Origin: Desulfatirhabdium butyrativorans DSM 18734
Lineage (GTDB): Bacteria; Desulfobacterota; Desulfobacteria; Desulfobacterales; Desulfatirhabdiaceae
DNA length: 64,000 nt
Assembly (NCBI RefSeq): GCF_000429925.1
Contig: NZ_AUCU01000015.1
Span: 62,001 to 126,000, forward strand
Direction: 5' to 3'
The position numbers were made by a program, and so were the translations under genes. Positions 1-64,000 of this stretch are shown here, one piece after another. The notes under the pieces are model-generated. The model did not search any database. It was not told the DNA's origin and was given only the letters and a program-made list of their open reading frames with translations. Every line of letters begins with the position of its first letter. The first letter of the stretch is position 1.

Positions 1-27
1 CAAGTTCATGATGAAAGGAGAATCAAT

Positions 28-96
28 ATGTCATTCAGTGAAGAAACAAAATCAAAAACGACGCCGGTCATTTTACAGAATGAAGAAAAGGCCTGA
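28..96 (+). CDS. possible 22-codon peptide
   Basis: A short frame starts at ATG 28 behind a good ribosome binding site (AAAGGAG, seven bases upstream) and ends at TGA 94-96. The product would be 22 residues, polar, with no recognisable motif. TGA triplets at 9-11 and 12-14 may be the end of an upstream gene cut by the window edge. The strong ribosome binding site is the only support. It could be a short leader, or the first codons of a gene that has decayed. Confidence 0.25.
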   Translation: MSFSEETKSKTTPVILQNEEKA

Positions 97-138
97 GGAG
101 ACGGATGAGTTTCTCCCCCGCTGACAGTTGGTCGGCGC

Positions 139-375
139 ATGCTGATTTTTCCAGACAATACAAAGGCTTCCGTATTTGGTTTGGATGATATCATGGCTGA
201 GCTCTACGCCGAAGGCAGAAAGGCGAATTATGATACTGCCGACGAGATTATCGAACGGCTGAAAAAGAAAAACAACTTTATCCCTTCGTCTGTAACTGCT
301 CATAGAGAGTATTCATTTGTTCTGTTGCAGGAATACAGAAGGTTCATTCAGGAACGATCCCAAAACGGCAGATAG
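139..375 (+). CDS. orphan N-terminal domain of a thioredoxin-like family protein
   Basis: The 78-residue product matches residues about 17-76 of the two-domain thioredoxin-like protein encoded at 3513-4019. Both share FGLDD/IGLDD, an acidic ERLKKKN/ARLSKKN stretch and a C-terminal EYRRFIQE/EYKKFVEE helix. No CxxC thioredoxin part follows, so this is a stand-alone copy of the partner domain. The start is uncertain. ATG 139 has only a weak ribosome binding site, whereas an ATG at 105 in another frame has a strong one (GAGGAG), which may point to a frameshift near the start. The gene precedes the SelW-like selenoprotein gene. The function of this domain is unknown to me. Confidence 0.55.
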   Translation: MLIFPDNTKASVFGLDDIMAELYAEGRKANYDTADEIIERLKKKNNFIPSSVTAHREYSFVLLQEYRRFIQERSQNGR

Positions 376-457
376 CGTTTTTGCCCGTTAGAAATGGAGG
401 GTAGCTGGAATACCCGTAGTAACAGGACTATTTTCGTTTGGAAAGTGAGGGCAATGG

Positions 458-757
458 ATGAATCACGATGATAAAGCGAAGATCGCAATCACTTATTGCG
501 TGGAGTGAGGGTTTTCCAAGGCTGCCGCCGGTCTGGCAGGCGCGATTGCGGAAACCTTTGGTGTTCAGGCCGAATTGATCGAGGGACACGATGGCATTTA
601 CGAGGTTGCATTGGATAACAAGCTGATTTATTCCAATGAGAAATCTTGCCGCAAGGTTCCAACGATCCCGGAAGTGCTCCAGGAAATTGGCAAACACCTG
701 CAGACGCTTCCGGGAAAGGAAATGAAGGTCATGGGGGCTTTTCCTATGGCAACATGA
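458..757 (+). CDS. SelW/Rdx-family selenoprotein with in-frame TGA (Sec)
   Basis: Translation from ATG 458 gives 99 residues if the TGA at 506-508 is read as selenocysteine. The text around it, TYCVE-U-GF, places U in the second position of the CxxU motif of the SelW/Rdx thioredoxin-like family. The downstream part (EGHDGIYEVALDNKLIYSN, then KVPTIPEVLQEI) matches the second half of that family, which carries a conserved G(V/I)(F/Y)EV...GKLI(F/Y)S block. GAGG at 446-449 is a suitable ribosome binding site. A hairpin just after the TGA has a GGTCT apical loop like the known E. coli fdhF SECIS loop. Ordinary gene finders would truncate this to a 60-codon frame from 575. The family is thought to act in thiol redox or oxidative defence. 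Confidence 0.82.
506..541 (+). promoter_or_regulatory. candidate bacterial SECIS element
   Basis: Directly after the TGA at 506-508 the coding strand can fold. CTGCC (522-526) can pair with GGCAG (535-539) around an eight-base loop. Alternatively GCC (527-529) pairs with GGC (535-537) around the loop GGTCT. The loop lies about 18-22 bases after the TGA, the spacing expected for a bacterial SECIS read by SelB. This was inspected by eye and not energy-minimised. Confidence 0.6.
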
Positions 758-1118
758 GGGGATGAGGACTTTGTACGATGAGCAGGGAAGAATTCTTCGA
801 AGGCATTCTCCCTTCCGGCCGAGTATATTTCTGGATTCCTACGGAAGTCGAAAATCAGGAGTCAGGAGCCAGAAGAAAAGCGGATGGCTCCTGTTTTTCC
901 AAGCTCAGCCCTGCGACTTCCATTCACCAGGGTGAAACCCTGTTTTATGAGCGATTTCGGTGAAAGCCGGAATCCATTCATTCAAAGTGTTATGGACCCC
1001 TCCCGCCAAAGGCGGGATTTCGCCGTGTTGACGAAAAAAATGGGGGCTTGCAATTGGCTATCTGGTTTCGCATTCTTGCAGAAGCTGTGGGGCAGCCTTT
1101 GAAGAAGGAAGAATCGCT
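758..1118. repeat. gene-free spacer with repeat family B copy and REP-like palindrome
   Basis: Positions 842-941 are a copy of repeat family B. It opens with AAGTCGAAAATCAGGAG, carries two 7-bp units (GGAGTCA, GGAGCCA), and ends with CTGCGACTTCCATTC and a GGGTGAAACCC hairpin. Positions 955-1023 look like degenerate REP sequence (GGTGAAAGCCGGAATCC and CCCGCCAAAGGCGGG). The short frames at 778 and 884 run through this repeat and are not credible genes. Confidence 0.6.
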
Positions 1119-1778
1119 ATGCGTATCCTCAGTTACAAAATGGGTGAAATTAAAATCACCGAACGGAGCGCTGACGATTTACGATGGGAAATGCACTTTG
1201 GGATGGGGGCGCTTAAAGAAGGGAGATGTTACCGTAAGGGACAAATCCTGTTTTTGAGCCCAGCGCAGGATGAACGCCCCGGCTATTTGAAGGGTGAATT
1301 TTTGGATCACATAAAACCGTTACCCCTTTGGATAAAAACCCGGTATTATTGTATCGGTTTCCATATCCGGCGTTGCGATACCGGGAAAAACGTGTCCGAG
1401 CAGGAGATGCGCCGTTGGATCGATGATCCGCTATGGCGCCAGATCTGCGAGGGGGCTCATCAACCGCATGACCCGATTTTGAAAATCAAACGTATGAATG
1501 AAAGCAACATGGATGTCTCGTATGCGCTGAAAAATTATGAAATCGTGATAGGGGAAAACGGCATGGCGCTGTGGAAGAAATGCGGCGTCCACAACAGGGT
1601 GAACATCGGCAGGTGTTTTATGATGGAGGACATCCTGTTTATCGGACCATCGGAAAGCGTGCAACCGAATACTCAGAAAAGACTGTTTATGGAACGTTTG
1701 AACTTGCTGCCCAACTGGGATTACACCACATATTACTCTTATGAAGCTGCTCTTCTCGATTGCATTCCGGAAGCATGA
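1119..1778 (+). CDS. hypothetical protein
   Basis: This is a 219-residue soluble protein of unknown family. ATG 1119 follows an AAGGAAGA ribosome binding site. There is no signal peptide or transmembrane segment. The sequence is rich in aromatic and basic residues and has scattered single cysteines (YYCIGF, RRCDTG, WKKCGV, GRCFMM) that do not form a recognised metal motif. Codon use is ordinary for the window. It lies between the selenoprotein gene and a membrane-protein gene on the same strand. I do not recognise it and assign no function. Confidence 0.6.
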   Translation: MRILSYKMGEIKITERSADDLRWEMHFGMGALKEGRCYRKGQILFLSPAQDERPGYLKGEFLDHIKPLPLWIKTRYYCIGFHIRRCDTGKNVSEQEMRRWIDDPLWRQICEGAHQPHDPILKIKRMNESNMDVSYALKNYEIVIGENGMALWKKCGVHNRVNIGRCFMMEDILFIGPSESVQPNTQKRLFMERLNLLPNWDYTTYYSYEAALLDCIPEA

Positions 1779-1953
1779 TGGCTGCATAAGCAGGCATGGC
1801 GCCACTCGTTTCTCGGGGGTATGCTGCCGTTCCACGTTTTTGCGGCGTAGGTCGGAATACGACGAACTCATCGGGATATGCACTTCTTGTAGGCGGCTTT
1901 TTTCGAATCCGTCCGTGTGATGGACTTTTTACGATTCCCAGAAGGATAATGGA

Positions 1954-2571
1954 ATGGAAGACATGATGATGTCCCATATTCGACTTTCGATGAAAGTTAT
2001 GATGGCCGTTTGTTTGTTGTTGTCATGTGCGTCATTTTTGCCGTGCTATGCTCCGTTTGCGGTTGCCGACGATGATGTGCACCATCATGCTAAAGAACGG
2101 AAAAAGGATCTCGGCTCGGCGTTCCATCATGCGGAGAATAAAAAGAGCAATGAAGCCGCCGGTCAGGCTGCCGCCTGGATATTGGTTGCAGCCAATATCA
2201 CCGTTGCGATGGGTCTTTTCGTTAGAGGAACCATTCGGCATATGAATCTTCCGGCGCAAATAACGGATAAATTAAAACGGTTCAATCAACTTCAGAAAAA
2301 GTTTCTGTTGCCGGTTCACTGCATCTTAAATCCGTTGGCTCTGGGCATAGCTCTTATTCATTTCCTGTCGGCCACATCTGCCTGTGAAGCCAGCAGTCTG
2401 CCGGAATGGGGGCTTCTGCTTCTGGCCTTAATTTCGGGAGTTGGTATACTGGTTAAGTTTAAAGTGGTTGCCGGAAATTTACGAAAGAGATGCTATCAAA
2501 TCCATACAAATCCAATACCGATTGCGTTGCTGGTTGCCGTTCTTCTCATCGGACATGCAGTTGTGGATTGA
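1954..2571 (+). CDS. small integral membrane protein, possible b-type cytochrome
   Basis: The 205-residue product has a signal peptide (about residues 12-38), a polar His-rich stretch (DDDVHHHAKER) and about four transmembrane helices (near 68-92, 113-138, 145-162 and 182-203). Histidines sit in or at the ends of helices: LLPVHC, ALIHF, YQIHTNP and LIGHAVVD. Paired helix histidines are typical of membrane b-heme proteins of the cytochrome b561/ferric reductase style, so heme binding is a reasonable but unproven inference. ATG 1954 has GAAGGA seven bases upstream. It lies about 120 bp upstream of arsR on the same strand. Confidence 0.55.
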   Translation: MEDMMMSHIRLSMKVMMAVCLLLSCASFLPCYAPFAVADDDVHHHAKERKKDLGSAFHHAENKKSNEAAGQAAAWILVAANITVAMGLFVRGTIRHMNLPAQITDKLKRFNQLQKKFLLPVHCILNPLALGIALIHFLSATSACEASSLPEWGLLLLALISGVGILVKFKVVAGNLRKRCYQIHTNPIPIALLVAVLLIGHAVVD

Positions 2572-2691
2572 GTTACCAGGGGAACGCGCCGGGTGCCGTG
2601 GCCCTGGAATTGCGCTCATTGCCGCGCGGCGAGTGCCTCCAGAACATCGGTTGAAAAGGGGGGAGAAGGGGAAAAAGGAGAAAAGCGAATC

Positions 2692-3069
2692 ATGGAACGG
2701 TTACTCAGGATCACCAAAGCCCTTGCAGATGGAAGTCGCCTTCGCGTCGTCATGATGCTGGCGAATCATGACGAGCTCTGCGTTTGCCAGATCACGGAAT
2801 TACTCAATCTGGCCATGCCCACCGTCTCCCGCCACATGAGTGTATTGCAAAATGCCGGATTGGTCAAAAGCCGCAAAGACAGCCGATGGGTATATTACAG
2901 GCTTGCCGAAACGTTTCCCTCCCAATGCATGGCATGGCTTCAGACAGAACTGGCGGATGCGATAGAAATCGAACAGGATCGCAAAAAATTGGAAAATATC
3001 CTTTCCTACGACCTTGACGAATTGTGCAAGATGCAAAAGAAGCGTCGGATGTGCAATGCACGCGCATGA
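2692..3069 (+). CDS. arsR: ArsR/SmtB-family arsenite-type repressor
   Basis: The 125-residue product is a winged-helix repressor. The ELCVCQI segment corresponds to the alpha-3 CxC As(III)/Sb(III) site of classical ArsR (ELCVCDL). The recognition helix region LAMPTVSRHMSVLQNAGLV and the wing RKDSRWVYYRL follow. An in-frame upstream start at 2593 would add 33 low-complexity residues. ATG 2692 is preferred because AAAGGAG stands eleven bases upstream and the protein then has the usual family length. The downstream genes 3231 and 3513 are probably co-regulated. No arsenite permease or arsenate reductase gene is visible in the window. Confidence 0.88.
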   Translation: MERLLRITKALADGSRLRVVMMLANHDELCVCQITELLNLAMPTVSRHMSVLQNAGLVKSRKDSRWVYYRLAETFPSQCMAWLQTELADAIEIEQDRKKLENILSYDLDELCKMQKKRRMCNARA

Positions 3070-3230
3070 CATGTGTGTACCGGATGGAGTGTTTCGGTTG
3101 AGCGAATGGGGCTCTCCATCCGTGAGATGAAGGGGGTGGATGGTTGTTGGGACAACCCATCCCCAGTTATTCGCTGGAAAGCCTTCGGCTGGGCAATGTT
3201 ACCGGAATACATCGGAGAAGGAGGTAAGCC

Positions 3231-3446
3231 ATGCAGGAACTGCTCGATCAATTCAAGGCGTTGACAGATGATGAAAAAATCGCTTTCATGAAAGCGGCGA
3301 TGCCCCAGATGGCGGAAATCTTTCAAAAAGATCCGCATAAAATGATGGCTGAAATGATGCCTGCTTGCATGAGTGTGATGAAATCGAAAGGCATGCCGAT
3401 GGGAATGATGCCTTCCATGATGAAACAGATGATGGGGGAGTCTTGA
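3231..3446 (+). CDS. methionine-rich small protein
   Basis: The 71-residue product is largely helical, with an amphipathic N-terminus (MQELLDQFKALTDDEKIAF) and a very Met-rich C-terminal half that includes GMPMGMMPSMMKQMMGES. The ribosome binding site GGAGAAGGAGG just before ATG 3231 is strong. It lies between arsR and the thioredoxin-like gene on the same strand. Clusters of Met often bind soft metals such as Cu(I) or Hg(II), and a role in metal or metalloid handling is only an inference from this and the location. I know no family for it. Confidence 0.7.
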   Translation: MQELLDQFKALTDDEKIAFMKAAMPQMAEIFQKDPHKMMAEMMPACMSVMKSKGMPMGMMPSMMKQMMGES

Positions 3447-3512
3447 CCAAACTACCGGATGCGGGATGCGATGATCTCTCCGAATCCGACAAGTAAAGGA
3501 GTATAGAACGAC

Positions 3513-4019
3513 ATGCCATCTTATGATGTCAAACAAATTATGGTGGGCGGGCAACGAACCGGCATTATCGGCTTGGATGACGTGTTGAAGGATGTGGCGA
3601 GTGAATTTGTCGGCCGATCGGATGCCGAGATAGAAGCCGAACTGCTTGCCCGGCTTTCCAAGAAGAACTATATCTATGACAAAATCAAGGATCAGTATGC
3701 AAAAGCCTTTCTTCGGGAATACAAAAAATTTGTAGAAGAGCCGTTTGAAGAGGCCAAAAGCGATTGTATCCAGATCAAAATCCTCGGTCCCGGTTGCCCC
3801 AATTGTCGAAAGCTCGAGCAGGATGTCATGGCTTTGGTGGCGGAAAACCATATCCAGGCGGACATCGAGCATGTGACGGATCTGAAAGACATCGCAAGCT
3901 ACGGGGTGATCGGATCACCGGCGCTGATCATCGATGGCATCGTGATGGCCGTAGGGAACATGCCGCAAAAATCCAAGCTCATGGAATGGCTGGTGAAGGC
4001 TGCAGGTGAGCGGAAATAA
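3513..4019 (+). CDS. two-domain thioredoxin-like (MTH895/TM0996 type) protein
   Basis: The 168-residue protein has an N-terminal helical domain (about 1-77, shared with the orphan protein at 139-375) and a C-terminal small thioredoxin fold. The fold has the redox motif GPGCPNCRKLE (Cys95 and Cys98), a cis-proline motif GSPALIIDG and a final helix. This is the style of the small glutaredoxin-like redox-active disulfide proteins often found in arsR operons beside permeases. The start ATG 3513 follows AAAGGAG. It is likely the electron donor in an arsenic or metal stress operon; the partner reductase is not visible. Confidence 0.82.
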   Translation: MPSYDVKQIMVGGQRTGIIGLDDVLKDVASEFVGRSDAEIEAELLARLSKKNYIYDKIKDQYAKAFLREYKKFVEEPFEEAKSDCIQIKILGPGCPNCRKLEQDVMALVAENHIQADIEHVTDLKDIASYGVIGSPALIIDGIVMAVGNMPQKSKLMEWLVKAAGERK

Positions 4020-4042
4020 GGCGGCGCTGAGGGGGGCATACG

Positions 4043-5182
4043 ATGAAGGATTTCAAAGCCATGTCTGCCAACGTCATTCAACAACTGCTTTCCCAGGCGG
4101 GTGTGAGCGTCAACGGCGAAAACCCCTGGGACCCACGGATTTACACCCCCCATGTGTACGACCGGATGTTGCGGGACCGAAACCTGGGCCTCGGCGAAGC
4201 TTACATGGACGGGTGGTGGGACTGTGAGCGGCTGGACCAATTCTTCTGCCGCATCCTCAACAGCGATATCGAAGCCAAAGTCACCAGCGATTTGCGGTAT
4301 CTGATCCGCCTGCTGCCCGCCATCATCTTCAACCTGCAGTCCAGGGCTCGCTCCCGCATCATCGCCAGGCGGCATTACGATCTCGGAAACGATCTCTTCT
4401 TTTCCTTTCTGGATGGCTACCGCCAATACAGTTGCGCCTATTTTCAAGAAACGGACGATCTGGATCGGGCGCAACAGATCAAAATGGAGATGATCTGCCG
4501 GAAGCTCGACCTGAAGCCTTCAGACAAGGTATTGGATATCGGATGCGGATGGGGGGGATTGGCGAAGTATATGGCGGAGCGCTCGGGCTGCTCGGTTACC
4601 GGCGTGAACATTTCCAAAGAGCAGCTCGGCTATGCCCGGGAATTCTGCAGGGGGCTACCCATCACGTTTCTGGATTGTGATTACCGAGCCGTTACAGGCA
4701 GCTTCGATAAAATCGTATCCGTCGGCATGTTCGAGCATGTCGGCTGCAAGAATTACCGGACATTCATGCGGGTGGTTCGTCGCTGCCTGAAACCGGACGG
4801 CATCTTTCTGCTGCACACTATCGGGGGCAACATCTCCCAGACCAGTTGTGACCCCTGGATCGACCGCTACATCTTTCCCAACGGCATGCTGCCCAGCATC
4901 GCTCAGATCGCCAGGGCCTGCGAAGGGCTTTTCGTCATCGAGGACTGGCACAACCTGGGTCCTCACTATGACAAGACGCTCATGGCCTGGAACGCCAACT
5001 TTCAGCAAAATTGGCCGACGCTGCAATCGCGATACGACGAACGATTCCGGCGGATGTGGACGTATTACCTGCTTTCCTGCGCAGGTGCCTTCCGCGCCCG
5101 GAACATCCAGGTGTGGCAGATCGTCATGTCACCGGTCGGGGCAAGCCAGCCCGCCTGGATGACCGGGGGCCGATCCTGGTGA
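4043..5182 (+). CDS. cfa: cyclopropane-fatty-acyl-phospholipid synthase
   Basis: The 379-residue product is a SAM-dependent methyltransferase that adds a methylene bridge to unsaturated acyl chains of membrane phospholipids. Family marks are the N-terminal region (WDPRIYTPHVYDRML...GLGEAYMDGWW), RRHYDLGNDLFFSFLD, the SAM-binding loop VLDIGCGWGGLAKYMAE (about residues 161-177), SVGMFEHVG and the C-terminal block NLGPHYDKTLMAWNANF. The length is normal. It follows the thioredoxin-like gene by 23 bp on the same strand. Cfa is commonly a stress and stationary-phase enzyme. Confidence 0.95.
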   Translation: MKDFKAMSANVIQQLLSQAGVSVNGENPWDPRIYTPHVYDRMLRDRNLGLGEAYMDGWWDCERLDQFFCRILNSDIEAKVTSDLRYLIRLLPAIIFNLQSRARSRIIARRHYDLGNDLFFSFLDGYRQYSCAYFQETDDLDRAQQIKMEMICRKLDLKPSDKVLDIGCGWGGLAKYMAERSGCSVTGVNISKEQLGYAREFCRGLPITFLDCDYRAVTGSFDKIVSVGMFEHVGCKNYRTFMRVVRRCLKPDGIFLLHTIGGNISQTSCDPWIDRYIFPNGMLPSIAQIARACEGLFVIEDWHNLGPHYDKTLMAWNANFQQNWPTLQSRYDERFRRMWTYYLLSCAGAFRARNIQVWQIVMSPVGASQPAWMTGGRSW

Positions 5183-5265
5183 AAGATGCCTTCATCCGGT
5201 TTCTCTTCCGCCGGCGGAAAGACGGCATGCGGAAGCGCGCCGAGGCGGCGCATCCCATTGACGGA

Positions 5266-5302
5266 GCAGCCCCGGCTGCATCGTTGATGGCACCGGGGCT
5301 GC
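5266..5302 (+). terminator. hairpin after cfa
   Basis: GCAGCCCCGG (5266-5275) is perfectly complementary to CCGGGGCTGC (5293-5302) around a 17-base loop. It lies between the convergent cfa and tatA genes. There is no T-tract, so it may be a weak terminator or only a stabilising hairpin. Confidence 0.4.
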
Positions 5303-5378
5303 GGGAAAAGAGGAGCTGGCTGAGTTTTTCGTGGAGGAGTAATGCATTCAGGCACGGATATGTCTGCCCGAGCCTTCA

Positions 5379-5585
5379 TCAGGATTTCGGATTGGCTTCA
5401 GGGCCCGAGAGCTTTTCGGTCTTTTCCGTCTCGACTTCTTTTCCGCTCTCTTCCATCGATTTCTTGAAGTTGCGGATGCCCTTGCCGAGTCCCTCGCCGA
5501 TTTGCGGAAGTTTGCCCGGCCCGAAGATGATCATGACGATGACGAGAACCACGATCCAATGCCATATGGAAGTCATACCGAACAT
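5379..5585 (-). CDS. tatA: Sec-independent translocase subunit TatA/TatE
   Basis: The 68-residue protein has the classical TatA plan: one N-terminal membrane helix (WHWIVVLVIVMIIFGPGKLP), the FGPGKLP hinge, an amphipathic helix (IGEGLGKGIRNFKKSMEE) and a charged tail. It forms part of the pore that exports folded proteins with twin-arginine signals; the TRAP binding protein at 13571 carries such a signal. AGAAGGAG precedes ATG 5585. No tatB or tatC lies nearby. Confidence 0.93.
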   Translation of the reverse strand: MFGMTSIWHWIVVLVIVMIIFGPGKLPQIGEGLGKGIRNFKKSMEESGKEVETEKTEKLSGPEANPKS

Positions 5586-5896
5586 GGATTTTCTCCTTCT
5601 GTTGAATGTGTCGCTGACCCGAACGGCTCAATTGCCGGGGTGACCCAATAGACCTTTTTGGACTGTAGCACCAAGCGACTCAGGGATCAAATGTATAATC
5701 GTGCCTGGACGGAAAGCCCCTATTCGGAGCATCGCGCCGCCTGCAGGCAGGCACTTTTACAATACAGCGTGAAATCCTGCGGAACACAGGACAGCCGCCC
5801 GATCTTATACGGGTCCGGCGGCTTCAGACACGTTTTCGTTGCAGCCTCCAAAGGTATCCCCGTCTCGATTTTACCATGGGTTGTCATGTCCCCCGG
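5586..5896. repeat. gene-free spacer with half copy of repeat family A
   Basis: Positions 5701-5755 carry the left half of family A (GTGCCTGGACGGAAA, then CCCCTATTCGGAGC and a CGCCTGCAGGCAGGC hairpin). The right terminus is not clear. Nothing else in the stretch looks like a gene. Confidence 0.55.
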
Positions 5897-7441
5897 TTAA
5901 ATCCGCTCCCATTCGAAGCCGACGATGTTTCGGTCGGCGCTGCTGAATTCGACACCGATCAGAAAGATGGCATCGGCCTGGCCCCGATACCGCTCCCAGT
6001 AACGCATTTTCCAGATTTGCTCTAAGGCCTTGTTGTCGCTGCCATCGATTTCCACAACCTTGAACTCCAGGATGAACACCCGCCCCCCGAGCCGCACGGC
6101 CATGTCGATTCGGCCCTTGTTTGTCATCTGCTCGGCCGTGACATCGAGGCCCAGAGCCGTGAAATAGCAGTAAAAAATCGATGCATAATAGCCTTCGTAT
6201 CTGGAGGACTCGTTCTTGCGGTACCACTCATAGGGGATCGACGCGAAAAAGGCGTGAAAGATGTCTCTGAGGCTGTCGATGTCTCCGGCCATCAGGGAAT
6301 CGTACAGTTTGGTCTGATGTTCGACCTTGCCTGCCGGAAGCTGGGTCAGATGGTCGAGGAGGGTGTCCGTCAGACTGGATTTGACCTCCAGGTTGGGGTA
6401 CATCAAATGGAACTTGATTTTGGTTCCGATCTGCAGCTTTTTGGCGATGGTGAGATAGCCGGTCTGGAACAGAATGGTTTCCAGGTGGATTCGGTCGAGA
6501 TCGAAGGAAGAAAGCAGGCTCTCATAGGCTTCCACCCGTTCCAGATTGGGCATGGGGTAATGGTTTTGCGTGATGAGCTTGATCAGAAAGCTGGGGCTTC
6601 CGGTCTCGAACCAGTAGTTCCTGAAATCTCGATGCTTGAGGAAAAGCAGGATATCGAACGGATTGTAGACGCGATCTCCCAGGAAATTGTACCCGTCGTA
6701 CCAAAGTCTGACCTGATCCATCTCTACACCTTCCATTCGATCTGCAAAGGTGTGGATCAGCTCCTCATGCGTATAGCCGCAAACGGTTGCGAAATCGGGA
6801 TCAAGCGTGATGTCGTCCAAATTATTCAGGCCGCTGAAGAGCGAGACCTTGCTGAACTTGCTCACCCCCGTGATGAAAACGAATTTCAGGAATTCGTCGG
6901 AATCCTTGATGACCGAATAGAAATTCTTGAGTCCTTCGCGGATCTCGGCGGCCGTCTGCGGTTTGTCGATGTTGTCGAGGATGGGCTTGTCGTATTCATC
7001 GATCAGGATGACCACTTGTTGGTTGTATTTGTGGTTCAGCTTTTCGATGGTTTCCAGAAATCTGCTGCGCAATGCCTGACTGGTCAAAGAGAGCCCTTCC
7101 TGTTCCGCAATCCGGTTCAGGATGTCTTCAAACACGATCTCGAGCTCATGAACGTCTTTCATCACACCGCTTCCGAAGCTGATGTGAATGACCGGATACC
7201 GGGTGTCCCAATCCCAGTTGTTTTCCAGATACAGACCGGAAAACAATTCTTTCCTGGCGAAAAAGGCCTGCCTCAGGGTATCCAGAAACAGGGATTTCCC
7301 GAAGCGCCGGGGCCGGGAAAGAAAGTAATAGCCGCCTCCTTTGTTGACGAGCTCGGCCACCATGGCGGTCTTGTCGACGTAGTAGAAATTGCCTTGCCGC
7401 ATTTTGACGAAGCTCTGAATGCCGATGGGTAGCTTTTTCAT
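5897..7441 (-). CDS. AAA-ATPase-like / PD-(D/E)XK nuclease-family protein, copy 1
   Basis: The 514-residue product belongs to the abundant AAA-ATPase-like plus PDDEXK-type family. The N-terminus has FYYVDKTAMV and the modified P-loop FLSRPRRFGKS, followed by a Walker B-like VVILIDEYDKPIL and the sensor-like FVFITGVSKF. The C-terminus has the nuclease-like core with GRIDMAV and FILEFKVV (the D and ExK elements). The start MKKLPIGIQSF (ATG 7441) is chosen over an upstream ATG because it is the conserved family start. A close paralogue in the same orientation begins at 11216. The biological role of this family is not established. Confidence 0.85.
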   Translation of the reverse strand: MKKLPIGIQSFVKMRQGNFYYVDKTAMVAELVNKGGGYYFLSRPRRFGKSLFLDTLRQAFFARKELFSGLYLENNWDWDTRYPVIHISFGSGVMKDVHELEIVFEDILNRIAEQEGLSLTSQALRSRFLETIEKLNHKYNQQVVILIDEYDKPILDNIDKPQTAAEIREGLKNFYSVIKDSDEFLKFVFITGVSKFSKVSLFSGLNNLDDITLDPDFATVCGYTHEELIHTFADRMEGVEMDQVRLWYDGYNFLGDRVYNPFDILLFLKHRDFRNYWFETGSPSFLIKLITQNHYPMPNLERVEAYESLLSSFDLDRIHLETILFQTGYLTIAKKLQIGTKIKFHLMYPNLEVKSSLTDTLLDHLTQLPAGKVEHQTKLYDSLMAGDIDSLRDIFHAFFASIPYEWYRKNESSRYEGYYASIFYCYFTALGLDVTAEQMTNKGRIDMAVRLGGRVFILEFKVVEIDGSDNKALEQIWKMRYWERYRGQADAIFLIGVEFSSADRNIVGFEWERI

Positions 7442-7899
7442 GGTGATGACCTCCATCATTCTGGAAATAGACGATGGGAACGGGTAATTGCTGGATAGGC
7501 CTGGATTTGGGGAACCAAGGATGTCCTGAGGAACGTTTTTATCATAAGATGAAGTTTGGGTTACCGCAACAACTATACCAAGGTCAACGAAGGAATGAAA
7601 CAGGCGGGCGTTCCAATGTCATCAGACGAAAGCTGCAGTGCATCATCTGTCCGAAAACGGGATTCCGGTTTTCCACCCAATCTCCCATGCAGCGGTTGCG
7701 GCCCATTCTGCCCACTGCCCACTGCCGACTCTTATCCCGATCATGAAGCGCTACACGCAATTCACAAATAATTGCCCGAAAAACAGGTTGCCCAAAAAAC
7801 ATTGACATCTTCCAAAGAATGCGACATGAGTTTAGGCAATATCTTCCTTGACGAACACCGGCCTGAACGTTTACTGCCATAACCGACTTGAACAGAATA
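7442..7899. other. spacer with duplicated leader and 7-bp repeat units
   Basis: The stretch 7442-7590 resembles the leader of the second paralogue (11217-11345), including ATCATAAGATGAAGTTT, so the duplication reaches beyond the coding region. Positions 7705-7727 hold three to four 7-bp units (TGCCCAC-like on this strand). No credible gene is seen. The end of the stretch may hold the decayed N-terminus of the helicase that follows. Confidence 0.45.
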
Positions 7900-8507
7900 C
7901 ATTCAGAAAGACCCTCGAGGACGTCTGAGCCGATGCTACTGTTCGCGGCATCCTTCCCGACGCGCTGGTCACGGTCGTCAGCGTGATCTGGCACGGGTCG
8001 GAAGCCCTGACCCTCGTGTATCGCTCCCCTGACGGTCGCATTGCCGACGAAATCCTCTACCGCCATGACGAAGCGCGCCTCGAGATCGTCGAACAGGGCC
8101 GCCCCTGGAGCTTCGACGCCGATGGTGCGCTGTTCCGTCTTGTAGCGGAAGCCCGACGCATCCGCTTGGCGCACCTCTTCGATCCAGTGCTGGCGGTGCA
8201 CACGTCGCTCGTCGAGCCGTTGCCGCACCAGATCCCGGCGGTCTATGAGGCCATGTTGCCTCGACAGCCGCTGCGCTTCCTGCTTGCAGACGATCCGGGC
8301 GCCGGAAAAACCATCATGGCGGGCCTCCTCATGAAGGAGCTGATCGCCCGGGGCGACCTCAAACGCTGCCTCATCGTCTGTCCCGGCAACCTGGTGGAGC
8401 AGTGGCAGGACGAGTTATATCACCGCTTTCACCTTCCGTTTGAGATCATGACCAACGACAAGCTGGAGGCGGCACGTACCGGAAACTGGTTCCAGGAAAA
8501 TGACCTG
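7900..8507 (+). pseudogene. N-terminal fragment of a SNF2-type (BREX HII-like) helicase
   Basis: The reading phase shared with the ORF from 7983 shows LEDV, then an in-frame TGA (7927-7929), then ADATVRGILPDALVTVVSV. This fits the N-terminus of SNF2-like helicases interrupted by a nonsense codon. The fragment continues with LLADDPGAGKTIMAGLLMKEL (motif I) and LIVCPGNLVEQWQDEL (motif Ia), then stops matching after TGNWFQENDL and passes in frame into an unrelated ATPase. Later helicase motifs are absent. The base composition is clearly more GC-rich than the neighbours. It is a non-functional remnant of an acquired defence-type locus. Confidence 0.75.
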
Positions 8508-9598
8508 GCTATCGTGCGCCGTCGGCTGTTCGAGCCTTTGGCGCGTCCGGACGCATTCAAGCAGCGCGACGTGACGGCACGGGCGTTTGCCGACCTCTAC
8601 CGTGCGCAGGCGGCCGAATTCCCTGCCGAGTGCAAAACCGGCGACTACGAGAAGCGCATCCAGGCCGCCTACCCCATCCACCCGCTGCCGCGCTCGAACG
8701 CCGACGTGCCTGAAGATTCAAAAGTGGGGCTGGTCGTGCTGTCGGCGGAGCATCCCTACACGAAGGAGCCCGGCAATGCGGCGGAAGTCTCGGCGCAGGC
8801 GATTCTCGAGTCACGCGGCAACACCCCGCGTTTGTACCGCAACACGCTGGTGTTTCTTGCAGCCGATAAGGTGCGTCTGCAGGACCTCGACGAGGAGCTG
8901 CGCCGGTTCCGGGCTTGGGAGTCGATCCTGGCGGAGAAGGAGACGCTTAACCTGGACCCGCACCAGGTGCGTCAGGCCGAGACGCAGAAGCAGGCCGCCG
9001 ATGGCACGGTGACGGCTCGGTTGCCCGAAACCTACCAATGGCTGCTCGTGCCGGAGCAGACGAACCCGCAGGCACCGATGAGGTGGCAGGCCGTGCGACT
9101 TTCGGGGAGTGATGCGCTCGCCGTGCGGGCGAGCAAGAAACTCAAGAACGACGAGATGCTGATCACGAGTTTCGCCGCTTCGCGGCTTCGCATGGAACTC
9201 GATCGTGTGCCGCTTTGGCGTGGCGACAGATGGATGCCGAGATGATAACGTCATCGGACCCGGGGGCCGGGCTCAGGTCCCAGCCGGGTCTCGGTCCCGG
9301 ACCAGGGGCCGATTCGATGTCGGAATCCGATTCCGCACCGCAACTGCAGCCGCCGGAACGCCGACTCCGGCGCTACCATGGCACGGTCCAGCTCGATCCC
9401 GAACGTGTCGGGCGGGATGCCGGCCGGATCGCCGACGAGGTGATCGCCCATCTGGCCGGCCATGTGGGCGCGGAAGTCACGGTAACCCTCGAGATCGAAG
9501 CGAAGTTTCCAGACGGGGCTTCAGAGCAGATCGTCCGGGTCGTGACGGAGAACAGCCAAACGTTGAAGTTCACGAGTCATGGATTCGAGAGCGAGTAG
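8508..9598 (+). pseudogene. internally deleted DUF499 (BrxC/PglY-like) ATPase remnant
   Basis: From about 8508 the sequence reads AIVRRRLFEPLARPDAFKQ...YEKRIQAAYPIHP, a piece of the middle of a DUF499 protein. It then jumps at about 8684 to a C-terminal region (LVVLSAEHPYTKEPGN...SPRLYRNTLVFLAAD-like). The frame ends at 9245, and the true C-terminus (RRYHGTVQLDPERVGRDAGRIADEV...FTSHGF) continues in another frame to 9598. The normal protein is around 1000 residues, so most of it, including the P-loop, is missing. DUF499 proteins are the ATPases of BREX-like systems; the family match is from memory of conserved blocks. Confidence 0.7.
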
Positions 9599-9647
9599 AT
9601 CGTGGGCAGTGGGTGATCGGTGATGGGCGATAGGGGCTCACTCGATT

Positions 9648-11216
9648 TCAACATGGGGAGCTGACGTCCGTTTGGATCCGCTCCCATTCGAAGCCGACGA
9701 TGTTTCGGTCGGCGCTGCTGAATTCGACACCGATCAGAAAGATGGCATCGGCCTGGCCCCGATACCGCTCCCAGTAACGCATCTTGCGGATTTGGTCCAG
9801 GGCTGTGTGGGCGCTGCCATCGATTTCCACAACCTTGAACTCCAGGATGAACACCCGCCCCCCGAGCCGCACGGCCATGTCGATCCGACCCTTGTTCGTC
9901 ATCTGCTCGGCCGTGACATCGAGCCCCAGCGCCGTGAAATAGCAGTAAAAAATCGATGCATAATAGCCTTCGTATCTGGAGGACTCGTTTTTCCGGTACC
10001 ACTCATAGGGGATCGAGGCGAAAAAGGCGTGAAAGATGTCCCGGAGCTGGTCCAGGTCTGCCGCCTCCAGGCAGCGATAGAGCCGGATGCGGTTTCGGGT
10101 CTGTTCGGCGGTGGAATTCGTGAGATAGCGAAGCAGGTGTTCGGTCAGGCTTTTTTTGACCTCGAGATTGGGATAGACAAGCGTGTAGAGCCTGTCGCTT
10201 CCGAGCACCGCCCAATCTTTGATCGTCAGATAACCGGTTTGAAATAGAAGCGTGTCGAGCTGAATGTCGTCGATATCGAAGGAGGAAAGGATCGCTTCGG
10301 ATGCTTCAATGGTTTCGATATCGGGTGCGGGATATTGCCTTTCGGTAATGAGCTTGATCAGAAAGCTGGGGCTTCCGGTCTCGAACCAGTAGTTTCGAAA
10401 TTCTTTCGTGTCCAAAAACAACAGGATATCGAAGGGATTGTAGACCCGATCTCCCAGGAAATTGTACCCGTCGTACCAACGCCTGACTTCCTCCAGGTTT
10501 ACCCCGTCCAGCCTTTCGGCGAAGGTATGGATCAGTTCTTCATGCGTATAGCCGCAGACAGTGGCGGCCATCGGATCCAGGGTGATGTCCTGCAAATTGT
10601 TCAATCCGCTGAAGAGCGAGACCTTGCTGAACTTGCTCACTCCCGTAATGAAGACGAATTTCAGGAATTCGTCGGAATCCTTGATGACCGAATAGAAATT
10701 TTTGAGTCCTTCGCGGATTTCGACGGCCATCTGCGGCTTGTCGATGTGGTCGAGGATGGGCTTGTCGTATTCGTCGATCAGGATGACCACAGGTTGATGG
10801 TGACGGGTATACAGGGCACGGATGAGCTCAAAAAACCGCTCCCGCAGGTTTTGCTCCAGGAGCATCACATCCCCGTTTTCTGCATTGATTTTAAGGATAT
10901 AGGCAAAACGCTCCCCCAGATCCTCGATATCTTGGATTACACCGCTTCCGAAGCTGATGTGAATGACCGGATACCGGGTGTCCCAATCCCAGTTGTTTTC
11001 CAGATACAGACCGGAAAACAATTCTTTCCTGGCGAAAAAGGCCTGCCTCAGGGTATCCAGAAAGAGGGATTTTCCGAAGCGCCGGGGCCGGGAAAGAAAG
11101 TAATAGCCACCTCCCTTGTTGACGAGCTCGGCCACCATGGCGGTCTTGTCGACGTAGTAGAAATTGCCTTGCCGCATTTTGACGAAGCTCTGAATGCCGA
11201 TGGGAAGCTTTTTCAT
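9648..11216 (-). CDS. AAA-ATPase-like / PD-(D/E)XK nuclease-family protein, copy 2
   Basis: The 522-residue product is a paralogue of the protein at 5897-7441. The first about 85 residues and the last about 130 are almost identical, while the middle (about 95-145 and 285-390) differs strongly. It keeps the P-loop-like SRPRRFGKS, VVILIDEYDKPIL and the GRIDMAV...FILEFKVV nuclease core. The C-terminus is longer by eight residues (QTDVSSPC). The mosaic pattern suggests gene conversion or domain shuffling between copies. The start ATG 11216 gives the conserved MKKLPIGIQSF. Function is unknown. Confidence 0.85.
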   Translation of the reverse strand: MKKLPIGIQSFVKMRQGNFYYVDKTAMVAELVNKGGGYYFLSRPRRFGKSLFLDTLRQAFFARKELFSGLYLENNWDWDTRYPVIHISFGSGVIQDIEDLGERFAYILKINAENGDVMLLEQNLRERFFELIRALYTRHHQPVVILIDEYDKPILDHIDKPQMAVEIREGLKNFYSVIKDSDEFLKFVFITGVSKFSKVSLFSGLNNLQDITLDPMAATVCGYTHEELIHTFAERLDGVNLEEVRRWYDGYNFLGDRVYNPFDILLFLDTKEFRNYWFETGSPSFLIKLITERQYPAPDIETIEASEAILSSFDIDDIQLDTLLFQTGYLTIKDWAVLGSDRLYTLVYPNLEVKKSLTEHLLRYLTNSTAEQTRNRIRLYRCLEAADLDQLRDIFHAFFASIPYEWYRKNESSRYEGYYASIFYCYFTALGLDVTAEQMTNKGRIDMAVRLGGRVFILEFKVVEIDGSAHTALDQIRKMRYWERYRGQADAIFLIGVEFSSADRNIVGFEWERIQTDVSSPC

Positions 11217-11607
11217 GGTGACGACCTCCGTCATCTTTGGAACAGATTATGGAAACAGGTACTTACTAATTGCACTAAGGTTTAGGAGGCTAAGAGATCC
11301 TGGGGCACATTGATATCATAAAATGAAGTTTATGCGAACGCAACGACTATGCCGGATAATACCGGAAATTGGTCCATGCATGGTTCTCTTAGCGGCAGGA
11401 ATGTATGTGCCTGACGACATGCCGCCAAGTGTCATTCCTTTCGGGAAGAAAACGATTGCGCCAAATCGGGAGGCTTGGGAGATTGGGAATGACTTGACGC
11501 GGATCGAAAAACTTGTTTTCATGTCCGGGTATATGATCCGCTCCATGGTAACTGCGTTTCTTACAGAAATCAGACAAAATGGAAGATGACACCAACAAAG
11601 GAGAACC
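11217..11607. other. spacer upstream of aor with weak 88-codon frame
   Basis: Positions 11217-11345 resemble the leader of the first AAA-like paralogue. A frame of 88 codons (11323-11589) ends 18 bp before the aor start. It has no clear ribosome binding site, and its first codons overlap the duplicated leader. I see no recognised domain, so I do not call it a gene. Confidence 0.35.
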
Positions 11608-13500
11608 ATGAACCCCGAAAACAAGGTCCATCTGAAGGTGTTGATGCTTGATGCTTCAAGCGGCTTCTACCGGTTGGAGCGATACCGAGTCGGCGATTTC
11701 TTTGGCCCTGTGGATCTGGGCATTCACTTGGCCTACAAGCACAACAGCCTGACGTTCGGCGGCGGCCTTCTGGCCGGATCGGTCTTTCCCGGATCGAACC
11801 GCCTCATCTTCTGCGGCATTTCTCCCTGCTGGCACGGCATATACGTTTCATCGATGGGCGGAGCGGCGCTTGTGTTCGATAATCTCGGCATCAACATGGT
11901 CTCCATTCTCGGGAAAGCCTTGCGTCCATCCATGCTGTATTTGAACCGGATTCATGGCGAAGAAATCGAGGTGGAGCTCGTGGAAGTCGTTCCGGAGAAG
12001 CTTTGGGAAAGCGGCCGGCTGGGCGTGTATGGTGAGATGGAAGCTGCGATGGCGATTTTCTCCGAACGGTATGAAACCGATCCGAGGGTGCTTGCCGTAG
12101 GCCCGGCGGCCTTGTATACCGATTTTGGCGCCATCGCCTCCGCTCCGATCCGGAAAGGTATATTGACCCCGGTCGATACCTGGGCCGGCAGAGGGGGGTT
12201 CGGCACGAAGCTGCTTCAGGAACACGGCATTGTCGGCATCATTTACGGCGGAACCCACATCGACGAGGATGTCGCCGAACGCTCTGTGGTCGATCGGTGG
12301 TTCGAAGACAAGTACCACCAGCGCATGGCGGCAAAGGACCTGGATGCCACCACCAAATACCGCTACGATCCCAAATTCAATACCGGCGGCACGTTTGGTG
12401 TCAATTATGCATCGATGGACACCAACATCCTGGCGTTCAATTACCGCAGCATTTACTGGTCAGAAGCCGACCGGCGGGAGCTCCACCGCCGTTTCATCCT
12501 CGAACATTATCTGAAGCAGTTCAACGAAGAGACCATCCAGACCAAACAGCAGAAAACCTGTGGTGAGCCGTGTGCGGCTGTGTGCAAAAAACTGAACGGT
12601 ATCTACAAGAAAGATTATGAACCCTATCAGGCGATGGGACCGCTTTGCGGCGTCTTCGACCACCGGGCAGCCGAACGGCTCAACCACCGGGCAGATACGC
12701 TTGGTTTTGACGCCATTTCGGTAGGCGGTGTGCTTGCCTGGCTGATGGACTGCATCGATGAGGGGCTGATCGAGCCGGAGGCGCTCGGGGTGGATCGAAA
12801 ACCCAGATGGGACATGCAGGGCTTCGATGTCATCGAAGATTCATCGTACAACGCCGAGCTCGGCATGGCCTTGCTCGATGAAATGGTGCGACCCGAAGGA
12901 CGGATTCCACTGCAGTTCGGTGCCCGAAAATTCGCCCGTGCGCAAACCCGAAAGCGGGGCAGGCGGGTGATGGATCTCTTCGTTCACAACGCCTTCGCTC
13001 GTCAGGGCTGGATGGTCCCCAACCAGTACTGGACCCCCGGCGTTCTGGCGCCGATGGCCATTTCCGGGAAATACTACATGGTCTATGGCCGGGAATTCAT
13101 CGAGCCCAGGGAACTGGGCAGGCGCAACGCCCGGCGCATGATCCAGGAACTGATGCTCGACAACCTGGGGCTGTGCCGGTTCCACCGCGGCTGGTCTGAG
13201 GAACTCATGCCAGAGATCATCGAGAAGATATTTGGGTTGAAGGAACGGTTTCTCGAAGCGGTTCGCCTTACGGCAAGCCGGATCACCAGCCGGAATGCCG
13301 CCGTATTCTGGGAATCGGAGCGCAACATCGATATCGTTCATGCGTTTTTGAAAGACAAGAAGGAAATCGATCATATCGACGATCCGGAACTGGATCGATG
13401 GCTCGATCGCTTCGAGAAGGAAAAGCATTCGGCGGCCTTTGATTTCTGGTACGAGATGCACAAAGGCGCCCATGAGGTGCTGCGGGATTTTCCGGCATAA
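11608..13500 (+). CDS. aor: aldehyde:ferredoxin oxidoreductase (tungsten/molybdenum)
   Basis: The 630-residue protein has the AOR layout. An N-terminal tungstopterin domain contains GGLLAGSVFPGSNRLIF and SSMGGAA. The cluster motif CGEPCAAVC lies near residues 316-324, and a late cysteine in NLGLCRFHRGW probably completes the 4Fe-4S site. The enzyme oxidises aldehydes to acids with ferredoxin. Cluster spacing here is C-x3-C-x3-C, whereas I recall C-x2-C-x3-C for the Pyrococcus enzyme, so a divergent AOR subfamily is likely and the aldehyde cannot be predicted. AAAGGAG precedes ATG 11608. It faces the TRAP operon tail to tail. Confidence 0.9.
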   Translation: MNPENKVHLKVLMLDASSGFYRLERYRVGDFFGPVDLGIHLAYKHNSLTFGGGLLAGSVFPGSNRLIFCGISPCWHGIYVSSMGGAALVFDNLGINMVSILGKALRPSMLYLNRIHGEEIEVELVEVVPEKLWESGRLGVYGEMEAAMAIFSERYETDPRVLAVGPAALYTDFGAIASAPIRKGILTPVDTWAGRGGFGTKLLQEHGIVGIIYGGTHIDEDVAERSVVDRWFEDKYHQRMAAKDLDATTKYRYDPKFNTGGTFGVNYASMDTNILAFNYRSIYWSEADRRELHRRFILEHYLKQFNEETIQTKQQKTCGEPCAAVCKKLNGIYKKDYEPYQAMGPLCGVFDHRAAERLNHRADTLGFDAISVGGVLAWLMDCIDEGLIEPEALGVDRKPRWDMQGFDVIEDSSYNAELGMALLDEMVRPEGRIPLQFGARKFARAQTRKRGRRVMDLFVHNAFARQGWMVPNQYWTPGVLAPMAISGKYYMVYGREFIEPRELGRRNARRMIQELMLDNLGLCRFHRGWSEELMPEIIEKIFGLKERFLEAVRLTASRITSRNAAVFWESERNIDIVHAFLKDKKEIDHIDDPELDRWLDRFEKEKHSAAFDFWYEMHKGAHEVLRDFPA

Positions 13501-13520
13501 GGGATGGGGATTGCGCCGAG

Positions 13521-13554
13521 GTTGCAGGGGCAAGGCGCTTCTTGCCCCTGCAAA
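13521..13554. terminator. bidirectional hairpin between aor and dctP
   Basis: TTGCAGGGGCAAG (13522-13534) pairs perfectly with CTTGCCCCTGCAA (13541-13553) around a six-base loop. It lies between the ends of two convergent genes. There is no long T-tract on either strand. Confidence 0.5.
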
Positions 13555-13570
13555 CCGTCATCAGGAAGGA

Positions 13571-14677
13571 TCAGCTTTTCAGACTGTATTTTTCGGAAAT
13601 GGTTTCAAAGTAAGCTTTGTCTGCAATGGTTCCCCATACGCCTACCTGCTTCTTGAATTTCTTGAACGATTCGTGTACTTTCTTGGACATCGGATCCTTG
13701 GCCGCTTCTTCTTCCAGCACTTCATAAGACAATTTGCGAAGCGTTTCCATCATGGGCGCCGGAAATTCCATCAGGTTCACCTTGTGGACCGTGATCAATT
13801 CCTGCAGTGCGGCGCCGTTTCCGGCTTCAAACTCGCACAGGCTCCAGAGGTTGACTTCCATGGCGACCGCATCGATAGTCGCCTGGAGATCTTTCGGCAG
13901 GGATTCGTAGACTTTCTTGTTGAAGATCACTTCCAGCGCTGTTCCCGGCTCATGCCATCCGGGGTAATAGTAATACTTGGCAGCCTTGTAGAAACCCATC
14001 CGCAGATCGTGCAGCGGCCCCACCCATTCGGTTGCATCGATTACCCCGCGCTCGAGGGATGTGAAAATTTCCCCTACAGGCAAGAGCGTCACCGTCCCGC
14101 CGGCCTTTGCCACCACCTTGCCGCCAAGCCCGGGAATGCGCATCTTCAGGCCTTTATAATCGTCGATGGTCTTCATTTCCTTTCGGAACCATCCCCCCAT
14201 CTGAACGCCGGTGTTGAGGTGTGGCCGGGGAACGACATTGAAGGGCGCATACACTTCTTCCCAAAGCTTCAATCCGCCGCCACTGTAGAACCAGGCGTTG
14301 ATGCCCTGGGGGTTCAGGCCGAACGGGACCGAGGAAAACCACTGGGCAGCCGGCGCCTTGCCTGCCCAGTAATAGCCGGCACCGGTTCCGCATTCGACGG
14401 TGCCGTCGGAAACGGCATCGAAAACGCCCAATGCCGGTACCAGTTCCCCCGCCGCATAGACCTGAATCTTGATCCTTCCGTTGGTGGCTTCCTCCAAACG
14501 CTTGGCGAACCGTTCTGCGCCGGTCTGGAAAATCGGCAGGTTCGGCGGCCAGGTCGTGACCATTTTCCACGAATAGGTCTTGTCTGCCGCCAGGATCGTC
14601 GGGGCTGCAACTGTGGATGCCGCTGCAACGGCCGCTGCAGCCATGGACGTCTTCTTCAGGAATTCTCTTCTTTTCAT
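13571..14677 (-). CDS. dctP: TRAP transporter substrate-binding protein (DctP/TakP type)
   Basis: The 368-residue periplasmic protein has a twin-arginine-like signal (KRREFLKKTSMAAAAVAAAS) and the TRAP binding fold. Family marks are WKMVTTWPPNLPIFQTGAERFAKRLEEAT-type and MRIPGLGGKV, plus the YYYPGWHEPGTALEV block seen in TakP-like 2-oxo-acid binders. It captures a carboxylate and delivers it to the DctQM membrane parts encoded upstream. The start ATG 14677 is set by AAGGAG and the signal peptide; an upstream in-frame start adds 27 unsupported residues. The operon order is dctQ, dctM, dctP on the minus strand. The ligand is probably a monocarboxylic 2-oxo or hydroxy acid; this is inference. 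Confidence 0.9.
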   Translation of the reverse strand: MKRREFLKKTSMAAAAVAAASTVAAPTILAADKTYSWKMVTTWPPNLPIFQTGAERFAKRLEEATNGRIKIQVYAAGELVPALGVFDAVSDGTVECGTGAGYYWAGKAPAAQWFSSVPFGLNPQGINAWFYSGGGLKLWEEVYAPFNVVPRPHLNTGVQMGGWFRKEMKTIDDYKGLKMRIPGLGGKVVAKAGGTVTLLPVGEIFTSLERGVIDATEWVGPLHDLRMGFYKAAKYYYYPGWHEPGTALEVIFNKKVYESLPKDLQATIDAVAMEVNLWSLCEFEAGNGAALQELITVHKVNLMEFPAPMMETLRKLSYEVLEEEAAKDPMSKKVHESFKKFKKQVGVWGTIADKAYFETISEKYSLKS

Positions 14678-14779
14678 GCAGATTGCTCCTTTCCTTTGTG
14701 AAACGGTTGAAAGAACACTTCTGTCGTACAGAATTGCCAACGGGCAGGCATTGCTCAAGACCGCCAGAAAGCCGGGATA

Positions 14780-16105
14780 TCAATTGGAAAAGACGACCTT
14801 CGGAAGCCAGGTAGACAGGATCGGAAACAGGACGCAGATCGTTAATCCGATAAGCTGCAACACGACAAAGGGAATGATGCCCCTGTAGATATGCCCCGTT
14901 TCCACCTCCGGCGGGGTGACGGCCTTGAGATAAAAGAGGGAAAAACCGAAGGGCGGTGTCAGGAACGATGTCTGGAGGTTGACCGCCAGAATAACGCAGA
15001 ACCACAGCGGATCGATACCGAATTCGATGATGATGGGCGCCAGTACCGGAACGTGAATGAAGACGATCTCGATAAAATCGAGGAAAAAGCCGACGATGAA
15101 GATCACGAACATGACGATGAAAAAGACGAACCATTTCCCGTGGGTGTGAGCCATCCCGCCCAGGAAGGTGCGCACCAGGGTATCACCGCCCGTTCCCCGG
15201 AAGACCAGGCCGAAGGCTGCGGCGCCCACCAGGATGATAAACACCATGCTGGTGAGTTGCATCGTTGAATAGGAAACCTCTCGAAGAATCTGGTAGGTGA
15301 ACCTCTTGTTGAGGAAGGTCAGCAGTGTGGCACCGACGGCCCCGACAGACGCCGCTTCCGTCGGGGAGGCAATGCCTGCGAACATGGAGCCCAGCACGGC
15401 GACGATCAGAAAGAGCGGCGGGAAAAGAGCCTTACCGACCTTGATGAGCATTTCCCTGGATTTCAGTGCATCGAGCTCTTCCTGTGGAATGAGCGGCGCC
15501 CAATGCGGCTTGATCAGAGAGACAACAATGATATAGATGACATACAATACGACGAGGACCATGCCGGGGAATACGGCCGCCATGAACAGATCGCCGACGG
15601 GAACGCCGATGATATCACCTAAAAGCACCAGAATGATGCTCGGCGGAATGATCTGACCCAGCGTACCGGATGCAGCCACGGTTCCCGTAGCCAATTCCTT
15701 CTGATAGCCCCGCCTGAGCATGGTTGGAATGGCGATCAGCCCCATGGTGACGACGGTTGCGCCGACGATGCCCGTCGATGCGCCAAGCAGCGCGCCGACG
15801 ACAACGACGGAGACGGCAAGCCCACCCCGAACCTTGCCGAAGACAAGCCCCATCGTATCCAGAAGCTCTTCCGCAAGGCCCGAGCGCTCCAGCATCACGC
15901 CCATGAAAACGAACAGGGGAACCGCCAGGAGCGTGACGTTGTTCATGACGCCCCATATCCGGAGGGGAAGTAGATTGAAAAAATTCCAGCCAAAGCCGAT
16001 CAGACCAAAAGTCAGGGCGGTGCCCAGCAGGGTGAAGGTGACTGGAAAACCCACCATGATCAGAATGGACATTGCCAGAAACATCCAAGCGGCAAGATAT
16101 TGCAT
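14780..16105 (-). CDS. dctM: TRAP transporter large permease DctM
   Basis: The 441-residue integral membrane protein has about twelve to thirteen helices. It contains the DctM signatures NNVTLLAVPLFVFMGVMLE, GASTGIVGATVVTMGLIAIP, GTLGQIIPPSIILVLLGD and SPTEAASVGAVGA. It is the Na+-coupled transport subunit. The start ATG 16105 overlaps the dctQ stop by one base (TGATG), which indicates translational coupling; a longer upstream start is rejected. dctP follows 102 bp downstream. Confidence 0.93.
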   Translation of the reverse strand: MQYLAAWMFLAMSILIMVGFPVTFTLLGTALTFGLIGFGWNFFNLLPLRIWGVMNNVTLLAVPLFVFMGVMLERSGLAEELLDTMGLVFGKVRGGLAVSVVVVGALLGASTGIVGATVVTMGLIAIPTMLRRGYQKELATGTVAASGTLGQIIPPSIILVLLGDIIGVPVGDLFMAAVFPGMVLVVLYVIYIIVVSLIKPHWAPLIPQEELDALKSREMLIKVGKALFPPLFLIVAVLGSMFAGIASPTEAASVGAVGATLLTFLNKRFTYQILREVSYSTMQLTSMVFIILVGAAAFGLVFRGTGGDTLVRTFLGGMAHTHGKWFVFFIVMFVIFIVGFFLDFIEIVFIHVPVLAPIIIEFGIDPLWFCVILAVNLQTSFLTPPFGFSLFYLKAVTPPEVETGHIYRGIIPFVVLQLIGLTICVLFPILSTWLPKVVFSN

Positions 16106-16641
16106 CAGGCTGTCTCCTTTTTTGGATCGAGGTCTTTGCCGATGATGGTGAAGAAGCTCCGGATGCCCATCGCCGCGCCTTGCAGCAGCATGAGACAATA
16201 TCCGACTGGAATGGTGGACTTGATGATGAACCGGTAGGGAATACCGCCGGGATCGGGAGAGCCTTCGAGATTCAGAAAGGAGGTGTGGGCGAATTTATAG
16301 GATGTAGTGATGACCAGGTAACAGCCCGGGATCAGAAAAAACAGCACACCCAGCAAATTGATCCATGCGCGCCCCTTATCCCCGAGGCGCTGGTAAAAAA
16401 TATCCACCCGCACATGACCGTCCTTGAACAGGGTGTACCCGGCACCGATCAGGAAGATGAAAGCGAACAGGTGCCATTCGAGTTCTTGCATGAACACATA
16501 GCTGGTGTTGAACGCATACCGCATGACGACATCCGTGAAGACGACCACTACCACCAGAAGCGCCGCCCAGGAAGTGATGTTTCCCACAATCTGGTTGATG
16601 GAATCAATGGTGTTGCAGAGTTTTCTGAAAAAAGTGATCAT
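16105..16641 (-). CDS. dctQ: TRAP transporter small permease DctQ
   Basis: The 178-residue membrane protein has four helices and the DctQ marks FTDVVMRYAFNTSYVFMQELEWHLFAF-type, HVRVDIFYQRL and LLGVLFFLIPGCYLV. It supports the DctM transporter. GAGGAGG precedes ATG 16641; upstream in-frame codons are ignored for that reason. It is the first gene of the operon, and its promoter should lie in 16642-17050. Confidence 0.9.
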   Translation of the reverse strand: MITFFRKLCNTIDSINQIVGNITSWAALLVVVVVFTDVVMRYAFNTSYVFMQELEWHLFAFIFLIGAGYTLFKDGHVRVDIFYQRLGDKGRAWINLLGVLFFLIPGCYLVITTSYKFAHTSFLNLEGSPDPGGIPYRFIIKSTIPVGYCLMLLQGAAMGIRSFFTIIGKDLDPKKETA

Positions 16642-17051
16642 GAAGACGGGGTCCTCCTCAAACAAATCGGGTTCGGCGATCGGAATCCCAGTGCGGATTA
16701 AACGACAGATGCTGCGCTGCCCCAAATAGGGGTTTCCGTTCAGGCACTCGGTAATGAGAACCCCATACAGGAAACGCCATTCATCTTCAAGGATAAAGTA
16801 AGCCTGGATTATTCGGTGAACCCGATTTATCGTGAAAATACTATAGTTGGCAGTGGGCAGCCTGTAGGGGCGACCGGCGGGTCGCCCCTACGAGTCCCTG
16901 CAAATGCCTTGGTCTGTATTACCGCATCTGCCGGAATGATGAACGAATTTTCATCTCCAGGAGCTGCGCCTGTTTCGCGATGCAGCGCAATTCCTCGATA
17001 CGCTGGATCTCCTGCGGGTCAATGAAGCGCATCCGGCTTTTTGCGAGTCCA
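16642..17051. repeat. spacer with family A half copy, heptamer units and a 28-bp palindrome
   Basis: Positions 16711-16747 carry the right half of repeat family A (CCCAAATAGGGG, TTTCCGTTCAGGCAC). At 16852-16862 two 7-bp units (GGCAGTG, GGCAGCC) lead into a near-perfect inverted repeat at 16864-16891 (GTAGGGGCGACC against GGTCGCCCCTAC). A second copy of the unit-plus-palindrome module is at 19371-19434. No gene is seen. Confidence 0.6.
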
Positions 17052-19259
17052 TCAGATATTGGACTGTTGCATCTGCTGGAGGCGCTCACACAGGAAGGAG
17101 TATCGTTTCGCGATGCGATCGTTCTTGATGCCGATGGCAAGCGCTTTTTTCGATCCAACCAGAACGACGAGTTTTTTTCCACGCGTGACGGCCGTATAGA
17201 TTAGGTTTCGCTGCAGCATGACATAATGCTGGGTCAGAATCGGAATGATGACAGCCGGATACTCCGAACCCTGGGACTTGTGAATGGAGACGGCGTATGC
17301 CAGAACGAGCTCGTCCATGTCCGGAAAATCATACGCGACGTCCCGGCCGTCAAAGCGGACAATGGCCTGCTGATCTTCGAGATCGATGGCGACAATCCGG
17401 CCGATATCGCCGTTGAACACGTCGCGGTCGTAATTGTTGCGAATCTGCATCACCTTGTCGCGGACCCTGAAGGCGCGGCCGCTTCTCAGGATGGCGGTGC
17501 CGGACGGATTGAGCCGCTGCTGAATCACGGTGTTCAGGTTGGTTACGCCTGCAGTCCCCTTGTTCATGGGGGAGAGCACCTGGATATCGTCGACCGGATC
17601 GAAGCCGAAACGTTTGGGGATGCGCTCGGTCATCACCTGCAGGATGGTATCGACGGCTTTTTCGGGATCTTCCCGTTCGATGAAATAGAAATCCGAAGCG
17701 GCGTCTCCTGTGGTTTCAGGCAGGAAACCCCGCTGAATGCGGTGGGCATTGACGATGATCCGGCTGTTTTTCGCCTGCCTGAAAATGTCATTCAGGGTGA
17801 TCACCGAGACGAGACCGGATCGGATGATATCGGAAAGCACGCTTCCAGGACCTACCGAAGGCAGTTGGTCGATATCGCCGACCAGAATCAGCCGGGTGGA
17901 GACGGCGACGGCTTTCAGAAAATGGTACATCAGCACGATATCGATCATGGATGCCTCATCCACGATGATCAGATCGGCATCGAGCGGATGATTTTCGTTT
18001 TTCTGAAAGCCGCCCTCATGAATGCTGTAGGAAAGCAATCGGTGAATGGTCTGGGCCTCGCATCCGGTGGCCTCCTGCATGCGTTTGGCCGCCCGACCCG
18101 TAGGAGCCGCCAGCAGAATCTTCTGATGCAGGGCTGCAGAAATGCCGATTACAGCCCGGATGATGGTGGTTTTGCCGGTGCCCGGCCCGCCTGTGATGAC
18201 CATCGTCTTTTGGGAAACGGCGGTCCGGACGGCCTCTTTCTGATTTTCGGCAAGGATGACGCCGATTTTCTGCTGGACCCATTTCAGTGCTTCCTCCATA
18301 TCGAAAGCGCGTGACACAACCGGTCCCAGCGAAAGAATTTTCAGCCTTGCCGCCACGCGGGATTCGCAGACGTGGAATTTCTGCAGGTATACGAAAGAAG
18401 CTTCCCGATTGGCCGGCTGATCCGGATTGGGTTCGATGGTCAGCATCTGGCTTTGGGCAAGCCGCTCGATGGCCTCCGCGACGGTTCCGGTGTCGATCTC
18501 GAGAATTTCGAGGCAGGATTGCAGGAGCTCCTGAAAAGGGCAAAAGACATGGCCTTTTTCGGAGAGCTGGTGCAGCACGTAGATGATGCCGGCTTCGGCC
18601 CGTTTGGGCGAGTCCCTGGGAATCCCGAGTTTTTCTCCGATCCGATCCGCCGTCAGAAAGCCGATGCCAAAGATTTCCATGGCGAGGCGATAGGGGTTTT
18701 CCCGGACGACGGCAATGGAATCGGCCCCATATTGTTTATAGATTTTCGTCGCGAAGGCCGGGCTTACGCCGTGGCTTTGCAGGAACACCATCACTTCCCG
18801 GATTTCTTTCTGATCCTCCCATGCCTGCCGGACAAGCGCTATGCGTTTTTCGCCGATTCCCGGGACGCCGGCCAATTGCTCGATGCGGTTTTCGATGACA
18901 TCGAGGGTTTCGGTGCCAAAGCGGGAAACGATGCGCTCGGCCATCTTCGGGCCGATGCCCCTGATCAGACCGGAGCCGAGGTATTTGCGGATTCCCTGCA
19001 CCGATGCCGGCGTTCGGGTCTCGTATTCGAGGATTTTGAATTGTTCGCCGTACTTGGGATGGGTGCTCCAGAATCCTTTCAGTGTCAGGACCTCGCCCGG
19101 GGTGGGCGAGAGGATATGCCCGACGATCGTCACCAGATCTTTGCGTCCACGAACCTGAATTTTGGCGATGAGGTACCCGGTTTCTTCGTTCTGGTGGGTA
19201 ATCCGTTCCAGGAGTCCGGTCAGGGTGACGGCTTCCGCATGAGTCGCTGTTTCGGACAT
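17052..19259 (-). CDS. recD2: RecD2-type ATP-dependent DNA helicase
   Basis: The 735-residue SF1B helicase is of the RecD-like type that lacks RecBC partners. It has an N-terminal OB-like region and helix-hairpin-helix repeats (IRGIGPKMAERIV, LAGVPGIGEKRI, IFGIGFLTADRIGEKLGI). The motor follows with ITGGPGTGKTTIIRAV (Walker A, about 355-370), DLIIVDEASMID (Walker B), VGDIDQLPSVGPGSVL and late motif AYAVSIHKSQGSEYPAVI. It unwinds DNA 5'-3' in repair. An alternative TTG start six codons upstream is less likely, though neither start has a strong ribosome binding site. It stands alone between repeat-containing spacers. Confidence 0.93.
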   Translation of the reverse strand: MSETATHAEAVTLTGLLERITHQNEETGYLIAKIQVRGRKDLVTIVGHILSPTPGEVLTLKGFWSTHPKYGEQFKILEYETRTPASVQGIRKYLGSGLIRGIGPKMAERIVSRFGTETLDVIENRIEQLAGVPGIGEKRIALVRQAWEDQKEIREVMVFLQSHGVSPAFATKIYKQYGADSIAVVRENPYRLAMEIFGIGFLTADRIGEKLGIPRDSPKRAEAGIIYVLHQLSEKGHVFCPFQELLQSCLEILEIDTGTVAEAIERLAQSQMLTIEPNPDQPANREASFVYLQKFHVCESRVAARLKILSLGPVVSRAFDMEEALKWVQQKIGVILAENQKEAVRTAVSQKTMVITGGPGTGKTTIIRAVIGISAALHQKILLAAPTGRAAKRMQEATGCEAQTIHRLLSYSIHEGGFQKNENHPLDADLIIVDEASMIDIVLMYHFLKAVAVSTRLILVGDIDQLPSVGPGSVLSDIIRSGLVSVITLNDIFRQAKNSRIIVNAHRIQRGFLPETTGDAASDFYFIEREDPEKAVDTILQVMTERIPKRFGFDPVDDIQVLSPMNKGTAGVTNLNTVIQQRLNPSGTAILRSGRAFRVRDKVMQIRNNYDRDVFNGDIGRIVAIDLEDQQAIVRFDGRDVAYDFPDMDELVLAYAVSIHKSQGSEYPAVIIPILTQHYVMLQRNLIYTAVTRGKKLVVLVGSKKALAIGIKNDRIAKRYSFLCERLQQMQQSNI

Positions 19260-19554
19260 GGGACCACGCAATGGCAAGAGGGTGGTGAAGGATTTTCAAG
19301 TACTCGTGTGATGCGGAAACCTTAGAGCAAGGCGGAAACAAGATCAAGAAATAGATGGCGTGAGGCAGGTAGCAGTGGGCAGTGGGCGGTGGGCAGTGGG
19401 CAGTCTGTAGGGGCGACCGGCCGGTCGCCCCTACAAGATCCAGCGTAGGCCACCGTTGTGAATAACAGCATCGATCAGGAATGATGCCCAAATCATCATT
19501 CCTGGGGGCAGAGTCGCACGCCATCATCATGGATCGGCTGAACAAAGGGATGGT
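19260..19554. repeat. heptamer array followed by a perfect 28-bp palindrome
   Basis: From about 19372 to 19404 there are four to five 7-bp units (GCAGTGG and one GCGGTGG). They are followed by an exact palindrome at 19407-19434 whose halves are GTAGGGGCGACCGG and its complement. The same module, with fewer units, lies at 16852-16891. No gene is seen in this spacer. Confidence 0.65.
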
Positions 19555-20307
19555 TCATCGCCCCTCGTCGGGTCCGATCCGCCGAAGAATCTCCCCGCGG
19601 GTGGAGATGACGACCGTGCTTACGGCAATGTTCTTTCCGGAAGCTTCCATCGCCTTCCGGACGATGAAGGGCAGCCCCGAGCAGCATGGAACCTCCATGA
19701 CGAGAATGGTCAGGCTGCGGATTTCGTTCTGCAGAAAAATCTGCGTGAACTTCTCGATGGCCTCCTGAACGTTGTCGAACTTCGGGCAGCCCAGCAATAC
19801 CCGTCTGCCCTTGACGAAGGTCTCATTCATGGCGGGGTAGGTTACCGGAACGCAATCGGCCACAACCAGCAGGTCGGCGCCTTTCAGAAACGGGGCGTTC
19901 GGCGGGATGAGCCGAATCTGGATGGGCCAGTGGGACAGATTCGAGCGAATGTCGGCATTCGGACCCAATTCGGCCGGGACATTGGCCTGATCGCAGCTTG
20001 TGGCGGTCCGGAGGTCCTGAATGCCTGCCGATGGACACTTGGGTGCATGCTGTTTTTGCTGGGCCTGCTGAAGATGCGCCTCGACGGCATTCTCGTCGAA
20101 CTCTTCGGCTTCCCGCTCGATCAGGGTGAGCGCACCGTTGGGGCATTCACCGATGCATGCGCCGAGCCCGTCACAAAAGACTTCATTGACGACACGGGCT
20201 TTCCCGTCGATCACCTGCAATGCTCCCTCGGCGCATCCGGTGACGCACTGCCCGCAGCCGTCACATTTTTCCTCGTCAATCTGGATGATCTTGCGTTTGA
20301 CTTTCAT
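19555..20307 (-). CDS. 4Fe-4S ferredoxin-domain protein
   Basis: The 250-residue protein starts with a ferredoxin domain: CDGCGQCVTGC near residue 14, then CDGLGACIGECP, where the usual second cysteine is a leucine, so this site has three cysteines. The C-terminal part contains DLLVVADCVPVTYP, VLLGCPKFDN and VMEVPCCSGLPF. It is the known anaerobe-specific ferredoxin-like protein of unexplained role. The start ATG 20307 is favoured; the ribosome binding site GGGGGA comes from the edge of repeat family B, which abuts it. Upstream in-frame codons run inside the repeat and are rejected. Confidence 0.8.
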   Translation of the reverse strand: MKVKRKIIQIDEEKCDGCGQCVTGCAEGALQVIDGKARVVNEVFCDGLGACIGECPNGALTLIEREAEEFDENAVEAHLQQAQQKQHAPKCPSAGIQDLRTATSCDQANVPAELGPNADIRSNLSHWPIQIRLIPPNAPFLKGADLLVVADCVPVTYPAMNETFVKGRRVLLGCPKFDNVQEAIEKFTQIFLQNEIRSLTILVMEVPCCSGLPFIVRKAMEASGKNIAVSTVVISTRGEILRRIGPDEGR

Positions 20308-20432
20308 GATAATCCCCCATGCAACCGGGGTTTCACCCCGATGAATGAAAGTCGCAGTAGCGAGCCTGGACAAGCAGGGTTTTTTCGCCTTTATTCTGCC
20401 TCCTGCCTCCTGCCTCCTGATATTCGACTTTC
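20308..20432 (-). repeat. repeat family B copy with three heptamer units
   Basis: Read on the minus strand, this copy begins GAAAGTCGAATATCAGGAGG and carries three 7-bp units of GGAGGCA type. It ends CTGCGACTTTCATTCATC, GGGGTGAAACCCC and GCATGGGGGATTATC, directly before the ATG at 20307. The outer parts form an inverted pair (AAAGTCG and CGACTTT). Related copies lie at 842-941 and 27926-28035, and a divergent one near 24463. Confidence 0.7.
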
Positions 20433-20497
20433 TTAGGAACCTCATCACTTCTCATTGATGGGCGGTTTGCCGGCTGCTCGCCAATCCCCCGCCGTCG

Positions 20498-21226
20498 TTA
20501 TGACAGCAGAACCTCTCTTGCCGTAGCCCTTCCGGCATCGGTCAGAAAGGATTTTTCGATGATTGCGGAAATCCGTTCGGCTGGAATCGGATTTTCTTTC
20601 CGGTTGTCCTCGATGTTGGCGATGAGATCGGCATCGTAGACGGCCTGGAAATTGGGTGTTTCCACATCCCTCGGATGGTGGTGGTGCCCGACGATGTCGC
20701 AGACCTCATCGATCAGCTCCGCCTTGGCGTTCAGTTTTTCCAGGATTGATCGGGCAATGGGCGGGCCTTCCAGTTCCTGGAATCGGGCCGCCGTACTCTG
20801 GTGTTTTCGCTCGGCCTCGTGGATGCCGATGTCGTGCAGGTAGGCGGCGCTGAGAATGACGGCCAGCATGCCGCCGATCTGCTTTCCGATGCGCTCCGCA
20901 TAACGGGCCACCCGGGAGGCATGACCGATCCGCTTGAAATCGCTCTTGAAATATCGCTTCATCTCGACAGCCACCCGATCCTTGAGCAGGTCTTCCCGCT
21001 GGGCAAGAGCCTCTTCAGGCAAGGTGCCGATGCACTGCTCGGCATAAGGGCAGTAAGCGGCGCAGCCGAAATCCAGGGCCGGATTCACGAACCGGTGCCC
21101 GCATGCCGGACATTTTCGCGTCGTGTCGTCCTTGAAGAATTCGACCGCTGTACCGCATTTGGGGCAGGTGGCTTCGTATATCGCACCGGGTTTCCAGTAC
21201 TGGGTGTCTTGGCCGGGACATTTCAT
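20498..21226 (-). CDS. HD-domain phosphohydrolase with zinc-ribbon N-terminus
   Basis: The 242-residue protein begins with two zinc-ribbon CxxC pairs (CPKCGTAVEFF, CPACGHRFVNP) and a further Cys-rich stretch (FGCAAYCPYAEQC). An HD domain follows, with GHASRVARYAERIG, AAYLHDIGIHEAERKH and CDIVGHHHHPRD. HD proteins of this kind hydrolyse nucleotides or phosphate esters with a metal pair. ATG 21226 follows TGGAGG. It lies just downstream of hcp on the same strand (68 bp apart), so it may share regulation with the nitrosative-stress gene; the substrate is unknown. Confidence 0.82.
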   Translation of the reverse strand: MKCPGQDTQYWKPGAIYEATCPKCGTAVEFFKDDTTRKCPACGHRFVNPALDFGCAAYCPYAEQCIGTLPEEALAQREDLLKDRVAVEMKRYFKSDFKRIGHASRVARYAERIGKQIGGMLAVILSAAYLHDIGIHEAERKHQSTAARFQELEGPPIARSILEKLNAKAELIDEVCDIVGHHHHPRDVETPNFQAVYDADLIANIEDNRKENPIPAERISAIIEKSFLTDAGRATAREVLLS

Positions 21227-21294
21227 CGGATGCCTCCAGAAGGAAACGGGGCGATCATGGGGGATCGCCCCTTCGATTGTTTGCAGGGGACTTC

Positions 21295-22908
21295 CTATCC
21301 GAGGATGGCTTTCAGGTCCGCCTCGGGTGTGGTAATGGGCATGATGTTGAAATTCTTTACCAGCACGTCGAGTACGTTGGGCGTGATGAAGGCCGGGAGC
21401 GAGGGGCCAAGCCGGATATCCTTGATGTCGAGGTAGAGCAGGGTCAGCAGGATCGCGACCGCCTTCTGCTCGTACCAGGACAGGATCATCGACAGGGGCA
21501 GATCGTTTACCCCGCAGTTGAATGCATTGGCGAGCGCCACGGCGATCTGGATGGCGGAATAGGCATCGTTGCACTGGCCGATGTCGAGCAGCCGCGGAAT
21601 GCCGCCGATGTCTCCGAGGTCCTTGTCGAAAAAGCGGAATTTACCGCAGGCAAGGGTCAGCACGACGCAGTCCGAAGGCACCTGCTCGACGAATTTCGTG
21701 TAATAATCCCTGCCGGGTTTGGCGCCGTCGCAGCCGCCGACCAGAAAGAAATGCCGGATGTTCTTGTTCTTGACGGCCTCGATCACTTTGCCGGCAACCG
21801 ACATGACAGCGTTTCGGGCGAAACCGACCAGGACGCTCTTGCCGGGCTTGTCTTCGGTGAATCCGGGCAGGGCGAGGGCTTTTTCGATGACAGGGGCGAA
21901 ATTCTTGTCCGCAATGTGCTTGACTCCCGGCCAGCCCACAAGACCCGTGGTGAAAATGTTGTCCTGATAGCTTTCCTTGGGTTTCTGGATGCAATTGGTC
22001 GTCATCAGAATGGCGCCCGGGAATTCGGCGAATTCCCGCACCTGGTTCTGCCAGGCTGTTCCGTAATGGCCGTAGAAATGGGCGTATTTCTTCAGTTCCG
22101 GATAGCCGTGGCAGGGCAGCATCTCACCGTGGGTGTATACGTAAATACCTTTGCCTTCGCTCTGCTTCAGGATTTCTTCGAGGTCTTTCAGATCATGCCC
22201 GGAAACCAGAATGGCCTTCCCTTTTTTGGCGCCGAGGGGCACCGAAGTGGGAACCGGATGGCCGTAATGCCCCGTGTTGGCGGCATCCAGCAGTTCCATG
22301 GCCCGCAGATTGATTTCCCCGCATTTGAGGACGAGCCCCACCATTTCATCGAGTCCTGCATTGGGATTGAGGGTCGCGGCCAGTCCCTCATAAATGAACT
22401 GGAAAACCTTGTCGTCCGCTTGCCCCAGAATGGCGGCGTGATCGGCATAGGCCGCGACGCCTTTCAATCCGTAAATCAGTGTTTGCTGCAGGCTCAGAAT
22501 ATCCGGATTGATGCTTGGATCGGCCTTTACGCCGACCTTTTCGCCTTGCTCGATCAATCCGGCAAGGGTTGAGGCCGGTTTGAAAGTGAAGGCATCTTCG
22601 TTTCCGGATAGGTTGAGCTTGCTCTTCAGACTGTCCCGATAGGAAACGGCCTTGGTGATGAGCGCCGGAAAGCGTTCCGGATCGAAGTCCACGTTGGTCA
22701 GGGTGGAGAAAACGGCCTCACAGGCGAAACGATCCATTTCACGGTCCGTGATGCCTGCCTTGGCGGCTGCCAGTGCCGCCTTGGACATGCCTTTCATCGC
22801 ATGGATCAATAAATCCTGCAGCACTGCCACTTCGGGTTGTTTGCCGCAGACTCCGATTTTGGTGCATCCTTCACCTTTGGCGGTTTGTTCGCATTGGTAA
22901 CAGAACAT
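21295..22908 (-). CDS. hcp: hybrid cluster protein (hydroxylamine reductase-like)
   Basis: The 537-residue protein has the N-terminal cluster motif CYQCEQTAKGEGCTKIGVC (C-x2-C-x8-C-x5-C, class I type) and the hybrid-cluster ligands in PVPTSVPLG, SGHDLKDLEEIL, HGEMLPCHGYPEL, CGKFRFF and MILSWYEQKAVAIL. Hcp protects anaerobes from nitric oxide and related species. The start MFCYQCEQ (ATG 22908) is the conserved N-terminus; the longer frame is rejected. A Crp/Fnr gene diverges at 23069, and a dyad between them is a likely operator. Confidence 0.96.
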   Translation of the reverse strand: MFCYQCEQTAKGEGCTKIGVCGKQPEVAVLQDLLIHAMKGMSKAALAAAKAGITDREMDRFACEAVFSTLTNVDFDPERFPALITKAVSYRDSLKSKLNLSGNEDAFTFKPASTLAGLIEQGEKVGVKADPSINPDILSLQQTLIYGLKGVAAYADHAAILGQADDKVFQFIYEGLAATLNPNAGLDEMVGLVLKCGEINLRAMELLDAANTGHYGHPVPTSVPLGAKKGKAILVSGHDLKDLEEILKQSEGKGIYVYTHGEMLPCHGYPELKKYAHFYGHYGTAWQNQVREFAEFPGAILMTTNCIQKPKESYQDNIFTTGLVGWPGVKHIADKNFAPVIEKALALPGFTEDKPGKSVLVGFARNAVMSVAGKVIEAVKNKNIRHFFLVGGCDGAKPGRDYYTKFVEQVPSDCVVLTLACGKFRFFDKDLGDIGGIPRLLDIGQCNDAYSAIQIAVALANAFNCGVNDLPLSMILSWYEQKAVAILLTLLYLDIKDIRLGPSLPAFITPNVLDVLVKNFNIMPITTPEADLKAILG

Positions 22909-23023
22909 GGTCAGTCTCCTTTCTCGTTGTACGGGGGTTGATTCCGAATGGGTTCCGGGATATATCCCGAAAACCGATCGCCTGAATTGGATGGGGTTAT
23001 CGCATACACCCGATACAAGCGCC

Positions 23024-23037
23024 TTGACCTGGATCAA
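23024..23037. promoter_or_regulatory. candidate HcpR operator in the hcp/hcpR divergent region
   Basis: TTGACCTGGATCAA is a near-perfect dyad in the 160-bp gap between the divergent hcp and Crp/Fnr genes. It closely resembles the HcpR motif described for sulfate reducers (TTGAC...GTCAA). It lies 32 bp upstream of the regulator start. Confidence 0.6.
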
Positions 23038-23068
23038 AAAATAAAAAAATTCTGGAGATGGAACCGCC

Positions 23069-23761
23069 ATGGACCCAGTGCTCGACATTATGGCCCGTGC
23101 GCCACTGTTCAACGGACTGTCTGGAGATCAGTTGGCGAAGCTGCGCGCCATCGGCACCATTCAGGAAGTACAGAAAGATCAGACGATTTTTTCGGAGGGT
23201 GAGAGAGCCGACGGTTTTTATGTGCTGCTCTCGGGAAAAGTGAAAGTCTACAAGACGTCCATGGACGGCAAAGAGCATATTCTGCATATTCTCGGCGCTG
23301 GGGAGCCTTTCGGGGAGGTACCGGTGTTTATCGGTGCGAATTTCCCGGCAACCGCGCTCAGTCTTTTGCCATCCCGGATCATGTTTTTCCCGAAACGCCG
23401 ATTCATTGATTTGATTGCGGCCAACCCGCTGATTGCCCTCGGGATGATCGGGCTGTTGTGCCTGCGTCTCAAGGAGTTTACCCATCAGATTGAAAACCTG
23501 GCGCTGAAAGACGTTTCAGCCAGGCTTTCCTCCTATCTGCTGCATCTGCTGCAGGAGCAGCAGATGCAGGGACCATCCATCCGGCTGAAAATATCGAAAG
23601 GTCAGCTTGCCGGGGTTTTGGGAACGGCCCCGGAAACCTTGTCCCGCGTTTTGGCCAGACTGAGTACAGCCGGTTATATCCGGGTGCAGGGGCCGGAAAT
23701 CACCATTTTGAATCGCGAAGGGCTGAAAGAGGTTATGGAATCCGGCAAGTGGGGCGGATAA
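23069..23761 (+). CDS. hcpR: Crp/Fnr-family regulator, HcpR-like
   Basis: The 230-residue protein has an N-terminal cNMP-type beta barrel (FYVLLSGKVKVYKTSMDGKE, GEPFGEVPVF), a long dimer helix and a C-terminal winged helix with the recognition helix GTAPETLSRVLARLS. No FNR-type cysteine cluster is visible, as expected of HcpR/Dnr proteins that sense nitric oxide with heme. The gene is divergent from hcp, the classic HcpR arrangement. GGAG at 23054-23057 supports ATG 23069. Confidence 0.85.
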   Translation: MDPVLDIMARAPLFNGLSGDQLAKLRAIGTIQEVQKDQTIFSEGERADGFYVLLSGKVKVYKTSMDGKEHILHILGAGEPFGEVPVFIGANFPATALSLLPSRIMFFPKRRFIDLIAANPLIALGMIGLLCLRLKEFTHQIENLALKDVSARLSSYLLHLLQEQQMQGPSIRLKISKGQLAGVLGTAPETLSRVLARLSTAGYIRVQGPEITILNREGLKEVMESGKWGG

Positions 23762-23802
23762 ACGGGCTACCGGCGTTCCCTGCTTCCTTGGGAGAATGGC
23801 AG

Positions 23803-23841
23803 GAACGGGGCGGCCATTGCATTGATGCCGCCCCGTTCTTT
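23803..23841. terminator. bidirectional terminator between hcpR-like and rubrerythrin-like genes
   Basis: GAACGGGGCGGC (23803-23814) pairs perfectly with GCCGCCCCGTTC (23827-23838) around a 12-base loop and is followed by TTTC on the plus strand. It sits in the gap between convergent genes. Confidence 0.7.
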
Positions 23842-24317
23842 CAGGCCTTGAATGCCGTCAATTCTTTGGCGAGCAGCCGAATATGCCCCATTTCTTCCTT
23901 GATGATCGCATCGAGCCGATTCTTTCCCAGACCTGCCGGGACCAGTTCTTTCATGCCCAGGTAAAAAACGATGGAGTCTTTTTCAGCCTCGATGGCGGCC
24001 TTGAGGATTTCTTTCATGGATGCCGTGTCAATGGTTTTTTCAAAAAACACTTTGGTATCGGCCAGGGCTTTCAGATACAAGGCGGCATCCCCTTGCGGAT
24101 CGAAGGTTGTCGGCGTTTTTTCCTTTTCGTTCAACTGTGCCCGCATGTCCGTAAATGTTTTTTCATGGGACACTTCCATCTGGCTCAGCTTCTCCAGAAA
24201 TGCCTTTGCAGACGGATCCTGGATGTTTTTTGCAGCACCGGCATAAAATGCAGCGCCGTTTTTCTCGATTTGTTGCGCCATTGCAAAGATGTCATCCGCA
24301 TTGAAATCGAAACTCAT
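23841..24317 (-). CDS. rubrerythrin-like diiron protein without rubredoxin domain
   Basis: The 158-residue protein is a four-helix ferritin-like domain with diiron ligands in two repeats: EKNGAAFY with EVSHE, and EAEKDSIVFY with KEEMGHI. No CxxC rubredoxin tail follows. Such proteins reduce peroxide or store iron in anaerobes. ATG 24317 is favoured after GGAAGGA; an in-frame ATG seven codons upstream is possible. It faces the hcpR-like gene, in a small oxidative and nitrosative stress neighbourhood. Confidence 0.85.
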   Translation of the reverse strand: MSFDFNADDIFAMAQQIEKNGAAFYAGAAKNIQDPSAKAFLEKLSQMEVSHEKTFTDMRAQLNEKEKTPTTFDPQGDAALYLKALADTKVFFEKTIDTASMKEILKAAIEAEKDSIVFYLGMKELVPAGLGKNRLDAIIKEEMGHIRLLAKELTAFKA

Positions 24318-24696
24318 GTGTCCTTCCTTTCTGGTCAATTAAATGTTTATGGAAGATGCCATTTCGTGGCATGCAGGAATTCGGCGAATCGCTTTTACAA
24401 CAACACATGCTCATTGCGGTTTCGCCACCCCTGTCGATGAAAATCCAATTCGACATTCCTTCGAAAGTCGCGCTGGCGGCTTTCATCCAACGGGGTGTGG
24501 CCCCGGCTGCATGTGGGATTCCTACGAAAGTTGCTCCTTCGGCTTCCGCCGGGGTGACAGGCCACACTGCCGACCGCCTACCGCCTACTGCCGACTGTTC
24601 TCACGATAATTGCTGAAAACCGGTTTGTAAAGTGACGATGCTCCCCCCTGGCCAAATGAGGCAATACCGGGTGGAAGTGCCTGGCTGCCAACGCCA
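24318..24696. repeat. spacer with divergent family B copy and heptamer units
   Basis: Positions 24463-24532 show the right part of repeat family B in diverged form (GAAAGTCGC, GGCTTTCATCCAACGGGGTG, GGCTGCATGTGGGATTCC). At about 24571-24598 there are four 7-bp units (CTGCCGAC-CGCCTAC type). The stretch 24415-24463 also resembles the reverse complement of 28160-28205. No gene is seen. Confidence 0.5.
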
Positions 24697-26160
24697 TCAG
24701 CGGGAGAGACCGAAAAAATTCCGAATCCTATCGATCCAGCTTGTTGCCTCATCCATCTTTTGTTCAGGCGACGCGTTTTGTCGTTGAAGCGATTGCTGGC
24801 GCTCGGCCAGTTTTTCGGCGATCATCACCGAGATGGTCTCATTTTGAGCGAGAATCCTGGAAAAAACAAGCTTGTCGATCCGCAAAACAAGGGTATCTTC
24901 GGTGGCCTTTACAGTAGCGGATCTGGGTTCCCCCGTCAGCAGACTCATTTCCCCAAAGAATTCTCCTTCTCCAAGAAATGCAATGGGGTCGTTGCCGTAT
25001 GCATCGACATAAACGGCGCACCTGCCCTGATGAACGATGTACAGCGAATTGCCAGGCTCGTTCTGCTGAACGACGGTTTCTCCTGTTGCATAGATTTCCC
25101 GGCGGATATTTTTGGCCAGCAGCGCACGTTCCTCACGGGAGAGAGGCGCCAATATCGGAACGGCCTCGATACGATCGAGCAGCTTCCGCTGGTCTTCCAC
25201 ATCTGTGGATGCCTGCAGCTTGCGTTCAACATGGGCAAAACGGACATCCCGGATGGGAAAGGGGATGGGTATCCCTTCCCGCCGGAAGGTGTACCACAAT
25301 TGTGTCAAAATATCGGATTTCAAACGGGGTTCGGTGGAAAACTGGTTATGCCAGAAGCGAATTTCGTATTGAACGGAAAATTCCGAAAAATCGGTCAGCC
25401 AGATTTCAGGCTCCGGGTGACGGTAAACTGCGGGGTGGTCTCCCAATATTCGAAGAATCGTTTTCCTGGCTGTGTTGGGTGGAACCGTGTAATCGATGCC
25501 GATTCGAATGGATGCGACGACGCGCCGGTCAGGCTTGGAATAATTGATGAAGGAGTGGGAAAAGATTTCGGCATTGGGGATAAAGATCGTCTGTTGTTCA
25601 CGGGTCAACAACCGGGTGGATTTCCAGTTGACGCCGACTACCAGGCCAAGATGGTCGCCGCATCGAACCCAATCCCCGTGATCGAAGGGTTTCTCCATTT
25701 GCAGCAGAAGGCCAGAAAAGAAATTGCTCAGGATGGATTGGGCTGCCAAGCCCGCGACGACCGTCAACGCTGCCGAGGTCGTGACCAGACTGATCAGGTT
25801 GATGTTGCTTTTGAACCTGAGTACCATGAGCAATGTGGCTGTATAGGCTACGAAGAGGATAAAGTCCCGGGTGATCGCAGCCAACGGTTTTTTGCCCCGC
25901 ACCTGGAGCGGGATTTCGATGGAGAGAGATAATGCAAGCCGGATGAAGGCCCACGTCAGGGCGATGGATGTCAGAATATGCAGCCACTGGAACGGCCAAT
26001 CCGTCAGGCCGAAGCGTTGCAGTATTTCGATGACCAGTCGCAACAAACAATACAGCAGGAAAAACAGGATGGGGATTCGTGGGAACTGGGGCCGCTGACG
26101 GGAAAAAATACCATAAGCTGTCAGGAGGCACGACGCTGCAAGAAGGATGGCAATGGTCAT
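24697..26160 (-). CDS. MscS-type mechanosensitive channel fused to a cyclic-nucleotide-binding domain
   Basis: The 487-residue protein has about four N-terminal helices, an MscS pore helix and beta domain (AALTVVAGLAAQSILSNFFSGLLLQMEKPFD-type region, then GDWVRCGDHLGLV and FIPNAEIFSHSFINYS), and a C-terminal cNMP-binding domain (GNSLYIVHQGRCAVYVD, GEGEFFGEMSLLTGEPRSAT). It is a probable cyclic-nucleotide-modulated mechanosensitive channel of the bCNG type, in which the added domain usually desensitises gating. ATG 26160 lies at the start of the first membrane helix. It is a single gene with no operon partner. Confidence 0.88.
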   Translation of the reverse strand: MTIAILLAASCLLTAYGIFSRQRPQFPRIPILFFLLYCLLRLVIEILQRFGLTDWPFQWLHILTSIALTWAFIRLALSLSIEIPLQVRGKKPLAAITRDFILFVAYTATLLMVLRFKSNINLISLVTTSAALTVVAGLAAQSILSNFFSGLLLQMEKPFDHGDWVRCGDHLGLVVGVNWKSTRLLTREQQTIFIPNAEIFSHSFINYSKPDRRVVASIRIGIDYTVPPNTARKTILRILGDHPAVYRHPEPEIWLTDFSEFSVQYEIRFWHNQFSTEPRLKSDILTQLWYTFRREGIPIPFPIRDVRFAHVERKLQASTDVEDQRKLLDRIEAVPILAPLSREERALLAKNIRREIYATGETVVQQNEPGNSLYIVHQGRCAVYVDAYGNDPIAFLGEGEFFGEMSLLTGEPRSATVKATEDTLVLRIDKLVFSRILAQNETISVMIAEKLAERQQSLQRQNASPEQKMDEATSWIDRIRNFFGLSR

Positions 26161-26317
26161 GATGTGCCGTGGGCCGGAGGGGGTTGAGAGGAGAGGCCGG
26201 GACAGCACCTCCCCTCACGGTAATGAGGGAAGCCCAATTGGGTTCTTCCGGCATGCGATCCGCGTCGATATCGGGATCGCAACGCCAGGGAAGATATTTG
26301 CAAAAAGCCGGGGTGTT

Positions 26318-26530
26318 CTATTTGCCTGCTTCCGGAATTCCCCACCATTGCTGCGCTGTGGATTCCTGAACTTCATCCGGTGTTGTCGGCATATATCCGC
26401 CCCAACTGTATTTCAGGTGATCTCCACTTCGGTACATGGTGCTGTGCTGCCAGAACTCGCTTTCTTTTGCTGCGGTTCCGCAACCAGCCATAAAAAGCCC
26501 GATCATCCCAATGACGACCCATTTCTTCAT
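26318..26530 (-). CDS. small lipoprotein
   Basis: The 70-residue product has a lipoprotein signal (MKKWVVIGMIGLFMAGC, lipobox FMAGC, Cys17) followed by a short polar and aromatic mature part (SEFWQHSTMYRSGDHLKYSW). GGAGGAG precedes ATG 26530, which rejects the longer upstream frame. No homologous function is recognised. It is a single gene, convergent with none and divergent from infC. Confidence 0.8.
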   Translation of the reverse strand: MKKWVVIGMIGLFMAGCGTAAKESEFWQHSTMYRSGDHLKYSWGGYMPTTPDEVQESTAQQWWGIPEAGK

Positions 26531-26647
26531 GGTTTTCTCCTCCATGGTTAAGGTTCGGATGGATAAAGCCCATCCACTGTATACTCGGATTGTATGGAAC
26601 CGAGATCGAGAAATCAAGGCATATTTCCCTGAAATCGGATATTCCCC

Positions 26648-26676
26648 TTGCAATTTCGTATCGTTCAGGCTATAAA
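26648..26676 (+). promoter_or_regulatory. sigma-70-type promoter of infC
   Basis: TTGCAA (26648-26653) and TATAAA (26671-26676) are separated by exactly 17 bases. The predicted transcript start (about 26683) is downstream of the ATG at 26590, so the long open frame from 26590 cannot be the full protein. The leader before the ATA start at 26788 would be about 105 bases. Confidence 0.7.
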
Positions 26677-26787
26677 ACCGCCGCATCAATCATTGATAAC
26701 ATGGGAGTTGAAGATTTTGGTCCCAACCGTGGTGGTGAAGCCAATACCATCAGCCCTTCAAACGATGCGAAACCAGGAGGTGCAGGC

Positions 26788-27321
26788 ATAGACAACAGGA
26801 ATCAGCGACCGGTAAAGTCCGATAAGGTCAATGTCAACCGAGAAATCAAGGCCAAGGAAGTCAGGCTGATCGATGCCGAGGGCAAGCAAAGCGGCATCGT
26901 CCCTCTGTACAAAGCGCTCGCTGCTGCCGGTGAGGCAGGTCTCGATCTGGTGGAAATCTCGCCAACCGCCAATCCGCCGGTCTGCAAAATCATGGACTAC
27001 GGAAAGTACAAATACGAGCAGACCAAGAAAAAGCAGGAAGCGAAGAAAAAGCAGAGCACTTTTCAGGTAAAGGAAATCAAGATTCGGCCCAAGACCGGAG
27101 AACATGACCTCCAGACCAAAATCGATCATATCAAGCGGTTTATTGTCGATAAGGACAAGGTGAAAGTCACCGTCATGTTCAGGGGCAGGGAAATCACGTT
27201 GACACATGCGGCCCAGGAGTTGCTGGATAAAATTCTGCTGGAAACCGATGCCTTTGCCGTTGTCGAGCAGAAACCCAAATTTGAAGGCCGTACCATGGTC
27301 ATGATCCTTTCCCCGAAGTGA
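26788..27321 (+). CDS. infC: translation initiation factor IF-3 with probable AUA start codon
   Basis: IF-3 binds the 30S subunit, checks the start codon and blocks 50S joining. The domains are complete: an N-domain starting VNREIKAKEVRLIDAEGKQ, a lysine-rich linker (YGKYKYEQTKKKQEAKKKQ) and a C-domain (VKEIKIRPKTGEHDLQTKI...KVTVMFRGREIT). The start is decided by a strong AGGAGGT (26775-26781) six bases before ATA 26788. This gives 177 residues, the usual length (E. coli 180). Upstream ATGs (26590, 26701) would give a 30-66 residue extension with no match. infC is known for non-AUG starts that permit autoregulation. Confidence 0.93.
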   Translation: MDNRNQRPVKSDKVNVNREIKAKEVRLIDAEGKQSGIVPLYKALAAAGEAGLDLVEISPTANPPVCKIMDYGKYKYEQTKKKQEAKKKQSTFQVKEIKIRPKTGEHDLQTKIDHIKRFIVDKDKVKVTVMFRGREITLTHAAQELLDKILLETDAFAVVEQKPKFEGRTMVMILSPK

Positions 27322-27677
27322 AACCCATATCGAGGTGAAATGGGGTCGTTCACCGAGCTTCGCTTGTTCGTACCGTTGCCGTCCCTACGATAACCAAAGA
27401 GGCCATTTCGTATCAGAAGGCTCTCCGGTAGTTTCACCCGAACAAACCATTATCCGGTTCGGTGGCGCAGGATGCACCCTTGCGCCATATCTTTTTGGGG
27501 GCTTTGCCGTATCACAAGGGGGTTTTCATGCCGCCCGATCGCAAGTGCTTTTGGCGTCCAAAATTGCGATGCACAAAACCTCGACGGTTGGAGGCGGTTT
27601 TTGCGTGGCGCAATCGTTGTACATTTGTATCACCCAATCATGGAAGCAAAGTCCCTCTCTTTTGAAAGGAGTGCAAT
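27322..27677 (+). promoter_or_regulatory. long leader of rpmI with possible attenuator and alternative pairing
   Basis: The 356-bp gap contains TGGCGCA (27463-27469), which can pair with TGCGCCA (27481-27487), followed by TATCTTTTT, a terminator-like hairpin. A second TGGCGCAA (27606-27613) is exactly complementary to TTGCGCCA (27480-27487), so two mutually exclusive folds exist. L20/L35 autoregulation through long-range RNA pairing is established in enterobacteria, and this region is a candidate for it. No gene was found in the gap. Confidence 0.4.
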
Positions 27678-27875
27678 ATGCCGAAGATCAAAACCAACCG
27701 TTCCGCTGCCAAACGGTTCAAGAGAACGGGAAGCGGTAAATTTGTTTATCACAAGTCTTTTGGAAGCCATATTTTGACCAGCAAGAGCCGAAAGCGCAAA
27801 CGTTCGCTGCGGCAAAGCCCGGTGCTGGACAAGGCCAACAATCGCGAGCTGAAATTGCTTCTGCCATATCTGTAA
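27678..27875 (+). CDS. rpmI: ribosomal protein bL35
   Basis: The 65-residue basic protein has the L35 signature at its start (MPKIKTNRSAAKRFKRTGSG) and KSRKRKRSLRQSPVLDKA. AAAGGAG precedes ATG 27678. It is part of the infC-rpmI-rplT ribosomal group, but it is separated from both neighbours by more than 350 bp, which is unusual. Confidence 0.95.
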   Translation: MPKIKTNRSAAKRFKRTGSGKFVYHKSFGSHILTSKSRKRKRSLRQSPVLDKANNRELKLLLPYL

Positions 27876-28240
27876 CCGTCGGGTATCCAAGTTGTTATCC
27901 GGTATCTATCCTGTAGCAGTTCTTACGAAAGTCGAATATCAGGAGTCAGAATAAAGCGGATGGTTCCCATTTTTTGTAGCTTGCTCCTGCGACTTTCATT
28001 CATCGGGGTAACACGCCGGTTGCATGGGGGATTATCGTAAAAACGCGTCCCCTCGCAATGCTGGAATAATCGTTGTCGTAATCGTAATCGTAATTCCCCG
28101 GGCCCGTCATTCCGGTGAAATCCCGCCACTGGCGGGATTTCACCGGAATGACGATCCAAGGCCTTCGCTGGAATGTTGAACTGAATTTTCTGTGTTGGGG
28201 ATGGCGGCGATATCGCCATGAACATTTATAGAGGTGTATC
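27876..28240. repeat. family B copy and 47-bp REP palindrome between rpmI and rplT
   Basis: Positions 27926-28035 are a copy of family B with one 7-bp unit (AAAGTCGAATATCAGGAGTC, ending GCATGGGGGATTATCG). Positions 28106-28152 are an exact 22-bp inverted repeat (GTCATTCCGGTGAAATCCCG and complement) with a three-base spacer, a REP-like element. They lengthen the space between two genes that normally lie close together. Confidence 0.75.
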
Positions 28241-28585
28241 ATGCGTGTTAAACGGGGTTTTAAAGCCAGACATCGAAGGAAAAAAGTACTGAAGCTTGCC
28301 AAAGGATTTCGTGGCGGGCACAGCAAATTGTTTCGTACGGCCGCCGATACGGTCGATCGGGCCCTCAATTACGCCTATCGGGATCGCAAGGTGCGCAAAC
28401 GGGAATTCCGTTCGCTTTGGATAGCCAGGATCAATGCCGCCGTTCGGCCGCACGCGCTTTCCTACAGCCGGTTTATCAGTGGGCTCAAGAAGAGCGGCGT
28501 CGGACTGGATCGAAAAGTGCTTGCGGAATTGGCGGTTCATGATCCGCAAGGCTTTGCCCAAATTGCCCAAATGGCCAAGGTTTGA
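28241..28585 (+). CDS. rplT: ribosomal protein bL20
   Basis: The 114-residue protein shows the L20 signature ([23 protein letters not shown]-type), then RAIN-like [38 protein letters not shown]. It binds 23S rRNA early in 50S assembly and can repress its own operon. GAGGTG precedes ATG 28241. A repeat-rich 365-bp spacer separates it from rpmI. Confidence 0.96.
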
Positions 28586-28787
28586 TTGAAATCCATGCCG
28601 GAAGAGAGTCCTGCCTTTTCCGGAGGAATCCGAATTTCGGTGAAGGGGCGATCCATGGTTCGCCCCGGCGAATTCCCAGCGTATGTCGGCACGGTCCGTC
28701 GATCCGTTTGGGTCGCAGCCGGAACAACGGAAAGGCCGGTTAAACGGGCAAAACCGGATTGTTGACGAACGGGGAAGATCGCAAGCA

Positions 28788-29807
28788 GTGGAAACCGATA
28801 TCGAAACCCTGTACCAAGAGGCCCTTGCCGCTGTTTCGCAGGCGGACGATCCGGAGGTGCTGAAAAATCTGTCGATTCAGTACCTCGGACGAAAAGGCGC
28901 AATGACGCGCTATCTTCGTTCCATCAGCTCCCTGCCGACCGAGCAAAGGCCGGCTGCGGGCCAGCGGGCCAACGAAGTCAAAGCGCGGATCGAGAAGGCG
29001 TTCGAGGCGGCTGAAAGGCGCATTGCCGCCCAACAGGAAACCCGGGAAGCCTGTATCGACATTTCGCTTCCCGGTCGCACGCCGGCCATCGGCGGATTGC
29101 ATCCGCTTACCCAGATCATGCGGATCATCTGTGATATTTTTACACGGATGGGATTTCACGTGGCCGAAGGCCCTGAAGTCGAGCTGGATCACTACAATTT
29201 CGAAGCGCTGAACATCCCCAAACACCATCCCGCCAGAGATATGCAGGACACGTTCTATGTTTCGGACGATGTCGTGCTGCGGACCCATACATCGCCGATT
29301 CAGGTGCGCTATATGGAGTCCCACAGGCCGCCGCTCAAAATCGTCGCCCCGGGCAAGGTGTATCGATGCGATTCCGACATCACCCACACCCCGATGTTTC
29401 ATCAGATTGAAGGCCTGGTTGTGGGCTCCGATGTGGCATTCTCCGACCTGAAAGGCACGCTCAGCGCCTTTGTCCACCAGATGTTCGACAGTCAGACTGC
29501 CTTGCGCTTCCGACCGAGTTTTTTCCCGTTTACGGAGCCCAGCGCGGAGGTCGATATACAATGCGTGATGTGCCGGGGCAAGGGTTGCCGGGTCTGTTCC
29601 CAGACCGGATGGCTGGAGGTTCTGGGTGCAGGCATGGTGCATCCGGCAGTGTTCGAAAATGTCGGGTATGATACCGGCAGCCTCAGCGGATTTGCGTTTG
29701 GCATGGGGATCGAGCGTATCGCCATGCTCAAATTCGGCATCGACGACATCCGGAAATTCTTCGAAAACGATGTGCGATTTCTGGGTCAATTCCGGGCGGG
29801 GCTCTGA
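28788..29807 (+). CDS. pheS: phenylalanyl-tRNA synthetase alpha subunit
   Basis: The 339-residue catalytic subunit has an N-terminal coiled coil (about 1-90) and a class II catalytic core. Motifs are GGLHPLTQIMRIICDIF, RDMQDTFYV, RTHTSPIQVRYM, KVYRCDSDITHTPMFHQIEGLVV (motif 2 region) and AFGMGIERIAML (motif 3). A GTG start at 28788 gives the usual length and has GGGGAAG nine bases upstream; the in-frame sequence before it (from 28683) is not conserved. pheT follows after a repeat-containing gap. Confidence 0.93.
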   Translation: METDIETLYQEALAAVSQADDPEVLKNLSIQYLGRKGAMTRYLRSISSLPTEQRPAAGQRANEVKARIEKAFEAAERRIAAQQETREACIDISLPGRTPAIGGLHPLTQIMRIICDIFTRMGFHVAEGPEVELDHYNFEALNIPKHHPARDMQDTFYVSDDVVLRTHTSPIQVRYMESHRPPLKIVAPGKVYRCDSDITHTPMFHQIEGLVVGSDVAFSDLKGTLSAFVHQMFDSQTALRFRPSFFPFTEPSAEVDIQCVMCRGKGCRVCSQTGWLEVLGAGMVHPAVFENVGYDTGSLSGFAFGMGIERIAMLKFGIDDIRKFFENDVRFLGQFRAGL

Positions 29808-29852
29808 TCGCGTCGCAGGATTGTCACTGTTCCGCGTAGGAAACGTCGCATA

Positions 29853-29940
29853 ATGCCCGAACGGAAATCCCTATCCGGGAAAGCGCCGTGCCTGCCCTCC
29901 GGCTCAGGTCAGGCAAAAACGAGGTTTCCATTCATGCAAT
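29853..29940 (+). repeat. repeat family A copy between pheS and pheT
   Basis: The copy begins TGCCCGAACGGAAATCCC, holds a central TGCCTGCCC...CTCAGGTCAGGCA segment and ends GGTTTCCATTCATGCAA. It lies inside the pheS-pheT operon, 45 bp after the pheS stop. Confidence 0.65.
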
Positions 29941-29978
29941 AGCCTACAACTCCCGTCATTCGAGGTCCATCATCCACC

Positions 29979-32399
29979 ATGAAAGTCGCTTTATCCTGGT
30001 TGAACGAATATATCGATGTCCAGATGGCGCCCTCCCGGCTTGCCGATGCACTCACCCTTTCGGGAATTGAAGTGGAGGCCATCGAGGACCGCTACGCATA
30101 TCTGCAGGGGGTGAAAGTCGGCCGGGTACTTCAGGTCGAACCGCATCCCAACGCCTCCCATTTGAAATGCTGCCTCGTCGATATCGGCTCCGGAACTCTT
30201 CCCATCGTTTGCGGCGCGCCAAACGTCTCTGTCAACGGGGCTTTTCCGGTGGCTCAGGTCGGGACAACGCTGCCTTCCGGTCTGACGATCGCCGCATCCA
30301 CCATACGGGGCATGCCTTCCGAAGGCATGCTTTGCAGCGAAGCCGAGTTGGGGCTGGGCGAAGATGCCTCCAAATTGATGGTTCTCGATGCGGACTGGAA
30401 GCCAGGGGCAAGCCTCAAGGAGATGCTCGGATGCGATGATCCGGTCATGGAGCTCGGGCTGACCCCCAATCGGGCCGACTGCCTGGGGTATATCGGTGTG
30501 GCCCGGGAAATCGCAGCCATTCAGAACAGCCAGTGGCGGCGTCCCGATGTCCCTCCTTCCGAGACGACGGGGGATATTCGTGAAATGACATCCGTCACCA
30601 TCCAGGCGCCCGATCTGTGCAGACGGTATGCCGCATCGCTCGTTGTGGATATTGCCGTCGGTCCCTCTCCCTTCTGGCTGCAGGACAGGCTGCTTTCCAT
30701 CGGGCTCAGACCGGTGAACAACGTCGTGGATATCACCAATTTCGTCATGATGGAAACGGGCCAGCCGCTTCATGCCTTCGATTATGACCGGCTGGCGGAA
30801 CACCGCATCGTCGTCCGAACGGCCGCCGATCGGGAAGCATTTGTCACGCTGGATCACAAGGAAAGAGTGCTCGATTCGGAAATCCTGATGATCTGTGACG
30901 GCGAAAAGCCCGTTGCCGTTGCGGGAGTGATGGGCGGTATGAATTCGGAGATCGAGTCGTCAACGCGGCGTGTTCTGCTGGAAAGCGCATGGTTCGACGC
31001 CACCTCGATCCGGAAGACGTCCCGAAAATTGGGACTCAAGTCAGAAGCTTCCCATCGATTCGAAAGAGGTGTGGACGCCGAAGGGGTCGTTCCGGCATTG
31101 TTGCGGGCTACGGCACTGCTCGTCGCTGTGTGCGGCGGGCGGCAGATCGGCGGGATCATCGATGCATACCCCAATCCTCATGTACAGGTATCGATCGAGC
31201 TCTCTGCAGACGAGACCCGAAAACTCCTCGGGTGCGACGTTTCGGACGATGAGATGGCCAGCATTCTCGCCCGGCTCGGTTTCGGGGTGGAGCCGATTGC
31301 GGCCGGACGATGGCGGGTTGCGGTTCCGAGTTGCCGGGTCGATGTCTCCAGGCCTGTTGATCTGATGGAGGAAATCGCCCGGATGAAAGGTTATGATGCC
31401 ATACCCGTAACCCTGCCTTCCATCCATATTCCGCCGTCTGCCGCGGCCTTTGCCCAGCAGCTCAGAGACGGCCTGCGCAACCGGATGAGCGGTCTGGGGT
31501 TTCTGGAGGCCATTCATTACAGTTTCATCTCCGAAAAGGCATGCGATCAGCTCCTGCTTCCCGAAACCGATGAGCGCAGGCAAACGGTGGCGGTGTTGAA
31601 CCCGCTTTCAGAAGATCAGGCCGTCATGCGCACGTCGCTGCTTCCAGGTCTGCTGGGCGCCATGCAGCGAAATCTCTTCCAGCAGCAGAAGCACCTGCGC
31701 CTGTTTGAAATCGGCAATGTTTTCCTGAAGCAGGCATCCGAAAAACTGCCCAAAGAGAGGGAAATGCTTGCCGCGATCTGGAGCGGAAGCCGCTTTGGCG
31801 GGACGAAATGGTTCGTTGAAGACAGCGATTGCGATTTCTATGACATCAAGGGCATTCTCGAAGCCCTGCTGGAGGGCATGGGATGGAAGGCCGCTTTTGA
31901 ACGGGCGGATCATCTCCGTTATCCCTATCTTCGCCCGGGGTCAGCCGCTCAGGTACGGACGGGTTATCAGGTGATCGGTTGCGTCGGGCAAATTCATCCG
32001 AGAGTGCTCGATTCTTTCGGATTGAAGCAGGAGGCCTTCGGATTCGAGCTCGATGTCCATCTGCTCCAGGATCTTCAACCCCCAAAACCGGCTGCCATGG
32101 CGCTGCCCAAATACCCGCCCGTCAGCCGGGATACCACGCTGATCGTCGACAAAAACCAGATGGCCATGGCGATGATCGAAGCCATCCGCCGGATGCAGGA
32201 GCCGCTGGTCGAAGACGTGCATGTGTTTGCCGTATACGAAGGGGCGCCGCTTCCGGAAGGGAAGAAAAGCGTCTCGTTCCGGATTCTGTACCGTTCCGAT
32301 CGATCCACCCTCGAAGACGAAGCGGTCACGCAGTTGCACCAGCGGATTTGTGAGCGTCTGATTCCGGCGTTTCAAGCATCCTTGCCTGGGGGGAATTGA
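29979..32399 (+). CDS. pheT: phenylalanyl-tRNA synthetase beta subunit
   Basis: The 806-residue protein has the full PheT domain set: an N-terminal EMAP-type tRNA-binding domain (VGRVLQVEPHPNASHLKCC), B3/B4 editing domain (RPVNNVVDITNFVMMETGQPLHAFDYD, then GVMGG), B5 domain, catalytic-like core (NPLSEDQAVMRTSLLPGLL) and a C-terminal FDX-ACB domain (YPPVSRDTTLIVDK). It pairs with PheS in an alpha2-beta2 enzyme. ATG 29979 begins the typical MKVALSWLNEYIDV. Confidence 0.97.
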   Translation: MKVALSWLNEYIDVQMAPSRLADALTLSGIEVEAIEDRYAYLQGVKVGRVLQVEPHPNASHLKCCLVDIGSGTLPIVCGAPNVSVNGAFPVAQVGTTLPSGLTIAASTIRGMPSEGMLCSEAELGLGEDASKLMVLDADWKPGASLKEMLGCDDPVMELGLTPNRADCLGYIGVAREIAAIQNSQWRRPDVPPSETTGDIREMTSVTIQAPDLCRRYAASLVVDIAVGPSPFWLQDRLLSIGLRPVNNVVDITNFVMMETGQPLHAFDYDRLAEHRIVVRTAADREAFVTLDHKERVLDSEILMICDGEKPVAVAGVMGGMNSEIESSTRRVLLESAWFDATSIRKTSRKLGLKSEASHRFERGVDAEGVVPALLRATALLVAVCGGRQIGGIIDAYPNPHVQVSIELSADETRKLLGCDVSDDEMASILARLGFGVEPIAAGRWRVAVPSCRVDVSRPVDLMEEIARMKGYDAIPVTLPSIHIPPSAAAFAQQLRDGLRNRMSGLGFLEAIHYSFISEKACDQLLLPETDERRQTVAVLNPLSEDQAVMRTSLLPGLLGAMQRNLFQQQKHLRLFEIGNVFLKQASEKLPKEREMLAAIWSGSRFGGTKWFVEDSDCDFYDIKGILEALLEGMGWKAAFERADHLRYPYLRPGSAAQVRTGYQVIGCVGQIHPRVLDSFGLKQEAFGFELDVHLLQDLQPPKPAAMALPKYPPVSRDTTLIVDKNQMAMAMIEAIRRMQEPLVEDVHVFAVYEGAPLPEGKKSVSFRILYRSDRSTLEDEAVTQLHQRICERLIPAFQASLPGGN

Positions 32400-32417
32400 T
32401 CCGCAAAACAGCCCTCC

Positions 32418-32447
32418 CCCCGGTATCGGCTCAGGCCGATACCGGGG
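32418..32447 (+). terminator. hairpin after pheT
   Basis: CCCCGGTATCGGC (32418-32430) pairs perfectly with GCCGATACCGGGG (32435-32447) around TCAG. No T-tract follows; it may partly terminate transcription or stabilise the pheT message before the merR-like gene. Confidence 0.45.
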
Positions 32448-32477
32448 TTCCCGTCCATGTACTGAAAAGGGGAACCC

Positions 32478-32825
32478 GTGGGCACATCCCCATCCGAACC
32501 AGCGCCGCGAAAGCGCAAGCTCTATTACAAAATCGGTGAAGTCAGCCGGGAAGTCGGGGTTGCGGTTTCGGTGATCCGGTTCTGGGAATCCCGCTTTGCC
32601 CAGATCAAACCCCGGAGGAGTTCTTCCGGGCAGCGGCTGTACAGGAGGCGGGATATCGAATTGCTGAAAACCATCCATCACCTGATCCACGAAAAGCGCT
32701 ACACCATCGAAGGTTGTCTGCTGGAACTCAGGCAGCGCCATGTTTCCATCAAAGCGGGCGATCTGCAATCCCTGCGCGCCGAGCTGATGGATATCCTGGG
32801 CATGCTCTCCAGCCATACCGAATGA
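32478..32825 (+). CDS. MerR-family transcriptional regulator
   Basis: The 115-residue protein has an N-terminal MerR winged helix (YYKIGEVSREVGVAVSVIRFWESRF...SSGQRLYRRRDIELLKTIHHLI) and a short C-terminal helix. There are no effector-domain cysteines. Small MerR-like proteins directly downstream of pheT are common in deltaproteobacteria. GGGGAACC before GTG/ATG 32478 is a modest ribosome binding site. The target is unknown. Confidence 0.85.
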   Translation: MGTSPSEPAPRKRKLYYKIGEVSREVGVAVSVIRFWESRFAQIKPRRSSSGQRLYRRRDIELLKTIHHLIHEKRYTIEGCLLELRQRHVSIKAGDLQSLRAELMDILGMLSSHTE

Positions 32826-32869
32826 GCTGTTCCGGTTTGGCCATTTCGGATCGGCTTCCTTCAAATCGC

Positions 32870-32898
32870 TTGACAATCCCATGCGTTTACCGTAAAAG
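32870..32898 (+). promoter_or_regulatory. sigma-70-type promoter of tRNA-Gly / nusA operon
   Basis: TTGACA (32870-32875) and TAAAAG (32893-32898) are separated by 17 bases and end 14 bases before the tRNA gene. Confidence 0.65.
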
Positions 32899-32912
32899 AA
32901 CGTCGAGAATGA

Positions 32913-32988
32913 GCGGGCATAGCTCAGTTGGTAGAGTACAAGCTTCCCAAGCTTGGTGTCGCGAGTTCGAATCTCGTTGCCCGCTCCA
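32913..32988 (+). tRNA. tRNA-Gly (anticodon CCC)
   Basis: The 76-base gene folds as a cloverleaf. The acceptor stem is GCGGGCA with TGCCCGC, the D arm GCTC/GAGT, the anticodon stem CAAGC/GCTTG around TTCCCAA (anticodon CCC, read for GGG), and the T arm GCGAG/CTCGT with TTCGAAT. CCA is encoded (32986-32988). It stands upstream of rimP-nusA-infB, the position that metY has in E. coli. Confidence 0.95.
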
Positions 32989-33136
32989 TCAACGTCCGTT
33001 TTCCCGCTCAGAAGCGATGGACTGACTTCAGCCTGAACCATGAGAGAGATTTTTGGGTAATGATTCGATGACAATTGGGTTTTCCATGAGCTGATTGATT
33101 GTCTGATTGGAATCCACTGTATTCGATAACAAGAGG

Positions 33137-33165
33137 AAACGGGCTTAATGCCCGTTTTTTCTTTT
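33137..33165 (+). terminator. terminator between tRNA-Gly and rimP
   Basis: AAACGGGC (33137-33144) pairs with GCCCGTTT (33150-33157) around TTAAT, and the run TTTTTTCTTTTT follows. It ends only about 13 bases before the rimP start, so either rimP depends on read-through or a promoter lies inside this short stretch. Confidence 0.85.
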
Positions 33166-33177
33166 TGGAATGGATGA

Positions 33178-33717
33178 ATGGCACCAGAGAGCGACCGCAA
33201 GGCCAAAATGGCCAAACCCGTCAAACCGCGCGTGCGGATTTCACCCGAGATCACCCGCCAGGTGATCGAGCGGGTGATTTCCCTGGTCGATCCGGTCTGC
33301 GAATCGGAGCAAATGGAGCTTGTCCATGTCGAATATCAACGGGAACCTCATGGTGTGGTTCTGAGGCTCTATATCGACAAACCGGGTGGCGTCAGCCTGG
33401 AGGATTGCGTGCGTCTGAGCCGGCAGATGAGCGACCTGCTCGATGTTCATCTGGAAATGGCAGGGGCATACCACCTGGAGGTTTCCTCGCCTGGACTCGA
33501 TCGACCGATTTCACGGCCACGGGATTTTGAACGATTCAAGGGAGAACGGGTCCGAATACGGATGCGCAATCCGCTGGAAGGGAAAAAAACGATTACCGGA
33601 CTTCTGATGGGTTGGGATGACGGGGTTGTCCTGGTCCAATCCGGCAGCGGTCTGCTGCGGGTTCCTCATGCGGATATCGGTAAGACCAGACTGGTCTACA
33701 GCAACGGAGAAATCTGA
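33178..33717 (+). CDS. rimP: ribosome maturation factor RimP
   Basis: The 179-residue product contains the RimP core: ELVHVEYQREPHGVVLRLYIDKPGGVSLEDC, SPGLDRPISRPRDFERFKGERV and the C-terminal SH3-like barrel. It helps 30S assembly. The start is not certain: ATG 33178 lies almost on the terminator, and an in-frame ATG at 33208 (MAKPVKPRVRI) would give a 169-residue protein of more usual size. The stop overlaps the nusA start (TGATG). Confidence 0.92.
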   Translation: MAPESDRKAKMAKPVKPRVRISPEITRQVIERVISLVDPVCESEQMELVHVEYQREPHGVVLRLYIDKPGGVSLEDCVRLSRQMSDLLDVHLEMAGAYHLEVSSPGLDRPISRPRDFERFKGERVRIRMRNPLEGKKTITGLLMGWDDGVVLVQSGSGLLRVPHADIGKTRLVYSNGEI

Positions 33718-35057
33718 TGTATATTACGGAAATCAAGCGAATCGTCGATCAGGTCAGTCGAGACAAAGGAATCGATCGTGATATCCTGATTCAGGCCATC
33801 GAGGAGGCGATCAAATCAGCGGCCAGAAAAAGGTTCGGACACCGGATCGAACTCGAAATTTCCTACAATCAGCAAAACGGTGAACTGGAAGTCTATCAAT
33901 ATCTGGAAGTCGTCGAAGAGGTGGAAAATCCGGAAACCCAGATCAGCCTCAAGGATGGCCGAAAACTCGATCCGGAATGTGAAATCGGCGACAGTCTCGG
34001 GATCAAGCTCGACACCGAACAATTTGGAAGGATTGCAGCCCAGTCGGCCAAACAGATCATCATCCAGAAAATGAAGGAAGCCGAACGCTCGGCGGTATAC
34101 GCCAATTACATCGATCACAAGGGCGATATCATCAACGGGATCGTTCAGCGGATCGAACATGGCGATCTGATCGTGAATCTCGGGCAGGCCGAGGCCATTC
34201 TGAAGACGGACCAGCAAATACCCAAGGAAACCTATCGCCGCGGAGACCGGATTCGTGCATACATCATGGATGTGCTGGATCCGGAAAAAAAGGAAGGCGT
34301 CGAAACGGCCAAACGAACGTTTCGGGGGCCACAGATCATTCTCTCGCGGACCCATCCCAATTTCCTGATCCACCTGTTCAAAACGGAAGTCCCGGAAATC
34401 AGTGAGGGCGTGGTTCAGATCAAGGGCGCTGCCCGGGATCCGGGCATCCGCGCGAAGATCGCCGTGACATCGACGGATTCGGACATCGATCCGGTTGGCG
34501 CCTGTGTCGGCGTGAAGGGCAGCCGTGTACAGAACGTGGTGCAGGAACTGCGGGGGGAGAAAATCGACATTGTGCTGTGGCACATCGATCCGGCCCGATT
34601 CGTCTGCAATGCCCTGGCGCCGGCCCAGATCACCCGGGTCATCATCGATGAAATCAACCGCTCGATGGAAGTCATTGTCCCGGACGAATTCCTTTCCATT
34701 GCCATCGGGAAAAAAGGCCAGAATGTCAAGCTTGCCCATAAACTGACCGGCTGGAAGCTGGACGTCAAAAGCGAAAAGCAGTACGCCGAAATCATGGAAA
34801 AGAATCTGGCGCAGTTGGCATCCATCGAAGACGTCGGTGCGGAACTGGCCGCGATCCTCCATCAGAAAGGCCTGTTTTCCCTGGAAGATCTGTTCCATGC
34901 AACGGAAGAAGACCTGATGGTCATGACCGGCATCGATTCGGATCGGGCAGCCAGAATCATTGCCCAGGTCCAGGAACTGCAATCGTCCCGGACACGGAAA
35001 AAAAGCGGTAAAGAAGCCGCACCAGGTCCAGCCGGTTCCGAGCAGGTCATATCCTGA
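33717..35057 (+). CDS. nusA: transcription termination/antitermination factor NusA
   Basis: The 446-residue protein has the N-terminal RNA-polymerase-binding domain (1-125), S1 domain (GDIINGIVQRIEHGDLIVNLG), two KH domains (GACVGVKGSRVQNVVQELRGEKID and AIGKKGQNVKLAHKLTGWKLDV) and one C-terminal helix-hairpin-helix repeat (EDVGAELAAILHQKGLFSLEDLF). It controls pausing and termination. It is translationally coupled to rimP and precedes infB by 154 bp. Confidence 0.97.
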   Translation: MYITEIKRIVDQVSRDKGIDRDILIQAIEEAIKSAARKRFGHRIELEISYNQQNGELEVYQYLEVVEEVENPETQISLKDGRKLDPECEIGDSLGIKLDTEQFGRIAAQSAKQIIIQKMKEAERSAVYANYIDHKGDIINGIVQRIEHGDLIVNLGQAEAILKTDQQIPKETYRRGDRIRAYIMDVLDPEKKEGVETAKRTFRGPQIILSRTHPNFLIHLFKTEVPEISEGVVQIKGAARDPGIRAKIAVTSTDSDIDPVGACVGVKGSRVQNVVQELRGEKIDIVLWHIDPARFVCNALAPAQITRVIIDEINRSMEVIVPDEFLSIAIGKKGQNVKLAHKLTGWKLDVKSEKQYAEIMEKNLAQLASIEDVGAELAAILHQKGLFSLEDLFHATEEDLMVMTGIDSDRAARIIAQVQELQSSRTRKKSGKEAAPGPAGSEQVIS

Positions 35058-35211
35058 AGCGGAACCGGATCGATTCCACCGGATACAACCTTGCTCCGGT
35101 CGGGATGCATCGGGTTCGCTACTTTTGAATTCAATACCCGGAAATCATCTTTCAAGCAGTCTTTATAAAAGCCAGGGTGTGGTCAACACGTAACACGAAT
35201 AAGGGGGTTTC

Positions 35212-38142
35212 ATGGCAAAGCTCCGCGTTCACGAACTTGCCAAAAAATTGAAGGTCAGCAGCAAAGTGTTGATGGATCGGTTGACCGCTCTTTCCATACC
35301 GTTCAAGTCGTCCCTCAGTGCACTTGAAGACGAGGATGTCGAACGGGTGATGGAGGCCCTGGATCAGGCGCCGAAATCGAACAAGACCGTCGTGGTCAAG
35401 AAACGGCAGGTCATTCGGAAAAGGCCCACTACGGATGAGCCTGAAGAAAAGGGTGATGCCGTATCGGATGCCGAAGCAGTCGCTACGCCAACGCCGGATA
35501 TCGGTCAAGTACCGGAAGAAAAAGTCCAACAAGAGCCCGAGCCGAAGGCGGAAGCCGTAACGGTTTTGGTCGAGGAGGAATTTTCCGAAACGAAAGACGA
35601 AACCGTTATCGAAGAAGACCATGTCCAGATTGAAAGCCCTCCCGCAATTGAAACCCTTGCCGCTACCCAGCCTGAGGAAGACCAGGCCCTTCCTGTTTCG
35701 GCTGCACCCGATGCAGTCGATTTGTCCATACCGGAACCGGATGAGAACCTGCCGCAAGAAGCGCATGAGGATGTGCCGGTCGAGCCTCAAAACGTGGTTG
35801 ATGGAAATGAGGCGGATCGAACGATCGAGCAAAGCCAGGAGGATGCCGATGTGATGGTGAATCCCACGATGAGTGTTCAGTCGATCGAAAGCGAGCCGCT
35901 GCCTGGACCCGAGCCGGAACCCTCTGCAGAGCTCAAGGCGGAAAAAGCGGGGAAGAAGAAAAAGAAGAACAAAAAGGATATGCCCGCGAAAATCATCAAA
36001 TTACCTTCGATTCAGGTTCCTGTCGCCGCCGAACCTGCCGAGCCGAAGGGCGTTGCGGGCAGGCAGGAGGCGCGAGCGGCCGTTGCCATGCCAATCCGCG
36101 AGGAAAAAGTCGTCAAACCCGTTACGGCGACCGAGGATGCCGCAGAAGCGGCTGAAAAGGATCGAAAAAAGAAGAAACGGGCCAAAGAAATCGAAGAGGA
36201 AATCGAAGAGCGCAAGGTTCCCAAGAAAAAGGCGGGCTTCAAGAAGAAGGAAGTGGTGGAGAGCGCCGATCTCTATGCGGGAGGAGACCGGCAGCGCAAA
36301 TCGGGAAAGAAGGGCAAGCAGCAGAAAACCCTGCCTCAGCAGCAGAAAACCCTGATAACGACGCCAAAAGCCATCAAGCGAAGAATCAAGATCGACGATA
36401 CCATCATCCTTTCCGATCTGGCCAAACGAATGGGCGTTAAGGGAAGTGATTTGATTGTCAAGTTGATGGGCCTTGGCGTTATGGCGACCGTCAACCAGGC
36501 CATCGATTACGATACGGCGGTGCTTGTCGCGACGGAATTCGGCTACGAAGTCGAACGGGCCGCATTTGAAGAAGAATCCCTGATCCGTTCCGAGGAAATC
36601 GACCCCTCCAAGATGACCCATCGTCCACCTGTCGTGACCATCATGGGGCATGTCGATCATGGAAAGACATCGCTGCTCGATGTGATCCGAAAGACCCATG
36701 TGACGGAAGCAGAAGCGGGAGGCATTACCCAGCATATCGGCGCATACCATGTCACGACCGAAAGGGGACAGATCGTCTTTCTGGATACGCCGGGACATGA
36801 AGCGTTTACGGCCATGAGATCGCGCGGTGCGGGGATTACCGATATCGTTGTCCTGGTGGTTGCTGCGGACGATGGTGTCATGCCCCAGACCATCGAAGCC
36901 ATCAACCATGCAAGGGCAGCCAATGTGCCGATCATCGTTGCGGTCAACAAGATCGACAAACCGGGTGCCGACCCGGAGCGGGTGCAGCGGGGCCTTTCCG
37001 ATGTCGGGCTTGCTCCGGAGCAATGGGGCGGCGATACGATTTTTGTGAAGGTTTCCGCAAAAACGAAGCAGGGTATCGATGAGTTGCTCGACATGATCCT
37101 GCTTCAGGCCGAAGTGCTCGATCTCAAGGCCGATGCGAACCGGCTGGCCTATGGTCATGTGATCGAGGCCAAGCTGGATGCAGGCAGAGGGCCGGTGGCT
37201 ACGGTGCTGGTGCAGCAGGGGACCCTCAAAACCGGAGATCCGGTTGTCTGCGGCGTCCATTATGGCAAGCTGCGTGCGCTTCTGGACGATCGCGGGCAGC
37301 ATGTGGACGTTGCCGGCCCGTCCATGCCGGTCGAAGTCATTGGTTTGTCCGGTGTTCCGGTTGCAGGGGACGAGATCATCGCCCTGGCGGATGAAAAGGA
37401 TGCGAGAAACGTCAGTGCGCACCGGTTGCAGAAACAGCGGGCAAAGGAACTGGCCAAGACCAATCGGGTCAGCCTCGACAAACTGTTCGAAAAAATGAAG
37501 GAAGGCGAGGTCAAAGACCTCAACCTGATCCTGAAGGCGGACGTGCAGGGATCCATCGAGGCGCTGACGGATGCGCTGGTCAAGTTGTCGAACGAAGAGG
37601 TCAATATCCGCGTCATACACGCCGGAACAGGGGCCATTACGGAATCGGATATTTCCCTTGCCGCCGTTTCCAACGCCATCATCCTGGGCTTCAACATTAG
37701 ACCGTCCGCAAAGATTCAGGCAATGGCGTCCGAAGAACATGTCGATATGCGCTTTTACAATATCATTTACAACCTGATCAAGGACGTCAAGGATGCCATT
37801 GTGGGCATGATGAAATCGACTTTCGAAGAGCGGATGCTCGGAAGGGCGGAAGTTCGGGAGGTCTACAACATTCCCAAGGTGGGCGCGATTGCCGGCTGCT
37901 ATGTCCAGGACGGGAAGATTCAGCGCGGCAAGTCGATCCGGGTGGTCCGTGACGGGATCGTGGTCTATGAAGGAAAAATCGGCAGCCTCAAACGGTTCAA
38001 GGATGACGCCAAGGAAGTGCTTGCCGGATACGAATGCGGGGTTGGCATCGAAAACTTCAATGACATCAAGCAAAACGATATTCTCGAGTGCTTCTATCTG
38101 GAAGAGCTGAGACCGGAAATCGAGTCCGAGGGGGCGAGATAG
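35212..38142 (+). CDS. infB: translation initiation factor IF-2
   Basis: The 976-residue GTPase has an N-terminal IF2_N domain ([20 protein letters not shown]), a long Glu/Pro/Lys-rich linker (about 65-390), a second IF2_N-like domain ([28 protein letters not shown]) and the G domain with [12 protein letters not shown] (G1), DTPGHEAF (G3) and NKIDK (G4). Domains II-IV follow. It delivers initiator tRNA. The linker is highly repetitive in charge but not in sequence. AAGGGGG precedes ATG 35212. Confidence 0.97.
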
Positions 38143-38144
38143 CG

Positions 38145-38227
38145 CCAGAACGGAAATGTCCGCTGCATCGCAAGACAACCTGCTCTCCGGCTCAGGTTGT
38201 TCCCAAAACGGGGTTTTCGTTCAGGTA
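38145..38227 (+). repeat. repeat family A copy between infB and ylxP
   Basis: The copy begins CCAGAACGGAAATGTCC three bases after the infB stop and ends AACGGGGTTTTCGTTCAGGTAC. It carries the central TCCGGCTCAGGTTG segment seen in other copies. Confidence 0.65.
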
Positions 38228-38251
38228 CGAGATAACGGAAGGACTGCCCGA

Positions 38252-38539
38252 ATGGTAGTGGGTTACGGCATCATCGTGTTCCGGCTCGAAGGGTGTTTCT
38301 CTCTCAAGGAGAAACGCTCCGTCGTGAAATCGATCGTATCGAGGATACAGAATCAGTTCAATATCTCCATCGCCGAGGTGGGGGCCAACGACATCCACGG
38401 AAGGGCGGAAATCGGGTTTGCATTGGTCGGTAACGATCAGCGGGTCATCAATTCCAAGATGGACAAGGTGCTCAATATGGCCGAGGAGCTCCATCTGGCA
38501 GAAGTGATCGACACAGAAATGGAGATCATGGTGATATGA
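38252..38539 (+). CDS. DUF503 (YlxP-like) protein
   Basis: The 95-residue protein has the DUF503 fold marks FRLEGCFSLKEKRSVVKSIVSRI and FNISIAEVGANDIHGRAEIGFALVGND. It is commonly found between infB and rbfA and is linked to ribosome maturation, but its mechanism is not established. The start ATG 38252 (MVVGYGI) follows GGAAGGA; the frame from 38156 crosses repeat A and is rejected. The stop overlaps the rbfA start (ATGA). Confidence 0.88.
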   Translation: MVVGYGIIVFRLEGCFSLKEKRSVVKSIVSRIQNQFNISIAEVGANDIHGRAEIGFALVGNDQRVINSKMDKVLNMAEELHLAEVIDTEMEIMVI

Positions 38540-38889
38540 AATCCTATACCCGGGCGGAAAGAGTGGGTGAGGAAATCCTGAGGCTTGTCTCCGAGCTGCT
38601 GATCCGGGACATCAAGGATCCCCGGTTGGAAATGGTCACCCTGACCGGTGTCAAGATGTCTTCGGATCTTCGTCATGCACGGATTTATTTTGTCATGAAC
38701 CGGGGGAAACCCTATGAAAAGGAAGTGCAGCAAGGATTTCAAAGTGCTGCCGGTTTCATCAAGAAATCGATCGCCCGAAATCTCGAGCTGCGTTACATGC
38801 CGGAAATCGTCTTCAGTTATGATCCCTCCTTCGATTACGGTTCCCGTATCGATGCCTTGTTGAACGGTCTGGTGCCGGACAATGGATGA
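38536..38889 (+). CDS. rbfA: ribosome-binding factor A
   Basis: The 117-residue KH-like protein matches RbfA: RAERVGEEILRLVSELL, IKDPRLEMVTLTGVKMSSDLRHARIYF-type and LRYMPEIVFSYDPSFDYGSRID. It aids 16S rRNA 5' end maturation and cold adaptation. It overlaps ylxP by four bases and nrnA by eight bases, in a tightly packed operon. Confidence 0.96.
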   Translation: MKSYTRAERVGEEILRLVSELLIRDIKDPRLEMVTLTGVKMSSDLRHARIYFVMNRGKPYEKEVQQGFQSAAGFIKKSIARNLELRYMPEIVFSYDPSFDYGSRIDALLNGLVPDNG

Positions 38890-39868
38890 AATCATCTGCT
38901 GCCTCAATTGTGCGACCAAAATCCTGGTGACAAGCCATACGGCTCCCGATGGCGATGCCGTCGGTTCCCTTCTCGCAATGGGTCTCGCGCTCGATGCCAT
39001 GGGAAAAGATGTGGTGTTGTACAATGAAAGTCAGATCCCGGCAGTCTATCGCTTTCTGCCGGGCGTGAACCGCATCGTTCATGATACCGATCCGTCGGCT
39101 TTCGATACGGCGGTTGTGCTCGATTGCAGCGATCTGGCCAGAATCGGGAAGATCTGGGAGGCTGTCAATCAACTACCGATTGTCGTCAACATCGATCACC
39201 ACATCACCAATGCCGAATTCGGGACGTGCCAGCTGGTTGAAACCAATGCCTGCGCCACCACGGAGATCGTCTATCGGCTGATTTCCGCGATGAAGACCCC
39301 GATCAGTCAGGAAATCGCCACCTGCATCTACACCGGAATCCTGACCGATACCGGTTCCTTCCGGTTTTCGAATACGAATCCGGAGGCTTTCGAAATTTCC
39401 AGCCGGATGATCGCTCTGGGCGTCAATCCCTTCCATGTAGCCCAGCATGTTTACGGCACGTATTCGCTCGGAAGAATCAAACTCCTGAACCTGGCCCTTG
39501 ATTCGATTGAAATCTCGCCGAACCGAAAGATTTCCCTGATGTCGGTGACGCAAAACATGTTGAAGGAAACCGGCACGCAACTGGAAGATGCCGATGGTCT
39601 CATCAACTACGCCAAGCGGATTCAGGATGTGCGGGTTGCCGTGATGATTCAGGAAATGCCGGTGGATGATGCCATTTCGAAGAATCACCGGAGACATTAC
39701 CATGTCAGCCTTCGTTCAGACGGGACCATCGATGTGGCTGCAATCGCCACCCGTTTTGGCGGCGGCGGCCATGCCAATGCGGCCGGATTCAGTGTCGTCA
39801 GTACGCTGCAGGAATTGAAATCGAACCTGCTGCACTGGATGTCGAATATCGAAGAACCGTTCGGGTGA
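38882..39868 (+). CDS. nrnA: DHH/DHHA1 phosphoesterase NrnA (nanoRNase / pAp phosphatase)
   Basis: The 328-residue enzyme has the DHH motifs VTSHTAPDGDAVGSLLAM (motif I), VVLDCSDLARIG (II), NIDHHITNAEFG (III) and the C-terminal DHHA1 GGGGHANAAGFS. It degrades two- to five-base RNAs and 3'-phosphoadenosine 5'-phosphate, which matters in a sulfate-metabolising cell. It overlaps rbfA and is 10 bp before truB. Confidence 0.94.
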   Translation: MDEIICCLNCATKILVTSHTAPDGDAVGSLLAMGLALDAMGKDVVLYNESQIPAVYRFLPGVNRIVHDTDPSAFDTAVVLDCSDLARIGKIWEAVNQLPIVVNIDHHITNAEFGTCQLVETNACATTEIVYRLISAMKTPISQEIATCIYTGILTDTGSFRFSNTNPEAFEISSRMIALGVNPFHVAQHVYGTYSLGRIKLLNLALDSIEISPNRKISLMSVTQNMLKETGTQLEDADGLINYAKRIQDVRVAVMIQEMPVDDAISKNHRRHYHVSLRSDGTIDVAAIATRFGGGGHANAAGFSVVSTLQELKSNLLHWMSNIEEPFG

Positions 39869-39878
39869 TCGGCAGCGG

Positions 39879-40784
39879 ATGCAAGACGGTATTCTCGTGA
39901 TCGACAAACCGGAAGGCATCAGTTCAGCCGCCGCCCTTGCCATTGTCAAGCGAGTCACTCGCGTTGGCAAGATCGGACATGCCGGGACCCTCGATCCAAT
40001 GGCCACGGGGGTGCTGGTATGCATGATCGGGAAGGCGACGCGGCTTTCCGCCATGCTGATGGAGGGGCGAAAGCGGTACGAAGCGCGGATCACGCTGGGC
40101 ATCGAAACCGATACCCAGGATCGGACGGGCCGGATCGTTCGAAGACAGATTGTGCCCCCGTTGGATACGGATCGGATCGCAGGGGCGCTGGATCGGTTTG
40201 TCGGGGAAATCGATCAGATTCCTCCCGTGTTTTCCGCATTGAAACATCAGGGGACGGCGCTTTACCGTCTGGCCAGAAATGGGAAGCCCCTTCAGAAACC
40301 GGCCAGAAGGGTCCGGATCGAAACGATCCGGTTGCTCCGGTGGGCACCTCCGGATATCGATATCGATGTCGTTTGCTCTTCCGGGACGTATATCCGTTCG
40401 CTGGCATCGGACATCGGCAATGAGCTGGGTTGCGGCGGGGTTCTGTCCGCGCTCCGGCGGACGGAGGCATGCGGCTGCAGCCTGGCGGACGCGCTTGCCT
40501 TGGAGCGGATCCGGCATCTGGGTGGCCGATGTCTCGAACGCCTGATTTCGCCATTGCAAGTGCTCTCCGCGATTCCGAGAGTGATCGCGGATAATGCTTT
40601 GACGAAAAAGCTTTGTTATGGCAAGATTATCCTGGCTTCGGATATGGGTGAATCAGAAACCGCGGGCAGGGTTGCTGTCGTCGATTCTCAGGAGCGTCTT
40701 CTGGCCATTCTCGAATATGAAAGCGGGCAGAAACGATTCCGGTATATTTGCAATTGGACTGAAACCGATACCCTATCAACGTAA
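39879..40784 (+). CDS. truB: tRNA pseudouridine-55 synthase
   Basis: The 301-residue enzyme contains [17 protein letters not shown], the catalytic region [24 protein letters not shown] (Asp in TLDP), [18 protein letters not shown] and [21 protein letters not shown]. It makes pseudouridine 55 in the T loop of tRNAs. The length is normal. It lies between nrnA and rpsO in the operon. Confidence 0.97.
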
Positions 40785-40804
40785 CGCAATGGAGGATAGC
40801 GAAA

Positions 40805-41074
40805 GTGGTGTTTTCATCCGCAGACAAGAAAAAGATCATCGATCAATACAAACAGCATGAGAGCGATACGGGTTCACCCGAGGTTCAGGTCGGGCTGCTC
40901 ACACACCGTATCGGGTATCTTACCGAACACCTGAAAATTCACAAAAAAGACCACCATTCCCGAAGGGGCCTGTTGATGCTGGTTGGACAGCGCAGAAGAC
41001 TGCTCAATTATGTCAAGAGCAAGGACATTCAGCGTTACCGAACCATCATCGAGGCGCTTGGATTGCGGCGGTAG
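40805..41074 (+). CDS. rpsO: ribosomal protein uS15
   Basis: The 89-residue protein has the S15 signature [25 protein letters not shown] and [23 protein letters not shown]. The start is GTG (40805, or GTG 40808), after GGAGG about eight bases before; no ATG fits. It precedes pnp, as in most bacteria. Confidence 0.96.
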
Positions 41075-41233
41075 CGGCATTGGGTGTCGGATTTCCGGTT
41101 CAGGCGGTCCGAGCTCGGGAAAAACATGGCCACACGAGGCGTTTGCCCTTGTGTTTCACATGGGTGCAACACAGCCTGGCCTCACTCCGTCTCGACGATA
41201 CGGAAACCGGAAGGCGCAGACAACGAAGGGAAA

Positions 41234-43324
41234 ATGATGGAAAAGAGATTTGAAGCACTGTTGGGCGAAGAGCGTATCACCATCAGCACCGGAAAAGTGG
41301 CCAAACAGGCCTCCGGTGCGGTTATGGTCCGATACGGAGAAACCATGGTACTGGTTACGGTGGTTGCTGCGCTGGAGCCGAATGTGGGTGGCGATTTTTT
41401 GCCGCTCACCGTCGAATATCAGGAAAAAATCTATGCAGCGGGAAGAATTCCGGGGAATTATTTCCGCCGCGAGATCGGCAGGCCATCCGAAAAGGAAATC
41501 CTGACCTCACGATTGATCGATCGGCCGATCCGGCCGCTGTTTCCCAAGGGATTCGCCTGCGAGACCCAAGTCATTGCCACCGTTCTTTCCATGGATCAGG
41601 TTCATGATCCGGATATCCTGGCCATGATCGGGGCTTCGGCTGCCCTGGAAATTTCGGACATTCCCTTCAGCGGCCCCATTGCGGGTTGCCGGGTCTGCCG
41701 TATCGATGGAACGCTTGTCGTCAACCCGCCCATGAATGTGGAGCACAAAAGCGACATCAACATCATCGTGGCCGGTTCCAAAACCGGTGTGGTGATGGTG
41801 GAAGGCGGCGGCAAGGAGGTTTCCGAAGCCGACATGCTCGAGGCGATTTTCTTCGGTCACGAAGCGCTCAAACCGGTGATCGAACTTCAGGAAAAACTCC
41901 GGGAAGCCTGCGGAAAACCCAAGCGCATCCATGAGGCGCCGCAACAGGACGCCGCGCTTGTCGAACTCGTCGCCAACACCGCCGCGGATCGCATCCGGGA
42001 AGCCATCCGGATTCCGGGGAAGATGGACCGGCATGCCGCACTTCGCCGCGTGAAGTCTGCATTGCTCGAGGAGCTGGGGGAGGCGTGGCAAGCCCGGAAA
42101 GATGAGGTGTTGCGCATTTACGACGATCTGAAAAAGAAGCTCAGCCGGGAGCTCGTGCTCAAGGAAGGCAGGCGCATGGATGGGCGTGCCTTCGATGAAA
42201 TCCGGCCCATCACCTGTGAAGTGGGTATCCTGCCGAGACCGCATGGCAGCGCGCTCTTCACCCGGGGAGAAACCCAGGTGCTGGGTGTCTTGACACTCGG
42301 ATCGGGCCAGGATGAGCAGCGCATCGAAACCCTGAGCGGGGAAGAATCCCGGCCGTTCATGCTGCATTACAACTTTCCTCCATTCAGCGTCGGCGAAGTC
42401 AAACGGATGGCCGGCCCGAGCAGGCGGGATATCGGACATGGCGGGCTGAGCACACGGGCCATCGAGAGCATATTGCCCGATAAAAAGGATTTCGAATATA
42501 CGATTCGCCTCGTTTCGGAAGTGCTCGAATCCAATGGCTCCTCTTCCATGGGTACGGTTTGCGCCGGAACGCTGGCGCTGATGGATGGCGGGGTGCCCAT
42601 CAAGGCGCCGGTGGCGGGTGTGGCCATGGGACTCGTGAAGGAACAGGATCAGGTGGCCATCCTTTCGGACATTCTGGGCGACGAGGATCACACCGGGGAT
42701 ATGGATTTCAAGGTCACCGGAACCAGCGCCGGGATCACCGCCCTGCAGATGGACATCAAGATTCAGGAACTGGATCGGTCCATTCTCCAGAAAGCCCTGA
42801 ACCAGGCAAAAGCCGGAAGGCTGCATATCCTCGGAAAGCTGCTTGAAGCCATCGACAAGCCCAGACCCCGCATTTCTCCCTACGCGCCGGTCATTACCAC
42901 GGTCAAGGTGCACCCCGACAAGATCCGGGACATCATCGGCCCCGGCGGCAAGATGATCCGCTCCATTCAGAGCGAGACCAATACCCGCGTCGAAATCGAC
43001 GACACCGGAATGGTGAAGATTTCGGCGGTCAACAAGGAGGATGGCGAGGCGGCCCTGAAACTGATCAACGGTTTGACGATGGAAGCCGAGGTCGGTAAGG
43101 TCTACGAAGGGACAGTTGTGCGCATTACGGATTTCGGTGCCTTCGTCCAGATTCTCCCGGGAACGGACGGGCTGGTTCACATCTCCCAGTTGTCCACCCG
43201 CCGCGTCACCCACGTGTCGGATGTCGTGAAAGAAGGAGATAAACTCAAGGTCAAGGTCATCGAAATCCAGAAGGACGGGAAAATTCGGTTGAGCCATAAG
43301 GCCGTTCTGGAAGAAGGACTGTAA
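41234..43324 (+). CDS. pnp: polyribonucleotide nucleotidyltransferase
   Basis: The 696-residue exoribonuclease has two RNase PH cores ([20 protein letters not shown] and [20 protein letters not shown]), a helical middle domain, a KH domain ([23 protein letters not shown]) and an S1 domain ([28 protein letters not shown]). It degrades RNA with phosphate and is part of the degradosome. Starts at 41234 and 41237 are adjacent ATGs; GAAGGG fits 41237 slightly better. A 50-codon upstream extension is rejected. Confidence 0.97.
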
Positions 43325-43411
43325 ACGGCAACAGGCAAATAGGGGGCAGGCGGTTCGGCGGAGATCTGCCCCAAACCCGCAAAAGCCTGCCGCCGCCCAG
43401 CACAAGAATCC

Positions 43412-43867
43412 ATGCACACCATCCGCATTCCCATCCAGCGCCTCAGACCCCGAGCATCCGTTGACATTCCGCTGCCCTCTTTCATGACCCCGTTGTCCGC
43501 AGGCATGGACATTTGTGCGGATATTGAAGCGGAACTCGTCCTGATGCCGCAGGAAATCGTTGCAATTCCCACCGGATTTGCGATAGCGCTTCCCGAGGGG
43601 TATGAGGCGCAGATCCGTCCCAGAAGCGGGTTGGCTTTGAAGTACGGGGTGACGGTCGTCAATGCGCCCGGCACGATCGATGCCGATTACCGGGGGGAAA
43701 TCCGTATCGCGTTGATCAACCTGGGCAAAGATCCCGTTACGATCCACCGGGGAGACCGAATCGGCCAGATGGTTGTCCAGCGGGTGATCCGGGTGGATTG
43801 GGATGAGGTCGGTCGGCTCGATGATACGGTACGCGGCCCTGGCGGTTTTGGCCACACCGGGCGCTGA
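43412..43867 (+). CDS. dut: dUTP diphosphatase
   Basis: The 151-residue trimeric dUTPase shows the five motifs: [42 protein letters not shown] and the C-terminal [10 protein letters not shown]. It removes dUTP and makes dUMP. It lies 87 bp after pnp on the same strand. Confidence 0.96.
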
Positions 43868-43939
43868 TTCCAGCAGCCAAAAGGATTCAATCATGCGTCG
43901 GGCAGCGGCCCCAGTGGCTCGAGTCTCCAGAAATTCATC

Positions 43940-44755
43940 ATGAAAACCATCCGCATCCATCGTTTCGGGCCGGTCAGCGGTTTTGAGCTCGGCTACAGCC
44001 CCATCGGCAAACCGCTCATGACGGTTTATTCCTTCCGGGTCGGTGATGTGATGATCGATACGGCCCAGGCGAACATGCGGGGGGCCCTGTTCGATTTGAT
44101 CCGCGAAGATCGTCCACCCGCGCTGATCCTGCTGACCCACCACCATGAAGATCACAGCGGCAATGCCGCAGCCCTTTCGGAGCGGTTCGGCGTTCCGGTC
44201 ATGGGACATGCCCTGACGGGAGTCAAGTTGTCGTCCCCTTTCCGGATACGGCCTTATCAGCATCTGATCTGGGGCAAATCTTCACCTCTTGCCGTTCAGC
44301 CGATCGTTACCGAGGATGAGCCCATCCAGAGCGGAACCCATCGCCTCCTGCCCATCCATACGCCCGGACACAGCAAGGACCACACCGTTTACCTCGATCG
44401 GGAAAACGGTGCGCTTTTCTCCGGTGATCTTTTCCTCGGGGAGCGGATCAAATATTTCCGGGCGGACGAGAACATCCGCGAGCAGATTGCATCCCTGCAA
44501 AAGGTGCTTACTTTTGACTTCGACGCACTGTACTGTTGCCATCATCCCTGCGAGACCGGCGGGCGGGAAAGGATGGCGCGCAAGCTGGCTTTTCTGGTGG
44601 AATTTTACGAGACGGTTCAGGAGCTGCACCGGGAGGGAATGCCTCCCCGGGACATCGTGAAGCGGCTCGACCGGAAGGCGGACCGGCTCGTCAAATGGGT
44701 GACCTTGGGCAATGCCTGCTTTGCCAATATGGTATACAGCGCGCTGGCAGGTTGA
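43940..44755 (+). CDS. MBL-fold metallo-hydrolase
   Basis: The 271-residue protein is a metallo-beta-lactamase-fold hydrolase with THHHEDHSGN (HxHxDH type, about residues 67-76), a later His in TPGHSKDHTVY, LFSGDLFLG and CCHHPCETGG. A C-terminal helical tail follows, as in the LACTB2-like group. Hydrolysis of a thioester, a phosphodiester or RNA is possible; the substrate cannot be read from the sequence. It lies 72 bp after dut. Confidence 0.86.
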   Translation: MKTIRIHRFGPVSGFELGYSPIGKPLMTVYSFRVGDVMIDTAQANMRGALFDLIREDRPPALILLTHHHEDHSGNAAALSERFGVPVMGHALTGVKLSSPFRIRPYQHLIWGKSSPLAVQPIVTEDEPIQSGTHRLLPIHTPGHSKDHTVYLDRENGALFSGDLFLGERIKYFRADENIREQIASLQKVLTFDFDALYCCHHPCETGGRERMARKLAFLVEFYETVQELHREGMPPRDIVKRLDRKADRLVKWVTLGNACFANMVYSALAG

Positions 44756-44829
44756 GTCCTCGCGTTGCTGTTGCTGGAAAATCCGTCAAGCTTGCATTTT
44801 CCGAACCTTTGTGATTATAGATCGACATC

Positions 44830-46617
44830 ATGAAAACGACAGACGAAAACATGCCCAATCCCCAGGAAATCGAAAAAGAGCTCGGGGAATTTCTGGCGAA
44901 GAAATTCGGCGGGAAAGTCAAGATGATCGCGACCCACGAGGTTTCTCCCGAAGAAGCCGAATTTCTGACGCAATCCAAAACGCCCAAAAGCGAACCGGGT
45001 TTTCATTTCGATCTGAAACCCGAAGAGCTCATCGCCTATCTCGACCAGTACATTGTCAAGCAGGACAGGGCCAAGGCCGTGCTGGCCACCAAGATCTGTA
45101 CGCATTTCAACCGGATCCAGCATGAAAAGGAACATGCGGATGTGGATGGGGACCTTGTGGGCGGCATCAAGAACAACGTCCTGATGATCGGGCCCACCGG
45201 CGTGGGAAAAACCTACATGGTCAAGCTCATCGCCAAAAAAATCGGGGTTCCCTTCGTCAAAGGCGATGCCACCAAGTTCAGCGAAACCGGTTATGTGGGC
45301 GGAGACGTCGAGGACCTTGTCCGGGATCTGGTTCAGGAAGCCAACGACAACGTCGAGCTGGCGCAATACGGCATCATCTACATCGACGAAATCGACAAGA
45401 TTGCGGGCAGCCGGAACATCATCGGCGCCGATGTGTCCCGTACCGGTGTGCAGCGGGCGCTTCTCAAGCCGATGGAGGAAACGGAAGTCGATCTGAAAGT
45501 GCCCCATGATCCCATATCCATGCTGCAGGAAATCGAGCGATTCCGAAAAACCGGTGTCCGCGAAAAGCGGGTGGTCAACACCCGGAACATTCTGTTCATT
45601 GTCAGCGGTGCATTCCATGACATGACTGAAATCATTCAGAAGCGGCTCCATTGTCAGGGGTTGGGCTTTCATGCCGCACTGAAAGACAGTTTGACCGTCG
45701 ATGATATTCTGGCGCAGGTCAGAACAGAAGATCTGGTCGCCTTCGGTTTCGAATCGGAATTCGTCGGCAGACTTCCGGTGAGGGCCATCTTCGAGCATTT
45801 GTCCGAAGACGATCTGTTCGGGATCCTGAAGAATCCGAACAATCCGATTGTTTTGGGGAAAAAACTCGATTTTGCGGCATACGGCATCCGGATCGTTTTC
45901 GAGGATGAAGCCTTGCGGCTGATGGCCCATCAGGCCTTCATGGAAAATACGGGCGCAAGAGGTCTGGTCAGCGCAGCCGAAAAGGCCCTGCTTCCCTTTG
46001 AAAGACGCCTTCCCTCCCTGCGGATTTCCCGATTTCCCATTACGGCTGAAATCATCGCCCATCCCGAGGCAACCCTCGAGCGGCTTGCCGATATGGAAGC
46101 GATCGAAGCCTTGTCGGAGATGTATGTTCGCCTGAAGGAAGTCGAACGGCAGGATATAAAGAACTATCTCGAAGAATACAAAAGCCTCTTCTCGGAGCGC
46201 TATGGCCTTGCCCTGACGCCATCCAAAATTTCCCTGGTGGCGGCGGCTTACGGCAACGCCATCCTGGATATGGGCAAGGTGATCCAGAAGCTCAAAAAGC
46301 ACTACGATGAGGTGAAACGGATCGAGCTGTCGTTCTACAAGGAACACGACATCCATATTGTCCTCGATGACGACTGCCTGGACTATATCGTGACCGAAAT
46401 CGTGGAAAAACGCTCGACGCTCGAGGAATTCCGCAAGGATATCGATCGGGATCTGGCGATGGGGCTGCGGCTGGTCCGGGAAAAAACGGGCAAGAACCGG
46501 TTTTTCCTGGATCGGGAGGCGCTGATGAATCCGGAGAGCTATATTGTGGAATTGATTCGAACCGAAATGAAACGCAAACTGGCGTCACTGCTGCCGCCCG
46601 CAGAAGCCACCGGTTGA
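44830..46617 (+). CDS. ClpX-like AAA+ protein without zinc-binding domain
   Basis: The 595-residue protein carries a ClpX-type AAA+ module: Walker A IGPTGVGKTYM (about 120-130), pore loop ETGYVGGDVEDLVRDLV, Walker B YGIIYIDEIDKIAG and sensor region. A GLGF segment (about 277-280) lies where ClpX has its ClpP-binding IGF loop. The four-cysteine N-terminal zinc domain of ClpX is absent, and the C-terminus is extended by about 150 residues. It is probably an unfoldase with its own adaptor set; ClpP binding is only suggested. It precedes the heme genes. Confidence 0.85.
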   Translation: MKTTDENMPNPQEIEKELGEFLAKKFGGKVKMIATHEVSPEEAEFLTQSKTPKSEPGFHFDLKPEELIAYLDQYIVKQDRAKAVLATKICTHFNRIQHEKEHADVDGDLVGGIKNNVLMIGPTGVGKTYMVKLIAKKIGVPFVKGDATKFSETGYVGGDVEDLVRDLVQEANDNVELAQYGIIYIDEIDKIAGSRNIIGADVSRTGVQRALLKPMEETEVDLKVPHDPISMLQEIERFRKTGVREKRVVNTRNILFIVSGAFHDMTEIIQKRLHCQGLGFHAALKDSLTVDDILAQVRTEDLVAFGFESEFVGRLPVRAIFEHLSEDDLFGILKNPNNPIVLGKKLDFAAYGIRIVFEDEALRLMAHQAFMENTGARGLVSAAEKALLPFERRLPSLRISRFPITAEIIAHPEATLERLADMEAIEALSEMYVRLKEVERQDIKNYLEEYKSLFSERYGLALTPSKISLVAAAYGNAILDMGKVIQKLKKHYDEVKRIELSFYKEHDIHIVLDDDCLDYIVTEIVEKRSTLEEFRKDIDRDLAMGLRLVREKTGKNRFFLDREALMNPESYIVELIRTEMKRKLASLLPPAEATG

Positions 46618-46640
46618 CCAAACGCTTTGTCGAGGAAGAG

Positions 46641-47819
46641 ATGATCGGTATTTCCAAATTGTACTGCGGAACGGTGGAGCCATCGGATGCCCTGCGCTAC
46701 GGCAGGCATTCGGGAAGTCTCCCATCCCATCTGCTCCAGTTTTCGGCCGACAAGAAGCCGGTTGTGGTCTGGAACATGACCCAGCGCTGCAACCTGCGCT
46801 GCATCCACTGCTACGCGCAAGCCACGGAAAAGACGGCCGCAGACGAAATGAGCACGGAAGAGGGCAAGGCGCTGATCGATGATCTGGCCTCTTTTGGTTC
46901 TCCCGTGATCCTGTTTTCCGGCGGGGAGCCGCTGGTAAGGCCCGATCTGCCGGAGCTTGCGGAATATGCCGTTCAAAAGGGCATGCGGGCCGTCATCTCG
47001 ACAAACGGAACACTGATTACCCCGCAAATGGCAAGGACCCTGAAGGCCATTGGCCTCTCCTATGTCGGGATCAGTCTGGATGGCATGGAGCCGGTGCATG
47101 ACCGGTTCCGGGGGGTTCCCGGCGCTTTCCGCAAGGCTCTCGATGGTATTCGGAACTGCCAGGAGGCGGGCATCAAGGTGGGCTTGCGTTTCACCATCAA
47201 CCGGCACAACGCCGCAGAAATTCCGGCTGTTTTCGATTTGCTGGAGGAAATGGACATCCCCAGGGCCTGCTTTTACCACCTGGTTTATGCCGGCCGAGGC
47301 TCCCGGATGGTGGAAGAGGACTGCTCCCTGCAGCAGACACGCGCCATCGTGGACTTGATCATGGATCGGACCAAAGCCCTGCACGATGCCGGAAAACCCA
47401 AGGAAATCCTGACGGTGGACAACCATGCCGACGGGCCTTACGTCTATCTGCGGCTGCTCCGGGAGAATCCGGAACGGGCCAAAGAAGTGCTTTCTCTGCT
47501 CGAGATGAACGAGGGGAACAATTCGGGAAGGGGGATCGGATGCGTGAGCTGGAACGGGGAAGTGTATGCCGATCAGTTCTGGCGGCACCATTCGTTCGGC
47601 AATGTGCGAAAACGATCCTTTTCCCAGATTTGGACCGATCCGGCAGACGAGTTCCTGATGCAACTCAAGGATAAAAAACGGCATGTCACCGGACGGTGCG
47701 CCTCCTGCCGGTGGCTCGACATCTGCGGAGGCAATTTCCGGGTCCGGGCCGAAGCCGTGACAGGCGACGTGTGGGCGCCGGATCCAGCCTGCTATCTGAC
47801 GGACGATGAAATTCGGTAA
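46641..47819 (+). CDS. ahbC: 12,18-didecarboxysiroheme deacetylase
   Basis: The 392-residue radical SAM protein has CNLRCIHC (CxxxCxxC cluster), SGGEPLVRPDL, GISLDGMEPVHDRFRG and a SPASM-like C-terminus with CASCRWLDICGG. Its N-terminus (MIGISKLYCG) and the presence of hemB and ahbD downstream identify it as AhbC, which removes acetate side chains of didecarboxysiroheme in the alternative heme pathway. ATG 46641 follows GAGGAAG; a TTG start at 46614 overlapping the previous stop is less likely. Confidence 0.93.
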   Translation: MIGISKLYCGTVEPSDALRYGRHSGSLPSHLLQFSADKKPVVVWNMTQRCNLRCIHCYAQATEKTAADEMSTEEGKALIDDLASFGSPVILFSGGEPLVRPDLPELAEYAVQKGMRAVISTNGTLITPQMARTLKAIGLSYVGISLDGMEPVHDRFRGVPGAFRKALDGIRNCQEAGIKVGLRFTINRHNAAEIPAVFDLLEEMDIPRACFYHLVYAGRGSRMVEEDCSLQQTRAIVDLIMDRTKALHDAGKPKEILTVDNHADGPYVYLRLLRENPERAKEVLSLLEMNEGNNSGRGIGCVSWNGEVYADQFWRHHSFGNVRKRSFSQIWTDPADEFLMQLKDKKRHVTGRCASCRWLDICGGNFRVRAEAVTGDVWAPDPACYLTDDEIR

Positions 47820-47882
47820 CCGATCCTATAAAAAAGGTCTTCTTCCACTTCTTCCCTTTTCTCCAACCAGAAAGGGTTTTTC

Positions 47883-48866
47883 ATGATTTTCCCCGATTAC
47901 AGACCCAGACGTCTTCGCAGAACCGAAAACCTTCGCCGGATGATTCGGGAAACCATCCTCACCCCGGCGGATTTCATCATGCCGTTTTTTGCGATCGATG
48001 GCAAGAATGTGGAAAATCCCATCGAGGCCATGCCGGGCCAGTACCAGCTCTCCATCGACAAGCTGGTCCCCCGATGCAAAGAGGTTTACGATCTGGGTAT
48101 TCCGGCGGTTATCCTCTTCGGCATTCCGGATCGCAAGGATGAGCTTGGCAGATCGGCGTACGCCAAGGACGGGATCGTCCAGAAGGCTGTCAGGGCCGTG
48201 AAGAACAAGGTGCCCGAGCTTGTCGTCGTTACAGACGTCTGCCTGTGCCAGTACACCGATCACGGGCACTGCGGTGTGGTGGAAAACGGGATTGTCGACA
48301 ACGACGCCACGCTCGATCTGCTGGCTTCAACCGCGCTCTCCCATGCGCGGGCCGGAGCGGACATCGTGGCTCCGTCGGATATGATGGACGGTCGGGTTTC
48401 GGCCATCCGGGAAGCCCTGGATGAGGCCGGGTTCAGCGCCGTGCCGATCATGGCCTATTCGGCCAAATATTGTTCCGGATTCTACGGACCTTTTCGCCAG
48501 GCGGCCGATTCCGCGCCCAAATTCGGGGATCGAAGAACCTATCAGATGGATCCGGCCAATGCCCTGGAAGCCATCCGGGAAGTGACAATGGACATCGAGG
48601 AAGGCGCGGACATCATCATGGTCAAGCCCGCTCTTGCTTATCTCGATGTCATCTGCCGGGTGCGGCAGGAAATTGACCTGCCTGTTGCCGCCTATCAGGT
48701 CAGCGGCGAGTACAGCATGATCCGCGCTGCCGAAAAAATGGGATGGCTCGACGGGCCTCGGGTGATGATGGAAAGTCTTACGGCCATCAAGCGGGCCGGG
48801 GCGGACATGATCCTGACCTATTTCGCCATGGAAGCGGCCAAGACCATCCGGGAGAGCTTTGCCTGA
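47883..48866 (+). CDS. hemB: porphobilinogen synthase (delta-aminolevulinate dehydratase)
   Basis: The 327-residue enzyme has the zinc-binding Cys set [12 protein letters not shown], the Schiff-base lysines in [13 protein letters not shown] and [12 protein letters not shown], and the allosteric tail. It makes porphobilinogen, the precursor of siroheme, corrinoids and, in this organism, heme by the AHB route. It lies between the two radical SAM genes ahbC and ahbD, a typical order in sulfate reducers. Confidence 0.97.
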
Positions 48867-48942
48867 TCTGAGCTGAGGGATGGCTGTTTCCCACTGAAAA
48901 GAAAAATCGACCGACTACAGACGATGAACTGTTCCGAAGGAT

Positions 48943-48989
48943 GAGTTTCCGTTCAAGCAGTACTTAATACTTAATACTTAAAACTTAAA
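48943..48989 (+). repeat. family A end followed by a heptamer array before ahbD
   Basis: GAGTTTCCGTTCAAGCAGTAC (from 48941) is the right end of repeat A. From 48962 to 48989 there are four 7-bp units (ACTTAAT twice, ACTTAAA twice), then ACTTCC. The array occupies the place where the ahbD ribosome binding site should be. Confidence 0.75.
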
Positions 48990-48995
48990 ACTTCC

Positions 48996-50120
48996 ATGCA
49001 CCCAGCACACCGCCACCCGTCCCATTCACATCCAGCGGCCTCATCTCCACAACCCCATGGTCAAGCAACGCTTCGACTGGTTGCCTGGGAGATTACCCGG
49101 AACTGCAATCTCTCCTGCGTTCACTGCCGGGCAGCGGCCACACAGGGCCCGTATGCAGGAGAACTCGATACGGCATCCTGTTTCCGGCTGCTTGACCAGA
49201 TTGCCGAAGTCGGCTCCTGTATCGTCATCCTGACGGGGGGCGAGCCGCTGTTGCGGCCGGATATCTTCGATGTGGCCCGATATGGCACCGGCAAGGGGCT
49301 CAAAATGGTCATGGCCCCCAACGGCACGCTGATCGATGCGGCCAATGCCCGGCAAATGGCGGATGCCGGCATCCGCCGCATCAGTATCAGCCTTGACGGG
49401 AGCCGGGCCGAATCCCATGACCGGTTCCGCGGGGTTCCGGGCGCATTCGACGCGGCGCTTCGCGGCATCGAATGCGCCAAGGCGGCGGGGATCGAATTTC
49501 AGATCAACACCACCATCACCCAAACGAATCTTGCCGAAATTCCAGCCATCCAGCAGCTCGCCATTGAACTGGGGGCTGTGGCCCACCACATCTTCTTGCT
49601 CGTGCCCACCGGCCGGGGCAAATACATCGCCGATCAGGCCATCGATGCGGCGCAATACGAAGAGACGCTGAACTGGTTCTATGACCAGAAAAAACATACG
49701 CCGCTGGTGCTCAAGGCTACCTGTGCGCCGCATTATTACCGTATTTTGAGACAAAGAAGCCGGGCGGAGGGCGAGACGGTCCGCTTCGAAACGCACGGAC
49801 TGGATGCCGTCACCAAGGGATGTCTGGGCGGCAGCGGATTCTGTTTCATTTCCCATACCGGAATCGTTCAGCCATGCGGCTTCCTGCATCTGGAATGCGG
49901 TGATGTCACCCGCCAGTCTTTTGTCGATATCTGGAAGAATTCGCCCATTTTTCTGGATCTTCGGGATGAGGACAAGTTGAAGGGGAAATGCGGCATCTGC
50001 GAATACCGCCGGGTATGCGGCGGCTGCAGGGCCAGGGCGTATGAGGCGACAGGCGATTATCTTGCGGAAGAACCGCTTTGTCTTTACCAACCAGGTCATC
50101 ATCAGGAGAGCCGACCATGA
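48996..50120 (+). CDS. ahbD: heme b synthase, radical SAM
   Basis: The 374-residue radical SAM/SPASM protein has CNLSCVHC, LTGGEPLLRPDIFD, ISISLDGSRAESHDRFRG and an auxiliary cluster region CGICEYRRVCGGCRARAYEATGDYL-type. AhbD converts iron-coproporphyrin III to heme b. The N-terminus has a His-rich segment (HPAHRHPSHSHP) and no ribosome binding site, since a heptamer array precedes ATG 48996, so the start is uncertain. The stop overlaps the CBS gene by four bases. Confidence 0.9.
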   Translation: MHPAHRHPSHSHPAASSPQPHGQATLRLVAWEITRNCNLSCVHCRAAATQGPYAGELDTASCFRLLDQIAEVGSCIVILTGGEPLLRPDIFDVARYGTGKGLKMVMAPNGTLIDAANARQMADAGIRRISISLDGSRAESHDRFRGVPGAFDAALRGIECAKAAGIEFQINTTITQTNLAEIPAIQQLAIELGAVAHHIFLLVPTGRGKYIADQAIDAAQYEETLNWFYDQKKHTPLVLKATCAPHYYRILRQRSRAEGETVRFETHGLDAVTKGCLGGSGFCFISHTGIVQPCGFLHLECGDVTRQSFVDIWKNSPIFLDLRDEDKLKGKCGICEYRRVCGGCRARAYEATGDYLAEEPLCLYQPGHHQESRP

Positions 50121-50722
50121 AAATCAAATCGCTCATGATCCACGATCCGATCACCGTCACGACGAACACGACGATTGAAGACGCCATTCAACTGATGAAA
50201 ACCAATGGCATCCGGCACTTGCCGGTTGTCGGCAAAGGCAAGGTGCTGAAGGGCTTCGTAACCCTGGCGGATCTGAAACAGGGGTTGATTCCCGCCATGG
50301 TGAGCGATCTGAAGCTGACCGATCTGATGATCACGGATCCGATCACCATCGGACCCGACGATGATATTGAAACCGCGGCCCGCATCATCTATGAGCACAA
50401 GATCGGGGGAATGCCGGTCGTCCAGAAAAAGACGGTTGTCGGCATCATCACGGAATCGGACATCCTGCGGGCATTTATCGACATGATGGGTATTCTGGCC
50501 TCCGGCACGCGGATCGAGGTGGCCATCGGCGATTCACCCGAGCGCATCAACCAGGCGATCGGCATCATTCAGCAGGCGGGTGGCGAGATTATCCAGATCG
50601 GCATGACGATTTGCGAAACGTGCAAGAAAGCGTATTCCTTCCGGCTGAAGAGCCACAATACCGAGCCCATCGAAAAAGCGCTCACAGCGGCGGGTTTCGA
50701 AGTGCTCCACGACCCGGCATAG
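50117..50722 (+). CDS. CBS-domain pair protein with C-terminal ACT-like domain
   Basis: The 201-residue protein has two CBS motifs (DPITVTTNTTIEDAIQLMKTNGIRHLPVV-type; DPITIGPDDDIETAARIIYEHKIGGMPVV-type) and a C-terminal ACT-like domain (VAIGDSPERINQAIGIIQQAGGEIIQIG). CBS pairs bind adenine nucleotides, so it is a probable energy sensor. ATG 50117 overlaps the ahbD stop (ATGA), so co-translation with heme synthesis is likely. Its partner is not known. Confidence 0.85.
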   Translation: MKIKSLMIHDPITVTTNTTIEDAIQLMKTNGIRHLPVVGKGKVLKGFVTLADLKQGLIPAMVSDLKLTDLMITDPITIGPDDDIETAARIIYEHKIGGMPVVQKKTVVGIITESDILRAFIDMMGILASGTRIEVAIGDSPERINQAIGIIQQAGGEIIQIGMTICETCKKAYSFRLKSHNTEPIEKALTAAGFEVLHDPA

Positions 50723-50725
50723 GTA

Positions 50726-50809
50726 GTGCCTGGACGGAAATCCCCTATTCGGAGCAGCGCGCCGCCTGCGGGCAGGCTTTACCCAAAACGGGTTTTTCGT
50801 TCAGGCCAC
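50726..50809 (+). repeat. repeat family A copy bridging two convergent gene ends
   Basis: This is one of the most complete copies. It begins GTGCCTGGACGGAAA, has CCCCTATTCGG, CGCCTGCGGGCAGGC and AAAACGGGTTTTTCGTTCAG, and ends in CCAC. It runs into the mnmA stop codon (50801-50803), which the TTCAGG end supplies, so the last mnmA codons lie inside the repeat. Confidence 0.75.
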
Positions 50810-51856
50810 AGGTAGCGCCTCATCGATCCAACCGCCCCCGAGAACCAGATCGTCCTCATAGAACACGGCGCCCTGACCGGGCGTGACGGCAGGGTGGGGA
50901 TGGCGAAACTTCAGCGTGCAGCAGGCGGCGCCGTCGGGAATCAGCAATGCCTCGATGGCTTCATGGCGGTAGCGCAGCTTGGCGCGTACCCATCGGGGCG
51001 CATCCGGAGGCGGCTCGATCCAGTTGATGTCCTGAACCGTGCATCCGCTCACCAGAAGTTCCGCTTTCCGTCCGACAATGATCCGGTTGTTTGCGGGATC
51101 GAGCCGAAGCACGTAGTACGGTTCCGCACTCGGACAGCGAATCCCTTTTCGCTGCCCGATCGTAAATTTCCACAGCCCCTCATGCATGCCGATGCGCTTT
51201 CCTGTTGCATCCAGAATTTCCCCCGATACCGGCCCGGTTTCCGTTTGACGGCTTAAAAACGCCTCATAGCTCATCCCCCGGATGAAACAAACGTCCTGAC
51301 TTTCTTTGTGGTGAAACGGGGTCAATCCGTAGAGAAGGGCAAGCTTGCGCACGTGCTGCTTCGTGAGATTGCCGAGAGGAAACAGAGCCTTTTTCAGGCA
51401 TGCCTTCGGGATACGGCTCAGGAAATAGGATTGATCCTTTTGCGTATCCCGTCCTTTCCGCAGATGGATCTGGTCTGACGCATCCCGGCTGAGTCTTGCA
51501 TAATGGCCGGTTGCCAGAAGGCTTGCGCCGCGCCTCCCGGCTTCGGCCAGCAGCAATCCGTATTTGATCGAAGCGTTGCAAACGAGGCAGGGATTGGGCG
51601 TCTTTCCATCGAGGTATGTCCGGATGAAATAGTCGACGACATGGCGCCGGAAAGCCTCCTGCAAATCTACCGGAACGATTTCGATATCGAGCGCGGATCG
51701 CAGATGGGAAACGACCGTTTCGGCCATCCCGGGCGTTTCGAAGCCTGTCGAAAAATGCAGGCCGATGATCCGCTCATACCTTTTCTTCAGCAGTGCTGCG
51801 GCAACCAGTGAATCCACGCCTCCGCTCAGCGCGACCGCGACGGCAGCGGAAATCAT
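50801..51856 (-). CDS. mnmA: tRNA-specific 2-thiouridylase
   Basis: The 351-residue enzyme has the PP-loop SGGVDSLVAAALL, NPCLVCNASIKYG (first catalytic Cys), QSYFLSRI, DVCFIRG (second Cys) and the C-terminal barrel. It makes s2U34 in Lys, Glu and Gln tRNAs. ATG 51856 overlaps the stop of the upstream ferredoxin gene (ATGA), so a two-gene operon is likely. The last codons overlap repeat family A. Confidence 0.95.
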   Translation of the reverse strand: MISAAVAVALSGGVDSLVAAALLKKRYERIIGLHFSTGFETPGMAETVVSHLRSALDIEIVPVDLQEAFRRHVVDYFIRTYLDGKTPNPCLVCNASIKYGLLLAEAGRRGASLLATGHYARLSRDASDQIHLRKGRDTQKDQSYFLSRIPKACLKKALFPLGNLTKQHVRKLALLYGLTPFHHKESQDVCFIRGMSYEAFLSRQTETGPVSGEILDATGKRIGMHEGLWKFTIGQRKGIRCPSAEPYYVLRLDPANNRIIVGRKAELLVSGCTVQDINWIEPPPDAPRWVRAKLRYRHEAIEALLIPDGAACCTLKFRHPHPAVTPGQGAVFYEDDLVLGGGWIDEALPVA

Positions 51857-52281
51857 TCAAAAAACATTTTGGTGGTGGGCCGGATCGACATGACCCGGAC
51901 CGGACAGGCCGTGATGCACAGCTCGCAGATCGAGCATTTGCTCTGATCGAAGACCACTTCCATTTCGGGCCGCTTGATGGAAAGCGCATCCGTTGGACAA
52001 ACGGCCGTGCAAGCGCCGCAATGCGTGCAGCGCTTTTCATCCCGTTTGATTTCCTGAGATGCATTCTGGACCTGGACGCCCTGGGACTTGAGATACTGAA
52101 CGCCTTCCTTGAAATTTTTCCGGTTTCCGGAAAGCTCCAGAACCATGATGCCTTCTTTTCGGGGAAGGACCTGGGCGTTCAGGATATTGAAGGTCAGATC
52201 GTAGTCTTTGGCGAGATAGCAAACAATCGGCTTTTTGACTTCGGTCTGGGGAAAACGAAGCAGCAGAATTCTTGAATACAA
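51853..52281 (-). CDS. NIL-domain protein with two 4Fe-4S clusters
   Basis: The 142-residue protein has an N-terminal NIL domain (ILLLRFPQTEVKKPIVCYLAK-type, GIMVLELSG) and two ferredoxin motifs (CTHCGACTAVCPTDAL and CSICELCITACP). A TTG start at 52281, preceded by GGGAGGCG, is preferred because it gives the conserved N-terminus; the frame continues to 52614 but the added part is unlike the family. Such proteins act in sulfur transfer, for example homocysteine synthesis in methanogens. It overlaps mnmA. Confidence 0.88.
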   Translation of the reverse strand: MYSRILLLRFPQTEVKKPIVCYLAKDYDLTFNILNAQVLPRKEGIMVLELSGNRKNFKEGVQYLKSQGVQVQNASQEIKRDEKRCTHCGACTAVCPTDALSIKRPEMEVVFDQSKCSICELCITACPVRVMSIRPTTKMFFE

Positions 52282-53317
52282 GGTACGCCTCCCGGACAGA
52301 ATGTGATGGAATTGACAACGGTCGCGTGGATCTCTTGTTATGAAAAACGGGCAATGATCAATTTGCGCTCGATGTTTTCCGGTTGGGTTTCTTATAACAT
52401 AAGTCACCGAGAACGCCAACCGCTTGTCTTGATGTTTTGTAAACGGATCCGAGCGACATTTGGTGGAAATGGCCCGTTTTTCGAGAATAGCCTCGTGACT
52501 GTTCAGAACGGGCAGCAGGACAGGACGGGCTTTCTTGGAGCATCCCATGAATAGCCATCGATAGGTTGAGCAAGCCTGAGGGAGATAAAAATCAAATGGC
52601 ATCGACGTGATCAATTCAGTTCATTCAGGTTTTGATTGACAGCATAAGCAGTTCCTGAGATTGAAAAGAAACGGTTCCATCATTGATTCTTGGATGAAAA
52701 CCCATATTCGGTTTAGCGCCGCCTGCCCTCCGGCGGCGCACTGCTCCAAATAGGGGTTTTCCGTTCAGGCACTAACAACCGAAGAAGGATTTTTCGGTAT
52801 TCATTCCTTGACAGAATACCGGGCATCTGGTAATGAATTCAACCTTGAAAAAGTGTATACCATGCGAATTTCGTGCTTGAACGAAAAGCGCCTACTGGAG
52901 GCAGCATCCCGCCTGGCCTCCAGCTCAGGTTGTATCTAAAACGGGGTTTCCGTTCAAACACGAGTTCACCGCTCATGGCGGGATCGGACGCTTTTGCTGA
53001 TGAGAAGCTCCGTCACCCCGGCGAAAGCCGGGATCCACTTTTGTGATTGCGGGAGTGCATGGTTTTGGACCCCGGCTTTTAACGGGGTGACATTGCAGAG
53101 CCAGCAGGTTTTGCTGCATTCAATGACATTGACCTGTTTGCATAGACGGGGGCGTCGTTACGGGTAGTTCGTTATCGGGATGTTTTGCTCCGGTTCCCGT
53201 TTCAAAGGGGATCGGGTTCGTTCAATTGCCATCAACCTTCTCATCTCGTCAACAACCAGAAGGGAAACATTGTATAGCCATCAACCTTCACTACAATTAT
53301 TAGGAGGAGAAAACAAG
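52282..53317. repeat. 1-kb gene-free spacer with two family A copies and a REP doublet
   Basis: Positions 52691-52772 and 52873-52961 are family A copies (GGTTTTCCGTTCAGGCAC and GTGCTTGAACGAAAAGCGCC). Positions 53012-53091 hold a REP-like inverted pair: GTCACCCCGGCGAAAGCCGG against CCCCGGCTTTTAACGGGGTG. Short frames here (52303, 53180) lack support. The porin promoter must be in the last about 200 bp, but I could not define it. Confidence 0.6.
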
Positions 53318-54688
53318 ATGAAGAAAATCAGCGTATTTTGGGCGATCCTGGCGCTTGTTATGGCCGTCGGGCTTGCCGGGCAGGCGGCTGCCGTGGATGT
53401 GGCCATACACGGCGATTTCAACAACCGGTTCAATCTCTACACCAACCAGTCCCAGATGTACAAGGGAGGTGAAACGGAAACCAAACAACCGGTTCGAAGC
53501 GATGACAACAGCGCCTTCTGGGGCGATATCAAATATCGTTTGTGGACCGAGCTGGGCACCAACGACGGCAAGATCAAAGGCGTATACGCCATCGAACTGG
53601 GCGCCCTGCGTTTTGGACAATCCGACTACAGCAAGGGCGGCGGCGGCACCTATTCGGGTGATGGCGTCAACATCGAAACCCGGTGGGCATACACCGACTT
53701 CCAGCTTCCTTTCGTGGACAGCAAGGCCCGGGTTCAGGTTGGTTTGATTCCCTTCGATGTCAACCACTATGTATGGCAGGAAACCGTGATGGGAGCCCAG
53801 CTTCTGGGTTCGACAAACGGCTTCGATTACAAGATGGCCTGGGTGCGGGGCTATGAAGTCTTTCCGGGAGATACCAATAAAAATGCTTTCCAGGACGCCG
53901 ATGCCATCCTGTTGCGCGGAGACATCACCCCCATGGAAGGCTGGAAAACCGGTCTCTTCTTCCTGTATCAGCGCATGGACGGTTTTGACGGTATCAATGA
54001 CAAACGGTTGGCTGAATCTGCTTACGAAATCAAATATTTCGGCAAAGACGAGTACAGTCTGTACACCGTTGGTCTCGACGGCAAATACACCTCGAAGACC
54101 GGGTTCGGCAATGCCTTCCTGAACTACGATCTCATTTATCAGGGCGGCAACATCAACCAGCCCGGCGACCAGGACGTGAGCGCCTACTTCCTCCATGGCG
54201 ATCTGGGCGTCAACATCGATCGGCTCCGCTTGACCTATACCACGTGGTATGCTTCCGGCGATGACAACCCGAACGATGGGACCAAGCACAATTTCATGGC
54301 TACCGACGTCGATATCAACGACAGCATCATCTTTTTCGAGGGTGGTCTGACCGACGACAATTATTTCACGGAAAAACAGTATATCATGGACAAGGGTATG
54401 TACCTGAACAAACTGGGTGCAGACTACAAGTTCACGGACAAAACCACTGCAGGCCTGGCTGTTCTGTACCTGATGACTGCAGAAGACCTGGCCAACGGCT
54501 CCAAGAACTTGGGTACGGAAATCGATGCCTACATCAGCTACAAGCTGTTCAGCAACACGGAACTGAAGCTCAATTACGGTTACCTGTTCTCGGACGACGG
54601 TATGGATAATTTCGTCGGCGGAATCGATAAGGGTAAAGGAGCGGAAGACATCTACAGATCGACCATGTGGATTCGCTACATGTTCTGA
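53318..54688 (+). CDS. outer-membrane porin
   Basis: The 456-residue protein has a signal peptide (KKISVFWAILALVMAVGLAG, cleavage after AAA), a mature part of alternating polar and aromatic strands, and the C-terminal phenylalanine STMWIRYMF typical of outer-membrane beta barrels. It resembles the large porins of deltaproteobacteria. TAGGAGGAG before ATG 53318 and the strong terminator downstream suggest high expression. Substrate specificity is not predictable. The frame from 53180 has no ribosome binding site. Confidence 0.85.
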   Translation: MKKISVFWAILALVMAVGLAGQAAAVDVAIHGDFNNRFNLYTNQSQMYKGGETETKQPVRSDDNSAFWGDIKYRLWTELGTNDGKIKGVYAIELGALRFGQSDYSKGGGGTYSGDGVNIETRWAYTDFQLPFVDSKARVQVGLIPFDVNHYVWQETVMGAQLLGSTNGFDYKMAWVRGYEVFPGDTNKNAFQDADAILLRGDITPMEGWKTGLFFLYQRMDGFDGINDKRLAESAYEIKYFGKDEYSLYTVGLDGKYTSKTGFGNAFLNYDLIYQGGNINQPGDQDVSAYFLHGDLGVNIDRLRLTYTTWYASGDDNPNDGTKHNFMATDVDINDSIIFFEGGLTDDNYFTEKQYIMDKGMYLNKLGADYKFTDKTTAGLAVLYLMTAEDLANGSKNLGTEIDAYISYKLFSNTELKLNYGYLFSDDGMDNFVGGIDKGKGAEDIYRSTMWIRYMF

Positions 54689-54722
54689 TCTTGTGGTTCG
54701 AAAGAAGGTTGATGGCACAATC

Positions 54723-54758
54723 GAAACCGGGGCCGTGCCCCGGTTTCTCTTTTGTTTT
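54723..54758 (+). terminator. rho-independent terminator after porin gene
   Basis: GAAACCGGGGC (54723-54733) pairs perfectly with GCCCCGGTTTC (54737-54747) around CGT, followed by TCTTTTGTTTT. It is the clearest terminator in the window and sits between the porin gene and the next gene. Confidence 0.93.
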
Positions 54759-54796
54759 GTGCGGAAAAGCGTTGTTGGAAAGGGAAAGGCATTCCG

Positions 54797-56533
54797 ATGA
54801 AATTCATACGGTTCATGATGGTGATGCTGGCGTTTGCGATCCCCTGTATGGTATCGGCGGCTTCACTGCCGACTGCGGTGGAAAATGATTTCAAGCCCCT
54901 GAAAGGCATCGTGATCGGTCAGGAAGGGGATGGGTGGCTCATCGATGTCGGCCGCGACATGGGCGTTCACGAAGGGGATCTGTTCAGCGCGGTCGATTCC
55001 GGAAAAGCAATCGTCCATCCGCAAACCGGCGAGAAACTGGGAAGCATGCAGCAGATTACCGGATTGCTGCAGGTCATCTGGGTGCAGCCGCGTTTTTCCC
55101 AGGTTCGCCGGATCAGCGGTGCCGGGGCCTTGTCGACAGGCGCCGAAGTGCGGCGTTTCGAAGGGTTGACGGCATTATTCATGGATGAGAGCGGGACGGG
55201 CGAGCAGCTTTTTATCACCCTTCGCGACAGCCTGAGCCAGTTGCGCTGGCTGGGATACTGCAAAGCCTCTGGTGGGCATGCCGCGTCAGGCGATGCCGCT
55301 CAGCTCTCCTTCGTCTGGAATTCACAGGGGCTCAAAGTGCTGGGTCTCGATCAGCAGCCCCTGCGGCTTTATACGGCAGCCGGATATTCCGGCGAGATTC
55401 AGCGCCAGGCGCCGGCGCAGCCGAGCGCCGGTGGGCTTGCTCCTGCACCCGTTGGCCCTGCGGCGCCAGCCGGCGTTCAGGCGCCCGCGCCGGTTCCTGC
55501 AGCGGCATCCGCTCCTGCCGATTACAAAGACCTGGGGCAGTTGCCCGTTCGATCCCACATGGCCGTTTTTGTACGGCAGGGAAACCGCCTGTTGCTGGCC
55601 TCAAGCGATGGCGACAGCTGGCAGATCCTCGAAATGGGCGCAGCCCCGAAGGTGATCGCCAAGAGCCCGGATGTGATCATGGGGAAGGTGATCGGGCTGC
55701 ACTGGTGGCAACCGGAAGCCAAAGGGCCGCTGTATCTGGCGGTTACGATGCAGACGGACGAAAACGCTTCGGGTGATCTCAACGGAAGCAAACGGCTGGA
55801 AACCACCCTGTACCGTTTGATCCAGGATCAGCCGCAGATTGTGCGATCCGAGGTCGCCAACATGGTGGGCAGTTTCGATCTCGATGGCGATGGACGCCCC
55901 GAAACCCTGCTTGGCCAGGATCTGGATCGGGACATCACTTTCGGCGCCCGGTTCCGGCAATATCGGCCATCCGGAGATGGTGTGACCTCGGCCAAAGCCG
56001 ATATTCCGTTGCCGCTTGGATTTCCCGTTATCAGTGGGACCTTGTGCCGCCTGGGTGGATCGGACGGCCTGAGCGCTGCCTGGATCAAGAACCGGACCCT
56101 CTTTATCCAGCGCAAGGGGAAATCCCCCTCCGAAGTTTCGGGCGATATGGGCGGATCGATGGTCGCCTTCTCTTATGACGTCAACCCCGATGCGGCCAAC
56201 CGGTTGTTCAAGACGGTCCCGGTCGAAGTCGCTCCCATCTGCGCCGACATCAATGGCGATGGCAAACTGCAGATGATTGCTACCGGATCCGATATCAGCC
56301 TGCTGCAATTACTGGGGGTGATGCCGGACATCAAGAAGAGCTGGCTCGTGGGCGTATCCGATACTGGTTCGAAATTCCGCCACCAGAAGATCGGGCCCGA
56401 GATCGACGATGCAGCCATCTGCGGGCTGACTTGGGATCAAAACCGCCTGCTGCTGGTTGTGACGTATAGAGACAAAGAAAGCGGCAGCCATCTGATGATG
56501 CTGGAAAACCCCAAAATGACGGGCAGGAAATGA
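54797..56533 (+). CDS. secreted VCBS/FG-GAP-like repeat protein
   Basis: The 578-residue protein has a signal peptide (MKFIRFMMVMLAFAIPCMVSA), a GxDVG-like domain (about 30-120), a Pro/Ala-rich linker (about 195-250) and a beta-propeller-like C-terminus. The C-terminus contains two calcium-type loops, FDLDGDGRPETLLG and ADINGDGKLQMIATG. Such repeats make integrin-like propellers. It is probably periplasmic or outer-membrane linked. No enzyme motif is visible. GGGAAAGG precedes ATG 54797. Its last codons are part of a 65-bp direct repeat. Confidence 0.7.
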   Translation: MKFIRFMMVMLAFAIPCMVSAASLPTAVENDFKPLKGIVIGQEGDGWLIDVGRDMGVHEGDLFSAVDSGKAIVHPQTGEKLGSMQQITGLLQVIWVQPRFSQVRRISGAGALSTGAEVRRFEGLTALFMDESGTGEQLFITLRDSLSQLRWLGYCKASGGHAASGDAAQLSFVWNSQGLKVLGLDQQPLRLYTAAGYSGEIQRQAPAQPSAGGLAPAPVGPAAPAGVQAPAPVPAAASAPADYKDLGQLPVRSHMAVFVRQGNRLLLASSDGDSWQILEMGAAPKVIAKSPDVIMGKVIGLHWWQPEAKGPLYLAVTMQTDENASGDLNGSKRLETTLYRLIQDQPQIVRSEVANMVGSFDLDGDGRPETLLGQDLDRDITFGARFRQYRPSGDGVTSAKADIPLPLGFPVISGTLCRLGGSDGLSAAWIKNRTLFIQRKGKSPSEVSGDMGGSMVAFSYDVNPDAANRLFKTVPVEVAPICADINGDGKLQMIATGSDISLLQLLGVMPDIKKSWLVGVSDTGSKFRHQKIGPEIDDAAICGLTWDQNRLLLVVTYRDKESGSHLMMLENPKMTGRK

Positions 56534-56658
56534 TCGGGATTTTGAATACAAAGGCTGATTCCCGGGTGTTGATGGCCTGATCCCGCCCAACGCACGGGCA
56601 GGAAATGATCGGGATTTTGAATACAAAGGCTGATTCCCGGGTGTTGATGGCCTGATCC
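56519..56658 (+). repeat. perfect 65-bp direct repeat
   Basis: The 65 bases at 56519-56583 occur again without change at 56594-56658 (period 75, 10-base separator). The first copy includes the last codons and stop of the preceding gene (TGRK, stop). Confidence 0.95.
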
Positions 56659-56688
56659 GGGAATGTATTTTTGGAAATGTCATTCTTC

Positions 56689-56730
56689 AGGCACCAATGG
56701 GCAGAGGGCCAATGCCTCTTGGTGCCTTTT
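56689..56730 (+). terminator. terminator-like hairpin
   Basis: AGGCACCAA (56689-56697) pairs with TTGGTGCCT (56719-56727) around a 21-base loop, followed by TTTTCCCC. It follows the VCBS-like gene and its repeat. Confidence 0.55.
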
Positions 56731-56936
56731 CCCCTCTGCCCCTTTCCCTTTTTCCCCGAACGATTACTCACATAGCTGATGATGGGTTTTGCCATTCGAT
56801 CATCATCCCGGTCACAGTGTAGAGGTACTGCATGGGCATCAAACCCGTTCGAATGATCGACTGGATCCGCAGACTGTGTTGGCGGTTTTTAACCCAACTT
56901 CATGGTCGTTACACAAAAGTATACGGATATTATATA

Positions 56937-56985
56937 GTGCCTGCCCCCAGGCAGCACTGTATTGAGATAGGTTTCCGTTCAGACA
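56937..56985 (+). repeat. short repeat family A copy
   Basis: GTGCCTGCCCCCAGGCAGCAC is followed by ATAGGTTTCCGTTCAG. It is a compressed copy missing the left ACGGAAA part. It is 110 bp before the MetE/UROD-like gene. Confidence 0.55.
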
Positions 56986-57094
56986 TTACCTATGCATTGC
57001 ATATTGCATTCGATTGGAGTGGCGCCATCCAAGCGATCACCGACACGACTGCCACAAGGAAAATCACTTTCATTTTTTCCACCGAGGGAACGAC

Positions 57095-58126
57095 ATGCCC
57101 ATTCCAGGAAATCTGTTGACGACAGCCATGGCCGTCATGCCTCACACCGATCCGGAGCGCGCCATCCAAACCGCCCTGAGTCTCGATATTCCCTTCTGGC
57201 CCCAGCTTCCGAAATTCGACTATACCGAGGACATGTATGTCCAGGCATCCGAGCATTTTCCCGGAATTGTACTCGACATGACGGCTAAAACGCTTCGATT
57301 CTCCATGGACAAGTTTCTGGCGGAATTCGAAGAAACCATGGCGCATTTCGATGATCCGGCGTATTTCGACATCAGTCCGGCCTATTCCGCCGTTTATCAC
57401 CGGTTTCTGGCCATGGACCACAGCAAGCGCAAGGCCATCCGCGGGCAACTCGAAGGCCCGGTCAGCTTCGGTTTCAACATTCAGGATCAGGACGGCCGGC
57501 CCATTCTCTTCGATGACACCGTTCGGCCGTTCATGTTCGAGTTCATGGCCAAGCGGGTGAATGTTCAACTGGAAAGGCTCAAGGCCCTCAATCCCAACGC
57601 CTTCATGTTCATTGACGAGCCCGGCCTGCAGTTTCTCTTCAGCGCGATGAGCGGCTATTCGGATCGGGCGGCGAAGGATGACGTGGGGGCATTTCTCGAT
57701 CGGATTGAGCGACCTCGCGGGATTCATCTGTGCGGAAATCCGGATTGGGATTTTCTGCTGCAGCTCGATATGGACATTCTTTCACTCGACGTGTACACCA
57801 ATGGCGAGGTGTTCGGTTCGTATTCGGGATCGATCCGGAAATTTCTGGATCGCGGCGGTGTCCTCGTCTGGGGAATCGTACCCACCAACATGGAACCCTT
57901 TTCGAAGGAAAGCATGGACACGCTTGAGGCGCGGTTGATCGCGATATGGGACATGCTCGCGAAAAAGGGGATCGATCGGGAATGGCTGCTTTCCAGAAGC
58001 CTGTTGTCACCTGCAACCTGCTGCCTGGTCAATCCGGATGGAGAGCGCACCGTGGAAGAGGCGTTCGCTATGATCCGGACGCTTTCGGCAAGGCTCCGGG
58101 AACACTATGCCCTGGATGGGGATTGA
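57095..58126 (+). CDS. UROD/MetE-like methyltransferase-family protein
   Basis: The 343-residue barrel protein starts MPIPGNLLTTAMAVMPHTDPE and has the UROD/cobalamin-independent methionine synthase fold marks QLEGPVSFGF, FMFIDEPGL and IHLCGNPDWDFLL. The His and Cys of GIHLCGN together with Cys in SPATCCLVNPDG form a likely zinc site for thiol activation. Similar proteins move methyl groups to or from corrinoids. A methyl-transfer role in C1 or sulfur metabolism is possible; the substrate is unknown. The 3' end overlaps the convergent SGNH gene. Confidence 0.8.
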   Translation: MPIPGNLLTTAMAVMPHTDPERAIQTALSLDIPFWPQLPKFDYTEDMYVQASEHFPGIVLDMTAKTLRFSMDKFLAEFEETMAHFDDPAYFDISPAYSAVYHRFLAMDHSKRKAIRGQLEGPVSFGFNIQDQDGRPILFDDTVRPFMFEFMAKRVNVQLERLKALNPNAFMFIDEPGLQFLFSAMSGYSDRAAKDDVGAFLDRIERPRGIHLCGNPDWDFLLQLDMDILSLDVYTNGEVFGSYSGSIRKFLDRGGVLVWGIVPTNMEPFSKESMDTLEARLIAIWDMLAKKGIDREWLLSRSLLSPATCCLVNPDGERTVEEAFAMIRTLSARLREHYALDGD

Positions 58127-59105
58127 ACGGATCGAAGGCGGGCATGGACAAAGGCAGGCGGGCATGGGCCGATCGTTTCAGAAGCCCCGTTTTATCCAGT
58201 CCGCTCAGAATTACCTGCTCCAGAAGACCTTGGCCTATGGCGTTCAGATGGATAATGTCCATGTATGGATTCTGACTGGTGCGGAGCGCTGCTGCAAGTG
58301 CCTGGCGGTCGGATACGACCGTAACGCCATTGGCGTTTGCCCACTCGATGAATGCATTGTCCTGCTCGGAAGCCAATTCGTCTTTCTGGTAATGGAACAC
58401 CAGAAGCAGGGGGATTCCCTGTTTCCGCAGATCGGTATAAAAGTCCTCCAGGGCTTTGACGCAAATGGCTTTCAGCTTTTCCGAATCCTTGTAATACAGG
58501 GGCTGATACAGTTGAAGCCCATTGTCCTGGAGCCATCCGAACAATTTCTTGATGAAATGCGGCAGCAGAAACTGCCGACGGGTTTGCGGCTGGTTGATCG
58601 GAGAGAGGGGATCGAATGTCGGCACATCGTATATGTCATGGCTGGAAAAGACCAGAACGACAGCATCGGCGTTGAAAAGCCCGTATTCTTTTTCGTAAGC
58701 CAGGTAATTGGGAATGCCCCAGCTTGCGGCCGAAATGTTGCCGATAATCACCGGTTTCCGGAATCGTTGCGTCAAATCGATGGTGAGCAGGGATGTGGCC
58801 AGTTCACGCTGGTCGAGGACCGTTCCATTGACGACGCTGTCTCCAAAAACCAACAGCCGGATTTCGCCCGGCGGCTTGGCGTTTTCGAAATCCGGGCTTC
58901 GCATCGACCAACGATTGGTCTGGAAAATTTTGCCATCGCATACAATGTTCTGGGAGGGCTGCAGCAGATATTCGATGGTGGCATGGGGGGAATAGAGCGG
59001 ATGGCAATCCAGGCGAAAGAACCATCGGATGATGAATTCCGAGGCGATTGTCGCTCCTGCAAGAAAGCACATTGCCCATAGAATTGTTTTCGGCTTCCTG
59101 GTCAT
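58068..59105 (-). CDS. SGNH/GDSL-type hydrolase-like protein
   Basis: The 345-residue protein has one N-terminal membrane helix (TILWAMCFLAGATIASEFII), block I FGDSVVNGT, block II IGNISAASWGIPNY and the late DxxH pair in MDIIHLNAIGQ. It belongs to the SGNH hydrolase fold found in envelope polysaccharide modification. Its last 59 bases overlap the end of the convergent gene at 57095-58126. The target is unknown. Confidence 0.82.
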   Translation of the reverse strand: MTRKPKTILWAMCFLAGATIASEFIIRWFFRLDCHPLYSPHATIEYLLQPSQNIVCDGKIFQTNRWSMRSPDFENAKPPGEIRLLVFGDSVVNGTVLDQRELATSLLTIDLTQRFRKPVIIGNISAASWGIPNYLAYEKEYGLFNADAVVLVFSSHDIYDVPTFDPLSPINQPQTRRQFLLPHFIKKLFGWLQDNGLQLYQPLYYKDSEKLKAICVKALEDFYTDLRKQGIPLLLVFHYQKDELASEQDNAFIEWANANGVTVVSDRQALAAALRTSQNPYMDIIHLNAIGQGLLEQVILSGLDKTGLLKRSAHARLPLSMPAFDPFNPHPGHSVPGALPKASGS

Positions 59106-59411
59106 TGCGTATCATCGGGTTGGATGGGGAAGGGGGATTCAGATTGAATTGGCCTCCAACCCATATTCTCTCTATTATATCGCCTGAAAAATTGCAAGAG
59201 GCTTGTTATGAATGGGATCCCGCATTGCCCGGGAGGAAACAGGAGTCGATCGCCGAATGCCGGAAATGACTCGGCAGAAGGCGGAAGAACATGGCTTGGC
59301 TCCCGTTTTCATCCATGGGAGCCGATGGAAAGGGAGAGAGAATCGCCGTCAGGGGGTTGATGCATCTGTCATGGGGGGTTGGTAAAGGAACGAATTGGGG
59401 AGGGGTGTCTG

Positions 59412-61598
59412 ATGAAACGCCTTGTGATGCTGATCATGCTGGTTGCTGTCCTCTTTTCCTCTGCGCTGGTGCTGGATGCCAGGGAAGAATACGCCAGAAG
59501 GACGGCCAAAAGTTGTACTTTCTGCCATGCAGCGGAAATGGGCGGGCCGCTCAAGGATGCGGGGATCGCCTACATGCGCGGCGGATACCACTATCCCATT
59601 GCGCCTTCGGTGCTCTCGAAAGTCTCGGCATTGTCCACTCCCGGCATTCAAACCATCCGGTTTCTGATCGGCTATCTGCATTTGCTGGCTGCCGTCATCC
59701 TGGTCGGCGCCATCTTCTATATCCACATCTTTGTCGGCCCCAAGCAATTGACAACCGGCATTCCCAAGGGGGAGCGGATCCTGGGGCTGAGCTGCCTGTC
59801 CACGTTACTGATCACCGGTATCTTTCTCACCTGGTTTCGGATCGATCATTGGGGGCAATTCTTCGACAATTTCTTTGGCCGGGTGCTTTTTATCAAGATT
59901 CTCCTTTTTGCGCTGCTGCTGGGCATTGCCCTCATTGCCGTCACAATCGTGCATTCGAGACTTCGGCGTTCGGCTGCAGCGCCCCAGACAGCCGATCCGG
60001 CGGCGCTTACCCTGGAAAGTGTGGCCGTCAGGAAAGGCGGTGCGGATGGGACTTCGGCATGGATCGTTTTTGAAAACGCCGTCTTTGATGTGAGCGAGAG
60101 CCCCAAATGGAAAAACGGGCGGCATTTCGGCAAACACTCGGCCGGGGCCGACCTGACGGAGGCCATGGCTTCGGCGCCGCACGGGGCGGAGATGCTCGAG
60201 CGGGTCAAACGGGTGGGCGAGCTTCAGCAGAGCAAGCCTCAAGAGCGTCCGGTGCGCCAGGTGCACCGGGTCTTTGTGGTGATGGCCTACACGAACATGG
60301 TGCTGATCCTGGGGATTCTCTGCTGTGTGGGGCTGTGGCGATGGGGCTTTTCAACGAAATCGTCGATGGCTTCGGCCTCCCCTCAGGCCGTAGCGGGCCA
60401 AAGTTGTGTGGACTGCCATCGAACGAGAAACCCTGGACTTGTCGAAGACTGGGAGCACAGTGTCCATGCCAAGCTCGGTGTGGGATGCCTCAAATGCCAC
60501 CAGGCAGGGGAGAATCGGTCTGCCTACGTTGCCAAGGCCCATCTTGTCCAGAGCCAGGCGCCCATCGAAGCCGTGGTGAGCCCCCAGACGTGTGGTCAGT
60601 GTCATCCCAGGCAGGCGCAGGAATTCTCCGGGAGCAAGCATGCCCATACCATCGAGATCATGTGGAAAATCGATGCCTGGCTCAACCAGGGACTCAACAA
60701 CGACATCGAACGGGAAAGCGGCTGCTATGTCTGCCATGGTACGGTGGTGACCCTGGTGAACGGAAAACCGATGGATGGCACCTGGCCGAATGTAGGCATC
60801 GGCCGGATCAATCCGGACGGATCGAAGGGCTCCTGCTCGAGCTGTCACACCCGGCACCGGTTTTCGGTTGCCGAAGCCCGCAAACCCGATGCCTGCGGCC
60901 AGTGCCACCTCGGCCCCGATCATCCGCAGGCGGAAATCTATGCCGAATCCAAGCACGGCGGAATTTTCAAAACGGAAGGCAACCGCTGGAACTGGACGCC
61001 GGACGATGGGCATTGGATGGCGGGAAGGGATTATCGGGCGCCGACCTGCGCCGCCTGCCATATCTCTCCGGCACCCGGTGTGGCATCCAGCCATGACGTG
61101 ACGCAGCGGCTTTCCTGGGAAACCCAGGCACCGCTGACTGTCCGGCCCTCCGATTTCAAGCCGTTTCCGGCCCAAACCGACTGGCAGGCGGAGCGCCGCA
61201 AAATGGAGACGGTCTGCATGCAATGCCATTCGGAGCAATGGACAAGGGAACATTTTACCCGCTTCGACCGGGTCGTTTCCCTGTATAACGAGACCTATTT
61301 CCTGCCTGCCCAGACGGTGATGCGCTATCTCTACGAAAGAGGACTGCTCACGGAATCGGTGATGTTCGATGAGCCGATCGAGTGGGAATATTACGAGCTG
61401 TGGCACCATGAAGGCAGAAGAGCCCGGATGGGGACGGCCATGATGGCGCCGGACTATGCCTGGTGGCATGGTTTTTATGAGCTCAAGCACCGGTATGCCG
61501 CTTTGACGAAAGAAGCCCGGACCATCGCCGAAACCGGGCACAGCCCCCGATACGATGTGTTTCCGGGGAAGATGGAATCGGATGTTCCAAAACCTTGA
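59412..61598 (+). CDS. membrane HAO-like octaheme cytochrome fused to CopD-like and cytochrome b5-like modules
   Basis: The 728-residue protein begins with a signal helix and one c-heme motif (CTFCH, residue 35). It then has three membrane helices (about 70-170) like CopD/DUF families, a cytochrome b5-type domain ([30 protein letters not shown]; about 200-265), another helix (about 285-305) and an octaheme C-terminus. CxxCH motifs lie near 332, 359, 394, 437, 475, 495, 546 and 602, and the tail ([30 protein letters not shown]) is that of hydroxylamine oxidoreductase family enzymes. It may reduce nitrite or oxidise hydroxylamine with quinone exchange. GGGGAGGGG precedes ATG 59412. Confidence 0.85.
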
Positions 61599-61617
61599 TC
61601 CTGTGGAGCATGTATCG

Positions 61618-63039
61618 ATGGAACCATGCACGGCAAACGGGTGCGGAGATCTTCAGGGGATACCTGCCGAGCTGCTGCAGGCCCTGCTCGACAATTCTTA
61701 CGAAAGCCTCATCCTGGTCGATGCAGAGGGGATCGTGCGTTACATGAGCCCGGCCAACGACGGCATCTATCCCGTTCCCGTCAGGGAGGCCATCGGCCGC
61801 CACATTTCGGAAGTCAGCCCGAACACCCGGTTGCCGCGGGTCATTGAAACCGGTAAGGCCGAAATCGGCAGGGGCCTGATGATTCAAGGGAAGCCGCGGG
61901 TGATTGCCCGTATCCCCCTGGTCTCCAACGGCCGCATCGTCGGAGCTGCCGGAAAGCTGATGTTCATGAATCCGGAGAAGCTCAAGGAGCTCTACGAGCG
62001 GATCGACACCCTGAAGCACCGCCTCGATTTCTATCGGGAGGAATTTCAGCAGGTATACGGCTATCGCTATTCGGTGGAAAACCTCATCGGCGATTCTCCC
62101 GTTTTTCAGCAGGCCAAATCGCTGGCCGTGCAGGCTGCGGCATCCAACGCGCCCGTCCTCATCGTCGGGGAATCCGGCACCGGAAAGGAGCTCTTCGCAC
62201 ATGCCATCCATCAGATCAGCCGGCGCCGCAGTCACCATTTCGTCCGGGTCAATTGCGCCGCCATTCCGGCCGATCTGCTCGAATCCGAGCTTTTCGGCTA
62301 CGAGCCGGGGTCCTTTACCGGAGCGCACAAGCATGGGAAACCGGGAAAATTCGAACTGGCTCATCAGGGAACGATTTTCCTCGACGAAATCGGGGACATG
62401 CCGCCCATGATGCAGGTGAAGCTCATGCGGGTCCTGCAGGAGAAGGAGGTGGAGCGGATCGGCGGCAAACCCAAAGCGATCGATTTCCGGGTCATCAGCG
62501 CCACCAACCGGGATCTCGAGGCGATGATCCGGGAGAAAAGCTTCCGGCTGGACCTCTTCTACCGCCTGAACGTCATCGTGATCCGCCTTCCGGCGCTGCG
62601 GGAGATGAAAGAGGATATCCCGCTGATTTTCAACCATTTCATCGATCAGTTGTGCCGGGAAAGCAGACGCAAACCGATCGGGGTTTCGGCAGAGGTGATG
62701 GAAGCGCTCGAGCGCTACGACTGGCCCGGAAACGTGCGCGAGCTGCGCAACCTCGCCGAGCGGGTCATGATCGTATGTGCGGGAGACCGGATCGATCTCG
62801 ATCACCTGCCCATGCCGCTTCGTGCCCGATTTCAGGCAGCGGAATGCTTCCCGGATTCGGCCGATCCCGATCCGGATGCCAAAGGCCGCGGGCTGAAAGC
62901 CCAGCTCGAGGCGGCCGAGCGTCGTGCTGTCATCGATGCCCTTCGGGCCTCCGGCGGAAACCGCACCCTTGCAGCCCGGCAGCTCGGCATCCACCGGACC
63001 GGCCTGTATCAGAAAATGCAGAAATACGGGGTTCGATAG
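61618..63039 (+). CDS. sigma-54-dependent transcriptional activator with PAS domain
   Basis: The 473-residue protein has a PAS domain (about 15-115: [21 protein letters not shown]), a sigma-54 AAA+ domain with [15 protein letters not shown], the loop GSFTGAHK (usual GAFTGA) and [19 protein letters not shown], and a FIS-type helix-turn-helix ([22 protein letters not shown]). It is 19 bp after the HAO-like gene and likely controls it. ATG 61618 follows GGAG; an ATG at 61582 overlaps the upstream gene. Confidence 0.92.
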
Positions 63040-63068
63040 TTCATCGCTTGCGCAATGACGAAACCCGA

Positions 63069-64000
63069 TCACAGGATCAGGACAGAAATGAAGGCAGCGG
63101 TGATGACCACCCAGAGAATATCCACATCCAACCGCAAGGCGGCAAAGGATGCAGCGGCAAGTGCCGTATGGGAGAGATTCCAGTGGACGTTCAGCCCGAA
63201 GCGGATGGTCACCGTTATCAGAAGCCCGACAAAGGAGCAGAGGATTCCCTGGATGACCCTTGAAAACCAGGGAGTGGCGCGAAGTCTGGTGAAATGGGGC
63301 GACACACCGATCAGGATCAGAAACGAGGGTAAAAAAACGGCGGCTGTTGCTACGAGGGCACCTGGAATTCCCTGAACGAGGTATCCGACAAAAGTGGCCG
63401 TGATCACGATGGGACCCGGGGTGAATTGACCGAGAACGATGCCGTTCAGGAATGTCTGCCCGTCCATCCATCCACGGATTTGCACGATTTCATGAAACAG
63501 GAGCGGAACCGAAGCGAATCCGCCTCCAAAGGCGATCAGATCGATCTTTGACATGAGAAATGCCAGGTCGAAAATCCGCCGGTCAATCACAAACAACAGC
63601 GCAAAGCCTGTAATGGAGCCGATCAGCAGGAGCCAGAAGGAATGAGATGGGGCTTTGGCCGGCGGGGTGTGGCCAGAGATTTTGGATTTGATTTCCGATG
63701 GTCCATATAGAAGGACACCGGAGAGGGCGGCCACCAGCAGAATCAGCACGGGATTGGCTTGAATCCAGAAGAGACCGGCGGCAGCGGCGCCCAGAAGAAG
63801 GCTTTTCCGGTTTCGAAGGGTCGTTTTCCCGAAGGACAGGGTGGCATTGGCCACAATGGCTACGATGACGGCCTGAAGGCCGCTGAATGCGCTTACGACT
63901 GCGGGAAGTTCGTGGGATATCCCATAGAGCATCGAAAGCGCCAGCATCAGGAAAAAGGCCGGAAGACCGAATCCGATATAGGCGATGGCTGCTCCTGCCA
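63069..64000 (-). CDS. chrA: chromate transporter ChrA (partial, cut by window edge)
   Basis: The visible 310 codons encode the last part of a CHR-family transporter with about ten membrane helices: FGLPAFFLMLALS, FGGGFASVPLLFHEIV, LGQFTPGPIVITATFVGYLVQGIPGALVATAAVFLPSFLIL. The second half of the protein repeats the first, as in full-length ChrA. It removes chromate from the cell or transports related oxyanions. The start lies beyond position 64000. It is convergent with the activator gene. Confidence 0.9.
   Translation of the reverse strand, partial: AGAAIAYIGFGLPAFFLMLALSMLYGISHELPAVVSAFSGLQAVIVAIVANATLSFGKTTLRNRKSLLLGAAAAGLFWIQANPVLILLVAALSGVLLYGPSEIKSKISGHTPPAKAPSHSFWLLLIGSITGFALLFVIDRRIFDLAFLMSKIDLIAFGGGFASVPLLFHEIVQIRGWMDGQTFLNGIVLGQFTPGPIVITATFVGYLVQGIPGALVATAAVFLPSFLILIGVSPHFTRLRATPWFSRVIQGILCSFVGLLITVTIRFGLNVHWNLSHTALAAASFAALRLDVDILWVVITAAFISVLIL

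Follow-up and report, generated by a model that had tools for sequence, protein, structure and literature searches.

A probable SelW/Rdx-type selenoprotein gene beside an apparent double-selenocysteine gene in an arsenic-resistance cluster of Desulfatirhabdium butyrativorans

Results

The window, by which we mean the whole 64,000-nucleotide stretch of Desulfatirhabdium butyrativorans DSM 18734 DNA analysed here (assembly GCF_000429925.1, contig NZ_AUCU01000015.1, positions 62,001 to 126,000 of the forward strand), carries close to its left end an Rdx/SelW-type gene with one in-frame TGA, a preceding small gene with two such codons, and genes of an arsenic-resistance (ars) cluster. The features are collected in Table 1.

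Table 1. Features of the left end of the window, with the evidence for each
Feature	Positions	Strand	Evidence
Likely ribosome binding site (GGAG) for the double-Sec gene	17..20	+	sequence
Apparent double-selenocysteine (double-Sec) small protein gene, 115 aa, UGDGU motif	28..375	+	two in-frame TGAs; homologues with two TGAs
First in-frame TGA of the double-Sec gene	94..96	+	present in 46 of the 47 loci read besides the window
Second in-frame TGA of the double-Sec gene	106..108	+	present in all 47 loci read besides the window
SECIS-like hairpin of the double-Sec gene, loop AGUUG at 126-130	119..137	+	18-locus comparison; consensus fold
Likely ribosome binding site (GAGG) for the Rdx gene	447..450	+	sequence; 7-base spacer to ATG 458
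Probable Rdx/SelW-type selenoprotein gene, 99 aa, CVEUGF clade	458..757	+	PF10262, E 1.1e-12; TIGR02174 over cut-off
In-frame TGA, putative selenocysteine codon (CxxU)	506..508	+	TGA at 29 of the order's 30 places, window included; Cys at one
SECIS-like hairpin of the Rdx gene, apical loop GGUCU at 530-534	521..543	+	predicted fold; conserved beyond synonymous permutation in 29 sequences
ArsR-family repressor	2692..3069	+	HTH_5 and NF033788 over cut-offs
Met-rich 71-aa protein, no family over cut-off, recurrent double-Sec neighbour	3231..3446	+	tblastn
MTH895/ArsE-type thioredoxin fused to an N-terminal double-Sec-like domain	3513..4019	+	TIGR00412 over cut-off

The exporter of the cluster lies upstream, outside the window (positions 8331-9722 of stretch L009), and is of the ACR3 type (441.7 bits against a cut-off of 282.8); it carries a fused N-terminal ArsD domain (PF06953, 56.3 against 27), which scored 45.5 with NF033727, below the cut-off of 90 for that model. 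An ArsR repressor, an arsenite exporter and arsenic redox or chaperone genes, the components by which an ars module is recognized, are thus found together. Relatives of the Met-rich protein were detected near double-Sec genes in L065, L072, L076, L108, L109, L111, L112, L114 and L116, and near an Rdx gene in L088. Directly after the ArsE-type fusion there is a gene for cyclopropane fatty acyl phospholipid synthase (4043-5182; NF008686 over cut-off), and an ORF that is similar by eye to this synthase stands beside the double-Sec gene of L065. A TatA/B/E-type protein of 68 residues is encoded at 5379-5585 on the minus strand (PF02416 over cut-off), and a tRNA gene at 32913-32985 was the sole Rfam match of the window at the gathering threshold. 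Just upstream of the window, at about 9740-10000 of L009, we observed a remnant-like stretch with pieces in different frames; these match L081 915-1163 and L065 4540-4641 by tblastn, and the stretch resembles by eye the start of an unmatched 421-residue ORF at L076 6360-7622.

Promoter and terminator scans of the region returned about as many sites as did shuffled sequences and lent no support to an operon; co-transcription of the double-Sec and Rdx genes is therefore argued from gene order and the 82-base gap between them.

With the TGA at 506-508 read as selenocysteine (U), the Rdx product would be MNHDDKAKIAITYCVEUGFSKAAAGLAGAIAETFGVQAELIEGHDGIYEVALDNKLIYSNEKSCRKVPTIPEVLQEIGKHLQTLPGKEMKVMGAFPMAT, and the frame remains open past this codon as far as the TGA at 755-757. 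The latter is probably a true stop, because close homologues end there too, with TGA, TAA or TAG, and the closest of them retain the downstream part up to a final FPMA- or FPL-like end. By Pfam (PF10262, 48.4 bits against a cut-off of 22.6) and TIGR02174 (37.9 against 34.2) the protein is a member of the Rdx family, while its score with the narrower NF041051 (SelTWH_Campy), 49.4 bits, falls below the cut-off of 88. A profile of the Rdx clade described below matched solved chains, among them Atu0228 (2fa8, E 2e-7), C17orf37 (2ljk, E 4e-7) and a selenoprotein W-related protein (2p0g, E 0.008). A preliminary description of this DNA had placed the TGA at the selenocysteine position of CxxU (YCVE-U-GF), had followed family-like sequence in frame to 757, had noted a ribosome binding site before ATG 458 and had predicted that ordinary annotation would yield a truncated protein. 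All of this was borne out, the last point by a mechanical ORF listing that contained nothing of the gene beyond a 60-residue tail at 575-757.

The genome, of 4.48 Mb in 73 contigs, contains the four genes for which the same description had advised a search: selC (tRNA-Sec match of 77.1 bits, called tRNA-SeC with anticodon TCA), selB (356 bits), selA (608 bits) and selD (375 bits, with one TGA inside). The selD gene (G000:C2:142842-143768, L020) is itself a selenoprotein gene, its in-frame TGA reading GAGUASK, which we take to be the classical selenocysteine place of SelD.

Rdx homologues were found in 29 of 291 genomes of the order, at 30 places, window included. At 29 of these a TGA lies inside the match, always at the second position of CxxU, that is, at the place of the second Cys of CxxC; the one Cys form, L062, reads YCITCNY. 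With selC present and the downstream part conserved, these findings are the reverse of those that the preliminary description had named as grounds for giving up its reading. In the phylum, 54 of 395 genomes gave one match each, and a TGA was counted within the match at 51 of the 54 places, not all of which were read individually. A further observation concerns L064 (G021:C193:9194-9466), an ars-linked relative in which UxxU replaces CxxU (YUVEUGF), so that it has two in-frame TGAs.

In a tree of 40 Rdx proteins, built on 78 columns, few for that number of rows, ten [VL]EUG[FY] sequences form one clade with support of 97/92. The motif of this ars-linked clade is Y[CU][VL]EUG[FY]; an eleventh member, L042/L088 (YCVEUGF), is partly masked in sequence and was kept outside the tree. 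We compared stretches of 7.6 to 15 kb around ten clade members with stretches of 9 to 16 kb around 16 of the order's 21 non-clade places (L090-L094 and L155-L165, L094 being the Cys form). By tblastn, at least one of ACR3, ArsR and the ArsE-type fusion was found in L081-L088 and L166, which is 9 of 10 clade loci without the window, or 10 of 11 with it; the window is no independent case, its own ars genes having served as queries, and in L085 the linkage consists of an ArsR match alone. L081 holds ACR3, ArsR and a match over cut-off to an arsenite methyltransferase model. No ars gene was detected within about 6.5 kb of the remaining clade member, L127/L167. In contrast, none of the 16 loci outside the clade had a match to ACR3, ArsR or the ArsE-type fusion. 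By tree and neighbourhood, then, the window Rdx is assigned to a supported clade that is attached to arsenic-resistance loci.

The preliminary description had also pointed to a hairpin with a GGTCT loop after the TGA. Such a hairpin is predicted at 521-543, and it is by comparison that it becomes convincing. When 51 bases from the TGA were folded and set against dinucleotide shuffles, the window hairpin hardly exceeded shuffled sequence (z of -1.16; mean of 29 sequences, -0.70). As the fold z did not discriminate, we turned to a comparative test that holds the protein fixed by permuting synonymous codons among the sequences. Over 29 sequences in register, 148 of 174 cells of the six pairs were paired, against 136.3 +/- 2.0 under permutation, and the inner five pairs were intact in 23 of 29, against 11.8 +/- 1.9; on either measure 0 of 2000 permutations were as high, a count that is not a probability, as the 29 sequences are kin. 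At other offsets the five-pair stem pairs in 0.14 to 0.72 of cells, compared with 0.94 in place, and some pairs differ in both of their bases among the 29 homologues. Six sequences, the window among them, are short of one pair in the common register, and the predicted stem of the window has a bulged A. As judged by this test, the hairpin is conserved beyond the constraint of the protein.

The gene at 28-375 encodes, around its two TGAs, ...NEEKAUGDGUVSPPLTVGRRML.... Between the part after the second TGA and its counterpart in the nearest relative, dN is 0.087 and dS 0.70 by NG86 (a ratio of about 0.12), and 0.098 and 0.48 by YN00 (about 0.21); these values indicate that purifying selection acts downstream of the second TGA. 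No NCBIfam model matched the double-Sec protein at E 1 or better when 9 members were scanned. With Pfam, 6 members had matches below cut-off only, and 3 others had no match at E 0.01. Table 1 of PMC13188914, with 119 families or subfamilies as counted there, contains neither the UxDGU motif nor the protein, and the families of that paper's references 63-65 are covered here as far as NCBIfam models of them exist. At the level of titles and abstract openings, the literature searched contained nothing on ars-linked Rdx selenoproteins or on this double-Sec family. ORF 28-375 appears to be a second selenoprotein gene, apparently of an uncatalogued family with two selenocysteines.

We searched for relatives of this protein at several depths. 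In the order, 11 of 291 genomes gave matches; 6 of these, window included, are full-length and each have two TGAs, and the remainder are ArsE-type fusions without the arm that bears the selenocysteines. A scan of the genomes of 84,980 species yielded 16 loci in 15 genomes, the hosts being named Deltaproteobacteria or their families, apart from one host in the Nitrospiraceae and a Spirochaetes MAG; each of the 16 loci has a pair of TGAs in its motif (UxDGU in 13, UADGGU in one and UVGU in two). In the phylum the profile matched 67 of 395 genomes at E 0.001, many of them through ArsE-type fusions, which, like many of the weaker matches, have frames of about 170 residues or more. Among the best 30 phylum loci minus the window, 28 of 29 have two TGAs (UxDGU, UVGU, UxxU, UKGGEU or UAGGCU); 19 of the 29 were read by pattern and 10 by coordinates, with start codons chosen by eye. 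The exception, L112 (G597:C75:24978-25241), is the sole member read in which the first selenocysteine position is altered (LITU). A search of the class at E 1e-12 found matches in 7 of 379 genomes; each has two TGAs, and G721 alone was new.

In all, 47 double-Sec loci besides the window were read (the 16 loci L065-L080, L025, the 29 phylum loci and L173), with two TGAs in 46 and one TGA in one. Several loci bear more than one label (L065=L024=L169, L071=L026=L171, L076=L028=L172, L077=L027=L170, L025=L168), and L095, whose protein is that of L068, is apparently the same place. Neither these 47 loci nor the scan of 84,980 species contained a Cys form, and the peptide patterns of the scan were drawn from rows with C in place of U, so that near Cys relatives should have been caught. 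A plasmid search with one relative found none. Co-occurrence with tRNA-Sec was uninformative, as 32 of 34 double-Sec genomes and 182 of 198 phylum genomes have a match that reaches the cut-off; stricter filters applied to the 198, and one of the 32 is at the cut-off itself, 47.0 bits. In L103 (G507:C21) the core domain recurs on its own just downstream of the double-Sec gene, in a frame of 112 residues with no selenocysteine arm in the match; this additional copy was not counted as an ars gene.

The hairpin of the double-Sec gene was examined in the same manner. Over 18 loci, L067 included, 108 of 126 cells pair, where permutation gives 103.2 +/- 1.4 (5 of 2000 as high), and the inner five pairs are complete in 15 of 18 loci, where permutation gives 9.7 +/- 1.3 (0 of 2000 as high). 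The consensus fold of 21 UxDGU loci, taken from the first TGA, contained the hairpin at 119-137 alone. For the UxxU and UVGU loci, 18 of 21 were folded and judged by eye; a predicted hairpin of the kind CCGACAGUUAGUCGG was present at similar distance in 15, and was not seen in the predicted folds of L111, L115 and L117.

ACR3 was found in the stretch at 9 of the 16 scan loci (flanks of at most 6 kb, shorter near contig ends) and at 14 of the 29 phylum loci (flanks up to 1.5 kb); when ArsR, the ArsE-type fusion and ArsD are included, the counts are 12 of 16 and 17 of 29. The other four scan loci, L070, L071, L073 and L076, had no match to the ars query genes. A CVEUGF-type Rdx beside a double-Sec gene was seen in the window only. 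In both L079 and L108 the ACR3-like exporter encoded upstream of the double-Sec gene has CKP as its last residues; a TGA comes next, beyond which the frame continues with (A)GGKS, and this TGA is probably a plain stop.

The core of the double-Sec protein is modelled as a beta hairpin and three helices, with a mean pLDDT of 76.7; the value is below 50 for residues 1-22 and averages about 51 over residues 21-30, which hold the selenocysteine pair. When this model was compared with PDB folds, 75 matches were obtained at E 10 and no match reached E 0.001; searching PDB sequences with a profile yielded two, at E 0.2 and 0.49. The ArsE-type fusion of the window has a homologue of this core as its N-terminal domain (profile E 1.2e-7).

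Discussion

We consider it highly probable that 458-757 is a genuine SelW/Rdx selenoprotein gene of the ars clade, probably co-transcribed with the preceding double-Sec gene. Its UGA would be decoded as selenocysteine by the products of selA, selB, selC and selD, helped by the hairpin just downstream, yielding a protein of thioredoxin fold in which CVEU forms the redox pair. In the product of 28-375, a flexible arm at the N terminus would carry two selenocysteines. We infer from these comparisons that the UGAs are read as selenocysteine in vivo. The selenoprotein interpretation of the preliminary description is thus supported, and is correct without being new in kind; that description was silent on the arsenic context and on the double-UGA gene next door.

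It could be argued instead that the TGAs are real stops, both ORFs being pseudogenes or products of sequencing error from which only fragments are made. Ordinary ORF calling does yield only fragments, and at about 9740-10000 of L009, immediately before the double-Sec gene, there is a stretch that by eye resembles a remnant. Against this, TGA occupies the same codon in independent genomes, sequence beyond the second TGA of 28-375 appears to be under purifying selection (dN 0.087, dS 0.70, NG86), and the sel machinery of the genome is complete. We rejected this possibility, which the comparative data contradict, and regard it as very improbable. Hardly worth entertaining is the proposal that UGA is read as an ordinary amino acid under a changed genetic code. 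The frames would be open for any residue at TGA, which is trivial, whereas the presence of tRNA-Sec, selA, selB and selD, the TGA of SelD at GAGUASK, the position of the Rdx TGA exactly at CxxC, and the apparent use of TGA as terminator by Rdx and homologous genes all contradict it, and on these grounds it too was rejected.

A more serious alternative accepts a true Rdx selenoprotein and assigns it to general redox or peroxide defence, the ars neighbourhood being due to chance or to hitch-hiking in mobile resistance islands. Ars clusters do move between lineages, and the other 16 Rdx selenoproteins compared had no ars neighbours, so that the family has other roles; moreover, section 9 of PMC13188914 describes selenoprotein genes of the Prx and SELENOW-like kinds clustered in operons. 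Yet the ars linkage tracks one clade (10 of 11) and not the other Rdx loci (0 of 16), and we judge this alternative to be unlikely.

If the Rdx selenoprotein does serve arsenic detoxification, it might act as a selenol/thiol oxidoreductase that reduces or relays arsenic-thiol species or a partner protein, for instance the ArsE-type thioredoxin. The affinity of selenols for As(III) is high, and the double-Sec protein might capture As(III) through its paired selenols and hand it to ACR3, as ArsD does with cysteines. These roles are suggested through guilt by association, and we put the arsenic chemistry forward tentatively, rating its chances at a little below even. With similar reserve, and as a possibility that we would not yet favour over its opposite, we propose that anaerobes carry a selenium-based arsenic module that comprises an ars-specific SelW clade and a family of double-Sec carriers of As(III) of which no Cys form is seen, the latter with one conserved hairpin for two UGAs spaced 9 to 15 bases apart.

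The Rdx gene itself is of a known family, and what is added is the arsenic clade and, to a greater degree, the neighbouring double-Sec gene. Standard annotation splits selenoprotein genes, and here two consecutive ones would go missing from an arsenic-resistance cluster. The ars-linked clade offers a testable role for the bacterial SelW family, which is functionally uncharacterised. The presence of two selenocysteines in nearly every double-Sec member, with no Cys form among those read, suggests a chemistry in which thiols do not replace them. SelB is understood to require a hairpin close to each UGA, and the double-Sec gene would be a clean system in which to ask how SelB decodes two close UGAs with a single conserved hairpin.

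Several known systems invite comparison. ArsD carries As(III) by cysteines, and it has these where the double-Sec protein has selenocysteines. Like ArsD and the ArsE-type thioredoxin (TIGR00412), the double-Sec protein is a small protein of ars clusters; unlike them, it has no thioredoxin domain and no ArsD match. Two selenocysteines are likewise present in the catalogued multi-Sec proteins MbdU (NF045648), TsoB (NF045694, UxxxxU), the UxxU metal-binding protein of NF041115 and the FmdB-type UxxU protein, several of which share the arrangement of the pair in a short motif; 28-375 and its relatives differ from these in having no NCBIfam match and in a UxDGU motif that lies outside Table 1 of PMC13188914. 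The same Table 1 lists SELENOW-like proteins (PF10262, CxxU) as a prokaryotic selenoprotein family that is already known, and the window Rdx is like these in its Rdx domain, CxxU motif, size and selenocysteine position. It differs from them in belonging to a separate clade with the motif [VL]EUG[FY] and in its location beside ars genes, and most members of that clade have, in addition, an extra C-terminal segment with an FPMA-like end.
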